Source of the DNA: Bacteroidota bacterium
GTDB lineage: Bacteria; Bacteroidota; Bacteroidia; Chitinophagales; LD1
DNA length: 64,000 bases
Direction of reading: 5' to 3'
Assembly: GCA_947479455.1 (NCBI GenBank)
Contig: CANJZE010000018.1
Coordinates: 1 to 64,000 of the forward strand
In this document: piece by piece, positions 1-64,000 of the stretch
How positions within the stretch are numbered: the first letter of the stretch is position 1
Layout of the letters: the number at the start of each line of letters is the position of its first letter
Position numbers and translations under genes: made by a program
Notes under the pieces: model-generated
The model's database searches: none
What the model was told of the DNA's origin: nothing
Seen by the model: the letters and a program-made list of their open reading frames with translations, nothing else

Positions 1-2
1 AA

Positions 3-1040
3 CGCGCTACTAAAAGCAGCGCGCTTGGACTATTCCAGTCGGTTGAGTTATCCCTTCTTGAGTTGCTTCCCAGCAGAGCTCAAGTCCGTTTCACTCAACG
101 CAACAAAATTATATTTTTAAACCTGACACAGTTTATTGAACACTCCCTTTCAACCACTTTGTTTAATCCAAACGACCGCCTGTTTACTATTGGCAATGGC
201 TCATCGAATCTGGCTACAAATAATGCTTTAGTAGTTTATAAAAATGGCAAAACAGGATTTGCTTTGGGTAACACAATGCCCGAAGAATTGATTCAGGCTG
301 ATGGAAGTATGAAATTAGGTTCATCCATTTGGGGTTCGGTTGCCAACGATAGATTTCTGAAATTTGGCGATGGAAGCTATTGCTACATTGGCGAAACAGG
401 TGCCGATGACCGTATGTATTTCAATGCAGGAAACTATGAATTGGAGGGCGGTAATGTTGGAATTGGAACGGTCAATAGCGGGAGTGCTAAATTAGAGATA
501 AACGGAACCGTAAAAATTACTGGTGGGGCACCAGGTACAGGCAAGGTGCTAACTTCGGATGCCACAGGTTTAGCCAGTTGGCAAGCTCCAAGGTCATTAA
601 TGGAACGCACGGCTTTTGCTGCACATATGGGAACCCACGCAGATGATTGGGTATATAATCCTGGACCTTCGGGAGCACTATATAAAGTGCCTTTTAAGTT
701 TGGTGATGTAGACAAAGCCAGTGGCTATAACTACGGAACAAGTACGTATACTATTCCTGAATCCGGCATTTGGCATTTCGATGCACAGGTAACTTGGATA
801 GATGGAGGAATTTCGCAATTGCGCATTCATAGAAACACAGGCGAAGTAGCTGTGTCTTATAGCAATGTTGGCATTTGTTCGGGTTGCTATAACACAGATA
901 AAGTAAGTGTAGATTCTTATTTTGCTGCAGGTGATCAAGTAACAGTTTGGGTTTATGCAGATGCCGGTTCTGCGGGGTATGTTACTTATGTAACTACCAA
1001 CGGAATAAAATTTTGCGGTTGGAAACTGGCTGACCCTTGA
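3..1040 (+). CDS. Surface protein with C-terminal C1q-like domain (5' end outside window)
   Basis: The frame is open from the window edge to a TGA at 1038-1040, so the N-terminus is missing. The middle part carries motifs seen in Bacteroidota cell-surface proteins with tail-fibre-like repeats (NDRLFTIGNG, then GGNVGIGT near 440-470 and GKVLTSD near 540). The last ~140 residues (about 600-1037) look like a C1q/TNF-type jelly roll: a TYTIPESGIWHFDAQVTW strand pair, alternating aromatic strands, and a terminal GIKFCGWKL. The role is probably extracellular binding or structure; no enzyme motif is visible. The first ~40 codons read poorly compared with the rest, so the true upstream frame may differ there. 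No promoter can be assigned. Confidence 0.65.
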   Translation, partial: RATKSSALGLFQSVELSLLELLPSRAQVRFTQRNKIIFLNLTQFIEHSLSTTLFNPNDRLFTIGNGSSNLATNNALVVYKNGKTGFALGNTMPEELIQADGSMKLGSSIWGSVANDRFLKFGDGSYCYIGETGADDRMYFNAGNYELEGGNVGIGTVNSGSAKLEINGTVKITGGAPGTGKVLTSDATGLASWQAPRSLMERTAFAAHMGTHADDWVYNPGPSGALYKVPFKFGDVDKASGYNYGTSTYTIPESGIWHFDAQVTWIDGGISQLRIHRNTGEVAVSYSNVGICSGCYNTDKVSVDSYFAAGDQVTVWVYADAGSAGYVTYVTTNGIKFCGWKLADP

Positions 1041-1124
1041 ATGGAAGAGTAGGCGAATTTATTCTAGTTGTTGTAATCATGTTTTGGAAATAGGCTTTCA
1101 GAAAACTTTTCTACCTGGGGGCAT

Positions 1125-1613
1125 CTAATCTTCCAGCATTCTATTTGCTTGGTGCTTATACAACTGCCAGTACGAAATAATAAGGCGCACCTGAAAAGCC
1201 AGAATTAAAACCAGACTAGCCGTGCCGAAAAGCACTACTTCAGTATACATATACTTGAACAATTCGGTTTTCATGTCTTCAAACAAAATTACATGCGGAA
1301 AGCCGAGGTCTTCGGTAAAAAAATTATCGAGCTTGAGCATAATTTTTTGTAGCGAATACATCAAATAAAAAAACAAAGGAATGTTGAACGTAAACAGGGC
1401 AAACCGCAGCACCGAAGAATGTAGAAATGTTAAGGATCGTAGCGAAATGCTCCAACGAAAATAAGTGATTGATACAAAAACAAAAACGGCATTTATTTTC
1501 CAGTAGAAATAATCGATTTTACTAATTACGGGATACAGAATGGCATATACCAACATGGCGGTAATCGAGAGCCAGATAAATTCTTTGACAAACTGAAATA
1601 GGTTTTCGCGCAT
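1125..1613 (-). CDS. Small integral membrane protein, unknown function
   Basis: 162 residues from the ATG at 1613-1611. An upstream in-frame ATG at 1652 would overlap the preceding gene, so the internal start is preferred. About four hydrophobic segments are visible (roughly residues 10-30, 37-55, 68-86 and 125-145), with a basic C-terminal tail. No catalytic motif is seen. It begins 7 bases after the stop of the TPR lipoprotein gene and is probably cotranscribed with it. I do not recognise the family. Confidence 0.6.
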   Translation of the reverse strand: MRENLFQFVKEFIWLSITAMLVYAILYPVISKIDYFYWKINAVFVFVSITYFRWSISLRSLTFLHSSVLRFALFTFNIPLFFYLMYSLQKIMLKLDNFFTEDLGFPHVILFEDMKTELFKYMYTEVVLFGTASLVLILAFQVRLIISYWQLYKHQANRMLED

Positions 1614-1620
1614 GGTTTTT

Positions 1621-2304
1621 TTAGTCAAAATTTTTTCGATAATAATCTTCAATTTTCATTTCACCGCGTAATACATTGAGAAATGAAACAGTATCGCTTA
1701 AACCCATAAGCACAGCACGTTGATAAAACTCATTGCTCTTTTCTTTTTCATTTTGCTTGTTATAAACAAAACTCAACCCAGCCAAAACAGAAGGTAGCGA
1801 ATCACCTTTTAATAAACACGAATCGGCAAAAGCAAAACTTTTAAACGGCTCATTTTTTTTCATGTAAAGTACCGAAAGATTCAGAAACGTATAAGGTGAA
1901 GAATCGCGCAAAGCTATGGCATGAAGCAAATAGTTTTCGGCCGAATCATTTTGGTTGAGTGTATTGTAAACAGCTCCTGCACCGGCATACCCTTCGGCTT
2001 TTTGCGGAGCCAAAACAATTAACTGTTTATAGGCATTTAAAGAAGAGTCCATATGTCCTAGTTCAAACAAAATCCAGGCAAAAAAACTTCTGCCCGCATA
2101 ATTGTCTGGATATTTTTTGAGAAAAGCATTCAGATTTTGTTCGACTGAATCCGCAGCTATTTTTCGAAATGATTCGTAGATGACTTTATATTCATTTGCC
2201 ATCTGAACTTTCTTGTCAGGCAAGCGTTGTCTAGCTTTTTGACGGCAAGAATTTTCTGACATCAAAAAAGTAAAAAGGAAAAAAAACAAAACTGTTTGTT
2301 TCAT
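1621..2304 (-). CDS. TPR-repeat protein, exported
   Basis: 227 residues from the ATG at 2304. A longer in-frame extension to 2412 adds non-signal sequence ahead of a clear hydrophobic leader (MKQTVLFFFLFTFLMSENSC), so the later start is chosen. The Cys at the end of the leader could be lipidated, although the lipobox is poor. Residues ~65-210 form helical TPR-like repeats, e.g. around AYKQLIVLAPQKAEGYAGAG and the following two pairs. TPR domains mediate protein-protein contacts; no specific partner can be named. It is the first gene of a likely two-gene minus-strand unit, divergent from the giant adhesin gene. Confidence 0.65.
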   Translation of the reverse strand: MKQTVLFFFLFTFLMSENSCRQKARQRLPDKKVQMANEYKVIYESFRKIAADSVEQNLNAFLKKYPDNYAGRSFFAWILFELGHMDSSLNAYKQLIVLAPQKAEGYAGAGAVYNTLNQNDSAENYLLHAIALRDSSPYTFLNLSVLYMKKNEPFKSFAFADSCLLKGDSLPSVLAGLSFVYNKQNEKEKSNEFYQRAVLMGLSDTVSFLNVLRGEMKIEDYYRKNFD

Positions 2305-2433
2305 GTGAAAAATCAAGATTGAAGTGGTGAAGAAAAAATAATTTACGTGATTTGATTTCTTAGGCAACGAATCTCTTCCATTTGTGCGTCTTATTTCTAT
2401 TTTCGTCCACACATTTAACTAAATCATTTTCCA

Positions 2434-5400
2434 ATGAAGAACTTTCTACGAGTTTCTCTTCTATTATTTTGTGCGCTCTATTACTCAGTTGAAATATCTG
2501 CTCAGCCCGGTTGCCCTGCTGTAAATGCCGGTGCCGATGTAAATATTCCATGCGGACAAAGCTGTACAACTTTAACGGCAAGCGCATTTAGCGCAGCGCA
2601 AACGACAGCATATTCGGTTGCTCCTATTACCTATGCACCACCCTTTCCGTTCAATGCTGGAAACGCTATTTTGGTAAATACGGATGATATATGGTCAGGT
2701 GTTATAAACCTTCCGTTTCAATTCTGTTTTTTTGGAGCTAATTACAATCAGATTGTTGTAGGTTCTAATGGTGTTGTTTCATTTAATACCGCAAATGCAG
2801 GCTTGTTTAACGAATGGCAAATTAATGGAACCGTTCCGGCAAACACACAGGCTACATTGCGGAACTCTATCATGGGCGCTTGGCAAGATTTGGATCCTAC
2901 TTATCAAGGACAGGTTTTTTATCAGGTTTCTGGTGCAGCACCTTGCCGCACGTTTGAAGTTTCTTGGTATCGCGCACCTTTGTATGGCGATGCAAACAGC
3001 GTGAGCACTACTCAATGTAACACGCCACACTTTTTGACACAACAGATTGTAATTTATGAAACCACAAATGCGATAGAAGTTTATATCAACAACAAAGTGC
3101 TTTGTACAGGTTGGAACGGGGGATTAGCGGTAGAAGGAATCGTGAATGCTGCCGGAACCCTTGCTTACACGGTCCCGGGAAGAAATGCCACCCAGTGGAC
3201 AGCAACTAACGATGCATACCGTTTTACTCCTGCAGGCGCACCTAACTATACTATAGCCTGGTTTGATGGCGTTACACAAATTGGAACAGGAAACAGCCTT
3301 TTGGTTTGTCCTCCATCATCACGTAGTTATACAGCTCAAGCTACCTACACCGATTGCGCTAACTCAACTGTAGTAGTTACCGATAACATCTTTGTAGGAG
3401 TTTCCGGACTTACAGTTCAAACAGATTCCATTCATCCAATTCAATGTTTTGGAGGAACGGGAGATATTTATGCTTCGTTTAATAGTACCGGCTCTGCAGT
3501 TTTGTCTTATGGCTGGACTCCAGGGGGTACGCCCAATTCAACTTCTATAACAGGCGTTACTGCTGGCACATATATTTTCTCTGTAACGGATGGCACCAAT
3601 TGTACTAAGTACGATACCGTTACACTTACACAACCAACGCAACTTATTGTTACCGTCTCTGACACTACGATCAATTCTTGTGTGAGTGGAAATTTTGGAG
3701 AGTTGACTGCGAATGGAACAGGGGGAACCGGTTCATATACCTATGCCTGGAGCACGGGATCAACCACTCAAACTATAACCAATCTGGGCGCAGGGACTTA
3801 TACAGTCACGATTACCGATGCCAATGGTTGCACCGCTACCGCTATAGGAAACGTAATTATCAATACCACTACTATAACTTTTGACCCGCCACAAATTGTT
3901 GATGCCAATTGTGGCTCTGCAACAGGTAGTATTACAATTAGTTCTACAGGCGGCACCGGCCCAATTACTTATTCATGGTCAGGGGGATTGCCAAACGGCT
4001 CAACAGTTAGTGGATTGCCAGCAGGAACTTATGATGTAACTGCAACAGATGCTAATGGATGTACAACCACTGCATCTTACACAGTGAATCAAACAGGGGG
4101 AATTAGCTTCGGAACTCCTGTAATTACAGATGCTGCATGTGGAAATGACGGAAGCATTGTAGTTACTGTAAATGGTGGAACAGCGCTAATCGATTTTACC
4201 TGGTCTGGCGGATTGCCGAATAATGACACAGTGAGCATTCCCGTTGCCGGCACTTATGATGTTACGGCTACTGATGCTAATGGCTGTTCGGCTACTGCTT
4301 CCTATACAGTGAATCAAAGCGCAGGAATTAATTTCGGTAATTCACAGATAACAGATATTACCTGTAGCACTGGAGGAAACATTATCGTTTCGACAAACGG
4401 AGGAACGGCACCTATTGATTTTAATTGGTCTGGAGGCTTACTGAATAATGATACGGTGAGTGTTGCAACGGCAGGAACATATAGCGTTACCGCAACTGAT
4501 GCAAACGGTTGCACAACCACGGCTTCTTATGTTGTCAATCAAATTTCATCCTTAGTTATAGACAGCGCAAATGTTGTTTCTGTAAATTGTGGAGGCGCAG
4601 GATCTATAACGCTGTTTGTTTCGGGTGGAAGTGGAGCACTTACCTACTCTTGGTCAAACGGTCAAGGCGGAAGTACTCTAACTGTATCAACACCTGGAAC
4701 ATACTCGGTAACTGTTGTTGACCAAAGCGGTTGCAGCACTACGGGTTCTTATGTAGTAAGCAATATTCCATGTTCTGGTTGCCCAGCAATTACAACTACC
4801 AATAATGTTACCATTCCATGCGGACAAGCCTGCACAACTCTTCATGCAGCTGCGTATGCAGGTGCTGCGACTACCTCGTATACGATTAGTCAAATTCCTT
4901 ACAATCCTACTTCAGCATATAACGTAGGAACACCTATTCTTGTGAATATTGATGACAGATGGTCGAATGTAATTAACCTTCCATTTGGTTTCTGCTTCTT
5001 CGGCTCAGCATATAATTCACTTATCGTGGGTTCTAACGGAGTAGTTTCTTTTAACACAGCAAATGCAAACGGATTTAACAGCTGGAACATTCCGGGACCA
5101 ATTCCTTCTCTTGCACCTGCAGATATGCGCAATTCAATCATGGGTCCATGGCATGATATGGATCCTACCAATCAAGGATTCATTTACTATAATATTATTG
5201 GAACTTATCCTTGTCGAAAATTTGTAGTGTCATGGTATCAAGTGCCAATGTTTGGTGATCCAAATAGTGTGAGTACCACACATTGCCCTAATCCACTGTT
5301 TGAAGTACAGCAAATTGTGTTGTATGAAACAACTAATGCAATTCAAATTTTTATTGAGAACAAAGATGCTTGCCCAGATTGGAACAATGGAAACGCAACT

Positions 5401-8400
5401 GAAGGAATTCAAAATGCAGCGGGCACTATAGCTTATACTGTTCCTGGAAGAAATGCCTCTGTTTGGACTGCACAGAATGATGCTTGGACTTTCTTGCCAG
5501 CTGGACCACCAAATTATGTGGTTACCTGGTTCCAAGGGGGAAATCCTATTGGAACGGGCGATTCCATTCAAGTTTGCCCTTCTGTAAATACTACCTATGG
5601 CGTTCAGGCAGTTTATACCAATTGCAATGGTGCACAAGTTACTCTTACCGATACGGTTAATGTTACTATTTCAGGTGGAAGTGGAATTACTATTCAAATA
5701 GATTCGATTCATCAAGTTACATGCTACAATGGAAATGACGGAGCGGTTTATGCTTCGTATGATGCACAGGGGCAACCGGTAAGTTCTTTTGGCTGGAGTC
5801 CCGGAGGAGCAGGTCAAACTTCATTGACAGGTCTGCCGCCAGGAACCTATATTTTTACTGTAACAACTGCTAATGGATGTACTGCCTCCGATACCGTTAC
5901 CTTGGTAAATCCCGCACCGTTTACGGTTAATGTACCTGATACAACAATCAATTCCTGCTCCGGCAATGTAAATGACGCTTCATTAACTGCTACTACTACA
6001 GGAGGAACACCAAATTTTGTTTTTGGATGGAGTAATGGTCAACAAACTGCCACCATCACAGGACTTTCTGCCGGCACATACACCGTTACGGTTACCGATT
6101 CTCTTGGTTGCACTGCAACTGATGCAGGGGCTGTTATTGTAAATTCAAATGCACCAACCTTAAACGGAGCAGTTACCAATGCTGTTTGCAGCGCTAACAA
6201 CGGAACCATCATTGTAAGTTTAAATGGTGGAACAAACCCCATTACTTATACCTGGACAAATGGTTTACCAAGTAGTGATACGGCCAGTGGTTTAGCACCG
6301 GGAACATATTCTGTTACGGCAATTGATGTAAACGGATGTTCGGCAACGGCTTCTTATACTGTTGGGCAAACAAATCCGGTTTCTTTCGGAACACCTACCA
6401 TAACACCTGCAAGTTGCGGACAAAGCAACGGAAGTATTACCGTAGTTTTAAATGGAGCAACAGCACCTATTACTTATTCATGGACCAGCGGTTTGCCAGA
6501 CACTTCTAGTGTGAACGGTTTGTCTGCCGGTTCTTATTCTGTTACTGCGGTTGACGCTAACGGATGTTCGGCAACAGCATCATATTCGGTTAACCCTTCT
6601 TCAACCTTAACAATTGATAGTTCTACTGTGAGCCCTGTGACTTGCACCGGTTTAGGTTCAATAACAGTGTACACAAGTGGAGGAAGTGGAACATATACTT
6701 ATACCTGGACTGGTGGTTTAACCGGAAATCCTGCCACAGGGGTTGTGGCCGGAAGCTATACCGTAACGGTGACTGATCAAGGTGGTTGTAGCGCGAGCGC
6801 ATACTACATTGTAGGCAATACACCTTGCGGAGATTGTCCTGCGGTAGCTACTAATAACAACGTAGATTTAGAATGCGGAGAAACTTGCACAACGCTTCAT
6901 GCAAGCGCAGTCGCAGGCGCACAAACCACGGCATACACGGTTGCTCCTATTCCTTACAACCCACCGCAACCCTTCAATGTAGGCACACCAATCCTTGTGA
7001 ATATTGATGATACCTGGTCGAATACCATTAACCTTCCATTCAACTTCTGTTTCTTTGGAACTACAAACAATCAATTGGTGGTGGGTTCAAATGGAGTTAT
7101 ATCTTTTGATGTAACCAATGCAGGTAACGTAAATAGCTGGCAGATTCCGGGACCAATACCATCTCCAAATCCAGGAGACTTAACTAATTGTATCATGGGA
7201 CCATGGCACGATATGGACCCTACCAATCAAGGAGCAATCTACTATTCAATTGGAGGAACCTATCCTTGCCGTTCATTTACGGTATCGTGGTATGAGGTGC
7301 CAATGTATGGTGACCCGAATAGTGTTTCCAGTTCAATTTGTCCCGATCCGCTTTTTGAGGTTCAACAAATTGTTCTTTACGAAACCACTAACACGATTGA
7401 TGTTTATATTCAACAAAAAGATGTTTGCGGAGGTTGGAACGGTGGCTTAGCAGTTGAAGGTATTCAAAACGCTGCTGGGACAATCGCATATACAGTTCCT
7501 GGTAGAAACGCAACGCAATGGACAGCACAAAATGATGCCTGGAGATTTGCTCCTGCAGGCGCCCCCAACTATGTAATAAATTGGTATCAATATGGAGTGT
7601 TGCTAGGAACAGGAGATAGTATTCAGGTTTGTCCTGATTCAACATCTACCTATAATGTGGATGCCATTTATACCAATTGTGACAACTCCACTATTACCGT
7701 TAGTGATTCGGTGCGTGTCAACGTATCGGGGGTGTTAACTGCACAGGTTGATTCTGTCATTAATATAAGCTGTTTTGGCGGAAACAATGGAGCAGTATAT
7801 GCTTCGTATGTCAGTAGTTTAGGAAATCTTTCTTACGGATGGAGTCCGGGAGGAAGTGGCTCAACTTCAATGACAAACTTGAGTGCAGGCACGTACGTGT
7901 TTTCTATTACAAACGGAAATGGATGTACCATCATAGATACTGCGGTGGTGACCGAACCAAATCAATTGGTAGTTACTGTTCCTGATACTACAGCCTATAA
8001 TTGTGTGCCGGGTGGTTCAATAACTGCAACCCTGAACACTACGGTTAGTGGCGGAACTCCTGGCTATAGTTATAGTTGGGGAGGAGGACAAATTACTTCT
8101 TCTATTTCGATAACGAGTGTAGGAACATATAATGTGACGGTAACCGATACCTTAGGCTGTACTGCTACAGATGCTTCAACGGTAAGTTTGATTATTGCTT
8201 CGCCAATATTTAACAACCCGATACTAACAGATGTTAGCTGCAACGGAGGAAGCAACGGAAGTGTTATCGTTAGCACAAGTCAATCCACACCACCAATTAT
8301 TTATACATGGTCGGGTGGGGTTTCGACTAACGATACCGCGAGTGGTCTTGCCGCAGGAAACTATAGTGTAACTGCTGTAGATGCTAACGGATGTTCGGTA

Positions 8401-11400
8401 AGTGCTACTTATGATATTAACGAACCACTGCCAATTGTTATTGATTCGCCTGCTGTAATTGCAGAAGCGACTTGTACGGTTGGTGGTTCTGTTACCATTA
8501 CCGCAAGCGGAGGAACCGGTGCCTTAACTTTTGCTTGGTCGAATGGAGATACCGGAAACACAGCCGATAGTTTAGCTGCGGGTTCTTATACCGTAACAGT
8601 TACTGACGCAAACGGATGCACTGTAACGGCAAGCTATACAATTACTTCTGCTCCCGGAACAGTGCAGTTAGGAAATCCGACTATAACGAATGTTAGTTGC
8701 AACGGAGGAAATGACGGAAGCATTGTAGCAAACGCAAGCGGAGGAACAGGAACGCTTACTTACAATTGGGGGAACCTAACAGGGGATAGCATTGGTGGGT
8801 TGACAGCCGGCACTTATTCACTTACTGTTTCTGACCAAAACGGTTGTACTGCTTCGGCTTCGTATACAGTTGCAGAACCTACACCTATTGTGGTTGATTC
8901 TGTAATCATTACACAGGCAACTTGCCAAAACGGTGGAACGATAACTATTGTTAGCGTGAGCGGTGGAGCAGGACAGTATACTTCATTCAATTGGAGTAAT
9001 GGTGATAGCGGAAGCAGTATTGATTCGCTTGCGGGCGGTCCTTACACTGTAACGATTACAGATGCCAACGGTTGTACTAATTCATTTACTTACACAGTAG
9101 GAACAGCCGTAGGAGTTATTGCTTTTGGCGTACCTACTATTACTAATATTTCGTGTAACGGTGCAAACGATGGAAGCATTACGATTACCATAACAGGAGG
9201 GACTCCACCGGATTCAATTCACTGGAGTACGGGCGCTTCAACATCTACCATAAGTGGTTTATCTGCGGGTTCTTATTCAGTAACAATTACTGATGCTACG
9301 GGATGTTCGGCAAGCACTACTTACAGCGTTACAGAGCCTTTGGTTATTACATTGGGCAACCCAATCATTACTCAGGCAACTTGTACGGTGGGTGGTTCTA
9401 TAACGGTTACTGCTACTGGCGGTACAGGAACCTTGGTTTACAATTGGTCGAACGCACAGAGCGGAAGTAGTATTGATTCGTTAGCCGGTGGGCCTTATGT
9501 GTTGACGGTTATCGATGCAAACGGATGCAGTGTTACCTCAAGTTACACAGTTCCCGTAGCACCTGGTACGGTTCAATTTGGTGCACCAGTAATTACCAAT
9601 GCAAGCTGCGCTGGTAACGATGGAAGCATTACCGCTTCGGCTAGTGGTGGTAATGGAACAATTACTTTCACTTGGAGTGGAGGTGTTACCGGACCGGTAA
9701 GAACAGGATTAAGCGCGGGTAACTATTCGGTAACGATTACCGACCAAGATGGTTGTTCGGCCTCTACTACTTATATAGTAACGGGTGGTTCTCCAATTAC
9801 TATTGATTCGGTTCTTGCTACACAAGCAAGCTGCGCGCAAGGTGGAACCCTTACCGTTGTAACGGTAGGTGGAGGACAAACTCCGCTTGTTATAACCTGG
9901 AGTAATGGCGACAGTGGTGCAACAGCTGATAGTCTTTCGGCAGGGGCTTATACAGTAACCGTAACAGATAATGCCGGTTGCAGTGTGAGTGGAACTTACA
10001 ATGTAACCGGAGCGGCAGGAATAATTTTATTCGGCAATCCGGTGATCGCGAATGTAACGTGCCACGGTGGAACAAACGGAAGTATTACGGTTTCTACTTC
10101 AGGTGGAAGTGGAATGATCCATTATCAATGGAGTACTAGTGCCGCAGATACTTTTGCATCGGTAACACCGCTTGGTGCAGGAACTTATTCAGTGACTGCA
10201 AATGATAATTCGGGCTGCTCGGCAAGTGCAGTTTACACAATTACAGAACCGGCTACTGCGGTAAGCGCAGTGGTTACGGCTACACAATTAATGTGCTTTG
10301 GCGATACGGTAGGTAGTGCATTTGTTACCCCAGCAGGTGGAACACCTGGTTATACTTATCACTGGAATACCGGTTCAGACATTAGTAGTGTTTCGAATCA
10401 ACCGGTGGGAATTGTGGTGGTAACAGTTACTGATGCCAACAACTGTTCGATTAGCACAACAGGATTTATCGACCAGGCTTCTGATTATTATACTTCTACT
10501 ATTGTGTTCCAGCCGAATTGCGGAAACATTGGTTTCGGAACGGTTCAAATTGGACCTAAGGTAATTGGAGCCGGTGTTGGTCATGGACCTTATACTCTGA
10601 ATGTGATTGGTTTGGGAACTGCAACTATTCCTGCTATTGACAGCGTTACTTATTTCTATAACGTTGCCAGTGGTACGTATATATTCACAATTACCGATTC
10701 ATTAGGCTGTTTAAAAACGGATTCCTTCTCTGTTAACGCAGGTGTGGCCAATGATAATATTGCTGTATCTACCGATTCAACTACTTGTTTTGGCGACCAA
10801 TTTAATGATGGTAGTATTACGGTTTCGGCATTGAGCAGTGCGAATGCACCTTATACTTATTCATTTGATGGTGGCTTGACCTTTGGCACCGATAGTATTT
10901 GGACGAATGTAGCCGCAGGAACGTATACCATTTACACACGGAACGGATTTGGTTGCCTCGATTCTATAACAGCAACGGTTGAACAACCGGCTCAGGTTTC
11001 GGTTTATGCAAATCCGGATACCATTCTTACAGCACCTGGAGTGGGGAATACAGCGGTAGTCTTAGCTACTAATTTTGTGAATCCGGTTTATAACTGGACA
11101 CCGGTAGATGGATTATCGTCTATTGATTCGCCATCTACTACCATAACGGTAAACAGCAATAGTGTGTTCTATGTTTATGTAAGCGAAAGCGCTAACGCAC
11201 ATTGTGGTGCTATTGATTCTGTAGTAGTAATTGTTTCGGGGGTGTTTAGAATGCCCAACGCTTTTACTCCAAACGGTGACGGCAGGAACGATGTATTCAG
11301 CCCTATAAGATTAGGACCTTCGGTTAGTTTGAAAGAGTTTAGAATTTACAACCGTTGGGGCGAGTTAGTGCACAGCGCAGCTGAGCCTTGGGATGGTAAA

Positions 11401-11526
11401 CTGAACGGCAAAGAGCAACCGGCAGGAACATTCGTGTATTATGTTATTGCATCAGTTCCAGATGAGCAACATCCGGGTGGATTTAAAGATGAAAAACAGG
11501 AAGGCGCGTTCTCGTTGTTGAGATAG
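2434..11526 (+). CDS. Giant SprB-repeat adhesin with type B T9SS C-terminal sorting domain
   Basis: 3030 residues. A signal peptide ends near residue 23 (VEISAQ). Three related N-terminal heads start at about residues 27, 783 and 1468. Each is a ~290-residue nidogen/NIDO-like domain with shared motifs (VGSNGVVSFN, MGPWHDMDPTNQG, YTVPGRNA) and opens with a CPA...CG..CTTL Cys pattern. Each head is followed by SprB-like repeats of ~70 residues (consensus GTYTVTVTDANGC): about 6, 5 and 14 copies. From residue ~2938 comes the gliding motility-associated C-terminal domain (MPNAFTPNGDGRNDVF, then IYNRWGELV), which directs type IX secretion and surface attachment. It is probably a cell-surface adhesin for gliding or attachment. 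A strong terminator follows. It appears monocistronic. Confidence 0.92.
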   Translation: MKNFLRVSLLLFCALYYSVEISAQPGCPAVNAGADVNIPCGQSCTTLTASAFSAAQTTAYSVAPITYAPPFPFNAGNAILVNTDDIWSGVINLPFQFCFFGANYNQIVVGSNGVVSFNTANAGLFNEWQINGTVPANTQATLRNSIMGAWQDLDPTYQGQVFYQVSGAAPCRTFEVSWYRAPLYGDANSVSTTQCNTPHFLTQQIVIYETTNAIEVYINNKVLCTGWNGGLAVEGIVNAAGTLAYTVPGRNATQWTATNDAYRFTPAGAPNYTIAWFDGVTQIGTGNSLLVCPPSSRSYTAQATYTDCANSTVVVTDNIFVGVSGLTVQTDSIHPIQCFGGTGDIYASFNSTGSAVLSYGWTPGGTPNSTSITGVTAGTYIFSVTDGTNCTKYDTVTLTQPTQLIVTVSDTTINSCVSGNFGELTANGTGGTGSYTYAWSTGSTTQTITNLGAGTYTVTITDANGCTATAIGNVIINTTTITFDPPQIVDANCGSATGSITISSTGGTGPITYSWSGGLPNGSTVSGLPAGTYDVTATDANGCTTTASYTVNQTGGISFGTPVITDAACGNDGSIVVTVNGGTALIDFTWSGGLPNNDTVSIPVAGTYDVTATDANGCSATASYTVNQSAGINFGNSQITDITCSTGGNIIVSTNGGTAPIDFNWSGGLLNNDTVSVATAGTYSVTATDANGCTTTASYVVNQISSLVIDSANVVSVNCGGAGSITLFVSGGSGALTYSWSNGQGGSTLTVSTPGTYSVTVVDQSGCSTTGSYVVSNIPCSGCPAITTTNNVTIPCGQACTTLHAAAYAGAATTSYTISQIPYNPTSAYNVGTPILVNIDDRWSNVINLPFGFCFFGSAYNSLIVGSNGVVSFNTANANGFNSWNIPGPIPSLAPADMRNSIMGPWHDMDPTNQGFIYYNIIGTYPCRKFVVSWYQVPMFGDPNSVSTTHCPNPLFEVQQIVLYETTNAIQIFIENKDACPDWNNGNATEGIQNAAGTIAYTVPGRNASVWTAQNDAWTFLPAGPPNYVVTWFQGGNPIGTGDSIQVCPSVNTTYGVQAVYTNCNGAQVTLTDTVNVTISGGSGITIQIDSIHQVTCYNGNDGAVYASYDAQGQPVSSFGWSPGGAGQTSLTGLPPGTYIFTVTTANGCTASDTVTLVNPAPFTVNVPDTTINSCSGNVNDASLTATTTGGTPNFVFGWSNGQQTATITGLSAGTYTVTVTDSLGCTATDAGAVIVNSNAPTLNGAVTNAVCSANNGTIIVSLNGGTNPITYTWTNGLPSSDTASGLAPGTYSVTAIDVNGCSATASYTVGQTNPVSFGTPTITPASCGQSNGSITVVLNGATAPITYSWTSGLPDTSSVNGLSAGSYSVTAVDANGCSATASYSVNPSSTLTIDSSTVSPVTCTGLGSITVYTSGGSGTYTYTWTGGLTGNPATGVVAGSYTVTVTDQGGCSASAYYIVGNTPCGDCPAVATNNNVDLECGETCTTLHASAVAGAQTTAYTVAPIPYNPPQPFNVGTPILVNIDDTWSNTINLPFNFCFFGTTNNQLVVGSNGVISFDVTNAGNVNSWQIPGPIPSPNPGDLTNCIMGPWHDMDPTNQGAIYYSIGGTYPCRSFTVSWYEVPMYGDPNSVSSSICPDPLFEVQQIVLYETTNTIDVYIQQKDVCGGWNGGLAVEGIQNAAGTIAYTVPGRNATQWTAQNDAWRFAPAGAPNYVINWYQYGVLLGTGDSIQVCPDSTSTYNVDAIYTNCDNSTITVSDSVRVNVSGVLTAQVDSVINISCFGGNNGAVYASYVSSLGNLSYGWSPGGSGSTSMTNLSAGTYVFSITNGNGCTIIDTAVVTEPNQLVVTVPDTTAYNCVPGGSITATLNTTVSGGTPGYSYSWGGGQITSSISITSVGTYNVTVTDTLGCTATDASTVSLIIASPIFNNPILTDVSCNGGSNGSVIVSTSQSTPPIIYTWSGGVSTNDTASGLAAGNYSVTAVDANGCSVSATYDINEPLPIVIDSPAVIAEATCTVGGSVTITASGGTGALTFAWSNGDTGNTADSLAAGSYTVTVTDANGCTVTASYTITSAPGTVQLGNPTITNVSCNGGNDGSIVANASGGTGTLTYNWGNLTGDSIGGLTAGTYSLTVSDQNGCTASASYTVAEPTPIVVDSVIITQATCQNGGTITIVSVSGGAGQYTSFNWSNGDSGSSIDSLAGGPYTVTITDANGCTNSFTYTVGTAVGVIAFGVPTITNISCNGANDGSITITITGGTPPDSIHWSTGASTSTISGLSAGSYSVTITDATGCSASTTYSVTEPLVITLGNPIITQATCTVGGSITVTATGGTGTLVYNWSNAQSGSSIDSLAGGPYVLTVIDANGCSVTSSYTVPVAPGTVQFGAPVITNASCAGNDGSITASASGGNGTITFTWSGGVTGPVRTGLSAGNYSVTITDQDGCSASTTYIVTGGSPITIDSVLATQASCAQGGTLTVVTVGGGQTPLVITWSNGDSGATADSLSAGAYTVTVTDNAGCSVSGTYNVTGAAGIILFGNPVIANVTCHGGTNGSITVSTSGGSGMIHYQWSTSAADTFASVTPLGAGTYSVTANDNSGCSASAVYTITEPATAVSAVVTATQLMCFGDTVGSAFVTPAGGTPGYTYHWNTGSDISSVSNQPVGIVVVTVTDANNCSISTTGFIDQASDYYTSTIVFQPNCGNIGFGTVQIGPKVIGAGVGHGPYTLNVIGLGTATIPAIDSVTYFYNVASGTYIFTITDSLGCLKTDSFSVNAGVANDNIAVSTDSTTCFGDQFNDGSITVSALSSANAPYTYSFDGGLTFGTDSIWTNVAAGTYTIYTRNGFGCLDSITATVEQPAQVSVYANPDTILTAPGVGNTAVVLATNFVNPVYNWTPVDGLSSIDSPSTTITVNSNSVFYVYVSESANAHCGAIDSVVVIVSGVFRMPNAFTPNGDGRNDVFSPIRLGPSVSLKEFRIYNRWGELVHSAAEPWDGKLNGKEQPAGTFVYYVIASVPDEQHPGGFKDEKQEGAFSLLR

Positions 11527-11561
11527 AACTTTCTTAAAAACCTATAAGGTTTAAAATAGCA

Positions 11562-11596
11562 AGAGCCAACTGAAATTTTTCGGTTGGCTCTTTTTG
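11562..11596 (+). terminator. Intrinsic terminator of the giant adhesin gene
   Basis: An 11-bp nearly perfect stem (AGAGCCAACTG / CGGTTGGCTCT) with a short AT-rich loop is followed by TTTTTG, 36 bases after the adhesin stop codon. It also lies between convergent genes and could act on the minus-strand gene ending at 11610. Confidence 0.8.
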
Positions 11597-11609
11597 TTTG
11601 ACTAAACGT

Positions 11610-12989
11610 TCACTTTTTTCTCATCACTCTCATCACCACTTCATTCATATAGTCTCCGTTCCTATCACCAAACCAACCCATTATTTTGGTTTCGTAAGTA
11701 TCGAGCAAATATCTTTTGCTGTGCGTGATGTAACCAATATAGCCACCGTTGAAACTGGTAACCACCAGCTTCAAATTTTTTCTGTTAGCTGCCGAATCCA
11801 TTTCGGCAACCAACTCGCCACTGTAATCGCAAGGCATGCCGGCAAAAAATATGTTGCCTATTTGAAAAGTGTTGAGGAAAGAATTTTCATTGCCAAACAG
11901 TTTTTTAAAAAGCCAGGGTCGCACAACTATGGCTTCGGTTACGCGCAAATTCGGTTCGCGCAAATACAAAGGCAAATGAATCATGCGCATGTTATAAACG
12001 AAATCTGTTTTTATACTATCGAAATTTTCTAAAACAATTTTCGAAATTCCGTTTGCCATGTACTTAGCTTCTGTTTCCTGCTCTTTCGAAAACTCATAAG
12101 GACCGTGGCTGCCCACCGCACCTGCACTAAAAGAGTTGAAATTTATTTTCCTGCTCTCGTTTAATTTCTTCATCAGCAATCCGCACCAATCGGCAGAAAG
12201 CTTCATCAGGTTTTCGTGAAACACGGTGTTGTGTGCTGCAAAGGTGATAATGCTTGCACGCTCTCCGTTCTCTTTTTCAATTTTCACAATGCGCAATAGC
12301 GAGTCAACCGTTCCTAGTGAATCGGGCAAATGCGCCATTTGTGTAACCAACCGATTAAAAACAAATTTGCTGGTAGGAAAAGCCGCATAACCGATTTTCG
12401 CAACAGAACATTTTTTCTCTGCGTCAACAATCGCCTTCGAAATCTGCGCAGCAGTAAATTTCGGAACGCGCTCATCGTATTTGCCGGCAAAAATTTCTCC
12501 TACATAACTTTGATACCATGCACCAATGCTGGTGTGTGTATGCGTAGCCGTGAAAAAAATATTCGAAGCATCAAAACCTTGGTTCTTCAAAATGGTATCA
12601 AACAGTTTTGAAACCGTTGGCGGAATAATCAGTAAGTCGGTAGAAACAAATGCGATTTTTTGATTGCCCTGTTTAAAAACAAAGGCGCGCACATAAATAG
12701 AATCATGCACGCCTTCAAAATGCTTTCCGTCCCGGTGCGCGTCAATAGCAATAGGTGTTGCAAATGGAGGAAGAAGATTAACACACGCCCAACCCACCTG
12801 AACGGCTGAATCGGAATCAGAATTTTTTATTTCTACGATGGAATCAATTGCAGCTAGTTCTCTTTGGTAAAATCCGGTTTGCTCGTAAGGAGTTTTGTCT
12901 AAAGGTTTAAAACAAACCACTCCAATGAAAAGAAGTAATACTGCAAGGGCAGCGAGCGAAATTAAACCCCAACGAAATATTTTGTGCAT
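11610..12989 (-). CDS. Neutral/alkaline ceramidase-like hydrolase, membrane anchored
   Basis: 459 residues. A single hydrophobic N-terminal segment (residues ~6-28) suggests a signal anchor. The body resembles the N-terminal catalytic domain of neutral/alkaline non-lysosomal ceramidases: an early VGWACVNLLPP-like strand, FTATHTHTSIGAW (zinc-binding His motif expected in the family), an NTVFHEN...SADW segment and SAGAVGSHGP. Known members hydrolyse the N-acyl bond of ceramides. This copy is shorter than full-length ceramidases and seems to lack the separate C-terminal domain, so its substrate is uncertain; Bacteroidota make their own sphingolipids. It follows map on the same strand, with a REP-like inverted repeat between them. 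Confidence 0.75.
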   Translation of the reverse strand: MHKIFRWGLISLAALAVLLLFIGVVCFKPLDKTPYEQTGFYQRELAAIDSIVEIKNSDSDSAVQVGWACVNLLPPFATPIAIDAHRDGKHFEGVHDSIYVRAFVFKQGNQKIAFVSTDLLIIPPTVSKLFDTILKNQGFDASNIFFTATHTHTSIGAWYQSYVGEIFAGKYDERVPKFTAAQISKAIVDAEKKCSVAKIGYAAFPTSKFVFNRLVTQMAHLPDSLGTVDSLLRIVKIEKENGERASIITFAAHNTVFHENLMKLSADWCGLLMKKLNESRKINFNSFSAGAVGSHGPYEFSKEQETEAKYMANGISKIVLENFDSIKTDFVYNMRMIHLPLYLREPNLRVTEAIVVRPWLFKKLFGNENSFLNTFQIGNIFFAGMPCDYSGELVAEMDSAANRKNLKLVVTSFNGGYIGYITHSKRYLLDTYETKIMGWFGDRNGDYMNEVVMRVMRKK

Positions 12990-13017
12990 GAAATGTTTTT
13001 CGGAAGATAAAGAGAAA

Positions 13018-13075
13018 TGTCATGCAGCTTATCGAAGGATTTACGACAATACGCTTCGACAAGCTCAGCGTGACA
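13018..13075. repeat. REP-like imperfect inverted repeat
   Basis: TGTCATGCAGCTTATCGAAG at the left is an imperfect inverted copy of GCTTCGACAAGCTCAGCGTG at the right, with ~13 bases between them. From memory, the right arm matches a motif (CTTCGACAAGCTCAGCGTGA) that recurs in intergenic regions of many bacterial genomes. It lies between map (stop at 13083) and the ceramidase-like gene (start at 12989). Confidence 0.6.
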
Positions 13076-13082
13076 ACTGTAT

Positions 13083-13883
13083 TTACACCTTCACCAACTC
13101 CGCATTGGCATTTATCGCAGCTTCTATAAAATCAAAAGTCGTAAGTATTTCTGCGTTGCCTGGCTTCACTACCACCGTATGTTCAAAATGAACAGATGGT
13201 GTTCCGTCTTGCGTAGCTATGGTCCAGTTATCGCGCTTCGTATAAACTTCGCGCTTGCCTAAATTCACCATGGGTTCAATCGCAATTACACAATTCTCCG
13301 GTAGCTTTGCTCCATCTCCCTTTCTTCCGTAGTTAGGCACCTGCGGGTCTTCGTGTAAAGTTTTTCCAACACCGTGTCCAACTAATTCGCGAACACATTT
13401 GTATGGATTTTGTCGCTCACAAAAATCCTGCACAGCAAAACCAATATCGCCTGTGCGCTTTCCTACAATAGCAAATTGAATTCCTAAGTAGAGTGATTCT
13501 TTGGTTACCTGCATCAGCTTAACCGTTTCGGGTTTCACATTTCCTATACCAAAAGTATAAGCCATATCGCCATGGTAACCATTCATAAAAACACCACAAT
13601 CCACTGAAATGATATCACCGTCTTTATATTCTTTAGCAGTAGGAATGCCGTGCACCACTTCATCATTCACCGAAATACAAAGAGCAGCAGGAAAACGCTG
13701 GTAACCTTTAAAAGAAGGGGTGCCACCATGGTCAGCAATAAATTCTTCGGCTAATTGATCTAGTGCCAATCCGTTTGTTCCTACACGAACTGCTTTGGCT
13801 ATTTCTGCCATCACCCGCGAAAGCACATCAGAACTTTTTCGAATCAATTCAATCTCTGCCTGTGTTTTTATTTTGATTGCCAT
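13083..13883 (-). CDS. map: Type I methionine aminopeptidase
   Basis: 266 residues, usual length for the family. It removes the initiator methionine from nascent proteins in the cytoplasm. Metal-binding and catalytic features are visible: VDCGVFMNGYHGDMAYTFG (two Asp ligands), the GHGVGKTLHEDP segment with catalytic and ligand His, IAIEPMV (Glu ligand), and a C-terminal Glu in VHFEHTVVV. It sits downstream of secY, its classical neighbour, but a terminator hairpin separates the two. infA and rpmJ, which often follow, are absent. Confidence 0.95.
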   Translation of the reverse strand: MAIKIKTQAEIELIRKSSDVLSRVMAEIAKAVRVGTNGLALDQLAEEFIADHGGTPSFKGYQRFPAALCISVNDEVVHGIPTAKEYKDGDIISVDCGVFMNGYHGDMAYTFGIGNVKPETVKLMQVTKESLYLGIQFAIVGKRTGDIGFAVQDFCERQNPYKCVRELVGHGVGKTLHEDPQVPNYGRKGDGAKLPENCVIAIEPMVNLGKREVYTKRDNWTIATQDGTPSVHFEHTVVVKPGNAEILTTFDFIEAAINANAELVKV

Positions 13884-13918
13884 CGTTGCCTCAATAGTTT
13901 GTTATCAATAGTAACAAA

Positions 13919-13950
13919 AAACCCTTCTCGTTTCGGAGAAGGGTTTTTCT
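13919..13950 (-). terminator. Intrinsic terminator after secY
   Basis: A perfect 9-bp stem (ACCCTTCTC / GAGAAGGGT, about 13921-13942) with a short loop lies just downstream of the secY stop on the minus strand. It is followed in that direction by a run of T. It ends the spc-type operon ahead of map. Confidence 0.8.
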
Positions 13951-13956
13951 TTTTTC

Positions 13957-15309
13957 TTACATGCTGGCTGTTGCCATGCCTTGTCTTCCCTTAATTCTTC
14001 CCGAAGAAGTAAGACCATCGTAATGACGGTTCAATAAATATGTTTCTATAGTTGCTAATGTATCAAGCACCACACCCACCATAATCAAAATCGAGCTACC
14101 TCCAAAGAAAAGAGCAAAACTACGGTTCACATCAAACAACATAACAATGGCTGGCATAATAGCTACGAAGCCTAAGAATATCGCACCAGGTAAAGTTATT
14201 CTTGAGATAACAGCGTCAATAAATTCTTCTGTCTTCTTACCTGGTTTTACTCCCGGTATAAATCCGCTGTTGCGTTTCAAATCGTCAGCAATTTGCGTAG
14301 GGTTTACAATCAACGCGGTATAGAAATAAGTGAACGCTACAATAAGAACAAAGTAGGTTAAGTTGTATGCCAGTGAAGTAATATCATTGAACGCAATCAA
14401 AAAACTTCCGTTGCGATCGAAGCCCGGAATAAACTGAGCCACTGTTGCGGGAAGAAACATAATAGCTTGTGCAAAGATGATTGGCATAACTCCAGAGGCA
14501 TTCAATTTCAACGGAAGATATTGACGCACACCACCTGCCTGCATCATTTTGCCGCCTTGCACAATATTTCTTTTTGCATACTGAACCGGAATTCTGCGTG
14601 TTCCCTGAATCAAAAGAATACACGCACCGATAACTACAACTAAGAATGCAATCTCAATAACAAACGACATTACACCTCCCTTTACAATACGCGCAGAAAA
14701 CTCTTCGAGGATTGAACTTGGAAAACGGGCAAGGATACCAACCATTATAATTAAGGAAATACCGTTACCAATTCCCTTGTCGGTAATTTTTTCGCCCATC
14801 CACATTACAAACAAAGTTCCTGCTGTAAGAGTTACAATGGTTGAAACCGAAAACAAGAACGGAGAAAGATTCGGAAGCACCGCAGCAGCATCAGCATTAC
14901 GCAAATAAACCACATACCCTGCGCCCTGGAAAGCAGTAACAACAATAGTCAGCAAACGAGTGTACTGATTCAGTTCTCTTCTGCCGCTTTCGCCTTCCTT
15001 CTGTAATTTTTGGAAATAAGGAATAGCAAGAGTAAGCAATTGAACAGCAATAGATGCCGAGATGTAAGGCATTATTCCTAATGCAAAAACCGATGCACGC
15101 GCAAACGCACCTCCGGCAAACAAGTTAACGAGTCCAAGGATTCCGCTCGCTCCCTGCGAAGTAACATTGTCAAGTGCCGTTGGGTCAATTCCCGGTAGGG
15201 TGATGTAAGTTCCAAGACGGTAAATAAGCACTAAGCCGAGAGTGAGAAGAATGCGTGAACGCAACTCTTCTATGCTCCATATCTCTCTTAATTTCTGAAA
15301 AAGTTTCAT
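13957..15309 (-). CDS. secY: Preprotein translocase subunit SecY
   Basis: 450 residues, standard for SecY, with about ten hydrophobic segments. Conserved stretches include RLGTYITLPGID at the N-terminus, an AGGAFARASVFALGIMPYI plug/TM2 region, GEKITDKGIGNG after TM4, and the cytoplasmic loop with RNIVQGGKMMQAGG. It is the channel subunit of the SecYEG inner-membrane translocon. It is the last gene of the ribosomal-protein operon, separated from rplO by ~90 bases containing a terminator-like hairpin. Confidence 0.97.
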   Translation of the reverse strand: MKLFQKLREIWSIEELRSRILLTLGLVLIYRLGTYITLPGIDPTALDNVTSQGASGILGLVNLFAGGAFARASVFALGIMPYISASIAVQLLTLAIPYFQKLQKEGESGRRELNQYTRLLTIVVTAFQGAGYVVYLRNADAAAVLPNLSPFLFSVSTIVTLTAGTLFVMWMGEKITDKGIGNGISLIIMVGILARFPSSILEEFSARIVKGGVMSFVIEIAFLVVVIGACILLIQGTRRIPVQYAKRNIVQGGKMMQAGGVRQYLPLKLNASGVMPIIFAQAIMFLPATVAQFIPGFDRNGSFLIAFNDITSLAYNLTYFVLIVAFTYFYTALIVNPTQIADDLKRNSGFIPGVKPGKKTEEFIDAVISRITLPGAIFLGFVAIMPAIVMLFDVNRSFALFFGGSSILIMVGVVLDTLATIETYLLNRHYDGLTSSGRIKGRQGMATASM

Positions 15310-15358
15310 CCGGTTATATTCTGTTTTTTAAAAAAAGGTCTGGGAGCAATGCTAATTG

Positions 15359-15382
15359 AAAAATCCCGATAACAAATCGGGA
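15359..15382 (-). terminator. Attenuator-like hairpin between rplO and secY
   Basis: A perfect 7-bp stem TCCCGAT / ATCGGGA (15364-15370 and 15376-15382) with a 5-base loop is followed on the minus strand by TTTTTC. It lies 19 bases past the rplO stop and could partially terminate transcription before secY. Activity is inferred from structure only. Confidence 0.55.
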
Positions 15383-15400
15383 CTCTCCATTTTTTTAGAA

Positions 15401-15856
15401 TTAGTATTTCGCAATGGTTACTGTTCCCCCTAGTGCTTCAATTTTTGCCTTTGCCGCTTCACTAATGGCATGAACAGAAACGTTCACTTTGGTTTTCAAT
15501 TCACCACTGGCAAGTATCTTTACCAATTTGTTTTTTCCGAGTAATCCGTTTTCGCGCAAACCTTCTACAGTTACTTCTGTCAATCCGCGATTGTCAATCA
15601 AGTGTTGAATTTTTTCAAGATTCAAGCCAACGAAAGAAATGCGATGGAAATTTTTGAATCCTACTTTCGGCATTCTTCTTTGTAAAGGCATTTGGCCTCC
15701 TTCAAATCCAAGTTTCTGAGTATAGCCCGAACGTGACTTCGCACCTTTGTGACCTCTCGAAGAAGTTCCACCATCGGTAGAACCTTGTCCTCTTCCTAAT
15801 CTTTTTTTCGCTCTTCCTATTGAACCTTTTGCAGGTGTTAGATTGTGTAATTCCAT
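15401..15856 (-). CDS. rplO: 50S ribosomal protein L15
   Basis: 151 residues. The basic, Gly-rich N-terminus (LTPAKGSIGRAKKRLGRG, GTSSRGHKGAKSRSG) and the FEGGQMPLQRRMPKVGF signature are typical of L15. It is a late-assembling large-subunit protein. It is encoded between rpmD and secY, the conserved spc order. Confidence 0.96.
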   Translation of the reverse strand: MELHNLTPAKGSIGRAKKRLGRGQGSTDGGTSSRGHKGAKSRSGYTQKLGFEGGQMPLQRRMPKVGFKNFHRISFVGLNLEKIQHLIDNRGLTEVTVEGLRENGLLGKNKLVKILASGELKTKVNVSVHAISEAAKAKIEALGGTVTIAKY

Positions 15857-15887
15857 TGTATTTGTATTTACAGTTGTCTTCTTCTTA

Positions 15888-16067
15888 TTAAATATTCTCC
15901 ACTTTCACTAAGTGCAATACCTTGCGAATCATTCCTGCTACTGCAGGAGTGTTTTCAATTTCGTTGCTTGAACCAATCTTGTTTAAGCCCAAAGCTCTGA
16001 TAGTTCTTTTCTGACGCTCATCTTTTTCGATGGTGCTCTTTGTTTTTGTAACTCTAACCTTTGCCAT
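15888..16067 (-). CDS. rpmD: 50S ribosomal protein L30
   Basis: 59 residues, the normal L30 size, read on the minus strand from the ATG at 16067 to a TAA at 15888. The translation starts MAKVRVTKTKSTI, continues with KRTIRALGLNKIGSSNEIE and ends with MIRKVLHLVKVENI. The first and last parts match the L30 beta-strand and helix pattern. It lies between rpsE and rplO with spacings of 30 and 31 bases. Confidence 0.95.
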   Translation of the reverse strand: MAKVRVTKTKSTIEKDERQKRTIRALGLNKIGSSNEIENTPAVAGMIRKVLHLVKVENI

Positions 16068-16097
16068 TGTATTTGAATTTATCTGACGTCTTTAAAA

Positions 16098-16616
16098 TTA
16101 TCCTTTGAAAACTTTTTCCATAGCAACTCCTCTGTTCTTAGAAACAGTGTAAGGGTCACGCAGTTTGCTCAATGCATCTAAAGTTGCTTTGATAACGTTT
16201 GCCGGGTTAGCGCCACCTTGCGATTTTGCCAACACATCTTTAATACCAACGCTTTCTAAAACTGCACGCATAGAACCTCCTGCAATAACGCCTGTTCCGT
16301 GAGAAGCCGGACGAAGCATAACTCGAGCAGCTCCAAATTTCCCAAACTGAACGTGAGGAATTGTTCCTTTGAAAACCGGAACGCTCACTAAGTTTTTCTT
16401 AGCATCATCAATTCCTTTTTGAATTGCTTCCTGAACTTCGCGTGCTTTACCTAGTCCTTCGCCTACAATACCGTTGCCGTTACCAACAACCACTGTTGCA
16501 GAAAAAGTAAAAGTACGACCTCCTTTAGTAACCTTAGTTACTCTGCGGATGTTCACCACTTTCTCTTTCAATTCGAGTTCGCTCGCTTTCAATTTTTGAA
16601 CGTTGAGTCTTGCCAT
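16098..16616 (-). CDS. rpsE: 30S ribosomal protein S5
   Basis: 172 residues. S5 features are [19 protein letters not shown] (double-stranded RNA-binding-like N-domain), [17 protein letters not shown] and the C-terminal [19 protein letters not shown]. It takes part in decoding accuracy and body assembly of the small subunit. It lies in conserved operon order between rplR and rpmD. Confidence 0.97.
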
Positions 16617-16642
16617 TTTGTTTGTATAATCTTTGTAATCAA

Positions 16643-16996
16643 TTAAAATTTAAGTCCGCCTTCACGTGCACCTTCTGCCAAAGCTTTCACTCTGCCGTGG
16701 TATAAATAACCGCCACGGTCAAACACTACAGAAGAAATTCCTTTCTCTGCGGCTTTCTTAGCAATGGCTACACCAACCGTTTTACCTTGTTCAGATTTGT
16801 TGCCGACACGAGTAAAATCTTTATCGCGTGTAGAGGCAGCAGCTAAAGTACTTCCTGCTTCATCATTGATGAGCTGAACATAAATATCTCTGTTGCTGCG
16901 AAACACTGCTAAACGTGGACGCTCTGCCGTTCCGCTGATTTTACCACGGATACGACCTCTAATCTTTTTTCTTCTTGCTTCTTTAGTTACTGCCAT
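16643..16996 (-). CDS. rplR: 50S ribosomal protein L18
   Basis: 117 residues, normal length. [20 protein letters not shown] and the C-terminal [20 protein letters not shown] are L18 signatures. It binds 5S rRNA together with L5. It sits between rplF and rpsE. Confidence 0.97.
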
Positions 16997-17027
16997 GACT
17001 TTCGGTTTTACGATTAACTACTTACTA

Positions 17028-17585
17028 TTATTTCTTAGCGGCTGATTTACCTGCTTTTCTTCTCAATACTTCGCCTACAAACTTGATACCTTTACCCTTG
17101 TATGGTTCAGATTTACGAATTGTGCGGATTTTAGCACAAACCAAACCCAACAAATCTTTATCGGTGCACTCCAATGTTACAATCGGATTTTGTCCTTTAT
17201 CTTGTTTAGCAGAAGCTTTGATTTCAGTCGGCAATAAAACCACCACCGGGTGAGAATAACCTACTGAAAGTGTAAGTACCTGTTTAGCCACATCGGCACG
17301 GTAACCTACCCCTACTAATTCTAATTCAGATTTGTAACCATCAGAAACTCCTTTAACTAAACTGCTCAACAACGCACGGTAAGTACCATGAAGCGCTTTG
17401 TGTCTTTTTTGTTCTGTAGGACGAGTTACTGTCAAGGTTCCGTTTTCTACCGTTACGGTAATATCAGGATCAACTGCCTGAAACAATTCTCCTTTTGGTC
17501 CTTTCACTTTCACCACATTTCCCGCTGCTACTTCTACAGTAACATTCTTCGGAAGTTCAATGGGTGCTTTACCTATACGTGACAT
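17028..17585 (-). CDS. rplF: 50S ribosomal protein L6
   Basis: 185 residues. The MSRIGKAPIELPKNV start, the first alpha/beta domain ending in the HGTYRALLSSLVKGVSDG helix, and the second domain with GVGYRADV and KSEPYKGKGIKFVGE are typical of L6. L6 binds near the sarcin-ricin loop region of 23S rRNA. It sits between rpsH and rplR. Confidence 0.97.
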   Translation of the reverse strand: MSRIGKAPIELPKNVTVEVAAGNVVKVKGPKGELFQAVDPDITVTVENGTLTVTRPTEQKRHKALHGTYRALLSSLVKGVSDGYKSELELVGVGYRADVAKQVLTLSVGYSHPVVVLLPTEIKASAKQDKGQNPIVTLECTDKDLLGLVCAKIRTIRKSEPYKGKGIKFVGEVLRRKAGKSAAKK

Positions 17586-17619
17586 ATTGTATTGTATTAA
17601 TGGTTATTACTTATTGCTC

Positions 17620-18018
17620 TTAGAAAATTTCACATAATACTTCCCCGCCAATTCCCTGCGTTCTAGCTTCTTTCTCTGTCATCACTCCTTTTGAAGTTGA
17701 AACAATTGCAATTCCCAAACCGCTCAATACGCGTGGCAATTCTGATTTGCCTTTGTATTGACGTAATCCCGGAGTTGATATACGAACCAAACTCTTTATA
17801 GTAGGAGTTTTAGTAGCCGCATCATATTTCAAAGCGATTTTAATTACGCCTTGGTTATCTTCGGTATCTTCAAATTTGTATTTGAGTATATAGCCGTGAT
17901 TGTATAAAATCTCGGTTATTCTCTTCTTCATTTTCGAAGCAGGAATCTCCACCAGGCGATGACCTGCCTGTTGAGCGTTTCTTAATCTTGTCAAATAATC
18001 TGAAATTGGATCAGTCAT
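17620..18018 (-). CDS. rpsH: 30S ribosomal protein S8
   Basis: 132 residues. MTDPISDYLTRLRNAQQAG at the start, and the C-terminal block GLGIAIVSTSKGVMTEKEA with a final GGEVLCEIF, are characteristic of S8. S8 binds the central domain of 16S rRNA. In E. coli it also represses spc translation by binding the rplE region; whether that holds here cannot be judged from sequence alone. The 62-base gap to rpsN contains a 26-bp dispersed palindromic repeat. Confidence 0.97.
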   Translation of the reverse strand: MTDPISDYLTRLRNAQQAGHRLVEIPASKMKKRITEILYNHGYILKYKFEDTEDNQGVIKIALKYDAATKTPTIKSLVRISTPGLRQYKGKSELPRVLSGLGIAIVSTSKGVMTEKEARTQGIGGEVLCEIF

Positions 18019-18053
18019 TTTATTTCGTTTTAATTCTTGTTTTTGTATTCAAA

Positions 18054-18079
18054 GTCCCCTTTAGGGGATTTAGGGGTTT
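18054..18079 (-). repeat. 26-bp dispersed palindromic repeat, copy 1
   Basis: The 26-base sequence beginning GTCCCCTTTAGGGG and ending ATTTAGGGGTTT is identical to the one at 25156-25181. It contains a CCCCTTTAGGGG-type palindrome plus a third G-run. It begins one base beyond the rpsN stop codon, in the rpsN-rpsH spacer of the ribosomal operon. Confidence 0.85.
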
Positions 18080-18080
18080 T

Positions 18081-18350
18081 CTACCAAGATGATTTAGTCA
18101 CTCCGGGAATTTTTCCTTCAGTAGCCAGGTCGCGGAACTTGATACGTGATACACCGAACATGCGCACATATCCTCTTCCTCTTCCTGTCAACGCGCAACG
18201 GTTGCGAAGTCTAACCTTCGAAGAGTTCTTCGGAAGTTTATCCAACAATAACCATTCGCCTGCTGCTTTTAGTTCTTCGCGTTTAGCCGCATACTTTTTT
18301 ACGAGTCTTTCTCTTTTACGCTGACGAGCTTCTACTGATTTCTTTGCCAT
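18081..18350 (-). CDS. rpsN: 30S ribosomal protein S14, zinc-independent type
   Basis: 89 residues. This is the long C-minus form without the CxxC zinc motif of the short paralogue. [20 protein letters not shown] at the start, then [14 protein letters not shown] and [14 protein letters not shown], identify S14. It sits in conserved order between rplE and rpsH. Its 5' spacer holds a period-7 array and its 3' side a dispersed palindrome, so this gene is unusually bracketed by repeats for a ribosomal protein. Confidence 0.96.
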
Positions 18351-18355
18351 GTTTT

Positions 18356-18383
18356 TAGTATTGAGTAGTTAGTATTGAGTATT
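18356..18383 (-). repeat. Period-7 array in the rpsN leader
   Basis: On the plus strand the units are TAGTATT, GAGTAGT, TAGTATT, GAGTATT: four 7-base units, followed by the related TAGACAA. The array starts 6 bases upstream of the rpsN start codon, inside the 65-base rplE-rpsN spacer. Confidence 0.7.
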
Positions 18384-18415
18384 TAGACAATACAGTTCTA
18401 TCTTTTATGGTTGAT

Positions 18416-18994
18416 TTATTTTGTTTCCGGTTTGATGTCTTTCTTAAACGGCATTCCCAAAGCTTCGAGCAATGCATAAGCTTCTTCATCTGTTTGTGCA
18501 CTGGTAACGAAAGTGATATCCATACCATTGATGTTAGTCACTTTGTCAATTTCCATTTCAGGGAAAATGATTTGTTCCTTAATACCCATGGTGTAATTAC
18601 CACGGCCATCAAATCCTTTTGGGTTAATACCTTTAAAGTCACGAACACGTGGCAAAGACACTGAAACCAAACGGTCAAGGAATTCAAACATACGCTCATT
18701 ACGAAGAGTAACGCGGCAGCCGATAGGCATGCCTTCACGCAATTTAAAGTTTGAAATCGCCATGCGAGCACGAGAGGCAACTGCCTTTTGTCCTGCAATA
18801 GCAGTCATTTCATTAACTGCGATATCCACCAATTTCTTGTCAGAGGTAGCACCGTTAACACCTTGATTTAAACAGATTTTTTTCAAACGTGGCACCTGCA
18901 TTACTGAGGTGTAGTTGAACTTTTTTACCAATGCAGGAACTATATCGTCCTGAAAGCGCTTCGCGAGGCGCGGAGTATATTTTGTATTGCTCAT
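18416..18994 (-). CDS. rplE: 50S ribosomal protein L5
   Basis: 192 residues from the ATG at 18994. A longer in-frame extension to 19111 has no L5 similarity and would cover the promoter, so it is rejected. L5 blocks include [29 protein letters not shown] and [18 protein letters not shown]5 binds 5S rRNA and contacts the P-site tRNA. It is the first gene of the cluster here: rplN and rplX, which normally precede it, are replaced by divergent ligA. Confidence 0.96.
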
Positions 18995-19045
18995 TTTAAA
19001 CTGTTTTGTACGATTCCCAACCGTACTGTTTTTAAAAAGGGAACG

Positions 19046-19076
19046 CAAAAGTAGAATTTGAAAGCATAGTTCCAAA
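19046..19076 (-). promoter_or_regulatory. Bacteroidota-type promoter of the rplE operon
   Basis: On the minus strand TTTG (19076-19073) is followed after exactly 19 bases by TACTTTTG (19053-19046). This is a full match to the Bacteroidota primary sigma consensus TTTG-N19-TAnnTTTG. Transcription would start about 45 bases upstream of the rplE ATG. The short leader contains a small GTACG/CGTAC hairpin. Confidence 0.7.
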
Positions 19077-19177
19077 CATTCGGTGGAAAAAAGTTTACGG
19101 GGGTATTGCAAACCCGCAGAAAGGCGAATATTGCGCGTTCAAAAAATTTGAGCTAAGTAGTATCATTGCACATATAT

Positions 19178-21277
19178 ATGTATTCGAAAGAACAGGTAGC
19201 AGAACTCAATCAACTTTCTCATGAACTTCTCAAATCAGAAAACAATTTTTCTGTAGAGGAAAAAGCATACGCGCTTCGCAAGGTGATTAACTACCACGAC
19301 TGGCGATACTACGTTTTAAGTGAACCAAGCATTACTGATTTCGATTATGATAAATTATTTACCGAACTCAAACAACTCGAAACCCGAAACCCGCAACTCG
19401 TAACGCCCGATTCTCCGACACAACGAGTTGCCAGCGCACTCACCAACGAATTTGAATCGGTTTCTCATTTGGCGAGTATGCTTTCGTTAGAAAACTCATA
19501 CAACCTTGGCGATATAGAAGAGTTTAATCGCAGAGTAACAGACTTGACTAAAACTGCTGAAATAGAATATTGCGTTGAACCAAAATTTGACGGAGCAAGT
19601 ATTGCGCTGGTGTATGAAAACGATAAGCTCGTGCGTGCCGCAACGCGTGGCGATGGAACAGTTGGCGAAGACATCACCAACAACGCCATGGCAATTCCTT
19701 CCATTCCGCTTTCTGCTCCATTTTCAAAATTCGGAATTCATAAAATGGAGTTGCGAGGTGAAGTGATTATCACTAAAGAAATTTTTGAAAAGAAGAATGC
19801 TGAGCGCATTGCCAAAGGTGAAAAGAGTTTTCAGAATTCGCGCAACACTGCTTCGGGTTCGCTGCGCATGAAGGACCCGAACGAAGTAGCCCAACGCGGA
19901 CTCGAAGCCATTCTGTATCACGTAAGTTTTGCAGAAGATGCCAATGGGAAAAATTTGATTGCGGAAAAATTGCTCACTCATTATTCAGTTATTGAAATGC
20001 TTTACAACTGCGGCTTTAAAACTCCGCTTAAAGAATTAAAGGTTTGCAAGAGTGCGCAGGAAGTGGATGACTTCATCAACACATGGGATGCTAAACGATT
20101 GACCTTTAATATAGAAACAGATGGTATGGTGGTGAAGGTGAACTCGCTGAAAATGCAGCAGCAATGCGGCAGCACTTCACATCATCCGCGTTGGGCAATT
20201 GCTTATAAGTTTGCCGCAAAACAGGCGCAGAGTAAATTGTTGAAAGTAGAATTTCAGGTGGGGCGAACAGGAGCGGTTACCCCGGTTGCAAAAATTGAAC
20301 CTGTTCCATTGGCGGGTGTAACCATCTCTTCCATTTCATTGCACAACGAAGAATTTATTCTCGAAAAAAATTTGTTGTTGGGTGATACCGTGATTGTTGA
20401 ACGTGCCGGTGAAGTCATTCCCTATATAGTTGGTTCAGTGCCTGATTTACGAAACGGTTCAGAAATTAAAATTGATTTTCCCCGCACTTGTCCTTCGTGC
20501 AATTCGCCTTTGGTGAAGCCGGAAGAAGAAGCAATTTGGCGCTGCGACAATGTGGACTGCCCCGCACAAACCGAAGAGCGCGCCATTCATTTTGTTTCGA
20601 AAGATGCTATGGATATTGATGGATGCGGAAGTTCAACCATCATTGAATTTATTCAGCGGGGCTTTATTAAAAACATCGAAGACCTTTATCGTTTGCCTTA
20701 TGATGAAATTTTGAAGTTGGAGGGATGGAAGGAAAAAAGTGTGAGCAATCTGAAAACGGGCATCGAAGATTCGAAAAACCGACCGCTATGGCGTTTGTTG
20801 AATGCGCTCGGCATTCGTCATGTAGGCGTTACTACTTCGAAAGATATTTCTGCGCATATCAAAACCATTTTCGATTTAGAGAAAATGAGCGTGGAAGATT
20901 TAGAAAACATAGAAGGCATTGGTCCGAAGGTGGCGCAGAGCATTTTTGATTTTTTTCAAAACCAAGCCAACATTCATTTACTAAATGAGTTGAAAAACTT
21001 TGGCGTGAACACAGACAATCGCCCCGAAGATTCCCTTTCTAAAAACAATAAACTCGAAGGCAAAACTTTTCTCTTCACCGGTTCGTTGCAGCAGTTTACG
21101 CGCGACCGCGCTAAGCAATTGGTGGAAGAAAACGGAGGTAAACTATTGAGTGGTGTTTCTGCAAATCTGAATTACTTAGTGGTGGGCGAAGATTCCGGAA
21201 GCAAATTGGCGAAGGCAAAGAAGATTCCTTCGATTGTTGTTTTGACCGAGGAAGAGTTTTTGAAGATGGTAGAGTAA
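19178..21277 (+). CDS. ligA: NAD-dependent DNA ligase LigA
   Basis: 699 residues from the ATG at 19178; the TTG at 19166 is an alternative. It seals nicks in replication and repair using NAD+. Domains in order: Ia; adenylation domain with catalytic Lys136 in EPKFDG and TRGDGTVGEDIT; OB fold; four-Cys zinc finger (Cys438, 441, 456, 461); HhH repeats (e.g. GIGPKVAQSI); and a C-terminal BRCT domain from about GKTFLFTGSLQQF. Length is typical for the family. It is divergent from the rplE operon. An array of 7-base units is embedded at codons ~66-77 without altering the expected protein length. Confidence 0.97.
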   Translation: MYSKEQVAELNQLSHELLKSENNFSVEEKAYALRKVINYHDWRYYVLSEPSITDFDYDKLFTELKQLETRNPQLVTPDSPTQRVASALTNEFESVSHLASMLSLENSYNLGDIEEFNRRVTDLTKTAEIEYCVEPKFDGASIALVYENDKLVRAATRGDGTVGEDITNNAMAIPSIPLSAPFSKFGIHKMELRGEVIITKEIFEKKNAERIAKGEKSFQNSRNTASGSLRMKDPNEVAQRGLEAILYHVSFAEDANGKNLIAEKLLTHYSVIEMLYNCGFKTPLKELKVCKSAQEVDDFINTWDAKRLTFNIETDGMVVKVNSLKMQQQCGSTSHHPRWAIAYKFAAKQAQSKLLKVEFQVGRTGAVTPVAKIEPVPLAGVTISSISLHNEEFILEKNLLLGDTVIVERAGEVIPYIVGSVPDLRNGSEIKIDFPRTCPSCNSPLVKPEEEAIWRCDNVDCPAQTEERAIHFVSKDAMDIDGCGSSTIIEFIQRGFIKNIEDLYRLPYDEILKLEGWKEKSVSNLKTGIEDSKNRPLWRLLNALGIRHVGVTTSKDISAHIKTIFDLEKMSVEDLENIEGIGPKVAQSIFDFFQNQANIHLLNELKNFGVNTDNRPEDSLSKNNKLEGKTFLFTGSLQQFTRDRAKQLVEENGGKLLSGVSANLNYLVVGEDSGSKLAKAKKIPSIVVLTEEEFLKMVE
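19373..19407 (+). repeat. Period-7 array inside ligA coding sequence
   Basis: Units in order are CAACTCG, AAACCCG, AAACCCG, CAACTCG, TAACGCC: five consecutive 7-base units sharing an AACYCG core. They encode a segment ahead of the conserved TPDSPTQ motif. The protein segment still looks like a normal LigA sequence. Confidence 0.55.
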
Positions 21278-21280
21278 CAG

Positions 21281-21306
21281 CCACCCCCAAACCCCCGAAG
21301 GGGGCT
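21281..21306 (+). repeat. Dispersed palindromic repeat, divergent copy
   Basis: A CCCCC-GAA-GGGGG stem-loop preceded by CCACCCCCAAA begins three bases after the ligA stop codon. It is a diverged version of the 26-bp repeat at 18054 and 25156, in the same orientation relative to its upstream gene. It could serve as the 3' end structure of the ligA mRNA. Confidence 0.6.
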
Positions 21307-21335
21307 TAAACCAAATACATTTAAGGGTGTTTGTT

Positions 21336-21490
21336 TCCCGCCCAACGAAATTAAAAACCAACTAAGGCGGGACAGGTGCGCGAGGGATTGGAGCGGAAAT
21401 CCTTTTTTGTGCTTAGCTGTTTTTTTCGTGCGTGGCAAAAAAAGATTGCAGCGTAAAGCCCGACCCGAGGCTTAGCGAGTGACACGCCAT
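21336..21490. repeat. Candidate structured intergenic element between ligA and ndk
   Basis: This covers most of the remaining gene-free stretch 21278-21604. A 7-bp stem TCCCGCC / GGCGGGA (21336-21342, 21366-21372) comes first. It is followed by an apparently symmetrical element: GGGATT pairs with AAAGCCC; internal-loop strands GGAGCGG (21390-21396) and GCAGCGT (21448-21454) face each other; then AATC...TTTTTTG pairs with CAAAAAA..GATT. GCTTAGC occurs twice, at 21411 and 21471. From memory, similar sequences recur in other Bacteroidota intergenic regions. Whether it is transcribed is unknown. Confidence 0.45.
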
Positions 21491-21604
21491 AATTATACCA
21501 AGTTAATATAAGTGTTGCAGAGGTCTTTTACTTTAAACCAGAATTCGCTCCGCCAATGTGCTTGGTGCTGTTGAACAAAATTAAAGTGAGAGGGGATGCA
21601 GCAG

Positions 21605-22018
21605 TTAGAATCTCTCCAACCCGCTGAAATGAAACTTCGCTTCAAGTTCTGCATTGGCATCGCTATCGCTTCCGTGAATGGCGTTGCGCTCAATGTTGGC
21701 AGCAAATAATTTGCGAATAGTTCCGGCATCGGCTTTTTCGGGATTGGTAGCACCAATTAGTTTTCTAAAATCTTCAACGGCATTATCTTTTTCAAGAATA
21801 GCAGCTACGATTGGACCTTCGGTCATAAACGCAATCAGTTCGCCAAAGAACGAGCGCTCTTTATGAATGGCATAAAACTCTTCGGCTTTTTCTTTTGAAA
21901 GACGAGTCAGTTTCATTGCCTGAATTTTATATCCTGCGCCAATAATCATGTCAATAATTTTTCCGGTGTGTCCGTCAGCTACTGCATCGGGTTTAAGCAT
22001 GGTGAGCGTAATTGCCAT
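21605..22018 (-). CDS. ndk: Nucleoside diphosphate kinase
   Basis: 137 residues from the ATG at 22018; the longer frame to 22081 covers the promoter and is rejected. It transfers the gamma-phosphate of ATP to NDPs through a phosphohistidine, His115 in [17 protein letters not shown] at the start and GTIRKLFA are family signatures. Length is typical. A matching promoter lies 34 bases upstream. Confidence 0.96.
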
Positions 22019-22051
22019 TGTTTCTGTTGTTTGATTTTTTTTAAACGGGGG

Positions 22052-22082
22052 CGAATGTATGCGCGCAAAGCGATTTTTCAAA
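22052..22082 (-). promoter_or_regulatory. Bacteroidota-type promoter of ndk
   Basis: On the minus strand TTTG (22082-22079) is followed after 19 bases by TACATTCG (22059-22052). This has one mismatch to TAnnTTTG and the standard spacing, and lies just upstream of the ndk start. Confidence 0.6.
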
Positions 22083-22115
22083 ACATTTTTTTGTTTTGAA
22101 TTTTGAGGCAGGAAT

Positions 22116-23024
22116 TTACTTGGTCAACTGCTTGAACACATCTTCGAGACTTGACTCTTCTTTATAGAGAGAAAGCAGGGTAAGGTCTTTTGCTTTGGCG
22201 AAATTGAAAATTTCTTCGCGCAGGTCTTTCTGATTTTCAGAAACAATTTTCCATTTGCCATCTTTTGATTGTTCAAATGATTTTATTCCGCGAATGTTTC
22301 CCAGTAGTGAACGCTCAATGTTCTGTTTAAATTCTGCGGTAATAATTATTTCATTACCAATTCTTGCCTGCAAATTTTCGGTAGAGTCATCGGCAACAAT
22401 TTTTCCTTTGTTGATGATGATAACGCGGTCGGCTACTGCCTGCACTTCTTGCATAATATGCGAAGAAAAAATTACCGTTTTGTTTTTACCCAACTGTTTA
22501 ATGAGCGAACGAATTTCCACCAATTGATTTGGGTCGAGGCCTGAAGTAGGCTCGTCTAAAATTAAAACTTCGGGGTCGTGCAACATGGCTTGTGCCAAAC
22601 CAACACGTTGCTTGTATCCTTTTGAAAGTTGCCCCACTTTTTTCTTTCGCTCTGCAATTAATCCAGTCACTTCGAGCATTTCATCAATTCGCTTCGAAGT
22701 AATTTTGCCAAGCTTATGCAAGCCTGCCATAAACTCTAAATACTCGCGCACATACATATCCATGTAAAGCGGATTGCTCTCGGGCAGGTAGCCGATTTTT
22801 TTTGTTACTTCTAATGGTTCGGCAATGGTATCGTATCCACAAACTGTTGCGGTGCCTGAAGATTGCGGAATGAAGCAGGTGAGAATTTTCATAGTGGTGC
22901 TTTTGCCGGCACCGTTTGGTCCGAGGAAACCGAGCACTTCGCCTTTGTTTACTTCAAATGAAATTTCGTCAACCGCTTTTTGTGTGCCGTAGATTTTTGA
23001 AAGAGAAGATACTTTAACGCTCAT
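22116..23024 (-). CDS. gldA: ABC transporter ATPase, GldA-like
   Basis: 302 residues. The nucleotide-binding domain has Walker [10 protein letters not shown] (~35-43), signature LSKGYKQR, Walker [13 protein letters not shown] and the switch His in FSSHIMQEV. The whole sequence, including [33 protein letters not shown] and a ~80-residue C-terminal extension, closely follows GldA, the ATPase that works with the GldF/GldG membrane proteins in gliding motility. gldF and gldG are not adjacent, so the assignment rests on sequence. Gliding would fit the SprB-repeat adhesin nearby. Confidence 0.8.
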
Positions 23025-23037
23025 GGGGCAAATGTAA

Positions 23038-23340
23038 TTACTCTAAACGCTTTGTCAATTTTTCGGGGTCTTGTCGTCCATCCCAAAAACATAAAATTAG
23101 AATTTGCGTTTCTGTTTCTTCAAAAAATAAAAGATACTCTCTGATAACTACTGACCGAAAATTTTGATATTCAGTAGTTCTTCCTGAATTTGAATATTGA
23201 GCAATGCTTTCCGTGGCTTCTTCAATCAGTAAGTAAAGTTTTTCGCTATAGCGATTAGATTTATTTCGTGTACTCCAATAGTTCAAACAATCGTATAATT
23301 CTTCCTCAGCGGTTGCTGTCCAAATTATTTCTTTAGCCAT
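23038..23340 (-). CDS. ParE/RelE-family toxin
   Basis: 100 residues with the ParE-type pattern: IIWTATAEEELYDCLNYW at the N-terminus, a helical hairpin, then a compact beta-sheet with FRSVVIREYLLFFEE and a C-terminal LILCFWDGRQDPEKL. Members inhibit gyrase or cleave mRNA at the ribosome; which applies here is not visible. It overlaps the upstream antitoxin gene by 16 bases, typical of a type II module. Confidence 0.8.
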   Translation of the reverse strand: MAKEIIWTATAEEELYDCLNYWSTRNKSNRYSEKLYLLIEEATESIAQYSNSGRTTEYQNFRSVVIREYLLFFEETETQILILCFWDGRQDPEKLTKRLE

Positions 23341-23552
23341 TCGCGAACCTCTTTTTTAACTTGCTCATGTGTTTTAAATTTCCCTTCAGAAATTTCTTGT
23401 TTACCTTTCAGAATTCTGCGTTTTTGTTCTTCGCTTAATTCATAAGTCTGGTTCTCTTCATTTACAAGGTCTAAAATTCTTTGCAAAAGATTTTCGTTAT
23501 CAATTGAGTTGATGTGGTTATGCAAGACTTCTTTTATTTCAACAGTTGACAT
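23325..23552 (-). CDS. Antitoxin of the ParE-type module
   Basis: 75 residues, highly charged, with a predicted helical N-terminal half and a Lys/Glu-rich C-terminal toxin-binding tail ending REWLKK. It is encoded immediately upstream of and overlapping the toxin gene, the usual antitoxin-first order. No clear Phd/YefM or RHH signature is seen; assignment is by context and size. Confidence 0.7.
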   Translation of the reverse strand: MSTVEIKEVLHNHINSIDNENLLQRILDLVNEENQTYELSEEQKRRILKGKQEISEGKFKTHEQVKKEVREWLKK

Positions 23553-23576
23553 GTCGGTTATTTTTGTGAAGTAAAT

Positions 23577-23936
23577 TTAGTGAAAAGAATATTTCCTCTT
23601 CTTCAACTTAAATTTTTTCTGCTCTGCTTTTGTAATGCAAATGCATTTGAGTTTTAGAGGAGTTCCCATCATGCGCACATTTGGTGGAATTTTTCCTACA
23701 TCGCCACTAATGGTTATGCGCAAACCTTCTTTCTTGTATTCTTCGGGCAGGTTACTTGCAATGTAGCGTTGATTCGGATTATCGTCAGGAATAATAACAA
23801 CGAGTTCCTTATCGTTTAAGAAATGGATTACTCCCTTCACGTTGGTAATAGTGCGGTCGTAACCGAAACTCCAATCCTGCGCTTTTGTTGTAAACACTAA
23901 AAGTACCACAGCGATTATTGCAATTAGATTCTTCAT
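23577..23936 (-). CDS. Small secreted protein, unknown function
   Basis: 119 residues. A signal peptide (MKNLIAIIAVVLLVFTTKAQ) is followed by a predicted beta-rich domain with NLPEEYKKEGLRITISGDVG and a lysine-rich tail. The pattern resembles a small OB-like secreted domain common in Bacteroidota, but I cannot name the family. It lies between tktC-like and the antitoxin gene on the same strand. Confidence 0.6.
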   Translation of the reverse strand: MKNLIAIIAVVLLVFTTKAQDWSFGYDRTITNVKGVIHFLNDKELVVIIPDDNPNQRYIASNLPEEYKKEGLRITISGDVGKIPPNVRMMGTPLKLKCICITKAEQKKFKLKKRKYSFH

Positions 23937-23997
23937 AAAATTTTTTGATGAAAGAATTTCAAACAGCTTGCCAAAAGCAGAAACAGAAATCAGCGTT

Positions 23998-24954
23998 CTA
24001 TTTTCTTTTCAAAACTTTTTTTACAGCAGCCACTACATCTGACGTATCCAGTCCATATTTTGCAAGAAGTTGATCAGGCGTTCCGCTTTCTCCGAACGAA
24101 TCGTTTACTGCAACATATTCTAAAGGTGTTGGAAGCTCTTGCGCAAGAAGTGAAGCAATAGATGAACCGAGGCCACCAATGCGATTGTGTTCTTCACAAA
24201 CCACCGCACATTTTGTTTTGGAAACTGATTTTAAAATTGCTTCGGCATCTAAAGGTTTTATAGTGTGAATATTTATCAGCTCCACCGAAAGTCCTTCTGC
24301 TTCCAATTGCTTTGCCGCTTCAACAGCTTTCCAAACTAAGTGACCGGTGGCAAAAATTGTGACCTCTTTTCCTTCGTTCATCACAATTGCTTTTCCAAGT
24401 TTGAAACTTCCTTCGGGCATAAAAATTGGCCAAGCCGGTCTGCCAAAACGGAGATAAACAGGACCAACATATTCTGCTGCGGCAATCGTTGCTTCTTTAG
24501 TTTGATTGTAATCGCAAGGGTTTATCACTACCATGCCCGGCAACATTTGCATTAAGCCTATGTCTTCCAAAATTTGATGCGTTGCTCCATCTTCGCCAAG
24601 CGTGAGCCCCGCGTGTGAAGCACCAATCTTTACGTTCTTTCCACTGTAAGCCACGCTCTGACGAATCTGGTCATACACTCTACCGGTTGCGAAATTTGCA
24701 AAGGTTGTTGCGAAAGGAATTTTGCCGCCAATGGTCATACCCGCAGCTATGCTAATCATGTTTGCCTCTGCCACTCCGCACTGCACAAAACGTTCAGGAA
24801 ATTCTTTGATAAAATCATCGAGCTTCAGTGAACCAACCAGGTCGGCACAAAGTGCTACTACGTTTGCATTTTTTCTTCCTGCTTCTAAAATGCCCGCACC
24901 AAAACCGGAGCGTGTATCTTTTTTTCCTGTTGAAACAAAATCTTGAAGGGTCAT
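23998..24954 (-). CDS. Transketolase, C-terminal subunit
   Basis: 318 residues, comprising the pyrimidine-binding and C-terminal domains of a split transketolase. The motif AEANMISIAAGM (catalytic Glu contacting the thiamine aminopyrimidine), FATTFANFATGRVYDQIR and the C-terminal AVVCEEHNRIGGLGS are typical. With its partner it exchanges two-carbon units in the pentose phosphate pathway. The partner subunit is encoded more than 5 kb away at 30294-31139, on the same strand. Confidence 0.92.
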   Translation of the reverse strand: MTLQDFVSTGKKDTRSGFGAGILEAGRKNANVVALCADLVGSLKLDDFIKEFPERFVQCGVAEANMISIAAGMTIGGKIPFATTFANFATGRVYDQIRQSVAYSGKNVKIGASHAGLTLGEDGATHQILEDIGLMQMLPGMVVINPCDYNQTKEATIAAAEYVGPVYLRFGRPAWPIFMPEGSFKLGKAIVMNEGKEVTIFATGHLVWKAVEAAKQLEAEGLSVELINIHTIKPLDAEAILKSVSKTKCAVVCEEHNRIGGLGSSIASLLAQELPTPLEYVAVNDSFGESGTPDQLLAKYGLDTSDVVAAVKKVLKRK

Positions 24955-24970
24955 TATTAGTGGATAGTTT

Positions 24971-25138
24971 TTATGCGTTGCTTAATTTCTTCTTTTGAAA
25001 TGGATGCTTGGTTGCTTTTTCTGCTTTCTCTTTAGCCATTACTTTATTATAAACTGCATCTACTTTTTTCCATTCCTTAATTGGAACAATTATAGAAATC
25101 TTCTCGCCTTTTTCGTTGATGATATATTTATAGCCCAT
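24971..25138 (-). CDS. Short antitoxin-like protein, possibly a remnant
   Basis: 55 residues from the ATG at 25138 to a TAA at 24971. The translation starts MGYKYIINEKGEKISIIVPI, followed by KEWKKVDAVYNKVMAKEK and a basic tail. The first ~25 residues resemble Phd/YefM-like Bacteroidota antitoxins, in which an N-terminal strand pair is followed by a helix. It is shorter than the usual ~75 residues and no toxin gene adjoins it. It starts 18 bases before the C-terminal transketolase gene's upstream boundary and could be cotranscribed with it. Confidence 0.5.
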   Translation of the reverse strand: MGYKYIINEKGEKISIIVPIKEWKKVDAVYNKVMAKEKAEKATKHPFQKKKLSNA

Positions 25139-25155
25139 CGTGAATTTGTATTTAC

Positions 25156-25181
25156 GTCCCCTTTAGGGGATTTAGGGGTTT
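25156..25181 (-). repeat. 26-bp dispersed palindromic repeat, copy 2
   Basis: It is identical over 26 bases to the copy at 18054-18079. Its last two bases overlap the stop codon of the VWA gene ending at 25180, so as in copy 1 it forms the immediate 3' flank of a minus-strand gene. Confidence 0.85.
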
Positions 25182-26586
25182 ACAATTTCAAACTTAAACT
25201 TCCGCCACTCACAATATCAAATTCTTTATCTACACTGGTGTGGATTGTGCGGGCGTTTTTAGAGCGATAGACTAAACGGTATTTACCGGGTTGCAGCGCA
25301 AGAGTTTCTTGCTTGTCTTTCAAATGCAGTTCGTAGATTTTTTTCATGGCTCCTTTTTCTACAATAAAAATTCCGCCATAGGCCTCAAAACCTTTGTTGA
25401 TGGTAAGAATTCCCGGTGTAGGAATCTGCACATCAGTCGTTTTGCTTTGGTCAATCTTTACATTCTTCACTGTCAATCGTGGAAGGGTAAGCACTTCCAA
25501 TTCATAATTGCCACACAAATATTTTTCTTTTGAATTAATGCGCTGAACATTCAGTGTTTCACTTTTGCCCTGCAAATGTACGATGCATTTAATACGGTCT
25601 GTTGCATGAACTTGTGAAGTTGTTCCTTGCAAACTAAAATTCAAAAACCCTTGTGGCGCGTTGAGCGAAACTATGTTGTGCGTGTTTTTTCGCAGTATAA
25701 TACTGTCCTTGAAAATTGGTGGAATGGTATGCACTTGTAAACGATATTGAAAAGTATGTGAAACAGAAATGGTGTCGGGTAAACCGCGCGCGTTGAGCGT
25801 GTGATAGAAATTGTATTTGGGTTCATTCGAAGCAATTTCATAGAAGGTCATGTTCACGGCACTCTCTGTTGGTTTGCCGTTGGCATCGTTCAGGTTTATT
25901 TGCAACGTAGTTTTAGCAATAGATTCTAATACTGCGGTATTTAATGCATTTGTAAATTCTGCGCGGTTACTGGTGTTGAAGAGTTGCCCCATACAATTCA
26001 TTTTAGAAAAAATGTTTGACTGCAAACCCATGCCAATAATAAACGGACGAAGAATAACATTGTGTTGTTGCAGAATTACACCAATAGAACACGGGTCACG
26101 GTCGCAAGCATCTTCTCCATCGGTAATAATGATGAGAATGTTTTTTGTGCCGTCATCACCAAAATCAAGTGCTGCTTTTTCAATTGAATAAACTAATGGG
26201 GTTATACCTTTGGGTCGCAGCTCTTCCAGTTTTCTCCGAAACCTGGAAACATTATTGGTATCAAACGGAATGGCTAATCTTGAGTCCCTGCAATTTTTGT
26301 CGGGCTCGGGATACAAATCGCCAAACACGCGTAACCCCATTTCTATGTTCGGAAGTTTAGAAACACTGTCGGCAATTTCCAATAGTGATGAAGTGGCCAC
26401 ATTCCATTTTGTTCCGCCTTTCCATTCGCTTTTCATACTTAACGAGGCATCGAGAAGGAAGAGAATTCGCGTTTTGTCTTGGCAAAAACCGACCATAGAC
26501 CATAGGCCACAGACCATGGCAATACAAAACACACGGAGTGTATTTTCATTGGTCAATCGTCTATTGTCAATCGTCATCGCTCTCAT
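25180..26586 (-). CDS. Secreted von Willebrand factor A domain protein (paralogue 1)
   Basis: 468 residues. An N-terminal signal peptide ends near GFCQ (residue ~36) and is encoded by period-7 arrays. The VWA domain follows directly: RILFLLDASLSMKSEW supplies the MIDAS DxSxS, GITPLVYSIEKA the MIDAS Thr, and IIITDGEDACDRDPC the MIDAS Asp. After ~residue 230 come beta-rich domains of unknown type. The neighbouring upstream gene encodes a paralogue of the same length and layout, and the two overlap by 4 bases (ATGA), so they are translationally coupled. Metal-dependent ligand binding outside the cytoplasm is likely; the ligand is unknown. Confidence 0.85.
   Translation of the reverse strand: MRAMTIDNRRLTNENTLRVFCIAMVCGLWSMVGFCQDKTRILFLLDASLSMKSEWKGGTKWNVATSSLLEIADSVSKLPNIEMGLRVFGDLYPEPDKNCRDSRLAIPFDTNNVSRFRRKLEELRPKGITPLVYSIEKAALDFGDDGTKNILIIITDGEDACDRDPCSIGVILQQHNVILRPFIIGMGLQSNIFSKMNCMGQLFNTSNRAEFTNALNTAVLESIAKTTLQINLNDANGKPTESAVNMTFYEIASNEPKYNFYHTLNARGLPDTISVSHTFQYRLQVHTIPPIFKDSIILRKNTHNIVSLNAPQGFLNFSLQGTTSQVHATDRIKCIVHLQGKSETLNVQRINSKEKYLCGNYELEVLTLPRLTVKNVKIDQSKTTDVQIPTPGILTINKGFEAYGGIFIVEKGAMKKIYELHLKDKQETLALQPGKYRLVYRSKNARTIHTSVDKEFDIVSGGSLSLKL
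26491..26580 (-). repeat. Two period-7 arrays encoding the paralogue 1 signal peptide
   Basis: On the plus strand, 26491-26518 reads GACCATA, GACCATA, GGCCACA, GACCATG (four units). 26546-26580 reads TCATTGG, TCAATCG, TCTATTG, TCAATCG, TCATCGC (five units). A 27-base spacer lies between. The second array abuts the start codon, and the first encodes the hydrophobic core. Confidence 0.75.
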
Positions 26587-28010
26587 TTCACTAAATTTAA
26601 AACTACGACATCGCCTTCAACCACTACAAATTTTTGTGTGCGTGTTGATTCGCTATCGTAATTGTTCATAGGCTTATAAACCAGCCAATAATTTCCGGGT
26701 TGAAGTTTTTTGTTTTCGGTCTTTGTTTTCATTTCCCATCGGTCAATTGTTTGCAGGCGTTGGTTTTTCCATTGGTAAATACTAGCCATTAAATTTTCTT
26801 CTGCCATTAAAGAAAGCGTGCCGTAAAACTTCAACACTACTTTTGTTTCGTTCATGGCAAGCACCATCGTATCAGGATTAATTTCCGGATTGGTGAGAAT
26901 TTCCAATTCGTAGTTTCCTTGTAAATAATTTTCAGGAGCGTTCAAATCCTGCACATCTAAAATTTCGCGCTTCTCATTTTTTGCGCGTACCACAATTTGC
27001 GCATCGTTGTTTGCATAGTTCGCCTGCAGGCATTCTACATTCAGTTTTCCCGCAGGAACATCTATTGCAATGATGTTGTGCTTGCCCGCAGTCAATTCAA
27101 TATTGTCTTTGCGAATACTAGGAACAGTGTGCAATTCCAAATCGTAAATACCAACCGGGTCCAGAAAAAGCGTATCGGGATTTCCCTTTTCATTGAGCGT
27201 ATGAACAAAGTTGTATAGAATTTTTCGGCTGGCATGGTCGTACAGTGTAAATGGAATATTAGTAACTGTTGGATTTCCATTTTGGTCAAGTAGGTTTACT
27301 TGTGAGGTAGTAGTATTGAGCGTTTGTTTAATAATAACGCCCACAGTATTGTAAAGGGCAGCTTCATCTTTTGTGTCGAGCACGGTTCCAATGCAACTCA
27401 ATTGCTTCACAAAATTTTCTCCGCCATTCATACCTACAATAAACGGGCGAAGTGAAACTCTTTTGTCTAGTAATTTTTGCGAAGCCGAACATGGATTTCC
27501 ATCGCAGTTTTCGTTGCCATCAGTAATAATTAAAATGGAGTTCAGGCTTTTTTCATCGGGCGGAAAGTCGTTTGCCGCTTGTGCAAGCGAATAAGCAATG
27601 GGAGTCATTCCTTGCGGAGATATTTTTTCGAGTGCTGCTTTTATTTTTTCGGCATTACCCTTTGCAAACGGAACAAGAAGTTTACTGTCTTTACAATTTC
27701 TTTCGGTTTTTGAAAACTGATAACCGAAAGCGCGCACCGCAAATTCCACATTCGGATTTTTCTTTTCTACCGAATCAATGATTTTGAAAAGAAGTTCTTT
27801 CGCTGTTTCAAACTTTGTTTTCTCGCCCCATTTTTCTTTCATGCTTCCTGAAACATCGAGCACAAATAAAACGCGGTTGATGTTGGGTTTATAGACTTGG
27901 GTTTGCTGAGAAAGTAGTGAGTAGTGAGTAGTGAGTAGTGAGATGAATGCAAGTAGCCGAATCCCTTTCGGATTGAAAATTGAAAATTGAAAATTGAAGA
28001 TTGAATACAT
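26583..28010 (-). CDS. Secreted von Willebrand factor A domain protein (paralogue 2)
   Basis: 475 residues, paralogous to the downstream gene over its whole length. The signal peptide (cleavage region near LLSQQ, residue ~36) is encoded by two period-7 arrays. The MIDAS is intact: RVLFVLDVSGSMKE, GMTPIAYSLAQA and ILIITDGNENCDG. A conserved Cys pair (NCDGNPC) follows, and ~240 residues of beta-rich sequence with LQGNYELEILTNP complete it. It starts at the only ATG ahead of the VWA domain. It is probably the first gene of an operon with paralogue 1. Confidence 0.85.
   Translation of the reverse strand: MYSIFNFQFSIFNPKGIRLLAFISLLTTHYSLLSQQTQVYKPNINRVLFVLDVSGSMKEKWGEKTKFETAKELLFKIIDSVEKKNPNVEFAVRAFGYQFSKTERNCKDSKLLVPFAKGNAEKIKAALEKISPQGMTPIAYSLAQAANDFPPDEKSLNSILIITDGNENCDGNPCSASQKLLDKRVSLRPFIVGMNGGENFVKQLSCIGTVLDTKDEAALYNTVGVIIKQTLNTTTSQVNLLDQNGNPTVTNIPFTLYDHASRKILYNFVHTLNEKGNPDTLFLDPVGIYDLELHTVPSIRKDNIELTAGKHNIIAIDVPAGKLNVECLQANYANNDAQIVVRAKNEKREILDVQDLNAPENYLQGNYELEILTNPEINPDTMVLAMNETKVVLKFYGTLSLMAEENLMASIYQWKNQRLQTIDRWEMKTKTENKKLQPGNYWLVYKPMNNYDSESTRTQKFVVVEGDVVVLNLVK
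27913..28006 (-). repeat. Two period-7 arrays encoding the paralogue 2 signal peptide
   Basis: On the plus strand, 27913-27940 is four perfect AGTAGTG units. 27972-28006 is ATTGAAA three times, then ATTGAAG and ATTGAAT. A 31-base spacer lies between. The layout (five units beside the start codon, spacer, four units) matches paralogue 1 although the unit sequences are unrelated. Confidence 0.85.
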
Positions 28011-28087
28011 GGCTTGTTTCTGAACGGAAAGTAAAAGGGTTTATTTCAACTGCATCTCATCATTTGCACAACTTATAGTATTATCGT

Positions 28088-29722
28088 ATGATGACTGTCT
28101 ACAAAAAAACAGCTGTTGCACTTGGATCAGCGGCAATACTTTTTGCCTGTTCTGCTTTTTTGTTGCGAACCAACGCCAGCGATAAATTCAAAATTTATTT
28201 CGATGAAAAACTAATTGCCGGCAAAAAGAAATTTCTCGAAGAAAAAGTCAACGACCTTTCCCAACACAACCGCCCGAACGTTATTTTAATTCTTGCCGAT
28301 GATTTGGGGCAAACCGATATTTCGCTCTACGGAAACAAATTGGTTTCTACTCCAAACTTGGACGCCATTGGAAAAGAAGGTGCCACATTTATGGAAGGTT
28401 ATATTTCTTCTCCTGTCTGTTCACCATCACGTGCAGGAATTTTAACCGGAAGATATCAGCAGCGGTTTGGTCACGAGTTTCAACCGAATCACCGGTATCT
28501 AAAGAACATGCTGGAGTACTTTGGTTTTAAAACTTTACCTAGGTTTCGTCCGCTTACTCCGCTTAAATCAAAAGAAGTTCCTGCCACCGAAGACAGATTA
28601 CGACAAGGACTTCCGCCTTCTGAAATTACGTTGGCGGAATTGCTGAAGAAGTATGATTACTCCACCGCTATCATTGGCAAATGGCATTTGGGCGCAGCTG
28701 ATTTTGCACAACCATGCGCGCGTGGTTTCGATTACCAATATGGTTTTTATGAAGCGTTTACCATGTATGCCGATGAGCGGGATACCAATGTAGTTAGCAA
28801 GCGTGTGAAAGAAGACTATATGGATGTTCACGAATGGAAAACGGCTGTGGGGCGAACGGGCAACTGTGCCATTTTGCGTAATTGCAACGAGTGTGCGCAG
28901 GAAGAGAAATACCTAACCGATAAATTGACTGACGAAGCCATTTCATTTGTAGATAAAAACGCGCGCAATCCTTTCTTCTTGTATTTGCCTTACAACTCAC
29001 CACATGCACCTTTGCAGGTTCCTAAAAAATATTACGCGCAGTTTGCGCACATCAAAGACCCGGTGAAACGCATTTATGCCGCCATGATTAAAAACTTGGA
29101 TGACCAAGTTGGTCGGTTACTTCATCATGTAGATAGTTTAGGCATGAGCGAAAACACCATCGTTGTTTTTTTGAGCGATAACGGTGGTGCGGTTTACAAC
29201 GGAACCACCGATAACGCACCATACCGCGGTGGTAAACTCACGAATTTTGAAGGCGGAATAAAAATTCCTTTTATGATGAAGTGGAAAGGAAAAATAAATG
29301 CGGGAACTGTTTTTAAGGAGCCGGTTATTTCGCTCGATATTTTTGCAACCGTGGCTTCGATAATTGGAATTGATTTACCTGCCGATAGAAAATTTGACGG
29401 GGTGAATTTGATTCCTTATGCCAACCAAGAAAAAAAATCTGCCCCGCACGAAGAACTTTTTTGGCGAAGCGATTTTAATAAGGCTGTGCGCAAAGGCGAT
29501 TGGAAGTTGATTGTGAATGAATTTGACAATGTCAATCGGTTATACAATCTGAAAACCGATAGCACCGAACAACATAATCTCTATTCTACAAAACCCGAAG
29601 TAGCTAATGAACTTTTAAAAAATTTAGATGATTGGGAAAACGAATTGATAAAACCGCTTTGGCCTCGTGTGGTTAATTACGTTTATAAAGATGATGAAGG
29701 GAAGTATGTCTTTGCGTTTTGA
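28088..29722 (+). CDS. Sulfatase (arylsulfatase family)
   Basis: 544 residues. An N-terminal hydrophobic segment with a Cys (AAILFACSAF) suggests export, possibly as a lipoprotein. Catalytic signature: VCSPSRAG with Cys111 as the residue converted to formylglycine. Metal-binding residues include the Asp pair in ILADDLG and a DNGG site near VFLSDNGGAV. GKWHLG is also typical. It hydrolyses sulfate esters, usually of polysaccharides or glycans. A radical-SAM or other maturase is needed for the Cys but is not in the window. It stands alone on the plus strand, opposite the VWA genes, and ends in a strong terminator. Confidence 0.92.
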   Translation: MMTVYKKTAVALGSAAILFACSAFLLRTNASDKFKIYFDEKLIAGKKKFLEEKVNDLSQHNRPNVILILADDLGQTDISLYGNKLVSTPNLDAIGKEGATFMEGYISSPVCSPSRAGILTGRYQQRFGHEFQPNHRYLKNMLEYFGFKTLPRFRPLTPLKSKEVPATEDRLRQGLPPSEITLAELLKKYDYSTAIIGKWHLGAADFAQPCARGFDYQYGFYEAFTMYADERDTNVVSKRVKEDYMDVHEWKTAVGRTGNCAILRNCNECAQEEKYLTDKLTDEAISFVDKNARNPFFLYLPYNSPHAPLQVPKKYYAQFAHIKDPVKRIYAAMIKNLDDQVGRLLHHVDSLGMSENTIVVFLSDNGGAVYNGTTDNAPYRGGKLTNFEGGIKIPFMMKWKGKINAGTVFKEPVISLDIFATVASIIGIDLPADRKFDGVNLIPYANQEKKSAPHEELFWRSDFNKAVRKGDWKLIVNEFDNVNRLYNLKTDSTEQHNLYSTKPEVANELLKNLDDWENELIKPLWPRVVNYVYKDDEGKYVFAF

Positions 29723-29730
29723 GGAAACAA

Positions 29731-29765
29731 AAAAGCGCGAAGAGAAAACCCTTCGCGCTTTTTTT
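29731..29765 (+). terminator. Intrinsic terminator of the sulfatase gene
   Basis: A perfect 10-bp stem AAGCGCGAAG / CTTCGCGCTT (29733-29742, 29751-29760) followed by a T-run, 9 bases after the sulfatase stop. Flanking A and T runs make it potentially bidirectional, serving hicB as well. Confidence 0.85.
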
Positions 29766-29787
29766 ATGCGTTGACATCAGATAAAAT

Positions 29788-30051
29788 CTATGCGGCAATC
29801 AATGTTTGAATATCCAATTCTGTAAAATAGGAGCCCTCTTCACAAACCAATTCACCGCTATCTAAATGATAGCGCAGTCCTTTTGCTTGAGGTATTTCGT
29901 CAAGCGATTCTAAATGAAATTCAAGAGCCGATTTCATTTCTGAAATAGTCTCCTCTACAGTAGTACCTGTAGCCACACAACCCAACACATCGGGGCTAAA
30001 GGCTGCGAAGTTGTTGGGTGCTTTTTCTATGATGACTAAATATTTTTGCAT
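29788..30051 (-). CDS. hicB: HicB-family antitoxin
   Basis: 87 residues. YLVIIEKAPNNFAAFSPDVLGCVATG followed by VEETISEMKSALEFHLE is the HicB partial RNase H-like fold. No C-terminal DNA-binding domain is apparent in the short remainder. It neutralises the HicA toxin encoded 42 bases upstream. Confidence 0.85.
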   Translation of the reverse strand: MQKYLVIIEKAPNNFAAFSPDVLGCVATGTTVEETISEMKSALEFHLESLDEIPQAKGLRYHLDSGELVCEEGSYFTELDIQTLIAA

Positions 30052-30093
30052 AGCTTTTATTTTTAAAAGTAGAGATTATTTTTTAAAACAGAA

Positions 30094-30279
30094 CTACTTT
30101 AGTCCCGCCTGTTTCAGAATCGAGTTTTGTGTCCCTTTAGGTAAATCGTCACTCTGTTTTCCTGCTACGGTTACCGTTCCCTTTTTAGTAGCGTGTTTGA
30201 ATTGCCTATGACTTCCTTTTTGTCTATCGAAAAACCAACCGTTTTGTTCGATAAGTTCAATGATTTCTTTGACTTTCAT
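30094..30279 (-). CDS. hicA: HicA-family mRNA interferase toxin
   Basis: 61 residues from the ATG at 30279; the longer frame to 30372 runs into the transketolase gene and is rejected. The double-stranded RNA-binding-like HicA fold is recognisable: VKEIIELIEQNGWFFDRQKG, then SHRQF with the catalytic His24, and TVTVAGKQSDDLPKGTQNSI. It cleaves mRNA when free of HicB. It begins 14 bases after the stop of the N-terminal transketolase subunit and may be cotranscribed with it. Confidence 0.88.
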   Translation of the reverse strand: MKVKEIIELIEQNGWFFDRQKGSHRQFKHATKKGTVTVAGKQSDDLPKGTQNSILKQAGLK

Positions 30280-30293
30280 TTGGCACGATGTTT

Positions 30294-31139
30294 TTAATAA
30301 TCTCCCAACGTTTCTTCCAACTGCCCTAAGGCTATTGCAAGTTGCGCATCGTTTGGTGCTACACCATGCCATTTATGCCCGCCCTGCATAAAGTCAACTC
30401 CGTAACCCATGAGTGTATGCATGATAATGAAAACGGGTTTGCCTTTTCCGGTACGTGATTTTGCTTCCTTCAACGCAGCAAGTACTCGTTCAATATTATT
30501 GCCTTCGCGCACTTCCAGCACATCCCAACCAAACGATTCAATTTTCAATTTCAAATCTCCGTGCGCTAACACATCATCGCAACTACCGTCAATTTGCGCG
30601 TTGTTATAATCAATGGTGCAAATCAGATTATCAACTTTGTTGTGCGGAGCAAACATTAGGGCTTCCCAAATTTGCCCTTCCTGAAATTCGCCATCACCAT
30701 GTAGCGAGTAAACGAGCGAAGAATCTTTATTCAGTTTTTTTGTAAGAGCAGTACCAATAGCCATACTCATTCCCTGGCCCAGCGAACCCGAAGCTGCGCG
30801 AATGCCTGGAAGGTGTTCGTGTGTAGTCGGGTGTCCTTGCAACCGAGAATCCAGTTTTCTGAAAGTAGCCAGCTCTTTTTTATCGAAGTAGCCCGCATGT
30901 GCCAGCACACTGTACCAAACCGGGCTGATGTGTCCGTTGCTCAGGAAAAAAACATCTTCGTCCTTCGCATCCATCGAAAAATTTTTGTTGTGCTTGAGCA
31001 CATCAAAGTACAAAGCCACAAAAAATTCGGTACAACCCATAGAGCCACCCGGGTGCCCCGAACTAACCGCATGAACCATGCGAACAATATCTCTGCGAAC
31101 CTGAGAAGTGATGCGTTTCATTTCTTCGATAGAAGCCAT
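30294..31139 (-). CDS. Transketolase, N-terminal subunit
   Basis: 281 residues, comprising the thiamine diphosphate-binding domain. SSGHPGGSMG, ASGSLGQGMSMAIG and the GDGEFQEGQ...DYNN motif (Mg/diphosphate binding) are visible. It forms the active enzyme with the 318-residue C-terminal subunit encoded at 23998-24954. In related genomes these two genes are usually neighbours; here sulfatase, VWA and toxin-antitoxin genes lie between them. Confidence 0.93.
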   Translation of the reverse strand: MASIEEMKRITSQVRRDIVRMVHAVSSGHPGGSMGCTEFFVALYFDVLKHNKNFSMDAKDEDVFFLSNGHISPVWYSVLAHAGYFDKKELATFRKLDSRLQGHPTTHEHLPGIRAASGSLGQGMSMAIGTALTKKLNKDSSLVYSLHGDGEFQEGQIWEALMFAPHNKVDNLICTIDYNNAQIDGSCDDVLAHGDLKLKIESFGWDVLEVREGNNIERVLAALKEAKSRTGKGKPVFIIMHTLMGYGVDFMQGGHKWHGVAPNDAQLAIALGQLEETLGDY

Positions 31140-31213
31140 AAGGAATATTTTTCGTGAAAATAAATTCAGAAAATGTGCAGGCAGAAAATCTTTCTAACAA
31201 TGTGGGGAAAGAG

Positions 31214-31294
31214 GGATGAATGGAATGATGGATAATTGGATGGGTGAAAAAGACAAACTGTTTTTCATCCATCATTCCATTCATCCATTATTCC
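31214..31294. repeat. Inverted pair of period-8 arrays
   Basis: Left arm (31214-31245) units are GGATGAAT, GGAATGAT, GGATAATT, GGATGGGT. Right arm (31263-31294) units are TTTCATCC, ATCATTCC, ATTCATCC, ATTATTCC. Within them a 20-bp perfect inverted repeat pairs 31214-31233 with 31267-31286. They fill the spacer between two minus-strand genes (213 bases). Confidence 0.75.
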
Positions 31295-31352
31295 TGCGGG
31301 GTATTAAATACGGAAAAATAGAGGTGGTTGAAAAATTTTCGAAACCAGAGTG

Positions 31353-31808
31353 TTAGTCCCTCAACCGGTCAACGCTCTTGAGCAACGCTTCGTCTTTGCG
31401 TATGTAAATGAACGCAAGAATTTGCAACACTATTGCTATGAGAGTGAGAATATTCCAGGGAGTAAGAATCACATCGCCCATGAAAATTTTTGTTTGATAC
31501 TTGAAATAGACAAAGCCCTCGGCACTTATTATAAACAAAATAGAAAACCAACAAAACAACATTTGTGCACTGCGTTTTTTAAACAGAAAAATATTGATGA
31601 GTGTAAGTCCTATTGCGCTGCCAGTGAAAATGGCTGTAAAAAAATAAATGTAAGGTTGCTCTTGAAACATTAACGTGTGGCCAATGTTCCAACCGGGAAT
31701 CATATCCTTAAAATTGGTGCCCTCCAAACCATATTCTGGTAACCACAAAAACAAACTAAGACAAACAATTGAAAGCAAAAGAAAGACAGTTTGAATTCTT
31801 TGAATCAT
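31353..31808 (-). CDS. DUF4293 family membrane protein
   Basis: 151 residues from the ATG at 31808 (MIQRIQTVFLLLS, the usual family start). Four transmembrane segments are visible at about residues 8-25, 50-72, 77-97 and 108-130, with a short charged tail. This matches the DUF4293 family of Bacteroidota. The function is not known. It is divergent from the thiolase gene. Confidence 0.75.
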   Translation of the reverse strand: MIQRIQTVFLLLSIVCLSLFLWLPEYGLEGTNFKDMIPGWNIGHTLMFQEQPYIYFFTAIFTGSAIGLTLINIFLFKKRSAQMLFCWFSILFIISAEGFVYFKYQTKIFMGDVILTPWNILTLIAIVLQILAFIYIRKDEALLKSVDRLRD

Positions 31809-31828
31809 AGTAGTGAGTTTTGAAAAAC

Positions 31829-31849
31829 TAAATTTGCGCGACAAACCTA
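31829..31849. promoter_or_regulatory. Possible divergent -7 boxes between the DUF4293 and thiolase genes
   Basis: TAAATTTG (plus strand, 31829-31836) and TAGGTTTG (minus strand, complement of 31842-31849) each match the Bacteroidota -7 element. Neither has a TTTG at the standard upstream spacing, so these are weak calls. Confidence 0.35.
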
Positions 31850-31862
31850 AATTTTTTCAGCA

Positions 31863-33056
31863 ATGAACGCATATGTTGTAGATGCTATCCGCACTCCTAT
31901 CGGAAAATTTAACGGAACACTCAGTTCTATTCGCCCCGATGATTTAGCAGCCTTGGTAATTAAGAAATTGATAGAGCGCAATTCTTCCTGGCTCGATGTA
32001 AAGCAAATTGAAGAAGTAATTCTTGGTGCAGCCAACCAAAGCGGAGAAGACAACCGCAACGTGGCTCGTATGGCTGCTTTGCTCGCGGGTTTACCGATTG
32101 AAGTGAGTGGAGTAACAGTGAATCGTTTGTGTGCTTCGGGTTTGCAGGCCATTGCCGATGCAAGCCGCGCCATTAAATTGGGCGATGGCGAAGTTTACAT
32201 AGCAGGCGGAACAGAAAGCATGAGCCGCGCTCCTTATGTTTTGTCGAAAGGCACAACTGCTTTTGATAGAGCACAACAAATGTTTGACACTACTATCGGA
32301 TGGCGATTCACCAATAAAAGTTTCCCTAAAGAAACTACTTACAGCATGGGCGAAACTGCCGAGAACGTGGCTAAGAAATGGAACATCAGCCGCGAAGAGC
32401 AGGATGCATTTGCTTATTCATCGCAGTTAAAATATCAACGCGCGCATGAATCCGGAAAGTTTAATGACGAAATGATTCCGATTGAAATTGATAAAGGGAA
32501 AGGCGAGAAAATGGTTTTTGAAAAAGATGAGCATCCTCGTTTAAGTTCATTGGAAGATTTAGCAAAACTGAAACCTGCTTTTACTAAGGACGGAACTGTG
32601 ACTGCCGCAAATTCATCGGGCATTAACGATGGAGCGGCAGCGACTTTAGTAGTTAGTGAAGCTGTGGTAAAACAATTCAATTTGAAACCTCTTGCACGAA
32701 TTGTATCTGTTGGCGCAGCTGGTGTTGACCCCGCCTGCATGGGGGTTGGTCCTGTGCCTGCAACCTTAAAAGCATTAGAGCGTGCCGACTTAAAAATTTC
32801 TGATTTAGGTTTGGTAGAATTAAACGAAGCCTTCGCCTCTCAATCGCTTGCATGTATTCGCGACCTCGGTTTGAATCCGGAAATTGTAAACGTAAATGGC
32901 GGAGCCATTGCCATAGGCCATCCGCTTGGATGCAGCGGTGCAAGAATTACAACCACACTTCTTCATGAAATGAAACGAAGAGATGTGAGGTATGGATTAG
33001 CAACCATGTGCATTGGAGTGGGACAGGGCTTGGCAGTAATTTACGAGAAAGTGTAA
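31863..33056 (+). CDS. Acetyl-CoA acyltransferase (thiolase II family)
   Basis: 397 residues. Catalytic residues are present: Cys90 in NRLCASGLQ, His353 in GHPLGCSG and Cys383 in MCIGVGQG. The stretch [15 protein letters not shown]...[17 protein letters not shown] is characteristic of the thiolase branch that includes 3-oxoadipyl-CoA thiolases. It could therefore act in aromatic or beta-oxidation pathways or as a general acetyl-CoA C-acyltransferase; the substrate cannot be fixed from sequence. Its stop overlaps the start of truA (TAATG). Confidence 0.9.
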
Positions 33057-33886
33057 TGGGCAAGACGAGATACTTTTTGCATTTGTCTTATGATGGCACT
33101 AATTATTGCGGATGGCAAGTACAGAACAACGCACCTACGGTACAACAAACCATTAACGAAGCCCTTCAAAAACTTTTAGGACATCACATTGCCAGCATGG
33201 GTTGCGGCAGAACCGATACCGGAGTTCACGCCAAAGATTTTTACATGCACTTTGATGCTGAAAAAGAAATTGAAGACAAAGTCAATTTCCTCTTTCGCTT
33301 GAATTGTGTTCTGCCCGAAGCTATTACCGTCTTCCGCATAATTGACGTTGCCGAAAAAGCGCACACCCGCTTCGATGCTACCGAGCGCACATACGAATAC
33401 TACGTTCACTTCGACAAATCATCTTTCATCAAAAAATATTCTTTCTATCAGGGCTTCTACAAAATTGATTGGGATAAAGTTTTACCCGCAACAGAATTTC
33501 TAAAATCAATTGAGGATTTTACTTCCCTTTGTTTACCAAGTGAAGATTTCAAAACAAACATCTGTTACATCAAAGAAGCTAAATGGGATATTCTTCCCTC
33601 GCAACATCTCATACTCAAACCGTTTGAATTTGCTGATACTTCCACTCCGCTTGCTTCGGGTTACCAAATGAAAAGCGGAGAAGTTTTGCGGTTTACGGTT
33701 ACATCCAATCGTTTTTTGCGAGGCATGATTCGAAAAATCGTAGGCACTGTTTTAATGGTTGGAAAAGGGAAAATCGAATTGAATGAGTTTAAAGAAGTGG
33801 TCGCCAACAAAGGAAATTTCCGCATTCATTATCTCGCTCCACCTAACGGGCTGTTTCTTTCGAAGATAAAATATCCTTACCTCTGA
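33056..33886 (+). CDS. truA: tRNA pseudouridine(38-40) synthase TruA
   Basis: 276 residues from the ATG at 33056, which overlaps the thiolase stop. The longer in-frame start at 33008 lies inside the thiolase gene and lacks conservation. It isomerises uridines 38-40 in tRNA anticodon stems. The active-site motif GRTDTGVHA contains the catalytic Asp54; HLSYDGTNYCGWQVQ at the N-terminus and FLRGMIRKIVGTVLMVG near the C-terminus are typical. Confidence 0.95.
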   Translation: MGKTRYFLHLSYDGTNYCGWQVQNNAPTVQQTINEALQKLLGHHIASMGCGRTDTGVHAKDFYMHFDAEKEIEDKVNFLFRLNCVLPEAITVFRIIDVAEKAHTRFDATERTYEYYVHFDKSSFIKKYSFYQGFYKIDWDKVLPATEFLKSIEDFTSLCLPSEDFKTNICYIKEAKWDILPSQHLILKPFEFADTSTPLASGYQMKSGEVLRFTVTSNRFLRGMIRKIVGTVLMVGKGKIELNEFKEVVANKGNFRIHYLAPPNGLFLSKIKYPYL

Positions 33887-33955
33887 TTCAAGTTTTGCGT
33901 TCAATCTCCACAGCAAAAAATGCTTTTTTATATTCGCGAACTTTAAAAAATAGGT

Positions 33956-35476
33956 ATGGCTTACATAAAAGATTTAACAAAGTTCGAAGGACAGGAAGTA
34001 GAACTAAAGGGCTGGAACGCACAAAAGCGCGACAGCAAAACAATTGTGTTCATGGTTTTTCGTGACGGCACTGGTTTTTGCCAGGCGGTTGTTGATTTGA
34101 ATAATGTGGGTGAAGAAAGTTTCGAAGCGGCTAAGCGTTTGCCGCAGGAGAGTTCACTTTCTATCAAGGGTAAAGTAGTAAAAGACGAGAAGCAAATTGG
34201 CGGTTATGAAATTCATGTTTCATCGCTTCAAATAATTTCTACCGCAGAAGAAAACTTTCCGATTTCCCCTAAAGACCATGGAGTAGATTTTCTGATGGAC
34301 AACCGCCACTTGTGGTTGCGATCAAGAAGACAATGGGCAATTATGCGCGTGCGCAACGAAATCATTTTTGCTATCCATACATTTTTCCAACAACGTGGAT
34401 TTGTGCAAATGGATGCACCAATCTTTACCGGCAATGCCTGCGAAGGAACAAGCACTTTGTTTGAAACTGATTATTACGGTGAGCCTGCCTATCTCTCTCA
34501 ATCGGGTCAGTTGTATGGCGAAGCAATGGCTATGGCGCAGGGGCTGATTTACACTTTCGGTCCAACCTTCCGTGCCGAAAAATCAAAAACGCGCAGACAC
34601 CTTTCTGAGTTTTGGATGATTGAACCAGAAATGGCTTTCTACGATTTGAAGATGGATATGGATGTAATTGAAGAGTTCATTCAATTTGTGGTGAGCACCG
34701 TTTTAGAAAACAAAAAAGAAGAATTGAAGGTGCTCGACCGCGACATTAGTTTTCTCGAAAAAGTTCGCGAGCCGTTTATCCGTATGAAGTACGAAGATGC
34801 GGTAAGCGTGATTAAAGGCGAGAAAGATGTGAACGGAAAATCTTCGTTGCAGATGTTAGCAGAAGAAGAAGAAGAATTGCAAAGCGCAAAGGCAAAACTA
34901 CAGACTGAAATTACGGAGCGTGAAGCAAAAATCGCCAGCGGGGAATTGAAAAAGGGTGAAATCAATTTCAACCAATCGAAGATTGATAAGTTGAAAAACG
35001 AAGTCAAAGACACCGATGAAAAATTGATGAACATTCCGGTATGGCAGAACAGCGCAAAGAACTTTAAACGCGGTGATGATTTTGGAGGAAGCGATGAAAC
35101 TGTTTTGACAAAAATGTTTGGTCAACCCGTAATGGTTTACAACTGGCCGCAAGAAGTGAAAGCATTTTACATGAAAGAAGATGAAACCGATAAAGGTTAT
35201 GCGAAAGGCGTTGATTTGTTAGCTCCCGAAGGTTATGGCGAAGTTGTAGGTGGTGGCGAGCGCGAAACAGATATTGAGCGATTGAAAAGAAAAATTGTTG
35301 AACACGATTTACCAATGAGTGCTTTCGAATGGTATCTCGATTTACGCAAATTCGGCAACGTGCCTCACTCCGGCTTTGGTCTTGGTTTAGAAAGATTAGT
35401 AGCTTGGATTTGCGGCTTGCAACACATTCGCGAAACCATTCCGTTCCCGAGAAGTTACGGAAGATTGCTGCCTTAG
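33956..35476 (+). CDS. asnS: Asparagine-tRNA ligase with coiled-coil insertion
   Basis: 506 residues, ~40 longer than E. coli AsnRS. An N-terminal OB-fold anticodon-binding domain (residues ~1-110) is followed by the class II catalytic core: RNEIIFAIHTFFQQRGFVQM (motif 1), TFRAEKSKTRRHLSEFWMIE (motif 2) and GFGLGLERLVAWICG (motif 3). Between motifs 2 and 3, residues ~290-360 form a charged helical hairpin (EEEEELQSAKAKLQTEI...KIDKLKNEVKDTDEKL), not part of the canonical core. It charges tRNA-Asn. Confidence 0.95.
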   Translation: MAYIKDLTKFEGQEVELKGWNAQKRDSKTIVFMVFRDGTGFCQAVVDLNNVGEESFEAAKRLPQESSLSIKGKVVKDEKQIGGYEIHVSSLQIISTAEENFPISPKDHGVDFLMDNRHLWLRSRRQWAIMRVRNEIIFAIHTFFQQRGFVQMDAPIFTGNACEGTSTLFETDYYGEPAYLSQSGQLYGEAMAMAQGLIYTFGPTFRAEKSKTRRHLSEFWMIEPEMAFYDLKMDMDVIEEFIQFVVSTVLENKKEELKVLDRDISFLEKVREPFIRMKYEDAVSVIKGEKDVNGKSSLQMLAEEEEELQSAKAKLQTEITEREAKIASGELKKGEINFNQSKIDKLKNEVKDTDEKLMNIPVWQNSAKNFKRGDDFGGSDETVLTKMFGQPVMVYNWPQEVKAFYMKEDETDKGYAKGVDLLAPEGYGEVVGGGERETDIERLKRKIVEHDLPMSAFEWYLDLRKFGNVPHSGFGLGLERLVAWICGLQHIRETIPFPRSYGRLLP

Positions 35477-35524
35477 CAAAACTAACTTTACCCAATATTA
35501 TTTTCACTTACATAACTCTTACTC

Positions 35525-36733
35525 TTGAAATTTTCCGACTTTAATTTTGAACCTGAATTGATGGAAGGGCTTAGCTCGATGAATTTCGAAAAGCCTACGC
35601 CCATTCAGGAGCTTTCTATTCCCATTATTTCATCGGGCAAAGACATTATTGGTTGCGCGCAAACAGGCACCGGAAAGACCGCTGCGTTTTTGCTGCCCGT
35701 GATTAATAAAATTATCAAGGAGCATAAGCATGTGGTGAACACGCTCATCATTGTGCCTACGCGCGAACTCGCTGTGCAAATTGATGAAGCCATGCAGGGC
35801 TTCGGCTATTTTACTCCGGTTACAGCTATTGCCATTTTCGGAGGGAAGGATGGAATTTCATTCGAGCAGGAAAAGAAAGCACTCACGCAAGGCGCGAACA
35901 TCATCATCGCCACACCTGGCAGATTGATTGCGCATTTGAACATGGGCTACGTGAAATTTGATTCTATTGAACATTTAATTTTAGATGAAGCTGATAGAAT
36001 GTTGGACATGGGTTTTAGCGATGACCTCAATAAAATTATCAGTTTCCTTCCTAAGCAACGGCAGACGATAATGTTCAGTGCAACCATGGCTCCCAAAATT
36101 CGAGAGCTTGCAAAAAAGATTTTGAATAATCCTGAGCAGGTGAATATTGCAGTTTCAAAACCGGCAGCCGGTGTTTTGCAGGGCGCTTACTTGGTTTACA
36201 ATACGCAGAAAATGGCTTTGCTCAAAAGTTTGTTGACCGGAAAAAATTTGTCGAGCATTCTCATCTTCTCTTCCACAAAAGATAAAGTGAAAGAACTCGA
36301 AAGAGATTTGTTGCGAAGCAAATTCAACATTGCTGCTATTCACTCCGACCTTGAACAAGACCAACGCACCGAAGTGTTACGACAATTCAAAAACAAGAAC
36401 ATACAGATGCTCGTTGCTACTGATGTTCTTTCGAGAGGCATTGATATTGATTCCATCGGTTTAGTCATCAACTACGATGTGCCGCGCGATGCAGAAGATT
36501 ACATCCACCGCGTGGGCAGAACTGCTCGCGCAGAAACAACCGGTGTTGCACTCACACTCATCAACCCTGAAGACATGCGCAAATTCAAAAGCATTGAAGA
36601 TTTGATTGGCGATGAAATAAAAAAACTGCCGCTGCCTCCTCAACTCGGTGAAGGACCGGCTTATGAGCCCAACAAAAAGTTTGAACGTCCGCAAGGGAAA
36701 GGAGGTAAACCTGCGTTTAGAAAGAAACGGTAA
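35525..36733 (+). CDS. DEAD-box RNA helicase, RhlE-like
   Basis: 402 residues. A TTG start at 35525 is chosen because it gives MKFSDFNFEPELMEGL, the normal N-terminus with the Q-motif region; the first ATG (35561) would remove it. Motifs: AQTGTGKTAA (I), PTRELA (Ia), DEADRML (II), FSATM (III), VATDVLSRGIDI (V) and HRVGRTAR (VI). A basic tail with GGKPAFRKKR follows. It unwinds RNA duplexes in ribosome assembly or cold adaptation; the exact substrate is unknown. Confidence 0.93.
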   Translation: MKFSDFNFEPELMEGLSSMNFEKPTPIQELSIPIISSGKDIIGCAQTGTGKTAAFLLPVINKIIKEHKHVVNTLIIVPTRELAVQIDEAMQGFGYFTPVTAIAIFGGKDGISFEQEKKALTQGANIIIATPGRLIAHLNMGYVKFDSIEHLILDEADRMLDMGFSDDLNKIISFLPKQRQTIMFSATMAPKIRELAKKILNNPEQVNIAVSKPAAGVLQGAYLVYNTQKMALLKSLLTGKNLSSILIFSSTKDKVKELERDLLRSKFNIAAIHSDLEQDQRTEVLRQFKNKNIQMLVATDVLSRGIDIDSIGLVINYDVPRDAEDYIHRVGRTARAETTGVALTLINPEDMRKFKSIEDLIGDEIKKLPLPPQLGEGPAYEPNKKFERPQGKGGKPAFRKKR

Positions 36734-36740
36734 TTGTATT

Positions 36741-36772
36741 TCCCAATTCCCTAATGTCCTATTTTCCTAATG
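36741..36772 (+). repeat. Period-8 array ending at a start codon
   Basis: Four 8-base units, TCCCAATT, CCCTAATG, TCCTATTT, TCCTAATG, fill most of the spacer between the helicase gene and the GreA-like gene. The final ATG of the last unit is that gene's start codon. Confidence 0.7.
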
Positions 36773-37225
36773 CCCGCCAACACCAAGCAACAACTACTTT
36801 TTCTTTGTAAAGACTTCATTGAAGCACGCATCAACAATTGTCAAAGCGCCATTGACGCAGCAAACAACTCAATCAACGAAGAAACCAAAAGCAGTGCAGG
36901 CGATAAGTATGAAACCTCACGCGAAATGATGACACAGGAAATAAAAAACAATAGCGCACAATTAGCCGAAGCCATCAAGCAGAAACAATTGCTTTCGCAA
37001 ATTTCTATTGATAAGAAACTTGATACCGTTCAGGTAGGAAGTTTGGTTTTCACTAACCTCGAAAAGTTTTTCATTGCTATCAGTGCCGGTTCTTTAAAGT
37101 GGAACAACGAAAACTATCTCGCCATTTCTCCATCTTCTCCGCTCGGCAGAAATTTGATTGACAAGAAGAAAGGCGATTCCGTTTTCTTCAATGGCAAAGA
37201 ATATTCCATTGAAAATATTTTCTAA
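36770..37225 (+). CDS. GreA/GreB-like coiled-coil protein
   Basis: 151 residues. An antiparallel helical N-terminal half (with ETKSSAGDKYETSREMM) is followed by a C-terminal FKBP-like part ending SPLGRNLIDKKKGDSVFF, similar to the C-domain of Gre factors. Bacteroidota carry such proteins, sometimes mislabelled 3-oxoacyl-ACP synthase; no such fold is present. Gre factors act in the RNA polymerase secondary channel. Whether this one does is inference, as the acidic tip residues cannot be placed with certainty. The start codon lies in a period-8 array. Confidence 0.6.
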   Translation: MPANTKQQLLFLCKDFIEARINNCQSAIDAANNSINEETKSSAGDKYETSREMMTQEIKNNSAQLAEAIKQKQLLSQISIDKKLDTVQVGSLVFTNLEKFFIAISAGSLKWNNENYLAISPSSPLGRNLIDKKKGDSVFFNGKEYSIENIF

Positions 37226-37260
37226 CTCCTCCTCTCATAGTTTTTATTTTTAACCATCTT

Positions 37261-38847
37261 ATGAAAGAACTCTCCAAATCATACAAACAGCAAAAAATTG
37301 AAGACAGTTTCGATGCCATCATCATTGGTTCAGGAATGGGCGGCATTGCTACCGCTGCATTCTTAGCTAAAGAAGGAAAGAAAGTCCTCGTGCTGGAACG
37401 CCACTACACGCCCGGTGGATTCACGCACGTGTTCACCCGCAATAAATACGAGTGGGATGTGGGCGTACACTACGTTGGCGATTTTCACCGGCCTACCACC
37501 GAGTTACACAAAATGTTCAACTACATTTCAGAAGGTAGAATGAAATGGGAAGAGATGGGCACGCCTTACGACATTGCGTTTTTCGGGAATGATAAATATG
37601 AGTTCCCTGCCGGCACCGATGAGTTCAGGGCGCAGATGAAAAAATATTTTCCGGGCGAGGAAAGCGCTATTGATGAGTATGTCAACCTAATTTACACCAC
37701 GCAAAAAAATCAACGCTGGTTCTTTGCTGAAAAAATTCTTCCCAATTGGTTGAGTACTTTTTTCGGAAACCTATTGCGTAAGAATGGATTGAAAGGAAAC
37801 AAAACCACCCTTGAAGTTTTAAAATCGCTGACCAAAAACGAAAAGCTGATTGCTGTACTCGCAACGCAATATGGCGATTATGGTTTGCCGCCTTCGCAAA
37901 GCAGTTTCTTAATGCATGCCGCGCTTGTGAAGCATTACATGAAAGGCGCTTGTTACCCCGTAGGTGGTGCGCAGGAAATTTTCAGAACGGTCGCTCCAAC
38001 TATTTTAAATAATGGCGGAGAAATTTTTACCAATGCAGAAGTAAAAGAAGTGATTGTGAAAAACGGGAAAGCTGTTGGGGTAAAAATGTTTGATGGCAAA
38101 GAGTTCTTTGCTGAGGTGGTTATTAGCGATGCAGGCGTTTACAACACTTACAAAAATTTATTACCGCAGCAGGAACAGAAAAATACGGAAGCCGAAAAGA
38201 TGTTTGAAAATTTGGCTCCTTCGGTTGGGCATGTGTGTTTGTATATAGGCATCAATGAGTCGAATGAGCAGCTGAAATTGGGCAAAGCGAACTATTGGAT
38301 TTTTCCTGAGCAGTATGACCACGATAAAAATATTACAGACTACATCAACAATCCCGATGCTCCGTTTCCGGTAACGTATATTTCTTTCCCTTCGAGCAAA
38401 GACCCTGATTGGGAAAACCGTCTGCCGGGAAGAACCACGATTGAAATTGTTACGCTCTCGCCTTACGCATGGTATGAAAAGTGGAAAGACAAACGCTGGA
38501 TGAAACGAGGAGAAGACTACAATGCGTTCAAAGAAAAATTATCGCAACGTTTGCTCGAAGAACTTTTCAAAAAACATCCTGAACTGCGCGGCAAAATTGA
38601 TTACTACGAACTTTCCACACCGCTTAGCACGGCTCACTTTGCCAATTACCAATACGGAGAAATTTACGGCATTGACCACACCACCAAAAGGTTCGACCAA
38701 AAACTTTTGAAACCAAGAACTCCGGTAAAAAATCTTTACCTCACCGGTCAGGATATTGTAAGCTGCGGTGTAGGTGGGGCATTATTCAGCGGACTGATTA
38801 CTGCAAGCGCAGTGAGTGGGAAAAATTTATTGAACCGATTGAAATAA
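37261..38847 (+). CDS. FAD-dependent oxidoreductase, RetSat/phytoene desaturase family
   Basis: 528 residues. The N-terminal dinucleotide-binding motif IIGSGMGGIATAAFLAKEGK (residues ~21-41) is followed by LERHYTPGGFTHVFTR, a family hallmark. GVHYVGDFHRP and the C-terminal NLYLTGQDIVSCGVGGALFS complete the FAD fold. Relatives include all-trans-retinol 13,14-reductase and carotenoid isomerases or desaturases. The substrate here is unknown; no carotenoid genes adjoin it. Confidence 0.85.
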   Translation: MKELSKSYKQQKIEDSFDAIIIGSGMGGIATAAFLAKEGKKVLVLERHYTPGGFTHVFTRNKYEWDVGVHYVGDFHRPTTELHKMFNYISEGRMKWEEMGTPYDIAFFGNDKYEFPAGTDEFRAQMKKYFPGEESAIDEYVNLIYTTQKNQRWFFAEKILPNWLSTFFGNLLRKNGLKGNKTTLEVLKSLTKNEKLIAVLATQYGDYGLPPSQSSFLMHAALVKHYMKGACYPVGGAQEIFRTVAPTILNNGGEIFTNAEVKEVIVKNGKAVGVKMFDGKEFFAEVVISDAGVYNTYKNLLPQQEQKNTEAEKMFENLAPSVGHVCLYIGINESNEQLKLGKANYWIFPEQYDHDKNITDYINNPDAPFPVTYISFPSSKDPDWENRLPGRTTIEIVTLSPYAWYEKWKDKRWMKRGEDYNAFKEKLSQRLLEELFKKHPELRGKIDYYELSTPLSTAHFANYQYGEIYGIDHTTKRFDQKLLKPRTPVKNLYLTGQDIVSCGVGGALFSGLITASAVSGKNLLNRLK

Positions 38848-38856
38848 ATTTCGCGC

Positions 38857-39219
38857 GTGGCATACAACCAAACATTAGAAGAGTTAATTCGCCAAATGCT
38901 TAAAGAAAAAAAGCAATTGTCTGTCGAGAAAAAAATGTTTGGAGGAGTTGCATTTATGTTGCAAAACAAAATGGCCTGTGGAATTGTAAAAGACGAATTG
39001 ATGGTTCGTTGTGTGCTTTCAAAATATGACGAAGCCATTCAACAACCCAACGCTGCTGAAATGAATTTTACAGGGCGAGTGATGAAAGGTTTTGTAATGG
39101 TAGATGAAGGAGGCTGGAAAAATGCCAAACAACTTAGCCAATGGCTCGACCTGGGAATTGAATTTGCCGAATCGGATGAAGGCAGAAAGAAAGTGGTTAA
39201 AAAGAAACTGAAAAAATAA
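38857..39219 (+). CDS. TfoX/Sxy N-terminal domain protein
   Basis: 120 residues from a GTG at 38857. The next in-frame ATG is 13 codons later and would delete the conserved AYNQTLEELIRQML start. The domain shows VEKKMFGGVAFMLQNKMACGI, KDELMVRC and FTGRVMKGFVMV, as in stand-alone TfoX_N proteins, followed by a Lys-rich tail. The C-terminal TfoX domain is missing, so a competence role is not implied. Confidence 0.82.
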   Translation: MAYNQTLEELIRQMLKEKKQLSVEKKMFGGVAFMLQNKMACGIVKDELMVRCVLSKYDEAIQQPNAAEMNFTGRVMKGFVMVDEGGWKNAKQLSQWLDLGIEFAESDEGRKKVVKKKLKK

Positions 39220-39224
39220 TTTTC

Positions 39225-39596
39225 ATGAACTACGAAACCTTCTCCAAAATATGGCTCGACACCTGGACCGGCAACCGCCCTCAAGAGCTTTTGAAATTCT
39301 ATCATGCTGATGCTTTTTATTCCGACCCTTCTAAACGAAACGGATTAAAAGGCCACACACAACTGCTTCCTTATTTTGAAAAACTTCTTTCGCTCAACCC
39401 AAACTGGAAATGGGAACCGGTCGAAATTATTCCTACCGAGAAAGGGTTCACTTTAAAATGGAAAGCAACTATTCCTGTCGGCAATTCTTTTGTGGAAGAA
39501 ACAGGATTAGATATTGTAGAAATTGAAAACAACCTCATTACCCGCAATGAAGTTTTTTTCGACAGAATGAAATGGTTGGAAGCGATGAAAAAATAA
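39225..39596 (+). CDS. SnoaL/NTF2-like domain protein
   Basis: 123 residues. The alpha+beta cone pattern of the NTF2/SnoaL superfamily is suggested by an N-terminal helix with LDTWTGNRPQELLKFYHADA, the YSDPSKRNGLKGHTQL loop and three long strands ending ITRNEVFFDRMKW. Members are small ligand-binding proteins or enzymes; no activity can be assigned. It starts 5 bases after the TfoX-like gene stop, so the two are probably cotranscribed. Confidence 0.7.
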   Translation: MNYETFSKIWLDTWTGNRPQELLKFYHADAFYSDPSKRNGLKGHTQLLPYFEKLLSLNPNWKWEPVEIIPTEKGFTLKWKATIPVGNSFVEETGLDIVEIENNLITRNEVFFDRMKWLEAMKK

Positions 39597-39611
39597 AGTT
39601 TATTAAAAACT

Positions 39612-39638
39612 AAAGCCCCGCAAAAATTGCGAGGCTTT
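39612..39638. terminator. Bidirectional terminator between convergent genes
   Basis: AAAGCCCCGCA / TGCGAGGCTTT forms a strong stem around a short AAAAT loop. A/T-rich runs on both sides suit termination of the SnoaL-like gene on the plus strand and of the ribonucleotide reductase gene on the minus strand. Confidence 0.75.
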
Positions 39639-39673
39639 GTATTTATTCCGAAGACTAGAGTCTCAATTCCGCA

Positions 39674-42600
39674 TTAGCTGCATCCCATACTATTTCCGCA
39701 GTTCAAACATTTGTAACAAGTGCCGCTGCGCAGGGTAATGTTTCCGCACACGCTGCAAGGTGGCGCATCACCCATCATTTCACCTGCTACTTTGTTGAAT
39801 GCATCCATAGAGTTAGAGGCCAACGTCAACTTTTTTTCTACTCTCATTTCGGTTACATCTTTTTTTGCTGCCGGTTTAACTGGCTCCTTCATTTCCGGAT
39901 GAACTGGTGTTACTTTCTTTTGCTCAATAGGCTCGTCAGAAATTTCAGTGGTTAAATCCATAGCACTGCGCTCGCGCATGCTTAACTCACTTGGTGTAAC
40001 ATGAACCAAATCTGTTCTGCCCAAGTATTCAAAGGCCAACAAACGGAAAATGTAATCTACAATCGAACTTGCGTTCTTGATATTCGGGTGATCCACCATT
40101 CCGCTTGGTTCAAAACGGGTGAACGTAAACTTGTTAGTGAATTCTTCGAGCGGCACACCGTATTGCAAACCGATAGAAACAGAAATGGCAAAGCAGTTCA
40201 TGAGTGAGCGGAACGAAGCTCCTTCTTTGTGCATGTCAATAAAAATTTCACCTAAGGTTTGGTCATCATATTCACCGGTGCGCACAAAAACAGTTTGCCC
40301 GCCAATTTTTGCTTTTTGTGTAAATCCTCTGCGTTTGTGCGGAAGTTTTTTGCGTTCCACAATGCGCGAAAGTTCACGCATAAAATGCGTATCGGTAGAT
40401 TCCTGCATCAATACGCGTGCAGCCTCTAACACTTGTTCAGGAGTTAATTTGCTAAACTCTTGTGCCACCGGTGCAGCCGTAGAAACCGGTGTTTCTTTTT
40501 CATCGTCCTTCTTGTTCGAAAGCGGTTGCGAAAGTTTACATCCATCGCGGTAAAGCGCGTTTGCTTTTAAACCAAGTTTCCATGAAAGTTCGTAGCAGTT
40601 TTGAATATCTTCTACCGTAGCTTCGTTAGGAAGATTAATTGTTTTTGAAATTGCCCCGCTGATGAACGGCTGAACCGCACCCATCATACGTATGTGGCCG
40701 TGTGCGTGAATAAAACGCTGACCTTTTGTTCCGCATTTGTTGGCGCAATCAAAAATTGGAAGGTGCTCGTCTTTCAATAAAGGCGCACCTTCTACAGTCA
40801 TAGTTCCGCAAACAAATTCGTTAGCAGCTTCAATTTGTTCTTTGCTATAGCCTAATTCGCGAAGCAAATTGAAGTTAGTTCCGTTGTATTGTTTCTCGGT
40901 AAAACCAAGACGCTGTAAAGTTTCTTCGCCCAAACTATACACGTTGAAAGCAAACGTAATGTCGAATGCAGCAACCAAACCATTTTCTATTTTTTCAATA
41001 TCAGAAGCATTAAATCCTTTTGCTTTTAATGATTCAGCATTGATATGCGGGCAACCGGTAAGCGTTCCGTTTCCTTTCGCATATTTTACAATCGCATCAA
41101 TTTCCGAAGTAGAATAACCTAAGTTTTCCAAAGCGGCAGGCACACACTCATTTACAATTTTGAAATAACCGCCACCCGAAAGCTTCTTGAATTTCACCAA
41201 TGCAAAATCAGGTTCAACACCCGTAGTGTCGCAATCCATTAACAAACCAATTGTTCCGGTTGGAGCAATTACTGTTGACTGCGCATTGCGGTAGCCGAAT
41301 TTCTCTCCCAATTGTAATGCTTCATCCCAAGCCGTAGTTGCTGCCTTTAATAAATAATCGGGGCAGAATTTTGGATCAATGCCTTGCGGTTTAATTTCGA
41401 TTCCTTCATACGCAGTCGCATCAGCATTGTATGCCGCCAAACGGTGGTTGCGCATTACCTTCAGCATGTGCTTTTTGTTTCTTTCGTAAGCCGGAAACGC
41501 ACCCAGAGTAGCCGCCATTTCTGCGGAAGTTTTATAAGCTACACCGGTCATGATAGCAGTAATAGCTCCACCTATTGCGCGTGCTTTATCGCTATCATAA
41601 GGAATGCCACTTACCATTAATACTGAACCGAGGTTTGCATAACCCAAACCAAGCGTACGGAATTCGTAAGAAAGTTGCGCTACTTCTTTTGAAGGGAACT
41701 GCGCCATTAAGACAGAAATTTCTAACACGGTTGTCCAAACACGGCTCATGTGTTCGAAACCGGCAACGTTAAACTCAAGCGTTTTATCGTTGAAGAATTT
41801 ACGAAGATTGAACGAAGCCAAATTACATGCGGTGTTATCCAAAAACATATACTCGCTGCATGGGTTAGATGCTCGGATAGATCCATCTTCAGGGCAAGTA
41901 TGCCATTCATTAATAGTAGAATCATACTGAACACCAGGGTCAGCACAACGCCAAGCCGCCATTGCAATTTTATCCCACAATTCTTTTGAAGGAATTGATT
42001 TCATCACCTTGCCATTACTGCGACCAAGCAAGTTCCAGTCTTCGCCTTTCTCTAATGTATGGAAGAATGAATTGGGAATACGAACCGAGTTGTTAGAGTT
42101 TTGTCCGGCAACAGTTTTGTAAGCTTCGCCTTCATAGTGCGAATCGTAACCAGCAGCAATCAGCGCGGCAACTTTATCTTCTTCCTTGCTCTTCCAATCA
42201 ATGAAATCAATAATTTCAGGATGGTCTAAATCCAAACAAACCATTTTAGCGGCACGTCTTGTAGTTCCGCCAGATTTAATTGCACCGGCTGCAGCATCAC
42301 CAATTTTCAGGAAGCTCATTAAGCCCGATGAAGTTCCTCCGCCTGAAAGTTTTTCGCCTTCGCCACGAATGTTGCTGAAGTTAGTGCCCACGCCAGAACC
42401 GTATTTAAATATACGTGCTTCTCGCGTCCACAAATCCATGATTCCTCCGCTGTTCACTAAATCATCATCTACAGAAAGAATGAAACAAGCATGCGGTTGC
42501 GGTCTTTCGTAAGCCGAAGTAGATTGCTCCAGAACTCCGGTATCAGGATTTACAAAATAGTGACCTTGCGGTTTACCGGTAATTCCATACGCGGTATACA

Positions 42601-43024
42601 AACCGGTGTTGAACCATTGCGGAGAATTCGGAGCCGCCATTTGGTCGAGCAACGAGTAAACCAACTCATCATAAAATACAGTGGCATCTTTTGCCGTAGC
42701 GAAATAGCCGTAGCGCTCGCCCCAACTTTTCCAGCAATCTGCTAAACGATGAACTACTTGCTTAGCCGAACGTTCGCCACCTAATGAACCATCCAGTTGC
42801 GGCACTCCGGCTTTGCGAAAATATTTTTGTGCGAGAATATCAGTGGCGACCTGACTCCATCCTTTTGGTACTTCTACATTGTACATTTCGAACACCGCAT
42901 CGCCTTTCGGATTACGAATTACGCTCGAGCGCAATTCATATTCAAATAAATCGAACGCTGACTTTTCCTCCTGGGTATAGAGGCGATCAAACTTCAATCC
43001 TTTCTTCTCGTTCTTTTTTGCCAT
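39674..43024 (-). CDS. nrdJ: Adenosylcobalamin-dependent (class II) ribonucleotide reductase
   Basis: 1116 residues. It reduces ribonucleotides to deoxyribonucleotides using a cobalamin-generated radical. Visible features: [32 protein letters not shown] near residue 390 (active-site Cys region), [20 protein letters not shown], and a long C-terminal part ending in a four-Cys-plus zinc-ribbon-like tail (CSVCGN...[14 protein letters not shown]) that should relay reducing equivalents. The length fits the large vitamin B12-dependent class. It functions aerobically or anaerobically. No cobalamin riboswitch was found upstream; instead there are overlapping inverted repeats. Confidence 0.95.
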
Positions 43025-43108
43025 AATGTGTTATTGTAGGGTGGTGTTAAATCGTGCAGGGGTTTTACCTAAAACGTTGACGAATATATTTTTCAGAATT
43101 TTTGAAAA

Positions 43109-43194
43109 CCATCCCATTTTTCCACACCAATTGTGCAAAGGGGTTTGGGATGTTTTGAAACGCTGTGTGGGCTTGATTTAGCTGTGTGGAAAAA
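43109..43194 (-). promoter_or_regulatory. Interlocking inverted repeats upstream of nrdJ
   Basis: TTTTTCCACAC (43117-43127) pairs with GTGTGGAAAAA (43184-43194), and CATCCCA (43110-43116) pairs with TGGGATG (43146-43152). The arms interleave a-b-a'-b', so both cannot form as nested stems; as RNA they would make an H-type pseudoknot. TGTGTGG also recurs at 43164-43170. A possible -7 box TATATTCG (complement of 43081-43088) lies between this element and nrdJ; if it is used, the repeats are upstream DNA operators rather than leader RNA. Confidence 0.4.
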
Positions 43195-43314
43195 GAATTA
43201 CAGAAAAAAATTAGGAAATAATTTGGGCGTTTCGGGTAAAAATTTTGTATGCTTTTTTGGGCGGAGAAACTGGGTTTTGCCGCCTTTACAATGTATCGTT
43301 GTATTATTGCGCCA

Positions 43315-44055
43315 ATGATTTACTCTCTTATAAAATCGCGAAACAAAAAACAACTCGCTGTCCTCATCGACCCTGATAAGCAGAACGAAGAAAGTTTAGC
43401 GCAATTGGTTGACTTAGCCGAAAACGCCCGAACCGATTTCTTTTTTGTTGGCGGAAGTTTGCTCCTCGAAGACCGCTTCGAAAAAACTATCTCTTATATA
43501 AAGGAGCATTCAAAAATTCCTGTCATCATTTTTCCCGGCAACAATTATCAGGTAAGCACAAAGGCAGATGCGATTTTATTTTTGAGTTTGATTTCGGGGC
43601 GCAATGCGGAATACCTAATCGGTCAGCAAGTGATTGCCGCACCTCTTATTAAAGAAGCGAAGCTTGAAACAATTCCCACGGGATACCTGTTAATAGATGG
43701 CGGAAGAATTTCAACTACCTCTTACATCACCCAAACCGTTCCCATTCCAAACGACAAACCGGACATTGCTGTGGCTACTGCACTAGCAGGAGAAATGCTT
43801 GGCATGAAACTCATTTACCTCGAAGCCGGAAGCGGAGCAATAAATTCTGTAAGCGCAGAAATGATTGCAGCCGTGAAAAAAAATATTTCAGTTCCTTTAA
43901 TTGTTGGCGGAGGAATTCGCACAGGCGAACAAGCCGAAGAAATTTGCAAAGCCGGAGCCGATATAATTGTAGTGGGAAATATTTTGGAAAAAAAGCCCGA
44001 GTTGTTGATGGAGATTTCTTTAGCCGTTCATTCAGTTAACAAAGTAACGGAATGA
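43315..44055 (+). CDS. Geranylgeranylglyceryl phosphate synthase family protein
   Basis: 246 residues from the ATG at 43315; the longer frame to 43249 adds unconserved sequence. It is a TIM-barrel prenyltransferase that joins glycerol-1-phosphate to a polyprenyl diphosphate. Markers are AVLIDPDKQNEESL, FFVGGSLLL, FPGNNYQVS, YLEAGSGA and the phosphate-binding VGGGIRTGEQAEEI...ADIIVVGN. It belongs to the group found in Bacteroidota and archaea, suggesting that an ether-lipid precursor is made; the chain length is unknown. It overlaps rsgA by 4 bases. Confidence 0.9.
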   Translation: MIYSLIKSRNKKQLAVLIDPDKQNEESLAQLVDLAENARTDFFFVGGSLLLEDRFEKTISYIKEHSKIPVIIFPGNNYQVSTKADAILFLSLISGRNAEYLIGQQVIAAPLIKEAKLETIPTGYLLIDGGRISTTSYITQTVPIPNDKPDIAVATALAGEMLGMKLIYLEAGSGAINSVSAEMIAAVKKNISVPLIVGGGIRTGEQAEEICKAGADIIVVGNILEKKPELLMEISLAVHSVNKVTE

Positions 44056-45008
44056 AAGGAGTCGTTGTAAAATCTACGGGCAGCTGGTATGAAGTGAAAG
44101 CGGAGAATGGCGACATCCTCAAAGTTCGACTGAAAGGAATTTTCCGTTTAGAAGAAACCAAAGACACCAATCCGATTGCAGTTGGCGACCGAGTTTCTGT
44201 AAGTTCAGAAGATGCCAATAACAGTTGGGTGATTGATGAAATTGAAGAACGCGAAAATTATATCGTGCGCTCATCGCCAAAGCACAAAGGCGCGCGACAA
44301 ATTCTTGCCGCTAACATTGACCAGGCATTGTTGATAGTAACAATGGGAAATCCGAGAACTTCGACTGGGTTTATCGACCGATTTTTGCTGACGGCAGAAG
44401 CCTACCACATTCCCACCGTAATTATTTTTAATAAACAGGATTTGCTGGATGAGAAGGGAAAAAAGAAACAGGAATTTGTTTCGAAGATTTACGAGAGCAT
44501 AGGTTACAAAACGGTTTTTGTTTCTGCGTTAAGACAGTTGTCAGACGCTTCAAAAACGTCAGACAACTTAGCGCAAGTAAAAGCTTTAATGAAAAATAAA
44601 ACCTCGCTCATTGCGGGACATTCAGGCGTGGGCAAATCAACATTAATGAATGCTGTTCAACCGCATTTGCATTTGAGAACCGAAAAGATTTCGCGCATTA
44701 CCGGTAAGGGAATGCACACCACCACTTTTGCCGAAATGCACGAACTTGATTTTGGCGGAAGTGTAATTGATACACCCGGCATTCGCGAATTTGGCATTAT
44801 GGATTTTAAACCGGAGGAGATTTCGCACTATTATATGGAGATGCGCGAAGTGCTGAACAAATGCAAATTCAATAATTGTTTGCACGAGCATGAACCTGGT
44901 TGTGCTGTGAAGCAAGCGTATCAAGATGGAAAAATTTCGGAAGAACGCTTTTCGAATTACCTCAACATTATGCTGGAGTATAAGGGAAATTATAAGCATT
45001 GGGAGTAA
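44052..45008 (+). CDS. rsgA: Ribosome small subunit-dependent GTPase A
   Basis: 318 residues. An N-terminal OB fold is followed by a circularly permuted GTPase domain: G4 (FNKQDLL) comes before G1 (GHSGVGKST) and G3 (DTPGIREFG). The C-terminal zinc-binding segment has CKFNNCLHEHEPGC. It helps mature the 30S subunit. It starts at an ATGA overlap with the GGGP synthase gene. Confidence 0.96.
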   Translation: MKGVVVKSTGSWYEVKAENGDILKVRLKGIFRLEETKDTNPIAVGDRVSVSSEDANNSWVIDEIEERENYIVRSSPKHKGARQILAANIDQALLIVTMGNPRTSTGFIDRFLLTAEAYHIPTVIIFNKQDLLDEKGKKKQEFVSKIYESIGYKTVFVSALRQLSDASKTSDNLAQVKALMKNKTSLIAGHSGVGKSTLMNAVQPHLHLRTEKISRITGKGMHTTTFAEMHELDFGGSVIDTPGIREFGIMDFKPEEISHYYMEMREVLNKCKFNNCLHEHEPGCAVKQAYQDGKISEERFSNYLNIMLEYKGNYKHWE

Positions 45009-45089
45009 AAGCTCTTCACGCAAGCGAGATGAAACAAAAGGGGGCTTAAGACAACTACCAAATGGCTACGAGAAGGTGAGAAGTATGTA

Positions 45090-45257
45090 ATGGTACAATT
45101 CCTAAATTTTTTTGGTGTAATAACACAACAACAATATATTTTGGAGTTAGGTTTTGGCTACAACATGCTCTTGCAAAAGGCAGTTCAAATTTTTACAACG
45201 GTAGAAACCAAGAGGAAGGCGGAAAAACAAGCACCAAACGCAGTGAAGAATAAATGA
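45090..45257 (+). CDS. Doubtful small ORF in the rsgA-DUF5606 spacer
   Basis: This lies in the gene-free stretch 45009-45351. A 55-codon frame starts MVQFLNFFGVITQQQYILEL and ends in a Lys-rich tail before TGA at 45255. The open frame extends upstream to 45036 with KWLREGEKYV, which looks protein-like but has no start. It may be a gene remnant or chance. The stretch also holds a partial GGGGGCTTAAG similar to the right edge of the repeat after ligA. I see no convincing promoter or RNA gene here. Confidence 0.2.
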   Translation: MVQFLNFFGVITQQQYILELGFGYNMLLQKAVQIFTTVETKRKAEKQAPNAVKNK

Positions 45258-45351
45258 GCAGACTCCTGTTCTGTTTTTTTTGTTTTCTCGCCCCAAGAAC
45301 ACTGCAATACTTAACACTAAGTTTCTATTTTAGCACTCCTAAAAAATCAAT

Positions 45352-45894
45352 ATGGACTTATCAGAAATTACAGGAATAAGCGGCATGCCGGGCTTATTCA
45401 AAATTGTTGGCCACAGAGCCGATGGACTAATTCTTACTTCAATGGTAGATGACAAAACACAATTCGTTTCAGGTAGAACAAATCTGTTTTCGACACTGAA
45501 CGATATTACACTTTACACTACCGATGAACCGGCAACGCTCAAAGAAGTACTCGCCTCTATCAAAAAGAATGAAGCCGCAACGCCTGTTCCCGATGTAAAA
45601 AACGAAGCAGCCTTAAAAGCGTGGCTTGAAGTAGTATTGCCAACTTACGATAAAGAGAAAGTGCATGTAAGTGATATGAAAAAATTAGCAAAGTGGTACA
45701 CGCTACTCAATTCAAAAAATTTGATTGAAGAATTAACTGCCGAAAAAACGGTAACTGAAGAAGGTAAAGAGGAGCTCTCAGCCGATGCGAAAAAGGAAAA
45801 CAAGCCTAAGGTAACTAAGACCGACCATTCGACTAAGGCGCATACCAAACCCGCCCCGGTAAAAAAGATTACCACACCGCGTAAAGCATCTTAG
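45352..45894 (+). CDS. DUF5606 family protein
   Basis: 180 residues. The N-terminal ~125 residues start MDLSEITGISGMPGLFKIVG, with ITLYTTDEPATLKEVL and LKAWLEVVLPTYDKEKVHVS, fitting the DUF5606 domain of Bacteroidota. A low-complexity Lys/Thr/Pro-rich tail (residues ~145-180) follows and is probably disordered, with nucleic-acid-binding character. No function is established. It is followed after 4 bases by the M3 peptidase gene. Confidence 0.75.
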   Translation: MDLSEITGISGMPGLFKIVGHRADGLILTSMVDDKTQFVSGRTNLFSTLNDITLYTTDEPATLKEVLASIKKNEAATPVPDVKNEAALKAWLEVVLPTYDKEKVHVSDMKKLAKWYTLLNSKNLIEELTAEKTVTEEGKEELSADAKKENKPKVTKTDHSTKAHTKPAPVKKITTPRKAS

Positions 45895-45898
45895 TACC

Positions 45899-47626
45899 AT
45901 GGGTGATGTGGCTGCAATAGAAATTCCGAAAAGGAAAAAAAGAATTTTTTTGACCGAAGATTTTGAACCTAGTTCATGGGAGGTTACAGAGCCCTACTAC
46001 CACAATTTACAAAATCGCGAAATAAATTCCGTTGCTGATTTGCGCCAATGGCTTCGCGATAGTAGTGAGTTAGATGGTGCTTTAAGCGAGCACGGTCGTT
46101 GGATATATGTGCGTACCACCATTGACACTTCCGATGAAAAAGCAAAAGCAGATTTAATTAATCTTTACTCCAATGTTTATCCAAAAATGTCGGTGGCTGA
46201 CCAACAACTAAAAGAGAAATTTGTTGACTGCCCCTTTGTAGAAGACTTGGACCCAGATTTGTTTTTCACTACAATTCGCAGAATAAAAAAATCGGTAGCT
46301 TTATTCAGAGAAGAAAATATTCCCCTTAACACTGAGATGCAAGTTAAGCAAAATGGTTACGACCAACTAATGGGTGCGCAGAGCATTCATTATAAGGGAA
46401 ACGAACTAACCATAAAGCAAGCAGAAAATTTTATGCGTAGCACTAATCGTGCAGAACGCGAAGAAGTTTTCAAATTAATTACAGAAAGAAAATTGCAGGA
46501 TGCCGATAAGCTCGATGATTTGCTAAGCGATTTAATTCGCCTTCGTCATCAAATTGCATTGAATGCCGGATTCAAAAATTATATCGAATTCCGTTTTGCT
46601 GAGCTAGGAAGATTTGATTACACACCGGCAGACTGTATTCAGTTTCATGAATCGGTAGAAGAACTGATTATGCCTTTGGTAAATCAACTTTCAGAAGAGC
46701 GCAAAAAATTATTGGGTTACGATTCGCTAAAATTATGGGATAAAGAAGTTGACACCAGCGGCAAGCCAGCGTTGAAACCTTGCAACAATACCGATGATCT
46801 CATTCAAAAAACGATTGACTGCTTCAATGAGCTTGACCCATATTTTGGTGAGCGCATTGAAATTATGAAGCAGATGAAATATTTGGACATCGATTCGCGG
46901 ATGCACAAGAGCAATGGCGGATACAATATGGGCATGGATGAAATTGGAGTCCCTTTTATTTTTATGAATTCGACTGAGTCAGAGCAAGACTTAATAATTA
47001 TGGTACACGAAGGTGGTCATGCAGTGCATACTTTTTTGACACACGATTTAGAATTGCAGGCCTTTAAATCTACCACATCTGAAGTGGCCGAAGTAGCTTC
47101 TATGGGAATGGAGTTGATGACCATGCAGCACTGGGATATCTTTTATACCAATGCCGATGATTTAAAACGCGCACGCAAAAATCATTTGCAATATATTTTA
47201 GGGGTGCTTTCAAAAACATGTTTGGGCGATGCATTTCAATTTTGGTTATACAACAACCCAATGCATACAAAAGAGGAAAGAAGAGTAAAATGGTTTGAGC
47301 TGGTAAAAAAATTTACCGCTAAGAATGTTGACTGGACCGGCTCAGAAGATTTTCAGCAAACGAGCTATCAAAATATTTTGCATTTCTATGTGGTGCCGTT
47401 CTACTATATCGAATATGCCTTTGCAGAACTTGGCGCTATTTCCTTATGGCGTTCGTTTATCAATGACCGAAAAACCGCTATTGAAAATTATAAAAAAGCA
47501 CTTCAATTGGGATACACCAAATCAATTCCTGTTTTTTACGAAACACTTGGAGCCAGATTCGATTTCTCGAAACCGTACATTGCAGAACTCACTTCATTTT
47601 TGCAGAAACAAATAGCGGCTTTGTAG
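45899..47626 (+). CDS. M3 family oligoendopeptidase
   Basis: 575 residues. The zinc-binding HEGGH (His370-His374) lies in IIMVHEGGHAVHTF, and the downstream Glu ligand is in TTSEVAEVASMGMEL. The N-terminal helical domain with RGRSTNRAERE-like sequence and the C-terminal FYTNADDLKRARKNHLQY fit oligoendopeptidase F relatives. No signal peptide is seen, so it is cytoplasmic and degrades oligopeptides. It is convergent with an oligopeptide ABC transporter operon, a functionally plausible neighbour. Confidence 0.9.
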   Translation: MGDVAAIEIPKRKKRIFLTEDFEPSSWEVTEPYYHNLQNREINSVADLRQWLRDSSELDGALSEHGRWIYVRTTIDTSDEKAKADLINLYSNVYPKMSVADQQLKEKFVDCPFVEDLDPDLFFTTIRRIKKSVALFREENIPLNTEMQVKQNGYDQLMGAQSIHYKGNELTIKQAENFMRSTNRAEREEVFKLITERKLQDADKLDDLLSDLIRLRHQIALNAGFKNYIEFRFAELGRFDYTPADCIQFHESVEELIMPLVNQLSEERKKLLGYDSLKLWDKEVDTSGKPALKPCNNTDDLIQKTIDCFNELDPYFGERIEIMKQMKYLDIDSRMHKSNGGYNMGMDEIGVPFIFMNSTESEQDLIIMVHEGGHAVHTFLTHDLELQAFKSTTSEVAEVASMGMELMTMQHWDIFYTNADDLKRARKNHLQYILGVLSKTCLGDAFQFWLYNNPMHTKEERRVKWFELVKKFTAKNVDWTGSEDFQQTSYQNILHFYVVPFYYIEYAFAELGAISLWRSFINDRKTAIENYKKALQLGYTKSIPVFYETLGARFDFSKPYIAELTSFLQKQIAAL

Positions 47627-47645
47627 AAAAGTTGTTGTTGAGGTT

Positions 47646-48944
47646 TTATTGTTTCAACCTTGGGTCCATGGCATCGGTTAAACCGTCACCAATTAAGTTG
47701 AAGGTAGTAACCGTAATAAAAATGGCGAAGCCGGGGAAAATTGCCAGCCACCAGGCTTGTGGTATTTGACGCGCGTAAGAGAGAAGTTGTCCCCAGGTAA
47801 CGGTATCAGCAGGACCTAACCCAAGAAACGATAAAGTAGATTCGGTAAGAATGGCTCCCGCAATGCCAAACGCAATAGATATAAGCACCGGAGAAAGCGC
47901 ATTAGGTATGGCGTGTCGGAAAAGAATGTGAGCATTTGAAAAACCTAATGAGTTTGCTGCTTCAATATATTCAAGGTTGCGCACCTTTAACAACTCGGCA
48001 CGAATAAAACGTGCTATGCCGGTCCAGCCGGTTAAACCAATTATACCCATGATGACATATAAATTTGGTTTGCGCACAATAGAAATGATAAGAAGAATTA
48101 GAAAGAGCGTTGGAATAGAATTTAGCACTTCAATTACCCGCATAATAATTAAGTCGAACGGTACCGCCACCTGTTTGCCAAGGAAAGGAATTTTTTTGAG
48201 CACTATCACCAATAAATTTCCAGCTACCATTACAGCAGTGAAAATCAGGATGCTGATACCGAGTTGGATAAAACCTTCGCCTAAACCTCTACCCAGCGCA
48301 TCGGTAATATCGTAGGAGCGCGCCCCGAAGGAATAGAAGAAAGCAAAAAACAGAAACAGCAAATTGCCCCACAAGCGCACCCGCGAAACCTGAAAATTTT
48401 CATCGCCATAAAAACCAGCGAGCGAGCCGAGCAAAATTCCAATAATAGAAGCAATGAGCATGGAGACAATACCAACGGTCATGGCAATTTTAGTTCCATG
48501 TATCATACCTGAAAGTACATCTCTTCCTAATTCATCGGTGCCAAACCAGTGTTTCCATCTTGCAGAAGGAACATCCTGCGTATCAAAAGGACCTACCGAA
48601 TGAATGCATTTATCATCTTGGTTCATGGGTAAATAAGGCACGGGTGCAAAAACCACCATTTCGTATGGCAGGTTCTTCCAATCAACATTTTGAAATTGCG
48701 GTTGAAATTGCCCGATACCAAAACCAACGGCAATATCTTTCAAAACAGGAAAAAATGTTTCGCCTTTATATTTACAAACGAGCGGTTTTTCATTAGCAAG
48801 AAACGGAGCAAATACAGCAACAATAGCAAGCACAATAACAATGTACAGCGAAAAAACAGCCGTTTTCTTTTTACGAAACTGCTTGTTTACAAAAGCCCAA
48901 TAGCCCTGTTCGTTCTTCGCCTTTATTTTTGTCGCTTCAGCCAT
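47646..48944 (-). CDS. Oligopeptide/dipeptide ABC transporter permease, DppC-like
   Basis: 432 residues, longer than the ~300 usual for DppC/OppC. N-terminal TM1 (~residues 29-51) is followed by a ~90-residue extracytoplasmic insert, the permease start (GTDELGRDVLSGMIHGTKIAM), and an extra hydrophobic insert (~185-255). The EAA loop that contacts the ATPase is intact (YIEAANSLGFSNAHILFRH). It abuts the DppB-like gene with no gap. The ATP-binding subunits are not nearby. Confidence 0.88.
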   Translation of the reverse strand: MAEATKIKAKNEQGYWAFVNKQFRKKKTAVFSLYIVIVLAIVAVFAPFLANEKPLVCKYKGETFFPVLKDIAVGFGIGQFQPQFQNVDWKNLPYEMVVFAPVPYLPMNQDDKCIHSVGPFDTQDVPSARWKHWFGTDELGRDVLSGMIHGTKIAMTVGIVSMLIASIIGILLGSLAGFYGDENFQVSRVRLWGNLLFLFFAFFYSFGARSYDITDALGRGLGEGFIQLGISILIFTAVMVAGNLLVIVLKKIPFLGKQVAVPFDLIIMRVIEVLNSIPTLFLILLIISIVRKPNLYVIMGIIGLTGWTGIARFIRAELLKVRNLEYIEAANSLGFSNAHILFRHAIPNALSPVLISIAFGIAGAILTESTLSFLGLGPADTVTWGQLLSYARQIPQAWWLAIFPGFAIFITVTTFNLIGDGLTDAMDPRLKQ

Positions 48945-50492
48945 TTATTTTTTTGAATAAGAAATTCTCGGGTCAACTACTGCATATAAAATATCAGAAA
49001 TCAGGTATCCAACTAAGGTCAGAATTGCTGCAAACATAGTGTTGGTCAAAATCATTGGATAATCTTTTTGAATTACCGCTGCATAAGTAATTTGTCCCAA
49101 GCCCGGAATGGTGAACAGGAATTCAAGAATGATTGAGCCGCCAATCAATGCAGGAAAGAACGATGCAAAAATGGTAATGATAGGCAACAACGAATTTCTG
49201 AAGGCGTGTTTCCAAATCACTTTGTTCTCTGGCAATCCTTTTGCACGGGCAGTGCGGATGTAATCTTGCCCAAGCACGGTTAGCATGGAGCCGCGCATTT
49301 GACGAGATAAGTACGCAAAACTTGCATAGGATGCAATGATTAACGGCAACGATAAGTGATACGCCAAGTCGCCTAACTTGTAGAAGAAGCCATCATCCCA
49401 GGTGGCATCACCCAAACCGAATGGCGGGAAAATTTCTATGTAATCGGGACTGCACAAAAAGAAAATTGCCATCGTTCCAATCCAGAAAACAGGAAGCGAA
49501 TAGGTGAGAAATAAACCAACTGTAACACTTGAATCGTAAGCGGAACCTTTACGCACCGCCAATGAAATTCCTAGCGGAATTGAAATAAGGTACTCGATAA
49601 TAATGACTAAGAAACTGATGAGCATGGTAATCCAAAGTCCGTCCCATATCACACTCTTCACAGGACGTTTAGTAAAAAATGAAATACCGTAATCGCCTCT
49701 TATAAATCCTTTGCCTAAGGTAGGGTCAGTTTCTGTTCCAAACCATTTTGCTTCACCAAATAACCAACGGTGATATTGATTGTGTGTACCGCTCCACTGC
49801 ACCAGCGGAACATATCTTTTCCACGGAGTGGCATCACTTTTCATTTTGATGTAAGCTTCTTCCGTAGCTTCGGCATGTGCTTTTACTTCCGTAAGATTAG
49901 CGGCACTGTTTGATTGTGTTTTTAAATCTGCAAGCAGTGGCGACAACACATTGTCTTCGTGATGAATAAAAATTTTAGCGACAGTATTTCTCAATTCAAT
50001 CAGTGTATCGGCATTGGTAGAATCTTTTTTGGTTGATATAACTGCTATGTCCAATGCCTTCAACTGATGATAGTAGTTTTCAATTTGTGCCCAGTTACCA
50101 TATTGATAAGTTAAGCGGTCGAGCATCTCACGATGGTTCTTAATAGGAATACGAAGCAGTGTATCGCTTACTGCCAAATTAGTAGGAGCAAAATAAAATA
50201 TGGGCAAGTCCAATCCGAGTTTATGACGCAGGTCAACGTATGATCGCTCTGTGGCTAAGCGATTTGCAGCTTGTCCTTCACCACTCGTTCTGTTCAGCAT
50301 GGTTTCGGCAGGGTCACCCGGTGCAGCAGAGATTAAAATGAACGTAAGCAACGAAATGATGAAAAGTGTGGGAATGAAAATCAAAACCCGTTTCAAAATA
50401 TATCCAAACAGAGGAAACGATAAGCTGGCGAAGAAAAATTTCTTGCCCGCTTCTGTTTTACCCGCTTCTGTTTTTACTTCTACTGGTTTCAT
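48945..50492 (-). CDS. Oligopeptide/dipeptide ABC transporter permease, DppB-like
   Basis: 515 residues, versus ~310-340 normally. After TM1 (ILKRVLIFIPTLFIISLLTF) comes a ~200-residue region (residues ~60-270) with two helical, charged parts not seen in classic DppB. Then GDYGISFFTKRPV and the usual TM core follow. The EAA-type loop RTARAKGLPENKVIWKHAFR is present. It pairs with the DppC-like gene next to it and the lipoprotein upstream. Confidence 0.88.
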   Translation of the reverse strand: MKPVEVKTEAGKTEAGKKFFFASLSFPLFGYILKRVLIFIPTLFIISLLTFILISAAPGDPAETMLNRTSGEGQAANRLATERSYVDLRHKLGLDLPIFYFAPTNLAVSDTLLRIPIKNHREMLDRLTYQYGNWAQIENYYHQLKALDIAVISTKKDSTNADTLIELRNTVAKIFIHHEDNVLSPLLADLKTQSNSAANLTEVKAHAEATEEAYIKMKSDATPWKRYVPLVQWSGTHNQYHRWLFGEAKWFGTETDPTLGKGFIRGDYGISFFTKRPVKSVIWDGLWITMLISFLVIIIEYLISIPLGISLAVRKGSAYDSSVTVGLFLTYSLPVFWIGTMAIFFLCSPDYIEIFPPFGLGDATWDDGFFYKLGDLAYHLSLPLIIASYASFAYLSRQMRGSMLTVLGQDYIRTARAKGLPENKVIWKHAFRNSLLPIITIFASFFPALIGGSIILEFLFTIPGLGQITYAAVIQKDYPMILTNTMFAAILTLVGYLISDILYAVVDPRISYSKK

Positions 50493-50509
50493 TAATGTTT
50501 ACTGGGGTT

Positions 50510-52249
50510 TTATTGAGCTAGTTGGAAAGCCGCCTCATTAAATCCCGGACGAACAATAAATGTTTGAATATTGGTAAACCGTTTGCTGATTGCAATTTTT
50601 TCTTTCGGACTCCAAATGAAAATGTAAGGTACATCATTATGCACCTTCACTTGAAACTTTCTGTATAAATCGTTGCGTTTGTCTTCGTTTAATTCACCCC
50701 GTATTTCTTCAATCAACAGATCACTTTCTGCGTTGCCAAAATAAACGTAGTTGCTTCCACCGTTGATAGATTCGGTATGCCATATCTGTTTTGGATCATC
50801 GGGATTTGGAGAACCAATCCAAGCTCCATAAAACATTTCGAAATCATGCTTTTTCTGGTTCTCGATATAAATGCTCCACTCTTGAGGTACAACATCTACA
50901 TTGATTCCCACTTGTCGGCAGGCTTCCTTAAAAATTAAAGCAGCATCTCTGCGCGTGTCGTTCCCTGCGTTGTAGGTAAACGTAATGTCGAACTTAGTTT
51001 GTTGTCCATTAATTTTTTTGTCGAGTGTGCCATCGCCATTGGTGTCTTTCCAACCGGCATCAGATAAAAGTTTTTTTGCTTTTTCAATACTGAAATCGTA
51101 AGGTGTAATCGTGTCGTTAAAGGCGCCTTTTTTATAAGGATTTACCGGACCGTTCACCCGCTGACCCAAGTTATAACCAATTACCTTGATGATTTTTTCT
51201 ACATCGGTCAAGTGCGCAAGTGCTTCGCGGGTGCGCACATCTTCAAACTTAGGATTACGCATGTTGATACCGAAATAAGTATATGCCATACTAAGCGGGG
51301 TAGCCAGTTGAAAATTTTCTTTCACCGAATCGCTGGTAAGCAATTGCTCTACGTAATCTTTGCTTTTAATACCATACATTACATCCAATCTTTTTCCTTT
51401 TAATGCAGTAAGAGCAGCCGTTTGGTCTTTAATAGTGGTGTAAACCAGTTTGTCTGGGAACGCCTGAAAGGAGTATTCAGCATTGTATTTTTCGCCCCAC
51501 CAGTTTTTCTTTTTCACCAAAACAATTTTTTGTCCGGTTACCCACTCGCCAAACTCATAGGGCCCTGAACCAACGATGAATCCTTTTTCGCGTTGATATT
51601 TTTCGCTGTTATATTCCGTAGCAAACTCCTTCATAATAGGGCTTTGCTCCACTTCCGCAAACTTGGTATTGATATCGTTAATACTGAAACTATCCATGAG
51701 ATGTTTAGGGTCATAGATGTATTGTGGCATCACAAAAAATTCACCACAAGTGTATTTGGCAAGAATGTATTTCTTGTTGCAAACGATGGTAATCTTACGC
51801 GGATTATCAGGATAGGTAATCATGTCGCTTATCAATTCGAAGTAAGGACGAAACTGTTCGTTGCTGATCACCGGAGCACGATATAATTTCATAGAGAAGA
51901 TCACATCTTTTGCAAGAATAGGGTCCCCGTTATCCCACTTTGCATCTTCGCGAATTTCACAAGTGTATTTCAAAATATTCGTTGTCGAATCATATTCTTC
52001 AACGGGCAACTCTTTCGCCAAAATTGGTTCGAGTTTTAAATTAGTTGGATTGGTTCCCCATAAAGCCTGAAACATTTGTGCGAGGTAGTAACCTGCATCG
52101 GCACTTTGATAGTTGGTTGGGTTCAACATATCGGTATCACTCAACTCGTGAATGATAACTTCATTCTTCGCTTTTTTCTTTCCGCAACCATATAAAACAA
52201 GCGCGGCTATAAAAAGCACAAAAAATCTTTTGCTAAGTAAATGTTTCAT
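50510..52249 (-). CDS. Peptide ABC transporter substrate-binding lipoprotein (SBP family 5)
   Basis: 579 residues. The lipoprotein signal has the lipobox LYGC with Cys22. The family 5 solute-binding fold is shown by the domain starting NEVIIHELSDTDMLNP, then REDAKWDNGDPILAKDVIFS, YFGINMRNPKFEDVRTREAL and KKLLSDAGWKDTNGDGTLDK. It binds oligopeptides (or similar solutes) for the two permeases encoded downstream, the same operon with an 17-base gap. A full promoter lies 40 bases upstream. Confidence 0.93.
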   Translation of the reverse strand: MKHLLSKRFFVLFIAALVLYGCGKKKAKNEVIIHELSDTDMLNPTNYQSADAGYYLAQMFQALWGTNPTNLKLEPILAKELPVEEYDSTTNILKYTCEIREDAKWDNGDPILAKDVIFSMKLYRAPVISNEQFRPYFELISDMITYPDNPRKITIVCNKKYILAKYTCGEFFVMPQYIYDPKHLMDSFSINDINTKFAEVEQSPIMKEFATEYNSEKYQREKGFIVGSGPYEFGEWVTGQKIVLVKKKNWWGEKYNAEYSFQAFPDKLVYTTIKDQTAALTALKGKRLDVMYGIKSKDYVEQLLTSDSVKENFQLATPLSMAYTYFGINMRNPKFEDVRTREALAHLTDVEKIIKVIGYNLGQRVNGPVNPYKKGAFNDTITPYDFSIEKAKKLLSDAGWKDTNGDGTLDKKINGQQTKFDITFTYNAGNDTRRDAALIFKEACRQVGINVDVVPQEWSIYIENQKKHDFEMFYGAWIGSPNPDDPKQIWHTESINGGSNYVYFGNAESDLLIEEIRGELNEDKRNDLYRKFQVKVHNDVPYIFIWSPKEKIAISKRFTNIQTFIVRPGFNEAAFQLAQ

Positions 52250-52288
52250 TGCTCTACTGATTTTTATTAGTGATTATTTTGAGGTGGG

Positions 52289-52318
52289 CAAACCTACACG
52301 AATTCCCATAAAATCAAA
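52289..52318 (-). promoter_or_regulatory. Bacteroidota-type promoter of the peptide transporter operon
   Basis: On the minus strand TTTG (52318-52315) is followed after 18 bases by TAGGTTTG (52296-52289), a full match to the -33/-7 consensus. It lies upstream of the substrate-binding lipoprotein gene and within the spacer shared with the divergent epimerase gene. Confidence 0.65.
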
Positions 52319-52339
52319 GCATTTGATTCGTGCCAGAAA

Positions 52340-53275
52340 ATGAAATTTGCACCCATGAAAAAAGTATTGATTACAGGAGCCAGCGGACTAGTCGGAACCA
52401 GACTAGGCGCCTTGCTTTTGAAGAAAGGATATGAGGTAAATACCTTAGGAAGAAAAGTCAATCGTCCGAAGTCCGAAGTCCGAAGCCAGGCAAATTCATA
52501 TGTCTGGAATCTAGAAAAAGGAGATGTAGATGCGAAGGCATTCGAAGGAGTTTCTGACGTAATCCATTTAGCAGGAGCAGGAGTGGCCGACAAAAGATGG
52601 AGTGATGAACGCAAAAAGGAAATTGTAGAAAGCCGCGTACAAAGCGCAAAACTGATTTTCGATTTTTTGAAGAAGAATAAACACGAAGTGAAAACTTTCA
52701 TCAGCGCGAGTGCTGTAGGTTTCTATGGCGATTGCGGAGATGAAGTAGTGGCCGAAGAGCATAAAGCAGGCAAAGGATTTTTGGCAGAAGTTTGTAAGCA
52801 ATGGGAGCAAAGCGCTAAGCAATTTTCAAAATTAGAAATAAGAGAAGTGCGATGCCGAATTGGAATTGTATTGGCAAAAGATGGAGGCGCGTTGCCTGAG
52901 CTTACGCGAACCATTCCTTTAGGGGCGGCTTCTTACTTCACTAAAAGCAAGCTCTATTATCCGTGGGTGCATATTGACGATGTGTGCGGTATTGTGATTC
53001 ACGCGTTGGAAAATGAAAAGGTAAGAGGCGCTTACAACACCACAGCACCACAACCATTGCTCATGAAAGATTTGATGAAGCAAATTCTTGTTGCAAATAA
53101 ATCGAAGGCTGTGCTTATGCCCGCACCAAGCTTTGCTATAAAACTGGCTATGGGCGAAATGAGTGAAATACTTTTGAGTAGCCAGAAATGTTCTGCTGAA
53201 AAAATTTTAGAAACGGGCTACCCATTCAAATTCGGAGAGATAGAGAAAGCGTTAGCTGAAATTTATTCGAACTGA
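52340..53275 (+). CDS. TIGR01777 family NAD(P)-binding epimerase-like protein
   Basis: 311 residues. The start may be the ATG at 52340 or the one at 52355 (MKKVLITGASG), which is closer to the family N-terminus. Rossmann GASGLVGTRLG is followed by VIHLAGAGVADKRWS and ISASAVGFYGDCGDE (Tyr in the catalytic region), GFLAEVCKQWE and YPWVHIDDV. The family is related to SDR epimerases and SulA; the substrate is unknown. Codons ~40-50 contain a period-7 array. Confidence 0.88.
   Translation: MKFAPMKKVLITGASGLVGTRLGALLLKKGYEVNTLGRKVNRPKSEVRSQANSYVWNLEKGDVDAKAFEGVSDVIHLAGAGVADKRWSDERKKEIVESRVQSAKLIFDFLKKNKHEVKTFISASAVGFYGDCGDEVVAEEHKAGKGFLAEVCKQWEQSAKQFSKLEIREVRCRIGIVLAKDGGALPELTRTIPLGAASYFTKSKLYYPWVHIDDVCGIVIHALENEKVRGAYNTTAPQPLLMKDLMKQILVANKSKAVLMPAPSFAIKLAMGEMSEILLSSQKCSAEKILETGYPFKFGEIEKALAEIYSN
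52464..52485 (+). repeat. Period-7 array in the epimerase gene
   Basis: GTCCGAA is repeated three times in perfect register and followed by a further G. It encodes part of a variable loop after the first beta-alpha unit. Confidence 0.7.
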
Positions 53276-53283
53276 CAGAGTCA

Positions 53284-53835
53284 TTAGTATTTCTCGTCCT
53301 CAATTCTCTTTTTTAGTTTTTCCCAAAACGAAATAGCGTTATAATCTTTCTTATCACGGGCTTTGTCAATTTGAACATTGAGTGCACCCATGTATTTAAG
53401 TTTAAGCGAGCGACCATCTACCAGCATATTCACGGTAGCAATTAATTCTCTTTCTAAACTATAATACTGTCCCTTAGCTGCATAGAGTTCGCGGGCAAAA
53501 GCAGTAAAGTCTTTTTCGCAAAAGCGTTTAATGATATCGGTGTAAAGATTCTCCACTTTATCTCCGGCACGCTGATGAATAATTTCTAAAGCTGTGAGAT
53601 ATTTTTTATCACCTGTTTTAGTGTACAGCCTACCAATATTGTCCAACAACATTTGACGGCAACCAAGTGTATCGTCAAGAAAAATTCGAGAAGCATTTTG
53701 TTGAATGAAAGGAAGATTTATTTCGACACTATCCATTAAAAAGCAGGGATGGTAAACGGGTTTTTTCGGCTGCGCAAAAATAGTTGCTGATAAAAGAACA
53801 GAGAAAATAAAAAGAAGAGCCGTTTGTTTTTTCAT
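53284..53835 (-). CDS. Secreted helical protein, unknown function
   Basis: 183 residues. The signal peptide is MKKQTALLFIFSVLLSATIF (cleaved near FAQ). The mature part is mostly predicted helix, with a Cys pair and HPCFLMDSVEINLPF at its start. No family motif is recognised. It lies downstream of the DUF4476 gene but is separated from it by a terminator. Confidence 0.6.
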   Translation of the reverse strand: MKKQTALLFIFSVLLSATIFAQPKKPVYHPCFLMDSVEINLPFIQQNASRIFLDDTLGCRQMLLDNIGRLYTKTGDKKYLTALEIIHQRAGDKVENLYTDIIKRFCEKDFTAFARELYAAKGQYYSLERELIATVNMLVDGRSLKLKYMGALNVQIDKARDKKDYNAISFWEKLKKRIEDEKY

Positions 53836-53868
53836 AAAAAAAAGAGGGCCGCCATTCGGCAGCCCTTT
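53836..53868 (-). terminator. Intrinsic terminator after the DUF4476 gene
   Basis: On the minus strand a stem AGGGC-GCC / GGC-GCCCT with one mismatch and a 4-base loop is followed by CTTTTTTTT. It separates the DUF4476 gene from the next minus-strand gene, whose start codon it nearly touches. Confidence 0.75.
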
Positions 53869-53874
53869 AGGTTT

Positions 53875-54786
53875 TTATTGACGTCCCTGAATATACTCAT
53901 TCAAATCATCGCTGCTTGAACTAAAGCTAAACACATTGTTTATCTTGAAATAATTTTTGGGTTCGGTGCAGTGGTCGTAAGCAAACTTAGCAAAGTCGAG
54001 CTTGGTTTCTTCAAAGCCAAACACTTTGCAAATCTCCGAAATCTGGTTCGTGCTTAAGCAATTACTACCTGCAATTTGTTTGGCAGTTTTCAATTGAGTA
54101 TCAGAAAACCCTTGTCCTTTAATAGTAGAAAGCGCGCTCGAAAAATCGCCACTGCTCATGGGGTATGCTCCTACACATCCTATTTGTGTAGGTTGCTCAT
54201 GCACCACTTCAGTAGTATGGGTGGTATGAGTAGTAGTGGTATGTGTGGTTGTTTGCAGCGTGGGGTCGTTGATGGTTACGTTCATATTTATTCCGGCAAC
54301 ATTCACATTAGCATCAACAGTATTTGGAGTAGAATGGGTGGTGGTAGTTTGCGTTACCGTAGTTGTAGCGGGAGCAGGATTACCGTAGCGAACTACAGCA
54401 ACATTAGAAGCAGGCACATAATTTTGTTGAACAGGTATCATAGAAAAATAGCGAAGTGTAATCTTACCATTGTTTTTGTCTTTCTTGATTTTGTAGGTCA
54501 CATCCATCATGGCTCCATTGGCATCGGCAAGTTGCAGGTAGTTTTTGTTTATTTCCGGAATGGTTTTGTCTTCGAAAATAATTTTGGCGTTGTAATACGG
54601 TTGTGGCAAATCTTCGACACGCAAATTGGTTTGCGCTACATTGTTTTGGCGCTCGCCATTAAGCACCAAAAAAAATTTGTCGCCATCTTCTGAAAAAATA
54701 GTGAGGTTGGCAACGGGTTGTGGTTGTCCAACGGCTACAAAAGCGAAGAACAGAATGCTGAAAGCGGGAAGTAGTTTCTTTATCAT
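53875..54786 (-). CDS. Secreted DUF4476 domain protein
   Basis: 303 residues. After the signal peptide (to about VAVGQ) there is an N-terminal beta-domain with LTIFSEDGDKFFLVLNGERQ, as in many secreted DUF4476 proteins. A Thr/His-rich low-complexity linker (residues ~145-200) follows. The C-terminal DUF4476 helical domain has MSSGDFSSALSTIKGQGFSD and the NCLSTNQISEICKVFGFEE repeat. The function is unknown; an envelope location is likely. Confidence 0.8.
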   Translation of the reverse strand: MIKKLLPAFSILFFAFVAVGQPQPVANLTIFSEDGDKFFLVLNGERQNNVAQTNLRVEDLPQPYYNAKIIFEDKTIPEINKNYLQLADANGAMMDVTYKIKKDKNNGKITLRYFSMIPVQQNYVPASNVAVVRYGNPAPATTTVTQTTTTHSTPNTVDANVNVAGINMNVTINDPTLQTTTHTTTTHTTHTTEVVHEQPTQIGCVGAYPMSSGDFSSALSTIKGQGFSDTQLKTAKQIAGSNCLSTNQISEICKVFGFEETKLDFAKFAYDHCTEPKNYFKINNVFSFSSSSDDLNEYIQGRQ

Positions 54787-55022
54787 AATTATTTTGTTTG
54801 CTGGCTTATTTCAAGAGCCGCGCCAAAAATGATTCAAAAAACTGTTTTTGCAAATTTTCGGAAATTGTGGAACTAAAAATCTCCAAATTTTTTTGCTGTT
54901 GTATTCTATCAAGAATAGTAAAAGTGGAAGTCGTACTCCCACACACCCATTACTTTTTCAATATTGAGTTTATAGTAAATAGCGTTGTTGATATTAATCA
55001 TGATGTTTTGCTTTTGTCACCG

Positions 55023-55253
55023 TTAGCTTTTAAACATTTCAAAATAGATTGGAACGCCACCCTTTTCAACTATTCCTCCGCTGCTAAAATCAAGTCTCGT
55101 AAATATTTGTTCTTTCCCTCCTCCCATGTGCAATGTATATGTAACCTTGCATTCTCTTCGTCCAATAGAGTTTTCTAATTCTTTGATAAAGTCAGCTCCA
55201 AAAGCAGTTGAGGCGGTCATTAAAATAAATGCAGTTAAGAATAAATTTTTCAT
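55023..55253 (-). CDS. Small secreted protein, apparently interrupted by stop codons
   Basis: 76 residues from the ATG at 55253 (MKNLFLTAFILMTASTAFG, a clear signal peptide) to a TAA at 55025-55023; the longer frame to 55373 overlaps the divergent gene. The mature part (KELENSIGRRECKVTYTLHM and onward) is not recognised. Beyond TAA-CGG-TGA the same frame stays open for ~35 more protein-like codons to 54909 (NAIYYKLNIEKVMGVWEYDF). The gene may therefore be a degraded longer one or carry a sequencing error. The remaining spacer 54787-54908 shows nothing else. Confidence 0.5.
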   Translation of the reverse strand: MKNLFLTAFILMTASTAFGADFIKELENSIGRRECKVTYTLHMGGGKEQIFTRLDFSSGGIVEKGGVPIYFEMFKS

Positions 55254-55346
55254 GCGTTTGTTTTTAAAATGTGTTTTATAAAATTGAATTACAGATGATG
55301 AATTTCGTATAATTTTCGAAGTCTTCAGTTGTTTTAAATTCACCGC

Positions 55347-56108
55347 GTGCAAAAACAACAAGAAGGAGTTCAACTCAATAAATACATCAGCTCATCGGGC
55401 TTTTGCTCGCGCAGAGAAGCCGACCGGTATATTGAAGAAGCTCGTGTAACCATCAACAATGAAATTGCTTTGATAGCTGCGCGCGTTCAAGCGGGCGATG
55501 TGGTGGCGGTGGATGGCGAAAAAATTAAAATCAGCCGCAAGCAAAGTTTGTATATAGCTTTTCACAAACCCCAAGGCGTTACCTCCACTACCGATCCTAC
55601 CGATCGCAGCAACATTATTTATTTCATTAATCACCCCAAACGGATTTTTCCGATTGGCAGATTAGATAAAGATTCGGAAGGTTTAATTCTGCTGACAAAC
55701 GATAGCGACATCGTGAATAAAATTTTGCGTGCAGGAAACGAACACGAAAAAGAATACATCGTTACGGTGAACAAAGCAATGACTTCTGAATTTATAAAAC
55801 GCATGTCGAGCGGTGTGCCGGTGTTTGGCGAAAAAACAAAACCGTGCGTTGTGCGTCAACTCGGCAACAGAAGTTTTAAAATAATTCTTACACAAGGCCT
55901 GAACCGACAGATAAGACGCATGTGCGAGTTTCTCGGTTACGATGTACTCACCCTCAAACGCATTCGCATTATGAATATCAGTTTGGGAAACTTAGCTGTA
56001 GGCAAATGGCGCAATCTTTCTTTTGTAGAAACCGAAGAGCTGAACAAATTGGTTTCGGGTTCCAGTAAAACTGAAGAAGCTTCGATAAGAAAAAAGAAAA
56101 AGAGATAA
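55347..56108 (+). CDS. 23S rRNA pseudouridine synthase, RluF-type
   Basis: 253 residues from a GTG at 55347; no ATG is available before the conserved S4 domain. The S4 RNA-binding domain (LNKYISSSGFCSRREADRYI) is followed by the catalytic core with GRLDKDSEGLILLTND (catalytic Asp) and LTQGLNRQIRRMCEFLGY. A Lys/Arg tail ends it. The sequence type fits RluF, which modifies U2604, but RluB/RsuA relatives cannot be excluded. Confidence 0.88.
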   Translation: MQKQQEGVQLNKYISSSGFCSRREADRYIEEARVTINNEIALIAARVQAGDVVAVDGEKIKISRKQSLYIAFHKPQGVTSTTDPTDRSNIIYFINHPKRIFPIGRLDKDSEGLILLTNDSDIVNKILRAGNEHEKEYIVTVNKAMTSEFIKRMSSGVPVFGEKTKPCVVRQLGNRSFKIILTQGLNRQIRRMCEFLGYDVLTLKRIRIMNISLGNLAVGKWRNLSFVETEELNKLVSGSSKTEEASIRKKKKR

Positions 56109-56759
56109 TTATTCTTTCGGCAAACCCGGAAGGTTGTTGCCATTCGTGTGTTTAATGCGCGTTCCAAAACTTTCGCGCTTATTCAACGGAACAAAATCTT
56201 TTACAAAAGCAGATGAGGCGTCAATCTTAGGCACTGGCAAATAAAGTTTCTTTAAGGTATCAACGGCTATTGGCAAAATGCCCATGTCGGGCAAATTGGT
56301 TACGATAAAACCTTCGAGAAAAAATGCCTGATATGGATCAGCCGCCAGTGCTACTTTTTTGAAACCCAATTTTTGCGCGAGCAACCAACTGTAGTAAACA
56401 TTTTCTTTGCTGTGCTCAGCTTTTGTTTCAGCAAAAACATTTTGCGCAGGCACACCCATTGCTTCGGCAATCAGCTTCATGGTTTTTCCTTCTACATAAG
56501 GTGAGTAACAAGCCGCGCCTGAAAAAATGATGTTCTTGGTTACACCTCGGTCGTAAAGCATCTTCGACCAAATAATTCGCGCATTAAATCCACTGGTTTG
56601 TTGTTTAGTAGTGTCGTACGCAATGCCCGGCACAATCACTACATCGTAGGGCGCTTTGGGAAGATATTGCGCGGTCATGCGCTTAGCAATCTTGGTTACG
56701 TTGCATGCACAAACCGAAACAAGAACTACAGCCACCATCAGGATTCGAAACATCTTCAT
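56109..56759 (-). CDS. SanA/ElyC/YdcF-like (DUF218) lipoprotein
   Basis: 216 residues from the ATG at 56759. The leader contains a possible lipobox (SVCAC). The DUF218 fold is recognisable: YDVVIVPGIAYD, GFNARIIWSKMLYDRGVTKNIIFSG, then ETKAEHSKENVYYS (conserved acidic/His region) and KVALAADPYQAFFLEGF. Related proteins act in envelope maintenance or vancomycin resistance, but the biochemical role is unclear. It lies 26 bases after the stop of the GNAT gene. Confidence 0.72.
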   Translation of the reverse strand: MKMFRILMVAVVLVSVCACNVTKIAKRMTAQYLPKAPYDVVIVPGIAYDTTKQQTSGFNARIIWSKMLYDRGVTKNIIFSGAACYSPYVEGKTMKLIAEAMGVPAQNVFAETKAEHSKENVYYSWLLAQKLGFKKVALAADPYQAFFLEGFIVTNLPDMGILPIAVDTLKKLYLPVPKIDASSAFVKDFVPLNKRESFGTRIKHTNGNNLPGLPKE

Positions 56760-56785
56760 TTTAATTTTGAATGCAAGAAGCAAAA

Positions 56786-57259
56786 TTATTCGACTAACCA
56801 TTCACCGTCAAAAACTTTAACGTTTCTGTATTCCATATGTCGGTCAGGATTTTTCAACGAAGTAAAACCAACCTGCTCATAAAGCCCATGCGCATCTTTA
56901 GTTGCCAAAATAAATCGCTTAAGCGTTTGTAAGTTGGGATGCGCCATTACACAATTCATCAACCATTTCCCCAAACCCGTTCCCTGATATTCGGGAACCA
57001 CATACACATCGCACAAATAAGCGAAGGTGGCATAGTCGGTTACAACACGTGCTAAGCCGATCTGCTTGCTGGTAGGCAACGTATGGTTTTCATTTTCATA
57101 AATGCCAAAACACAACGAGTTTTCGCAGGCGGTTTTAATTTTTGCTTTTGAAATATTTTTTGCCCAATAGCTTTCCTTTGAAAGATAATTATGCACGGCC
57201 TCAAGGTTGAGCAAAGTTTTATCGGTAGAGATTTTGAATTTGTCTTTTGTCCATTCCAT
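56786..57259 (-). CDS. GNAT family N-acetyltransferase
   Basis: 157 residues from the ATG at 57259; upstream in-frame ATG codons add unconserved sequence. The acetyl-CoA-binding motif is VYVVPEYQGTGLGKWLM, preceded by IGLARVVTDYATFAYLCD, and the C-terminal YEQVGFTSL strand is typical. The acceptor is unknown. It is probably transcribed with the following DUF218 gene. Confidence 0.85.
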   Translation of the reverse strand: MEWTKDKFKISTDKTLLNLEAVHNYLSKESYWAKNISKAKIKTACENSLCFGIYENENHTLPTSKQIGLARVVTDYATFAYLCDVYVVPEYQGTGLGKWLMNCVMAHPNLQTLKRFILATKDAHGLYEQVGFTSLKNPDRHMEYRNVKVFDGEWLVE

Positions 57260-57391
57260 ACATGAAAATTTAAACCAAAACAAAGAGAAACTTCGGCAAT
57301 TCAATTGTGCTCAAATTCCAGATTTTTTATTTACGTGCGCACATACATTGCGTTCTGCGCAGTTACACTTGTATCACAAAAACAAAAAAGT

Positions 57392-58207
57392 ATGATACCA
57401 GAAGCACCAATAACCATGCATCCCGAGTTTGAACAAAAACTCAAAGAACTCGATTTGCTGAAAGCAGAATACGCCAATCAATGGAACAACCGACAGGTTT
57501 TAATAGAGTGGGGCAAGCCACAACTCGAAGCACTTTACTATGCCCGCATTGGCGAACTGCAAATTGAATTATTACAACTGCAAGCAGAAACATACTCTGC
57601 CAAACGCAAATTAGAAATGATGCAGGCTGCCATCAATCGTAATGAAGAAATTAATCTGCCTTTTATCGATTTGATGGTTGAATTAGAAATGCAGGAGCAG
57701 TTGAAAAAAATTGAAGAAGAGATTTCAAAACTTGGGAAAGCAAAACATTTGCTTGCTAATCTCAATTCACCAAAACGTAGTGCTGAGTTGAGAAAAATAT
57801 TTCGCGAAATGGCGAAGGAACTTCACCCTGATATTAATCCCGATTTGCCTGACAGCGCAAAAAATCTTTGGAATGCAGCCATGAAGGCTTATGATGATGG
57901 TGACTTGGAAAGTTTGCGCGCACTGCGGTTGCTTGTTTGTGATATGAAAAACAAAAACGAAGAATTTACCGATGAAAATGTATTGCTCACGCAAGTCAAT
58001 CTACTGAAAGAGGGCATCAATCGCTTACTAGAAGAAATTGAAAATATACGCGGTCAGTTTCCTTTCACTTTCGAAAAACAAATAAACGATGATGCCTGGG
58101 TGAATGAACAACGAACCTCTTTGAAAAAAGAAATTGAAACTGCAACCGAACAAAAACAGCAATACGAAAATTCTATTTCACTCTTTATTCAATCGCTCGA
58201 TTTATGA
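57392..58207 (+). CDS. Coiled-coil protein with J-like domain
   Basis: 271 residues from the ATG at 57392. Long coiled coils occupy residues ~10-135 and ~190-265. Between them FREMAKELHPDINPDLPD and KNLWNAAMKAYDDGD match helices II-III of a DnaJ domain, including the HPD motif needed to stimulate Hsp70 ATPase. The region preceding it is not the canonical YxxLG helix I, so this is a divergent J domain. Its ATGA overlap with the HIRAN gene suggests the two proteins work together. Confidence 0.65.
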   Translation: MIPEAPITMHPEFEQKLKELDLLKAEYANQWNNRQVLIEWGKPQLEALYYARIGELQIELLQLQAETYSAKRKLEMMQAAINRNEEINLPFIDLMVELEMQEQLKKIEEEISKLGKAKHLLANLNSPKRSAELRKIFREMAKELHPDINPDLPDSAKNLWNAAMKAYDDGDLESLRALRLLVCDMKNKNEEFTDENVLLTQVNLLKEGINRLLEEIENIRGQFPFTFEKQINDDAWVNEQRTSLKKEIETATEQKQQYENSISLFIQSLDL

Positions 58208-58593
58208 ATTACTTACCGTCCATAATTCCATCTTCGGGTTTATCTGCTTTGCTTGGTAAAAATGGTTTAGCCACTGCCAATTTTTTTACACGCGAAATTT
58301 TAGTGTTGCGATGCTTAGTGGCAGGAACTTCGTTCCGCAATATTCATAAAGTAGAAAGCCAATTACTACCTCAAACAAAATTTGTTTTGCAACGTGAACC
58401 GGAAAACAAGCATGACGAACTCGCCATTAAAGTTTTGTTGGACGATTATCTCATCGGCTATATTCCACGCGATAGCAACGAAGTAATTGCGCGCTTGATG
58501 GATGCGGGCAAAAAATTTCATGCGGTGTTAGCAAAAATAGAATGGCAAGGGGCGTGGGCACGATTAGATGTGAATGTATTGATGGTTGATTAA
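58204..58593 (+). CDS. HIRAN domain protein
   Basis: 129 residues. The HIRAN domain (residues ~35-125) shows [54 protein letters not shown] and [14 protein letters not shown] domains bind DNA ends, usually as part of helicases such as HLTF; here the domain stands alone. The gene overlaps the J-like gene by 4 bases and is therefore translationally coupled to it. Confidence 0.78.
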
Positions 58594-58616
58594 ACGCGAT
58601 TCATTTTATTTGCTTC

Positions 58617-60269
58617 ATGACAAATGAAACCAAACGAATTCTCCAATCTCCCCGCGGCTCACAACTCACATGCAAAGGTTGGGTACAAGAAGCTGTGTTA
58701 AGAATGTTGCACAACAACCTCGACCCCGAAGTTGCCGAGCGACCTGAAGATTTAATTGTGTATGGCGGCATTGGTAAAGCTGCACGCAACTGGGATGCGT
58801 TCGATAAGATTGTAGAATGCCTTCGCGATTTAGAAGAAGATGAAACGTTGATTGTGCAAAGCGGAAAGCCCGTTGGTGTTTTGCGTTCGCACAAAGATGC
58901 ACCGCGTGTTTTGATTGCCAATTCAAATCTCGTTGGTAAGTGGGCAACGTGGGAACACTTCCGTGAATTGGAAAAGAAAGGATTGATAATGTATGGACAA
59001 ATGACTGCGGGCTCTTGGATTTATATCGGAAGCCAAGGAATTGTGCAAGGCACGTATGAAACCTATCTCTCGTTATCGAATCAACATTACAACGGAACGC
59101 TGAAAGGAAAATTAAATGTTACTGCCGGGCTTGGCGGAATGGGTGGTGCGCAACCACTTTCAATTACCATGAATGAAGGTGTTTGCCTTGCCGCTGAAAT
59201 GGAAGAGTGGCGAATCAAGAAAAGAATTGAGACGCGTTACCTCGATAAATACACGAATGATATTGATGAAGCGATTGATTGGAGTTTAGATGCGAAAGAA
59301 AAAGACGAAGCCCTTTCTATTGGTGTTTGCTGCAATGCAGTTGACTTGTTACAAAGATTGCTCGACAGAAATATTACTCCCGATACACTCACCGATCAAA
59401 CTTCGGCACACGATGAATTGATTGGATACTTTCCCGAAGGACTTTCGGTAGAAGAAGCAAAAGTTTTACGCGAAACAAATCCAGATGAATATTGCAATCG
59501 CTCTTTAGATACAATTTCAAAGCATGTTCGGCAAATGTTAGAGTTGCAAAAACGCGGAGCCATTACTTTCGATTACGGAAATAATTTGCGCGGTCAGGCA
59601 AAAGATAAACGCGGAGTGATGAATGCCTTTGATTTCCCCGGTTTTGTTCCTGCTTATATACGTCCGCTTTTTTGTGAAGGCAAAGGACCTTTTCGTTTTG
59701 TAGCATTGAGCGGAGATGAGAATGACATTTTTGTTTGCGATGAAAAACTGAAAGAACTTTTTCCGAACAACAAAGGCTTACTGCGTTGGTTAGCAATGGC
59801 AAAAGAAAAAATCGCTTTTCAAGGATTGCCTGCACGCATTTGTTGGTTAGGAATGGGCGATAGAGAAATTGCCGGTGTTGCGTTCAACGAATTAGTAAAA
59901 GAGGGAAAAGTAAAAGCACCTATTGTAATTGGTCGCGACCATTTAGATACAGGAAGTGTGGCTTCACCAAATAGGGAAACAGAAGCCATGATGGATGGTA
60001 GCGATGCGATTGCTGATTGGCCGATTCTAAACGCACTCATCAATACTGCCGGTGGCGCAAGTTGGGTTTCATTTCATCATGGTGGCGGAGTAGGTATGGG
60101 CTACTCGCTTCATGCAGGTATGGTGATTGTAGCCGATGGAACCGATGATGCCAAGCGCAGATTGAAACGTGTTTTGCATAACGACCCCGCTATGGGTGTT
60201 ATTCGCCATGCCGATGCGGGTTATGAAATTGCAAAAGCAACTTCAACCAAATACGGTTTAGATATCTAG
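58617..60269 (+). CDS. hutU: Urocanate hydratase
   Basis: 550 residues, normal length. It converts urocanate to imidazolonepropionate in histidine degradation using tightly bound NAD+. Conserved blocks are [58 protein letters not shown] and [19 protein letters not shown]. hutH and hutI are not in the window, so the gene is separated from the rest of the pathway here. Confidence 0.96.
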
Positions 60270-60284
60270 TTGTAGAAAATTTTT

Positions 60285-60899
60285 TTACCACAACTTCGGC
60301 AAAATTAATCCTGAACGTTTTTTGTATTCAGCAAATTCAGGATAGCGCGAAAGCGATTTATCTTTCTTGAGCATGTTAGGTATAAACACAAAAACAAAAA
60401 ACAGAGTGATTCCAATAAACCCAACCCACGATGCGGTGAGCAATCCAAAGCCGCAGTAAATCATCAACTCGCCCAAATAATTTGTGTTGCGGCAGCGAGC
60501 AAAAAATCCATCGGTAATTAAACCGCGCTTGTTGAGTAAGGTGTAATGCTTTTGTGCATCGCTACCAAAATGCAACAAAGTGCCTAAAACATTTAAAGCT
60601 ACAGCCGCACCTATTATCAAGGCTTGCGGTTCTACATGATTGCAAATAATATAAACGGGAGCAATCCAATAAAGCCCCAATGAAAAAAATGCAAGAGCGG
60701 CATAAGGCACCGAAACTTTTTCTTCCCATTGACGGTCTGGAAAAACACGGTCTTTGAACAACCACATAAAACCATAACAACCATGCAACGCCAAATACAC
60801 GAAAGCATTTATCGAAAAGTTGTTGTAAAAAAACATGAGGGCAATTACTAAAAAAGCGGTGGCACCCTTATGCAAATTTATAGCGTGTTTCAATTTCAT
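60285..60899 (-). CDS. DUF1295/isoprenylcysteine methyltransferase-like membrane protein
   Basis: 204 residues with about six hydrophobic segments. The C-terminal part has RNTNYLGELMIYCGFGLL, and NMLKKDKSLSRYPEFAEYKK resembles the cofactor-binding C-terminal region of steroid 5-alpha-reductase/ICMT-like enzymes (DUF1295). The substrate is unknown, possibly a lipid. It is convergent with hutU, with a 15-base gap. Confidence 0.7.
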   Translation of the reverse strand: MKLKHAINLHKGATAFLVIALMFFYNNFSINAFVYLALHGCYGFMWLFKDRVFPDRQWEEKVSVPYAALAFFSLGLYWIAPVYIICNHVEPQALIIGAAVALNVLGTLLHFGSDAQKHYTLLNKRGLITDGFFARCRNTNYLGELMIYCGFGLLTASWVGFIGITLFFVFVFIPNMLKKDKSLSRYPEFAEYKKRSGLILPKLW

Positions 60900-60969
60900 G
60901 TTGAAAATTTAGGTGGCTATATTAAGTATTTAAGCCGGTCACAAAATACTTTTCATCTTTACACGGCCT

Positions 60970-61812
60970 ATGTTGCACACGGTAATATTTTGGTTACAAA
61001 CTCGAAGAATCGCAAATCTGTTTTTGGTATTTGCTTATTTCTTTTTTATTCTTTTCATGCACAACCCACTGGTGCATGTTTCTATTTGGGTGGAGAAAAT
61101 GCTTTCGCTACAAGTTTACAACGTGGTGGTAGCTGTTATTTTTCTTTCACTGATTTTAATACTGGTTTTTTTTCTGCAAAAAAAGCTGCGCGTAAAAAGT
61201 GAAGACCGGAATTTACAACTCGCTTATCTTTTTATCACCATCACTGCTATTCTAATTCACTCGCGGTTTATGTTCGATTCGAATATTGAAGTGATTCATT
61301 CATTTGAATATTCTATTCTGGTGTTTCTCATTTTTCCGTTCACGCGCAGATTTGGTGCGGCTATTTTATACACGCTTCCGTTCATGTTGTTCGATGAATG
61401 GTATCAATGCTCTGTACTGTATCCTTTCCTCGATTACTTTGATTTGAACGATATTATGATGGACACTTACGGTTGCGGCTTAACCATGCTTGTGCTCATG
61501 ATTCTAGGTGTAAAAGGAAACATCAACGTAAAACCATTTTGGCAACGCATCGAATTTATTTCGTTGGTGACTTTGTTAGTTGTAATTCTAATTGCGGTAA
61601 AACTTTGTTTCATTGCTTGCTATGCAAACGAAGTTTGCAGTAACACTTTGTTAGTAATGAATAAAGGAATGGTGAGTGAACCGTTTTTTCGGTTGCATCC
61701 TACACACCATCTTTGGTTTCATGTTATGAAACCTGCAGAAGCATTTATCTGCATTCCGCTGCTGCACATATTCTATTTCGGATTGGATTCTTTACGCAAG
61801 AACTCCGCGTGA
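60970..61812 (+). CDS. Polytopic membrane protein, VanZ-like pattern
   Basis: 280 residues with about seven hydrophobic segments (e.g. ~12-30, 50-68, 82-96 and 108-125). IEVIHSFEYSILVFLIF, then FDEWYQC and NDIMMDTYG, recall the HxxEY...DExxQ...DxxxNxxG pattern of VanZ-like proteins. The match is weak and the protein is longer than typical VanZ. The function is unknown. Its last 21 bases overlap the end of the convergent acyl-CoA dehydrogenase gene. Confidence 0.5.
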   Translation: MLHTVIFWLQTRRIANLFLVFAYFFFILFMHNPLVHVSIWVEKMLSLQVYNVVVAVIFLSLILILVFFLQKKLRVKSEDRNLQLAYLFITITAILIHSRFMFDSNIEVIHSFEYSILVFLIFPFTRRFGAAILYTLPFMLFDEWYQCSVLYPFLDYFDLNDIMMDTYGCGLTMLVLMILGVKGNINVKPFWQRIEFISLVTLLVVILIAVKLCFIACYANEVCSNTLLVMNKGMVSEPFFRLHPTHHLWFHVMKPAEAFICIPLLHIFYFGLDSLRKNSA

Positions 61813-62931
61813 AATTACAATCCTCTGCACTTCACTTGTGCCTTCATATATCTGGGTAATTTTTGCATCGCGCATTAAACGCTCTACATGATATTCTTTT
61901 ACAAAGCCATAACCACCATGAACCTGCACGGCTTCAACGGTTGTTTTCATAGCTACTTCACTTGCAAAAACCTTTGCCATAGCGCTTGCCATGTCGTAGT
62001 TTTTATGTTGGTCTTTTAACCGTGCTGCTTTGTAAACGAGCAAACGAGCCGCTTCAATTTCCGTGGCCATATCTGCTAGTTTAAACGCAACAGCCTGATG
62101 ATTGATGATTTCAGTTTTAAACGCTTTACGAAGTTTTGAATAATCAACTGCCAATTCATAAGCACCGCTTGCAATGCCTAGTGCCTGTGCGGCAATTCCG
62201 ATTCTTCCTCCACTCAACGTTTTCATTGCAAACTTAAAACCGAAACCATCTTCACCAATACGATTCTCCTTAGGTACTTTTACATCATTAAACAAAAGAG
62301 TATGCGTATCACTCGCGCGAATGCCGAGTTTGTCTTCTTTTTTTCCAACTGTAAAACCGGGCATTCCTTTTTCTACAATTAAAACGTTAATGCCTTTGTG
62401 CCCTTTTGCTACATCGGTCTGCGCAATCACTAAATACGTTGAAGCACATCCACCATTTGTAATCCAGTTCTTTGTGCCATTCAACAAATAGTAATCGCCC
62501 ATATCAATGGCAGTTGTGCTTTGCGAAGTGGCATCACTACCGGCTTCGGGTTCACTCAAACAAAACGCACCAATTTTTTCGCCCTTTGCCAACGGCACCA
62601 AGTATTTTCTTTTTTGTTCTTCGGTTCCAAAGGCTTCCAAACCCCAACACACCAGCGAATTGTTTACACTCATTAATACCGAACATGAAGCATCTACTTT
62701 CGAAATTTCTTCCATGGCAATCACATAACTAATGGTATCCATTCCGCCACCGCCATATTCGGGTGAAACCATCATTCCGAGGAAACCCAGCTCTGCCATT
62801 TTCTTCACCTGCTCAGCCGGAAACTTCATGTTTGTGTCGCGCTCAATAACACCGGGTTTGCATTCGTTTTGTGCAAAGTCGCGTGCCGCCTGGCGAATCA
62901 TTAAATGTTCTTCGGAAAGAGAAAAGTTCAT
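61792..62931 (-). CDS. Acyl-CoA dehydrogenase
   Basis: 379 residues. It is an FAD enzyme that introduces the alpha-beta double bond into acyl-CoA. Signatures: IGAFCLSEPEAGSDA, NGTKNWITNG, KTLSGGRIGIAAQALG and VQVHGGYGFVKEYHVERLMRD. The catalytic Glu lies in QIYEGTSEVQRIVI. The sequence resembles short-chain (butyryl-CoA-like) members. It may act with the thiolase at 31.9 kb in fatty acid or amino acid degradation. A promoter lies about 20 bases upstream. Confidence 0.94.
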   Translation of the reverse strand: MNFSLSEEHLMIRQAARDFAQNECKPGVIERDTNMKFPAEQVKKMAELGFLGMMVSPEYGGGGMDTISYVIAMEEISKVDASCSVLMSVNNSLVCWGLEAFGTEEQKRKYLVPLAKGEKIGAFCLSEPEAGSDATSQSTTAIDMGDYYLLNGTKNWITNGGCASTYLVIAQTDVAKGHKGINVLIVEKGMPGFTVGKKEDKLGIRASDTHTLLFNDVKVPKENRIGEDGFGFKFAMKTLSGGRIGIAAQALGIASGAYELAVDYSKLRKAFKTEIINHQAVAFKLADMATEIEAARLLVYKAARLKDQHKNYDMASAMAKVFASEVAMKTTVEAVQVHGGYGFVKEYHVERLMRDAKITQIYEGTSEVQRIVISRGVLA

Positions 62932-62951
62932 GGTTTAAATTTTTGTGCGGG

Positions 62952-62982
62952 CGAAGATAGAAGAGAACAACTCACTGCCAAA
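62952..62982 (-). promoter_or_regulatory. Bacteroidota-type promoter of the acyl-CoA dehydrogenase gene
   Basis: On the minus strand TTTG (62982-62979) is followed after 19 bases by TATCTTCG (62959-62952). This has one mismatch to TAnnTTTG and the standard spacing. Confidence 0.55.
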
Positions 62983-63084
62983 CGCATCTGCTTTCGATAA
63001 AAAAGTATAACGCATAAAAGATTGTTTTTTACAAACGAGCTATGCCGTTAATAATGATTACCCTTGCCCCGCAAAAACATATCC

Positions 63085-64000
63085 ATGAGTTCATTCAACA
63101 AAGAACAATTGCTCGATGATTTAAAGAACTGGAACACGATTATTCGTAAGTACCAAATGCCGAGTACGAAAGATGCGGTTATTCAACTAGCCAACAGTTT
63201 CAGTTTTTATATCGCGTTGCTGATTCTGCAATTTTATTTGTACGACAAATCCATTTTGCTTTCGGCTGCTGTTGCAATTTTGAACGGATTCATCCTCGGC
63301 CGTATTTTTATTATTCAACACGATTGCGGTCATAGTTCATTTACAAAAAGCAGAACTGCCAATGATATTATTGGAACTATTTGCAGTGTATGCACTTTGA
63401 TTCCCTACAAGTATTGGGCTAAGAATCACAGCTTTCATCATGCGCATAACGGACAATTAGAATTCAGTGATATCGGTGATATTGAATGTCTTTCTACCGA
63501 GCAATATGCCGCGTTGAACTGGAAAAAGAAACTGGCTTATCGTATTTACCGCAATCCGTTTTACCTGTTCACCATTGGCGGATTTATTTATGTAGTTATC
63601 TACAACCGTTTCGCTTTCATGAATACCGATTTTTTTAAGAAGGTGCGCAAAAGCGTAAACATTAGCAACGCGCTATTTATAGCATGCTATGCTGGCTTTG
63701 CCTATTTGCTTGGTCCCGGAAGATTTCTGATTGTACAATTCATTAACCTGCTTTTTTTTGGTGCGTATGCGCTTTGGTTTTTTTATATCCAGCATCAATA
63801 CGAGCACATTTATAAAAGCGGAAAAGAAAATTGGAACTATGTAATTGCCGCTATGAAAGGAAGCACTTATTACAAACTTCCGTGGATTGGTCACTGGCTT
63901 ACCGGTAACATAGGGTTTCATCACATTCACCATTTGTCACCAGCCATTCCAAATTATAATTTACCAAAAGCCCATCGCGAGAATCCGATTTTTGAAAAGC
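63085..64000 (+). CDS. Membrane fatty acid desaturase (3' end outside window)
   Basis: 305 complete codons are present, with no stop before the window edge. The three histidine boxes are clear: HDCGH (residues 79-83), HNHSFHHAHNG-type (H115, H118, H119, H121) and HHIHH (279-283). Hydrophobic segments flank the first two boxes. It is a di-iron enzyme that introduces a double bond into membrane acyl chains, most like omega-6/delta-12-type desaturases. It is divergent from the acyl-CoA dehydrogenase gene. Confidence 0.92.
   Translation, partial: MSSFNKEQLLDDLKNWNTIIRKYQMPSTKDAVIQLANSFSFYIALLILQFYLYDKSILLSAAVAILNGFILGRIFIIQHDCGHSSFTKSRTANDIIGTICSVCTLIPYKYWAKNHSFHHAHNGQLEFSDIGDIECLSTEQYAALNWKKKLAYRIYRNPFYLFTIGGFIYVVIYNRFAFMNTDFFKKVRKSVNISNALFIACYAGFAYLLGPGRFLIVQFINLLFFGAYALWFFYIQHQYEHIYKSGKENWNYVIAAMKGSTYYKLPWIGHWLTGNIGFHHIHHLSPAIPNYNLPKAHRENPIFEK

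Follow-up and report, generated by a model that had tools for sequence, protein, structure and literature searches.

Short tandem arrays of seven-nucleotide units at the starts of two adjacent VWA genes belong to a family of such arrays dispersed through the genome that carries them. The family has a size limit, a vocabulary of units shared among loci and a biased location, and its units turn over at fixed sites with no sign of frame loss. Our preferred explanation, which we consider probable, is that these are genus-wide, dispersed and size-limited heptanucleotide arrays, largely tolerated passengers, and that the two VWA genes gained their copies in separate events, long after they had duplicated, and that these copies are not a secretion switch.

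Paired arrays at the starts of the two VWA genes

The window (the whole 64,000-nt stretch of DNA analysed) contains four period-7 arrays scoring ≥12 in a lag-7 scan, whereas 30 runs of dinucleotide-Markov copies gave none. The VWA genes and their arrays are as follows.

26583..28010, minus strand: VWA gene 2, an ORF of 475 aa (Pfam VWA_2, E=2.8e-11)
25180..26586, minus strand: VWA gene 1, an ORF of 468 aa (Pfam VWA_2, E=1.3e-6)
27972..28005, minus strand: gene 2 N-region array, coding-strand TTCAATT/TTCAATC (ATTGAAA), 4.9 units, 34 nt, 96% (TRF and lag-7 scan)
27913..27942, minus strand: gene 2 hydrophobic-core array, coding-strand CACTACT (AGTAGTG), 4.3 units, 30 nt, perfect (TRF and lag-7 scan)
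26552..26580, minus strand: gene 1 N-region array, degenerate, coding-strand GACAATA/GACGATT (TCAATCG-like), ~4 units (lag-7 scan)
26491..26520, minus strand: gene 1 hydrophobic-core array, coding-strand TATGGTC (GACCATA), ~4 units (TRF, lag-7 scan and arm match)

The first-pass annotation had placed two period-7 arrays at the start of each gene. TRF and the lag-7 scan bore this out and recovered the units it had named, ATTGAAA and AGTAGTG in gene 2 and TCAATCG-like and GACCATA-like words in gene 1. Both gene 1 arrays are degenerate: TRF gives the core array as 26491 to about 26516 (GACCATA, 3.9 units, 80%), and the N-region array, with a lag-7 score of 12 (shuffle P ~0.0003), is under the TRF threshold. 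The two genes had also been said to share a layout of 35 bp of array, a spacer of 31 or 27 bp and 28 bp of array. The arrangement is close to this, but those figures were approximate, as array, spacer and array measure 34, 29 and 30 nt in gene 2 and ~29, 31 and 30 nt in gene 1. The similar spacing of the two genes is at least partly a property of paired arrays in the family, because 11 array pairs lie ≤60 nt apart among 84 arrays, against 0.5 expected.

In both genes the arrays are in frame after the ATG and upstream of the Pfam VWA domain. They plausibly span the n-region and h-region of a Sec signal peptide, as had been proposed. The features of such a peptide (a positive n-region, a hydrophobic core and a small pre-cleavage residue) are visible by inspection and persist, hydrophobic cores included, in orthologues built of other units.

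Since 7 is not divisible by 3, a change of a single unit shifts the frame, and the arrays had therefore been read as possible phase-variable secretion switches in which 7-nt units are added or removed. Phase variation of hmw1A is indeed driven by 7-bp repeats, through promoter length (PMC8262952), and one leader array in the present family has a unit more in one species than in another. Against a switch, every readable N-terminus was in frame (14 of 14 for gene 2 and 10 of 10 for gene 1, in a between-species comparison within the genus), and the arrays have only 4-5 units compared with 14-24 in the hmw1A tract (PMC8262952). Moreover, like arrays without indels lie within the genes for transketolase and NAD-dependent DNA ligase, which are unlikely to be phase-variable genes, and the transketolase array is equal in length, its copy number stable, between two species. 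Frequent slippage requires a threshold tract length, of which arrays of 4-5 units fall short. Given the in-frame N-termini, the low unit numbers, the constant length of the transketolase array and the nature of the host genes, the switch reading is not supported at the level of species comparison, and we regard it as very improbable.

A dispersed and size-limited family

The array census covered 913 kb, about a quarter of the 3.76-Mb genome (G000, an uncultured Bacteroidota MAG), and returned 49 period-7 arrays scoring ≥12 compared with 0-1 in order-2 Markov copies. Period 7 occurred at 54/Mb vs 0-19/Mb for periods 5-13 and 15, with its harmonic, period 14, at 32/Mb. Stretches from the same genus carried 61/Mb (G015), 81/Mb (G017) and 15/Mb (G009), and stretches from three genomes outside the genus held one period-7 array in total, the comparison stretches being small (60-174 kb each). 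The array word ATTGAAA gave 61 overlapping matches in the 3.76-Mb genome and its reversed control word gave 0. The remaining VWA array units were likewise found again elsewhere in the genome.

Among the 49 arrays, 29 were 30-34 nt long, 12 were 23-29 nt and none exceeded 39 nt; note that the score threshold trims short arrays and that the method sets no upper length limit. The genome does not have a single conserved word, as 32 distinct units were found among 57 arrays. Nevertheless, identical units recur: these 57 arrays gave 41 identical-unit pairs, vs 2.4 expected from genome 7-mers or 3.9 from letter-shuffled units, and seven of eight G015 units are present in G000 as well. In addition, seven unrelated loci carry one and the same imperfect array, AGTATTGAGTAGTTAGTATTG, in each case adjoining a start codon (window 18354-18386, L261, L262, L263, L264, L265 and G000:C2:177614, ~4-13 nt upstream of the start codons of unrelated genes). 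Local slippage acting independently at each locus would not readily produce such sharing, which calls for either the copying of words from one locus to another or selection that favors certain words.

These data bear on the view that the arrays are ordinary heptanucleotide microsatellites, generated by local polymerase slippage and drift with no movement between loci. In many bacteria the long simple repeats show an excess of heptanucleotides, for which slippage is a proposed cause (reviewed in PMC4679880 and PMC4692102), and one leader of the present family shows a one-unit difference. However, a vocabulary shared far above chance, the recurrence of one imperfect array and a length distribution that peaks at 30-34 nt instead of declining steadily, with 0 arrays above 39 nt, make this explanation distinctly unlikely.

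Additional family members within the window lie in a leader and inside two genes.

18354..18386, minus strand: leader array of CTCAATACT/AACTACT words, directly 5' of the start codon of an S14-like ORF (TRF)
19374..19404, plus strand: period-7 array inside the DNA ligase (LigA-like) gene, a family member
52464..52485, plus strand: period-7 array GTCCGAA inside a 311-aa ORF, a family member (TRF and lag-7 scan)

The ORF downstream of the leader array is presumably related to ribosomal protein S14, which it resembles. The leader has four units in G000 and three in the G015 orthologue, the sole one-unit difference seen, and is non-coding. By simple ORF calls, intergenic arrays numbered 26 (5.4 expected) and arrays in the first 120 nt of genes 18 (6.4 expected), whereas gene-internal arrays numbered 23 (52 expected) and the last 60 nt of genes held 0 (3.2 expected). 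Two hallmarks of dispersed heptanucleotide arrays, an abundance far above chance and a bias toward intergenic DNA and the starts of genes, are found here, the latter by the same ORF calls. The encoded peptides are often hydrophobic at gene starts and mostly hydrophilic inside genes. The location bias fits survival where sequence may vary freely.

About a dozen G000 arrays are leaders that end within ~13 nt of an ATG having an in-frame stop upstream. Such positions raise the alternative that the arrays are functional DNA or RNA elements: those at start codons would be binding sites or leaders setting translation or transcription, the signal-peptide copies would be instances lying just inside a gene, and selection would keep period and size. 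The many arrays ending within ~13 nt of an ATG and the array repeated directly 5' of seven start codons argue for this, and MacGregor suggested such a role for the TAACTGA repeats (PMC4679880). The units, however, are very diverse (32 among 57 arrays) and are replaced at the same site, no leader role is possible for arrays deep in the transketolase and ligase genes, and orthologues devoid of arrays appear equally intact. We therefore consider this alternative unlikely.

A common array sequence with terminal inverted repeats, as in REP- or MITE-like elements, was not found, an inverted partner lying ≤110 nt away for only 9 of 98 arrays. This is nevertheless more than the 0.4 expected, and in VWA gene 1 one array is an imperfect inverted complement of the other (GACAATA.. 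/ TATGGTC..), which is not so in gene 2. Paired inverted arrays might correct each other as quasi-palindromes by hairpin-templated copying, such that length is kept and both arms change together. The excess of inverted partners speaks for this process, as does gene 1, whose two arms match more closely when taken from one species than from different ones (P=0.026, six species). Inverted partners are, however, missing from most arrays, those of VWA gene 2 among them, and the gene 1 test comprises six related species only. We give hairpin templating very little weight. A general inverted-repeat rule for paired arrays was rejected, as it fails for VWA gene 2 and for most arrays.

Separately, when the arrays are read on their pyrimidine-rich strand, the word GGCTGTT comes immediately before 9 of 135 (0.2 expected; for example at G000:C2:140868, C2:166832 and C25:52236), a hint of a longer composite element. 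The genome also has three Y1_Tnp (IS200/REP-type) transposase genes (G000:C5:159462, C11:29828 and C9:105095).

Unit turnover at orthologous sites

Gene 2 orthologues were found in 35 of the 41 genomes searched and gene 1 orthologues in all 18 genus genomes. The paralogue pair occurs throughout the order and outgroup cores are generally non-periodic, G018 and G021, outgroups from the same family, having T-rich cores with low lag-7 P. Convincing VWA arrays appear to be restricted to this genus. As the pair is order-wide and outgroup cores are generally non-periodic, the VWA arrays would postdate the duplication and would have been gained separately by each gene. The gene 2 array is also more widely spread in the genus than that of gene 1. 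The first-pass annotation had alternatively suggested that repeat elements were co-opted as signal peptides and that, once the gene had duplicated, each copy replaced its own, and in outline these distributions support that suggestion. Inheritance of the arrays with the duplication itself was rejected, since the pair is old and its outgroup copies lack convincing arrays, the low P values of G018 and G021 notwithstanding.

The gene 2 core is periodic (P ≤0.002) in 11 of 14 readable genus members and is written in at least five different units: CACTACT (G000 and G016), GTCTATT (G015), GTCTTGT (G004, G017 and G010), GTCTCAC (G013), TAATACT (G006, G011 and G014) and CAATACT (G012). On the ligase tree, several forks of which are weakly supported, G000 groups with G004, G015 and G017, which have other words, yet it has CACTACT in common with G016. 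Unit words thus do not simply track this tree, and recombination between lineages may be a further contributor. Gene 1 arrays are periodic in G000, G015, G004, G017 and G016, and by inspection in G001, with units that differ among these six; the lag-7 test found no periodicity in gene 1 of G006, G011, G013 and G014.

Turnover extends to other proteins. An array-bearing protein of 273 aa, which we take to be transketolase-like, has an 11-codon stretch that aligns gap-free throughout the genus but is GAAACTC x4.7 in G000 and G015, GAAAGTG-like in G016 and G017 and CAACTGT in G009. Units also turn over at the array site of a 1127-aa protein. The ligA array is found in G000 only, that place being non-periodic in seven other readable relatives with no change in length.

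A second dispersed element, the hairpin TTGTTTCATCCCGCNTTCNTTNGCGGG, has 10 near-exact copies (G000:C1:7350, C1:48689, C23:17118 and seven more), and its reverse complement terminates in ATGAAACAA. In G015 (L052) it lies within the gene 2 signal-peptide region, where it may supply the start codon.

Proposed origin and relation to known repeats

In the explanation that we favor, arrays of 4-5 units, usually 26-34 nt long and sometimes paired ~30 nt apart, cluster in intergenic DNA, leaders and gene starts. Within genes they survive where their residues suit, hydrophobic ones in signal-peptide cores and hydrophilic ones in linkers. A given site can stay periodic and in frame across the divergence of species even as its unit word is replaced. 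Units would probably change by homogenisation within the array, through slipped or template-switched copying, and words may be copied between loci. Largely tolerated passengers could in this way have come to serve as signal-peptide or leader sequence. Preservation of length in genes is partly a survivor effect, because frame-breaking variants would be lost by selection.

Several observations, the CACTACT array shared by G000 and G016 among them, weigh against this explanation. Slippage leaves the narrow size limit near 32 nt unaccounted for and would not usually give the length-neutral change in place seen at ligA and transketolase, though selection would purge frame-breakers. Finally, the seven identical leader arrays could reflect function rather than tolerance. 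A more specific proposal is that a process dedicated to the genus overwrites sequence in place with period-7 DNA of fixed length (~32 nt, 4.5 units), repeatedly at the same sites and without change in length, re-encoding signal peptides and linkers with new heptad words during speciation. We consider such a process quite improbable. In gap-free alignments of 78 kb, counts of lag-7 templated substitutions were highest at lags 7 and 14 (4 and 3) and were 0-2 elsewhere, an excess that is only suggestive of templated change.

Heptanucleotide arrays are already known in bacteria, and a survey across life placed Bacteroidota among the phyla rich in short tandem repeats (PMC12699852). TAACTGA direct repeats occur in Beggiatoaceae, some cyanobacteria and five Bacteroidetes (MacGregor, PMC4679880). 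Like the arrays described here they have period 7, form mostly short dispersed arrays, many of them just 5' of start codons, have coding copies mostly at the protein periphery and are suspected of mobility (PMC4679880). In contrast, that system has one unit, whose neighbours rarely repeat, in up to 43 copies in some species (PMC4679880), whereas here there are dozens of units and a limit near 32 nt; unit words that differ at orthologous coding sites are a feature of the present arrays. The GGGAATC and GGGGA(C/T)T heptamers of Xanthomonas and Nostoc also have period 7, mostly four units, many close convergent (inverted) pairs (70-75 per genome for Xanthomonas GGGAATC), and a sequence and length that vary between sister species (PMC4692102). 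They differ in being a single G-rich, quadruplex-forming family, ~90% intergenic, with up to 26 units (PMC4692102), whereas many of the present units are A+T-rich and many positions coding. The hmw1A promoter repeats of Haemophilus influenzae are likewise 7-bp tandem repeats near a gene start, but they comprise 14-24 units in a promoter, where length variation alters expression (PMC8262952), rather than 4-5 units at gene starts. What is distinctive here is the many units, the strict size, the unit turnover at orthologous coding sites and the signal-peptide cores written in arrays. A literature search, with subscription journals largely outside its reach, found no description of such arrays in the genus.

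If turnover at fixed coding sites proves general, a tandem repeat that is not a multiple of three can persist in coding sequence, even that of ligase and transketolase, without switching, and period-7 repeats become a possible source of signal peptides and leaders. A non-triplet repeat at a gene start therefore need not mark a phase-variable locus. Many species of this genus have been sequenced, and the size limit and shared vocabulary offer a way to test there how bacterial heptanucleotide repeats arise.

In a phylum-wide search the exact 26-nt TTCAATY array was found in 3 of 395 genomes. Period-7 arrays of 26 nt made of the reversed control word AACTTYT were present in several genomes belonging to other families (for example G124 and G317). 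Searches with a single unit thus tell little about breadth, and this result hints at a wider distribution of heptad arrays, built of other units, across the phylum.

Two further features of the window were seen in comparisons with G015. Over 150 nt within ~52400-52600, identity to G015 is ~98%, compared with ~86-87% in the surroundings, and this stretch was perhaps exchanged recently. Positions 2434-11526 hold a very long ORF (~3030 aa), in which repeats of internal segments show up as off-diagonal matches.
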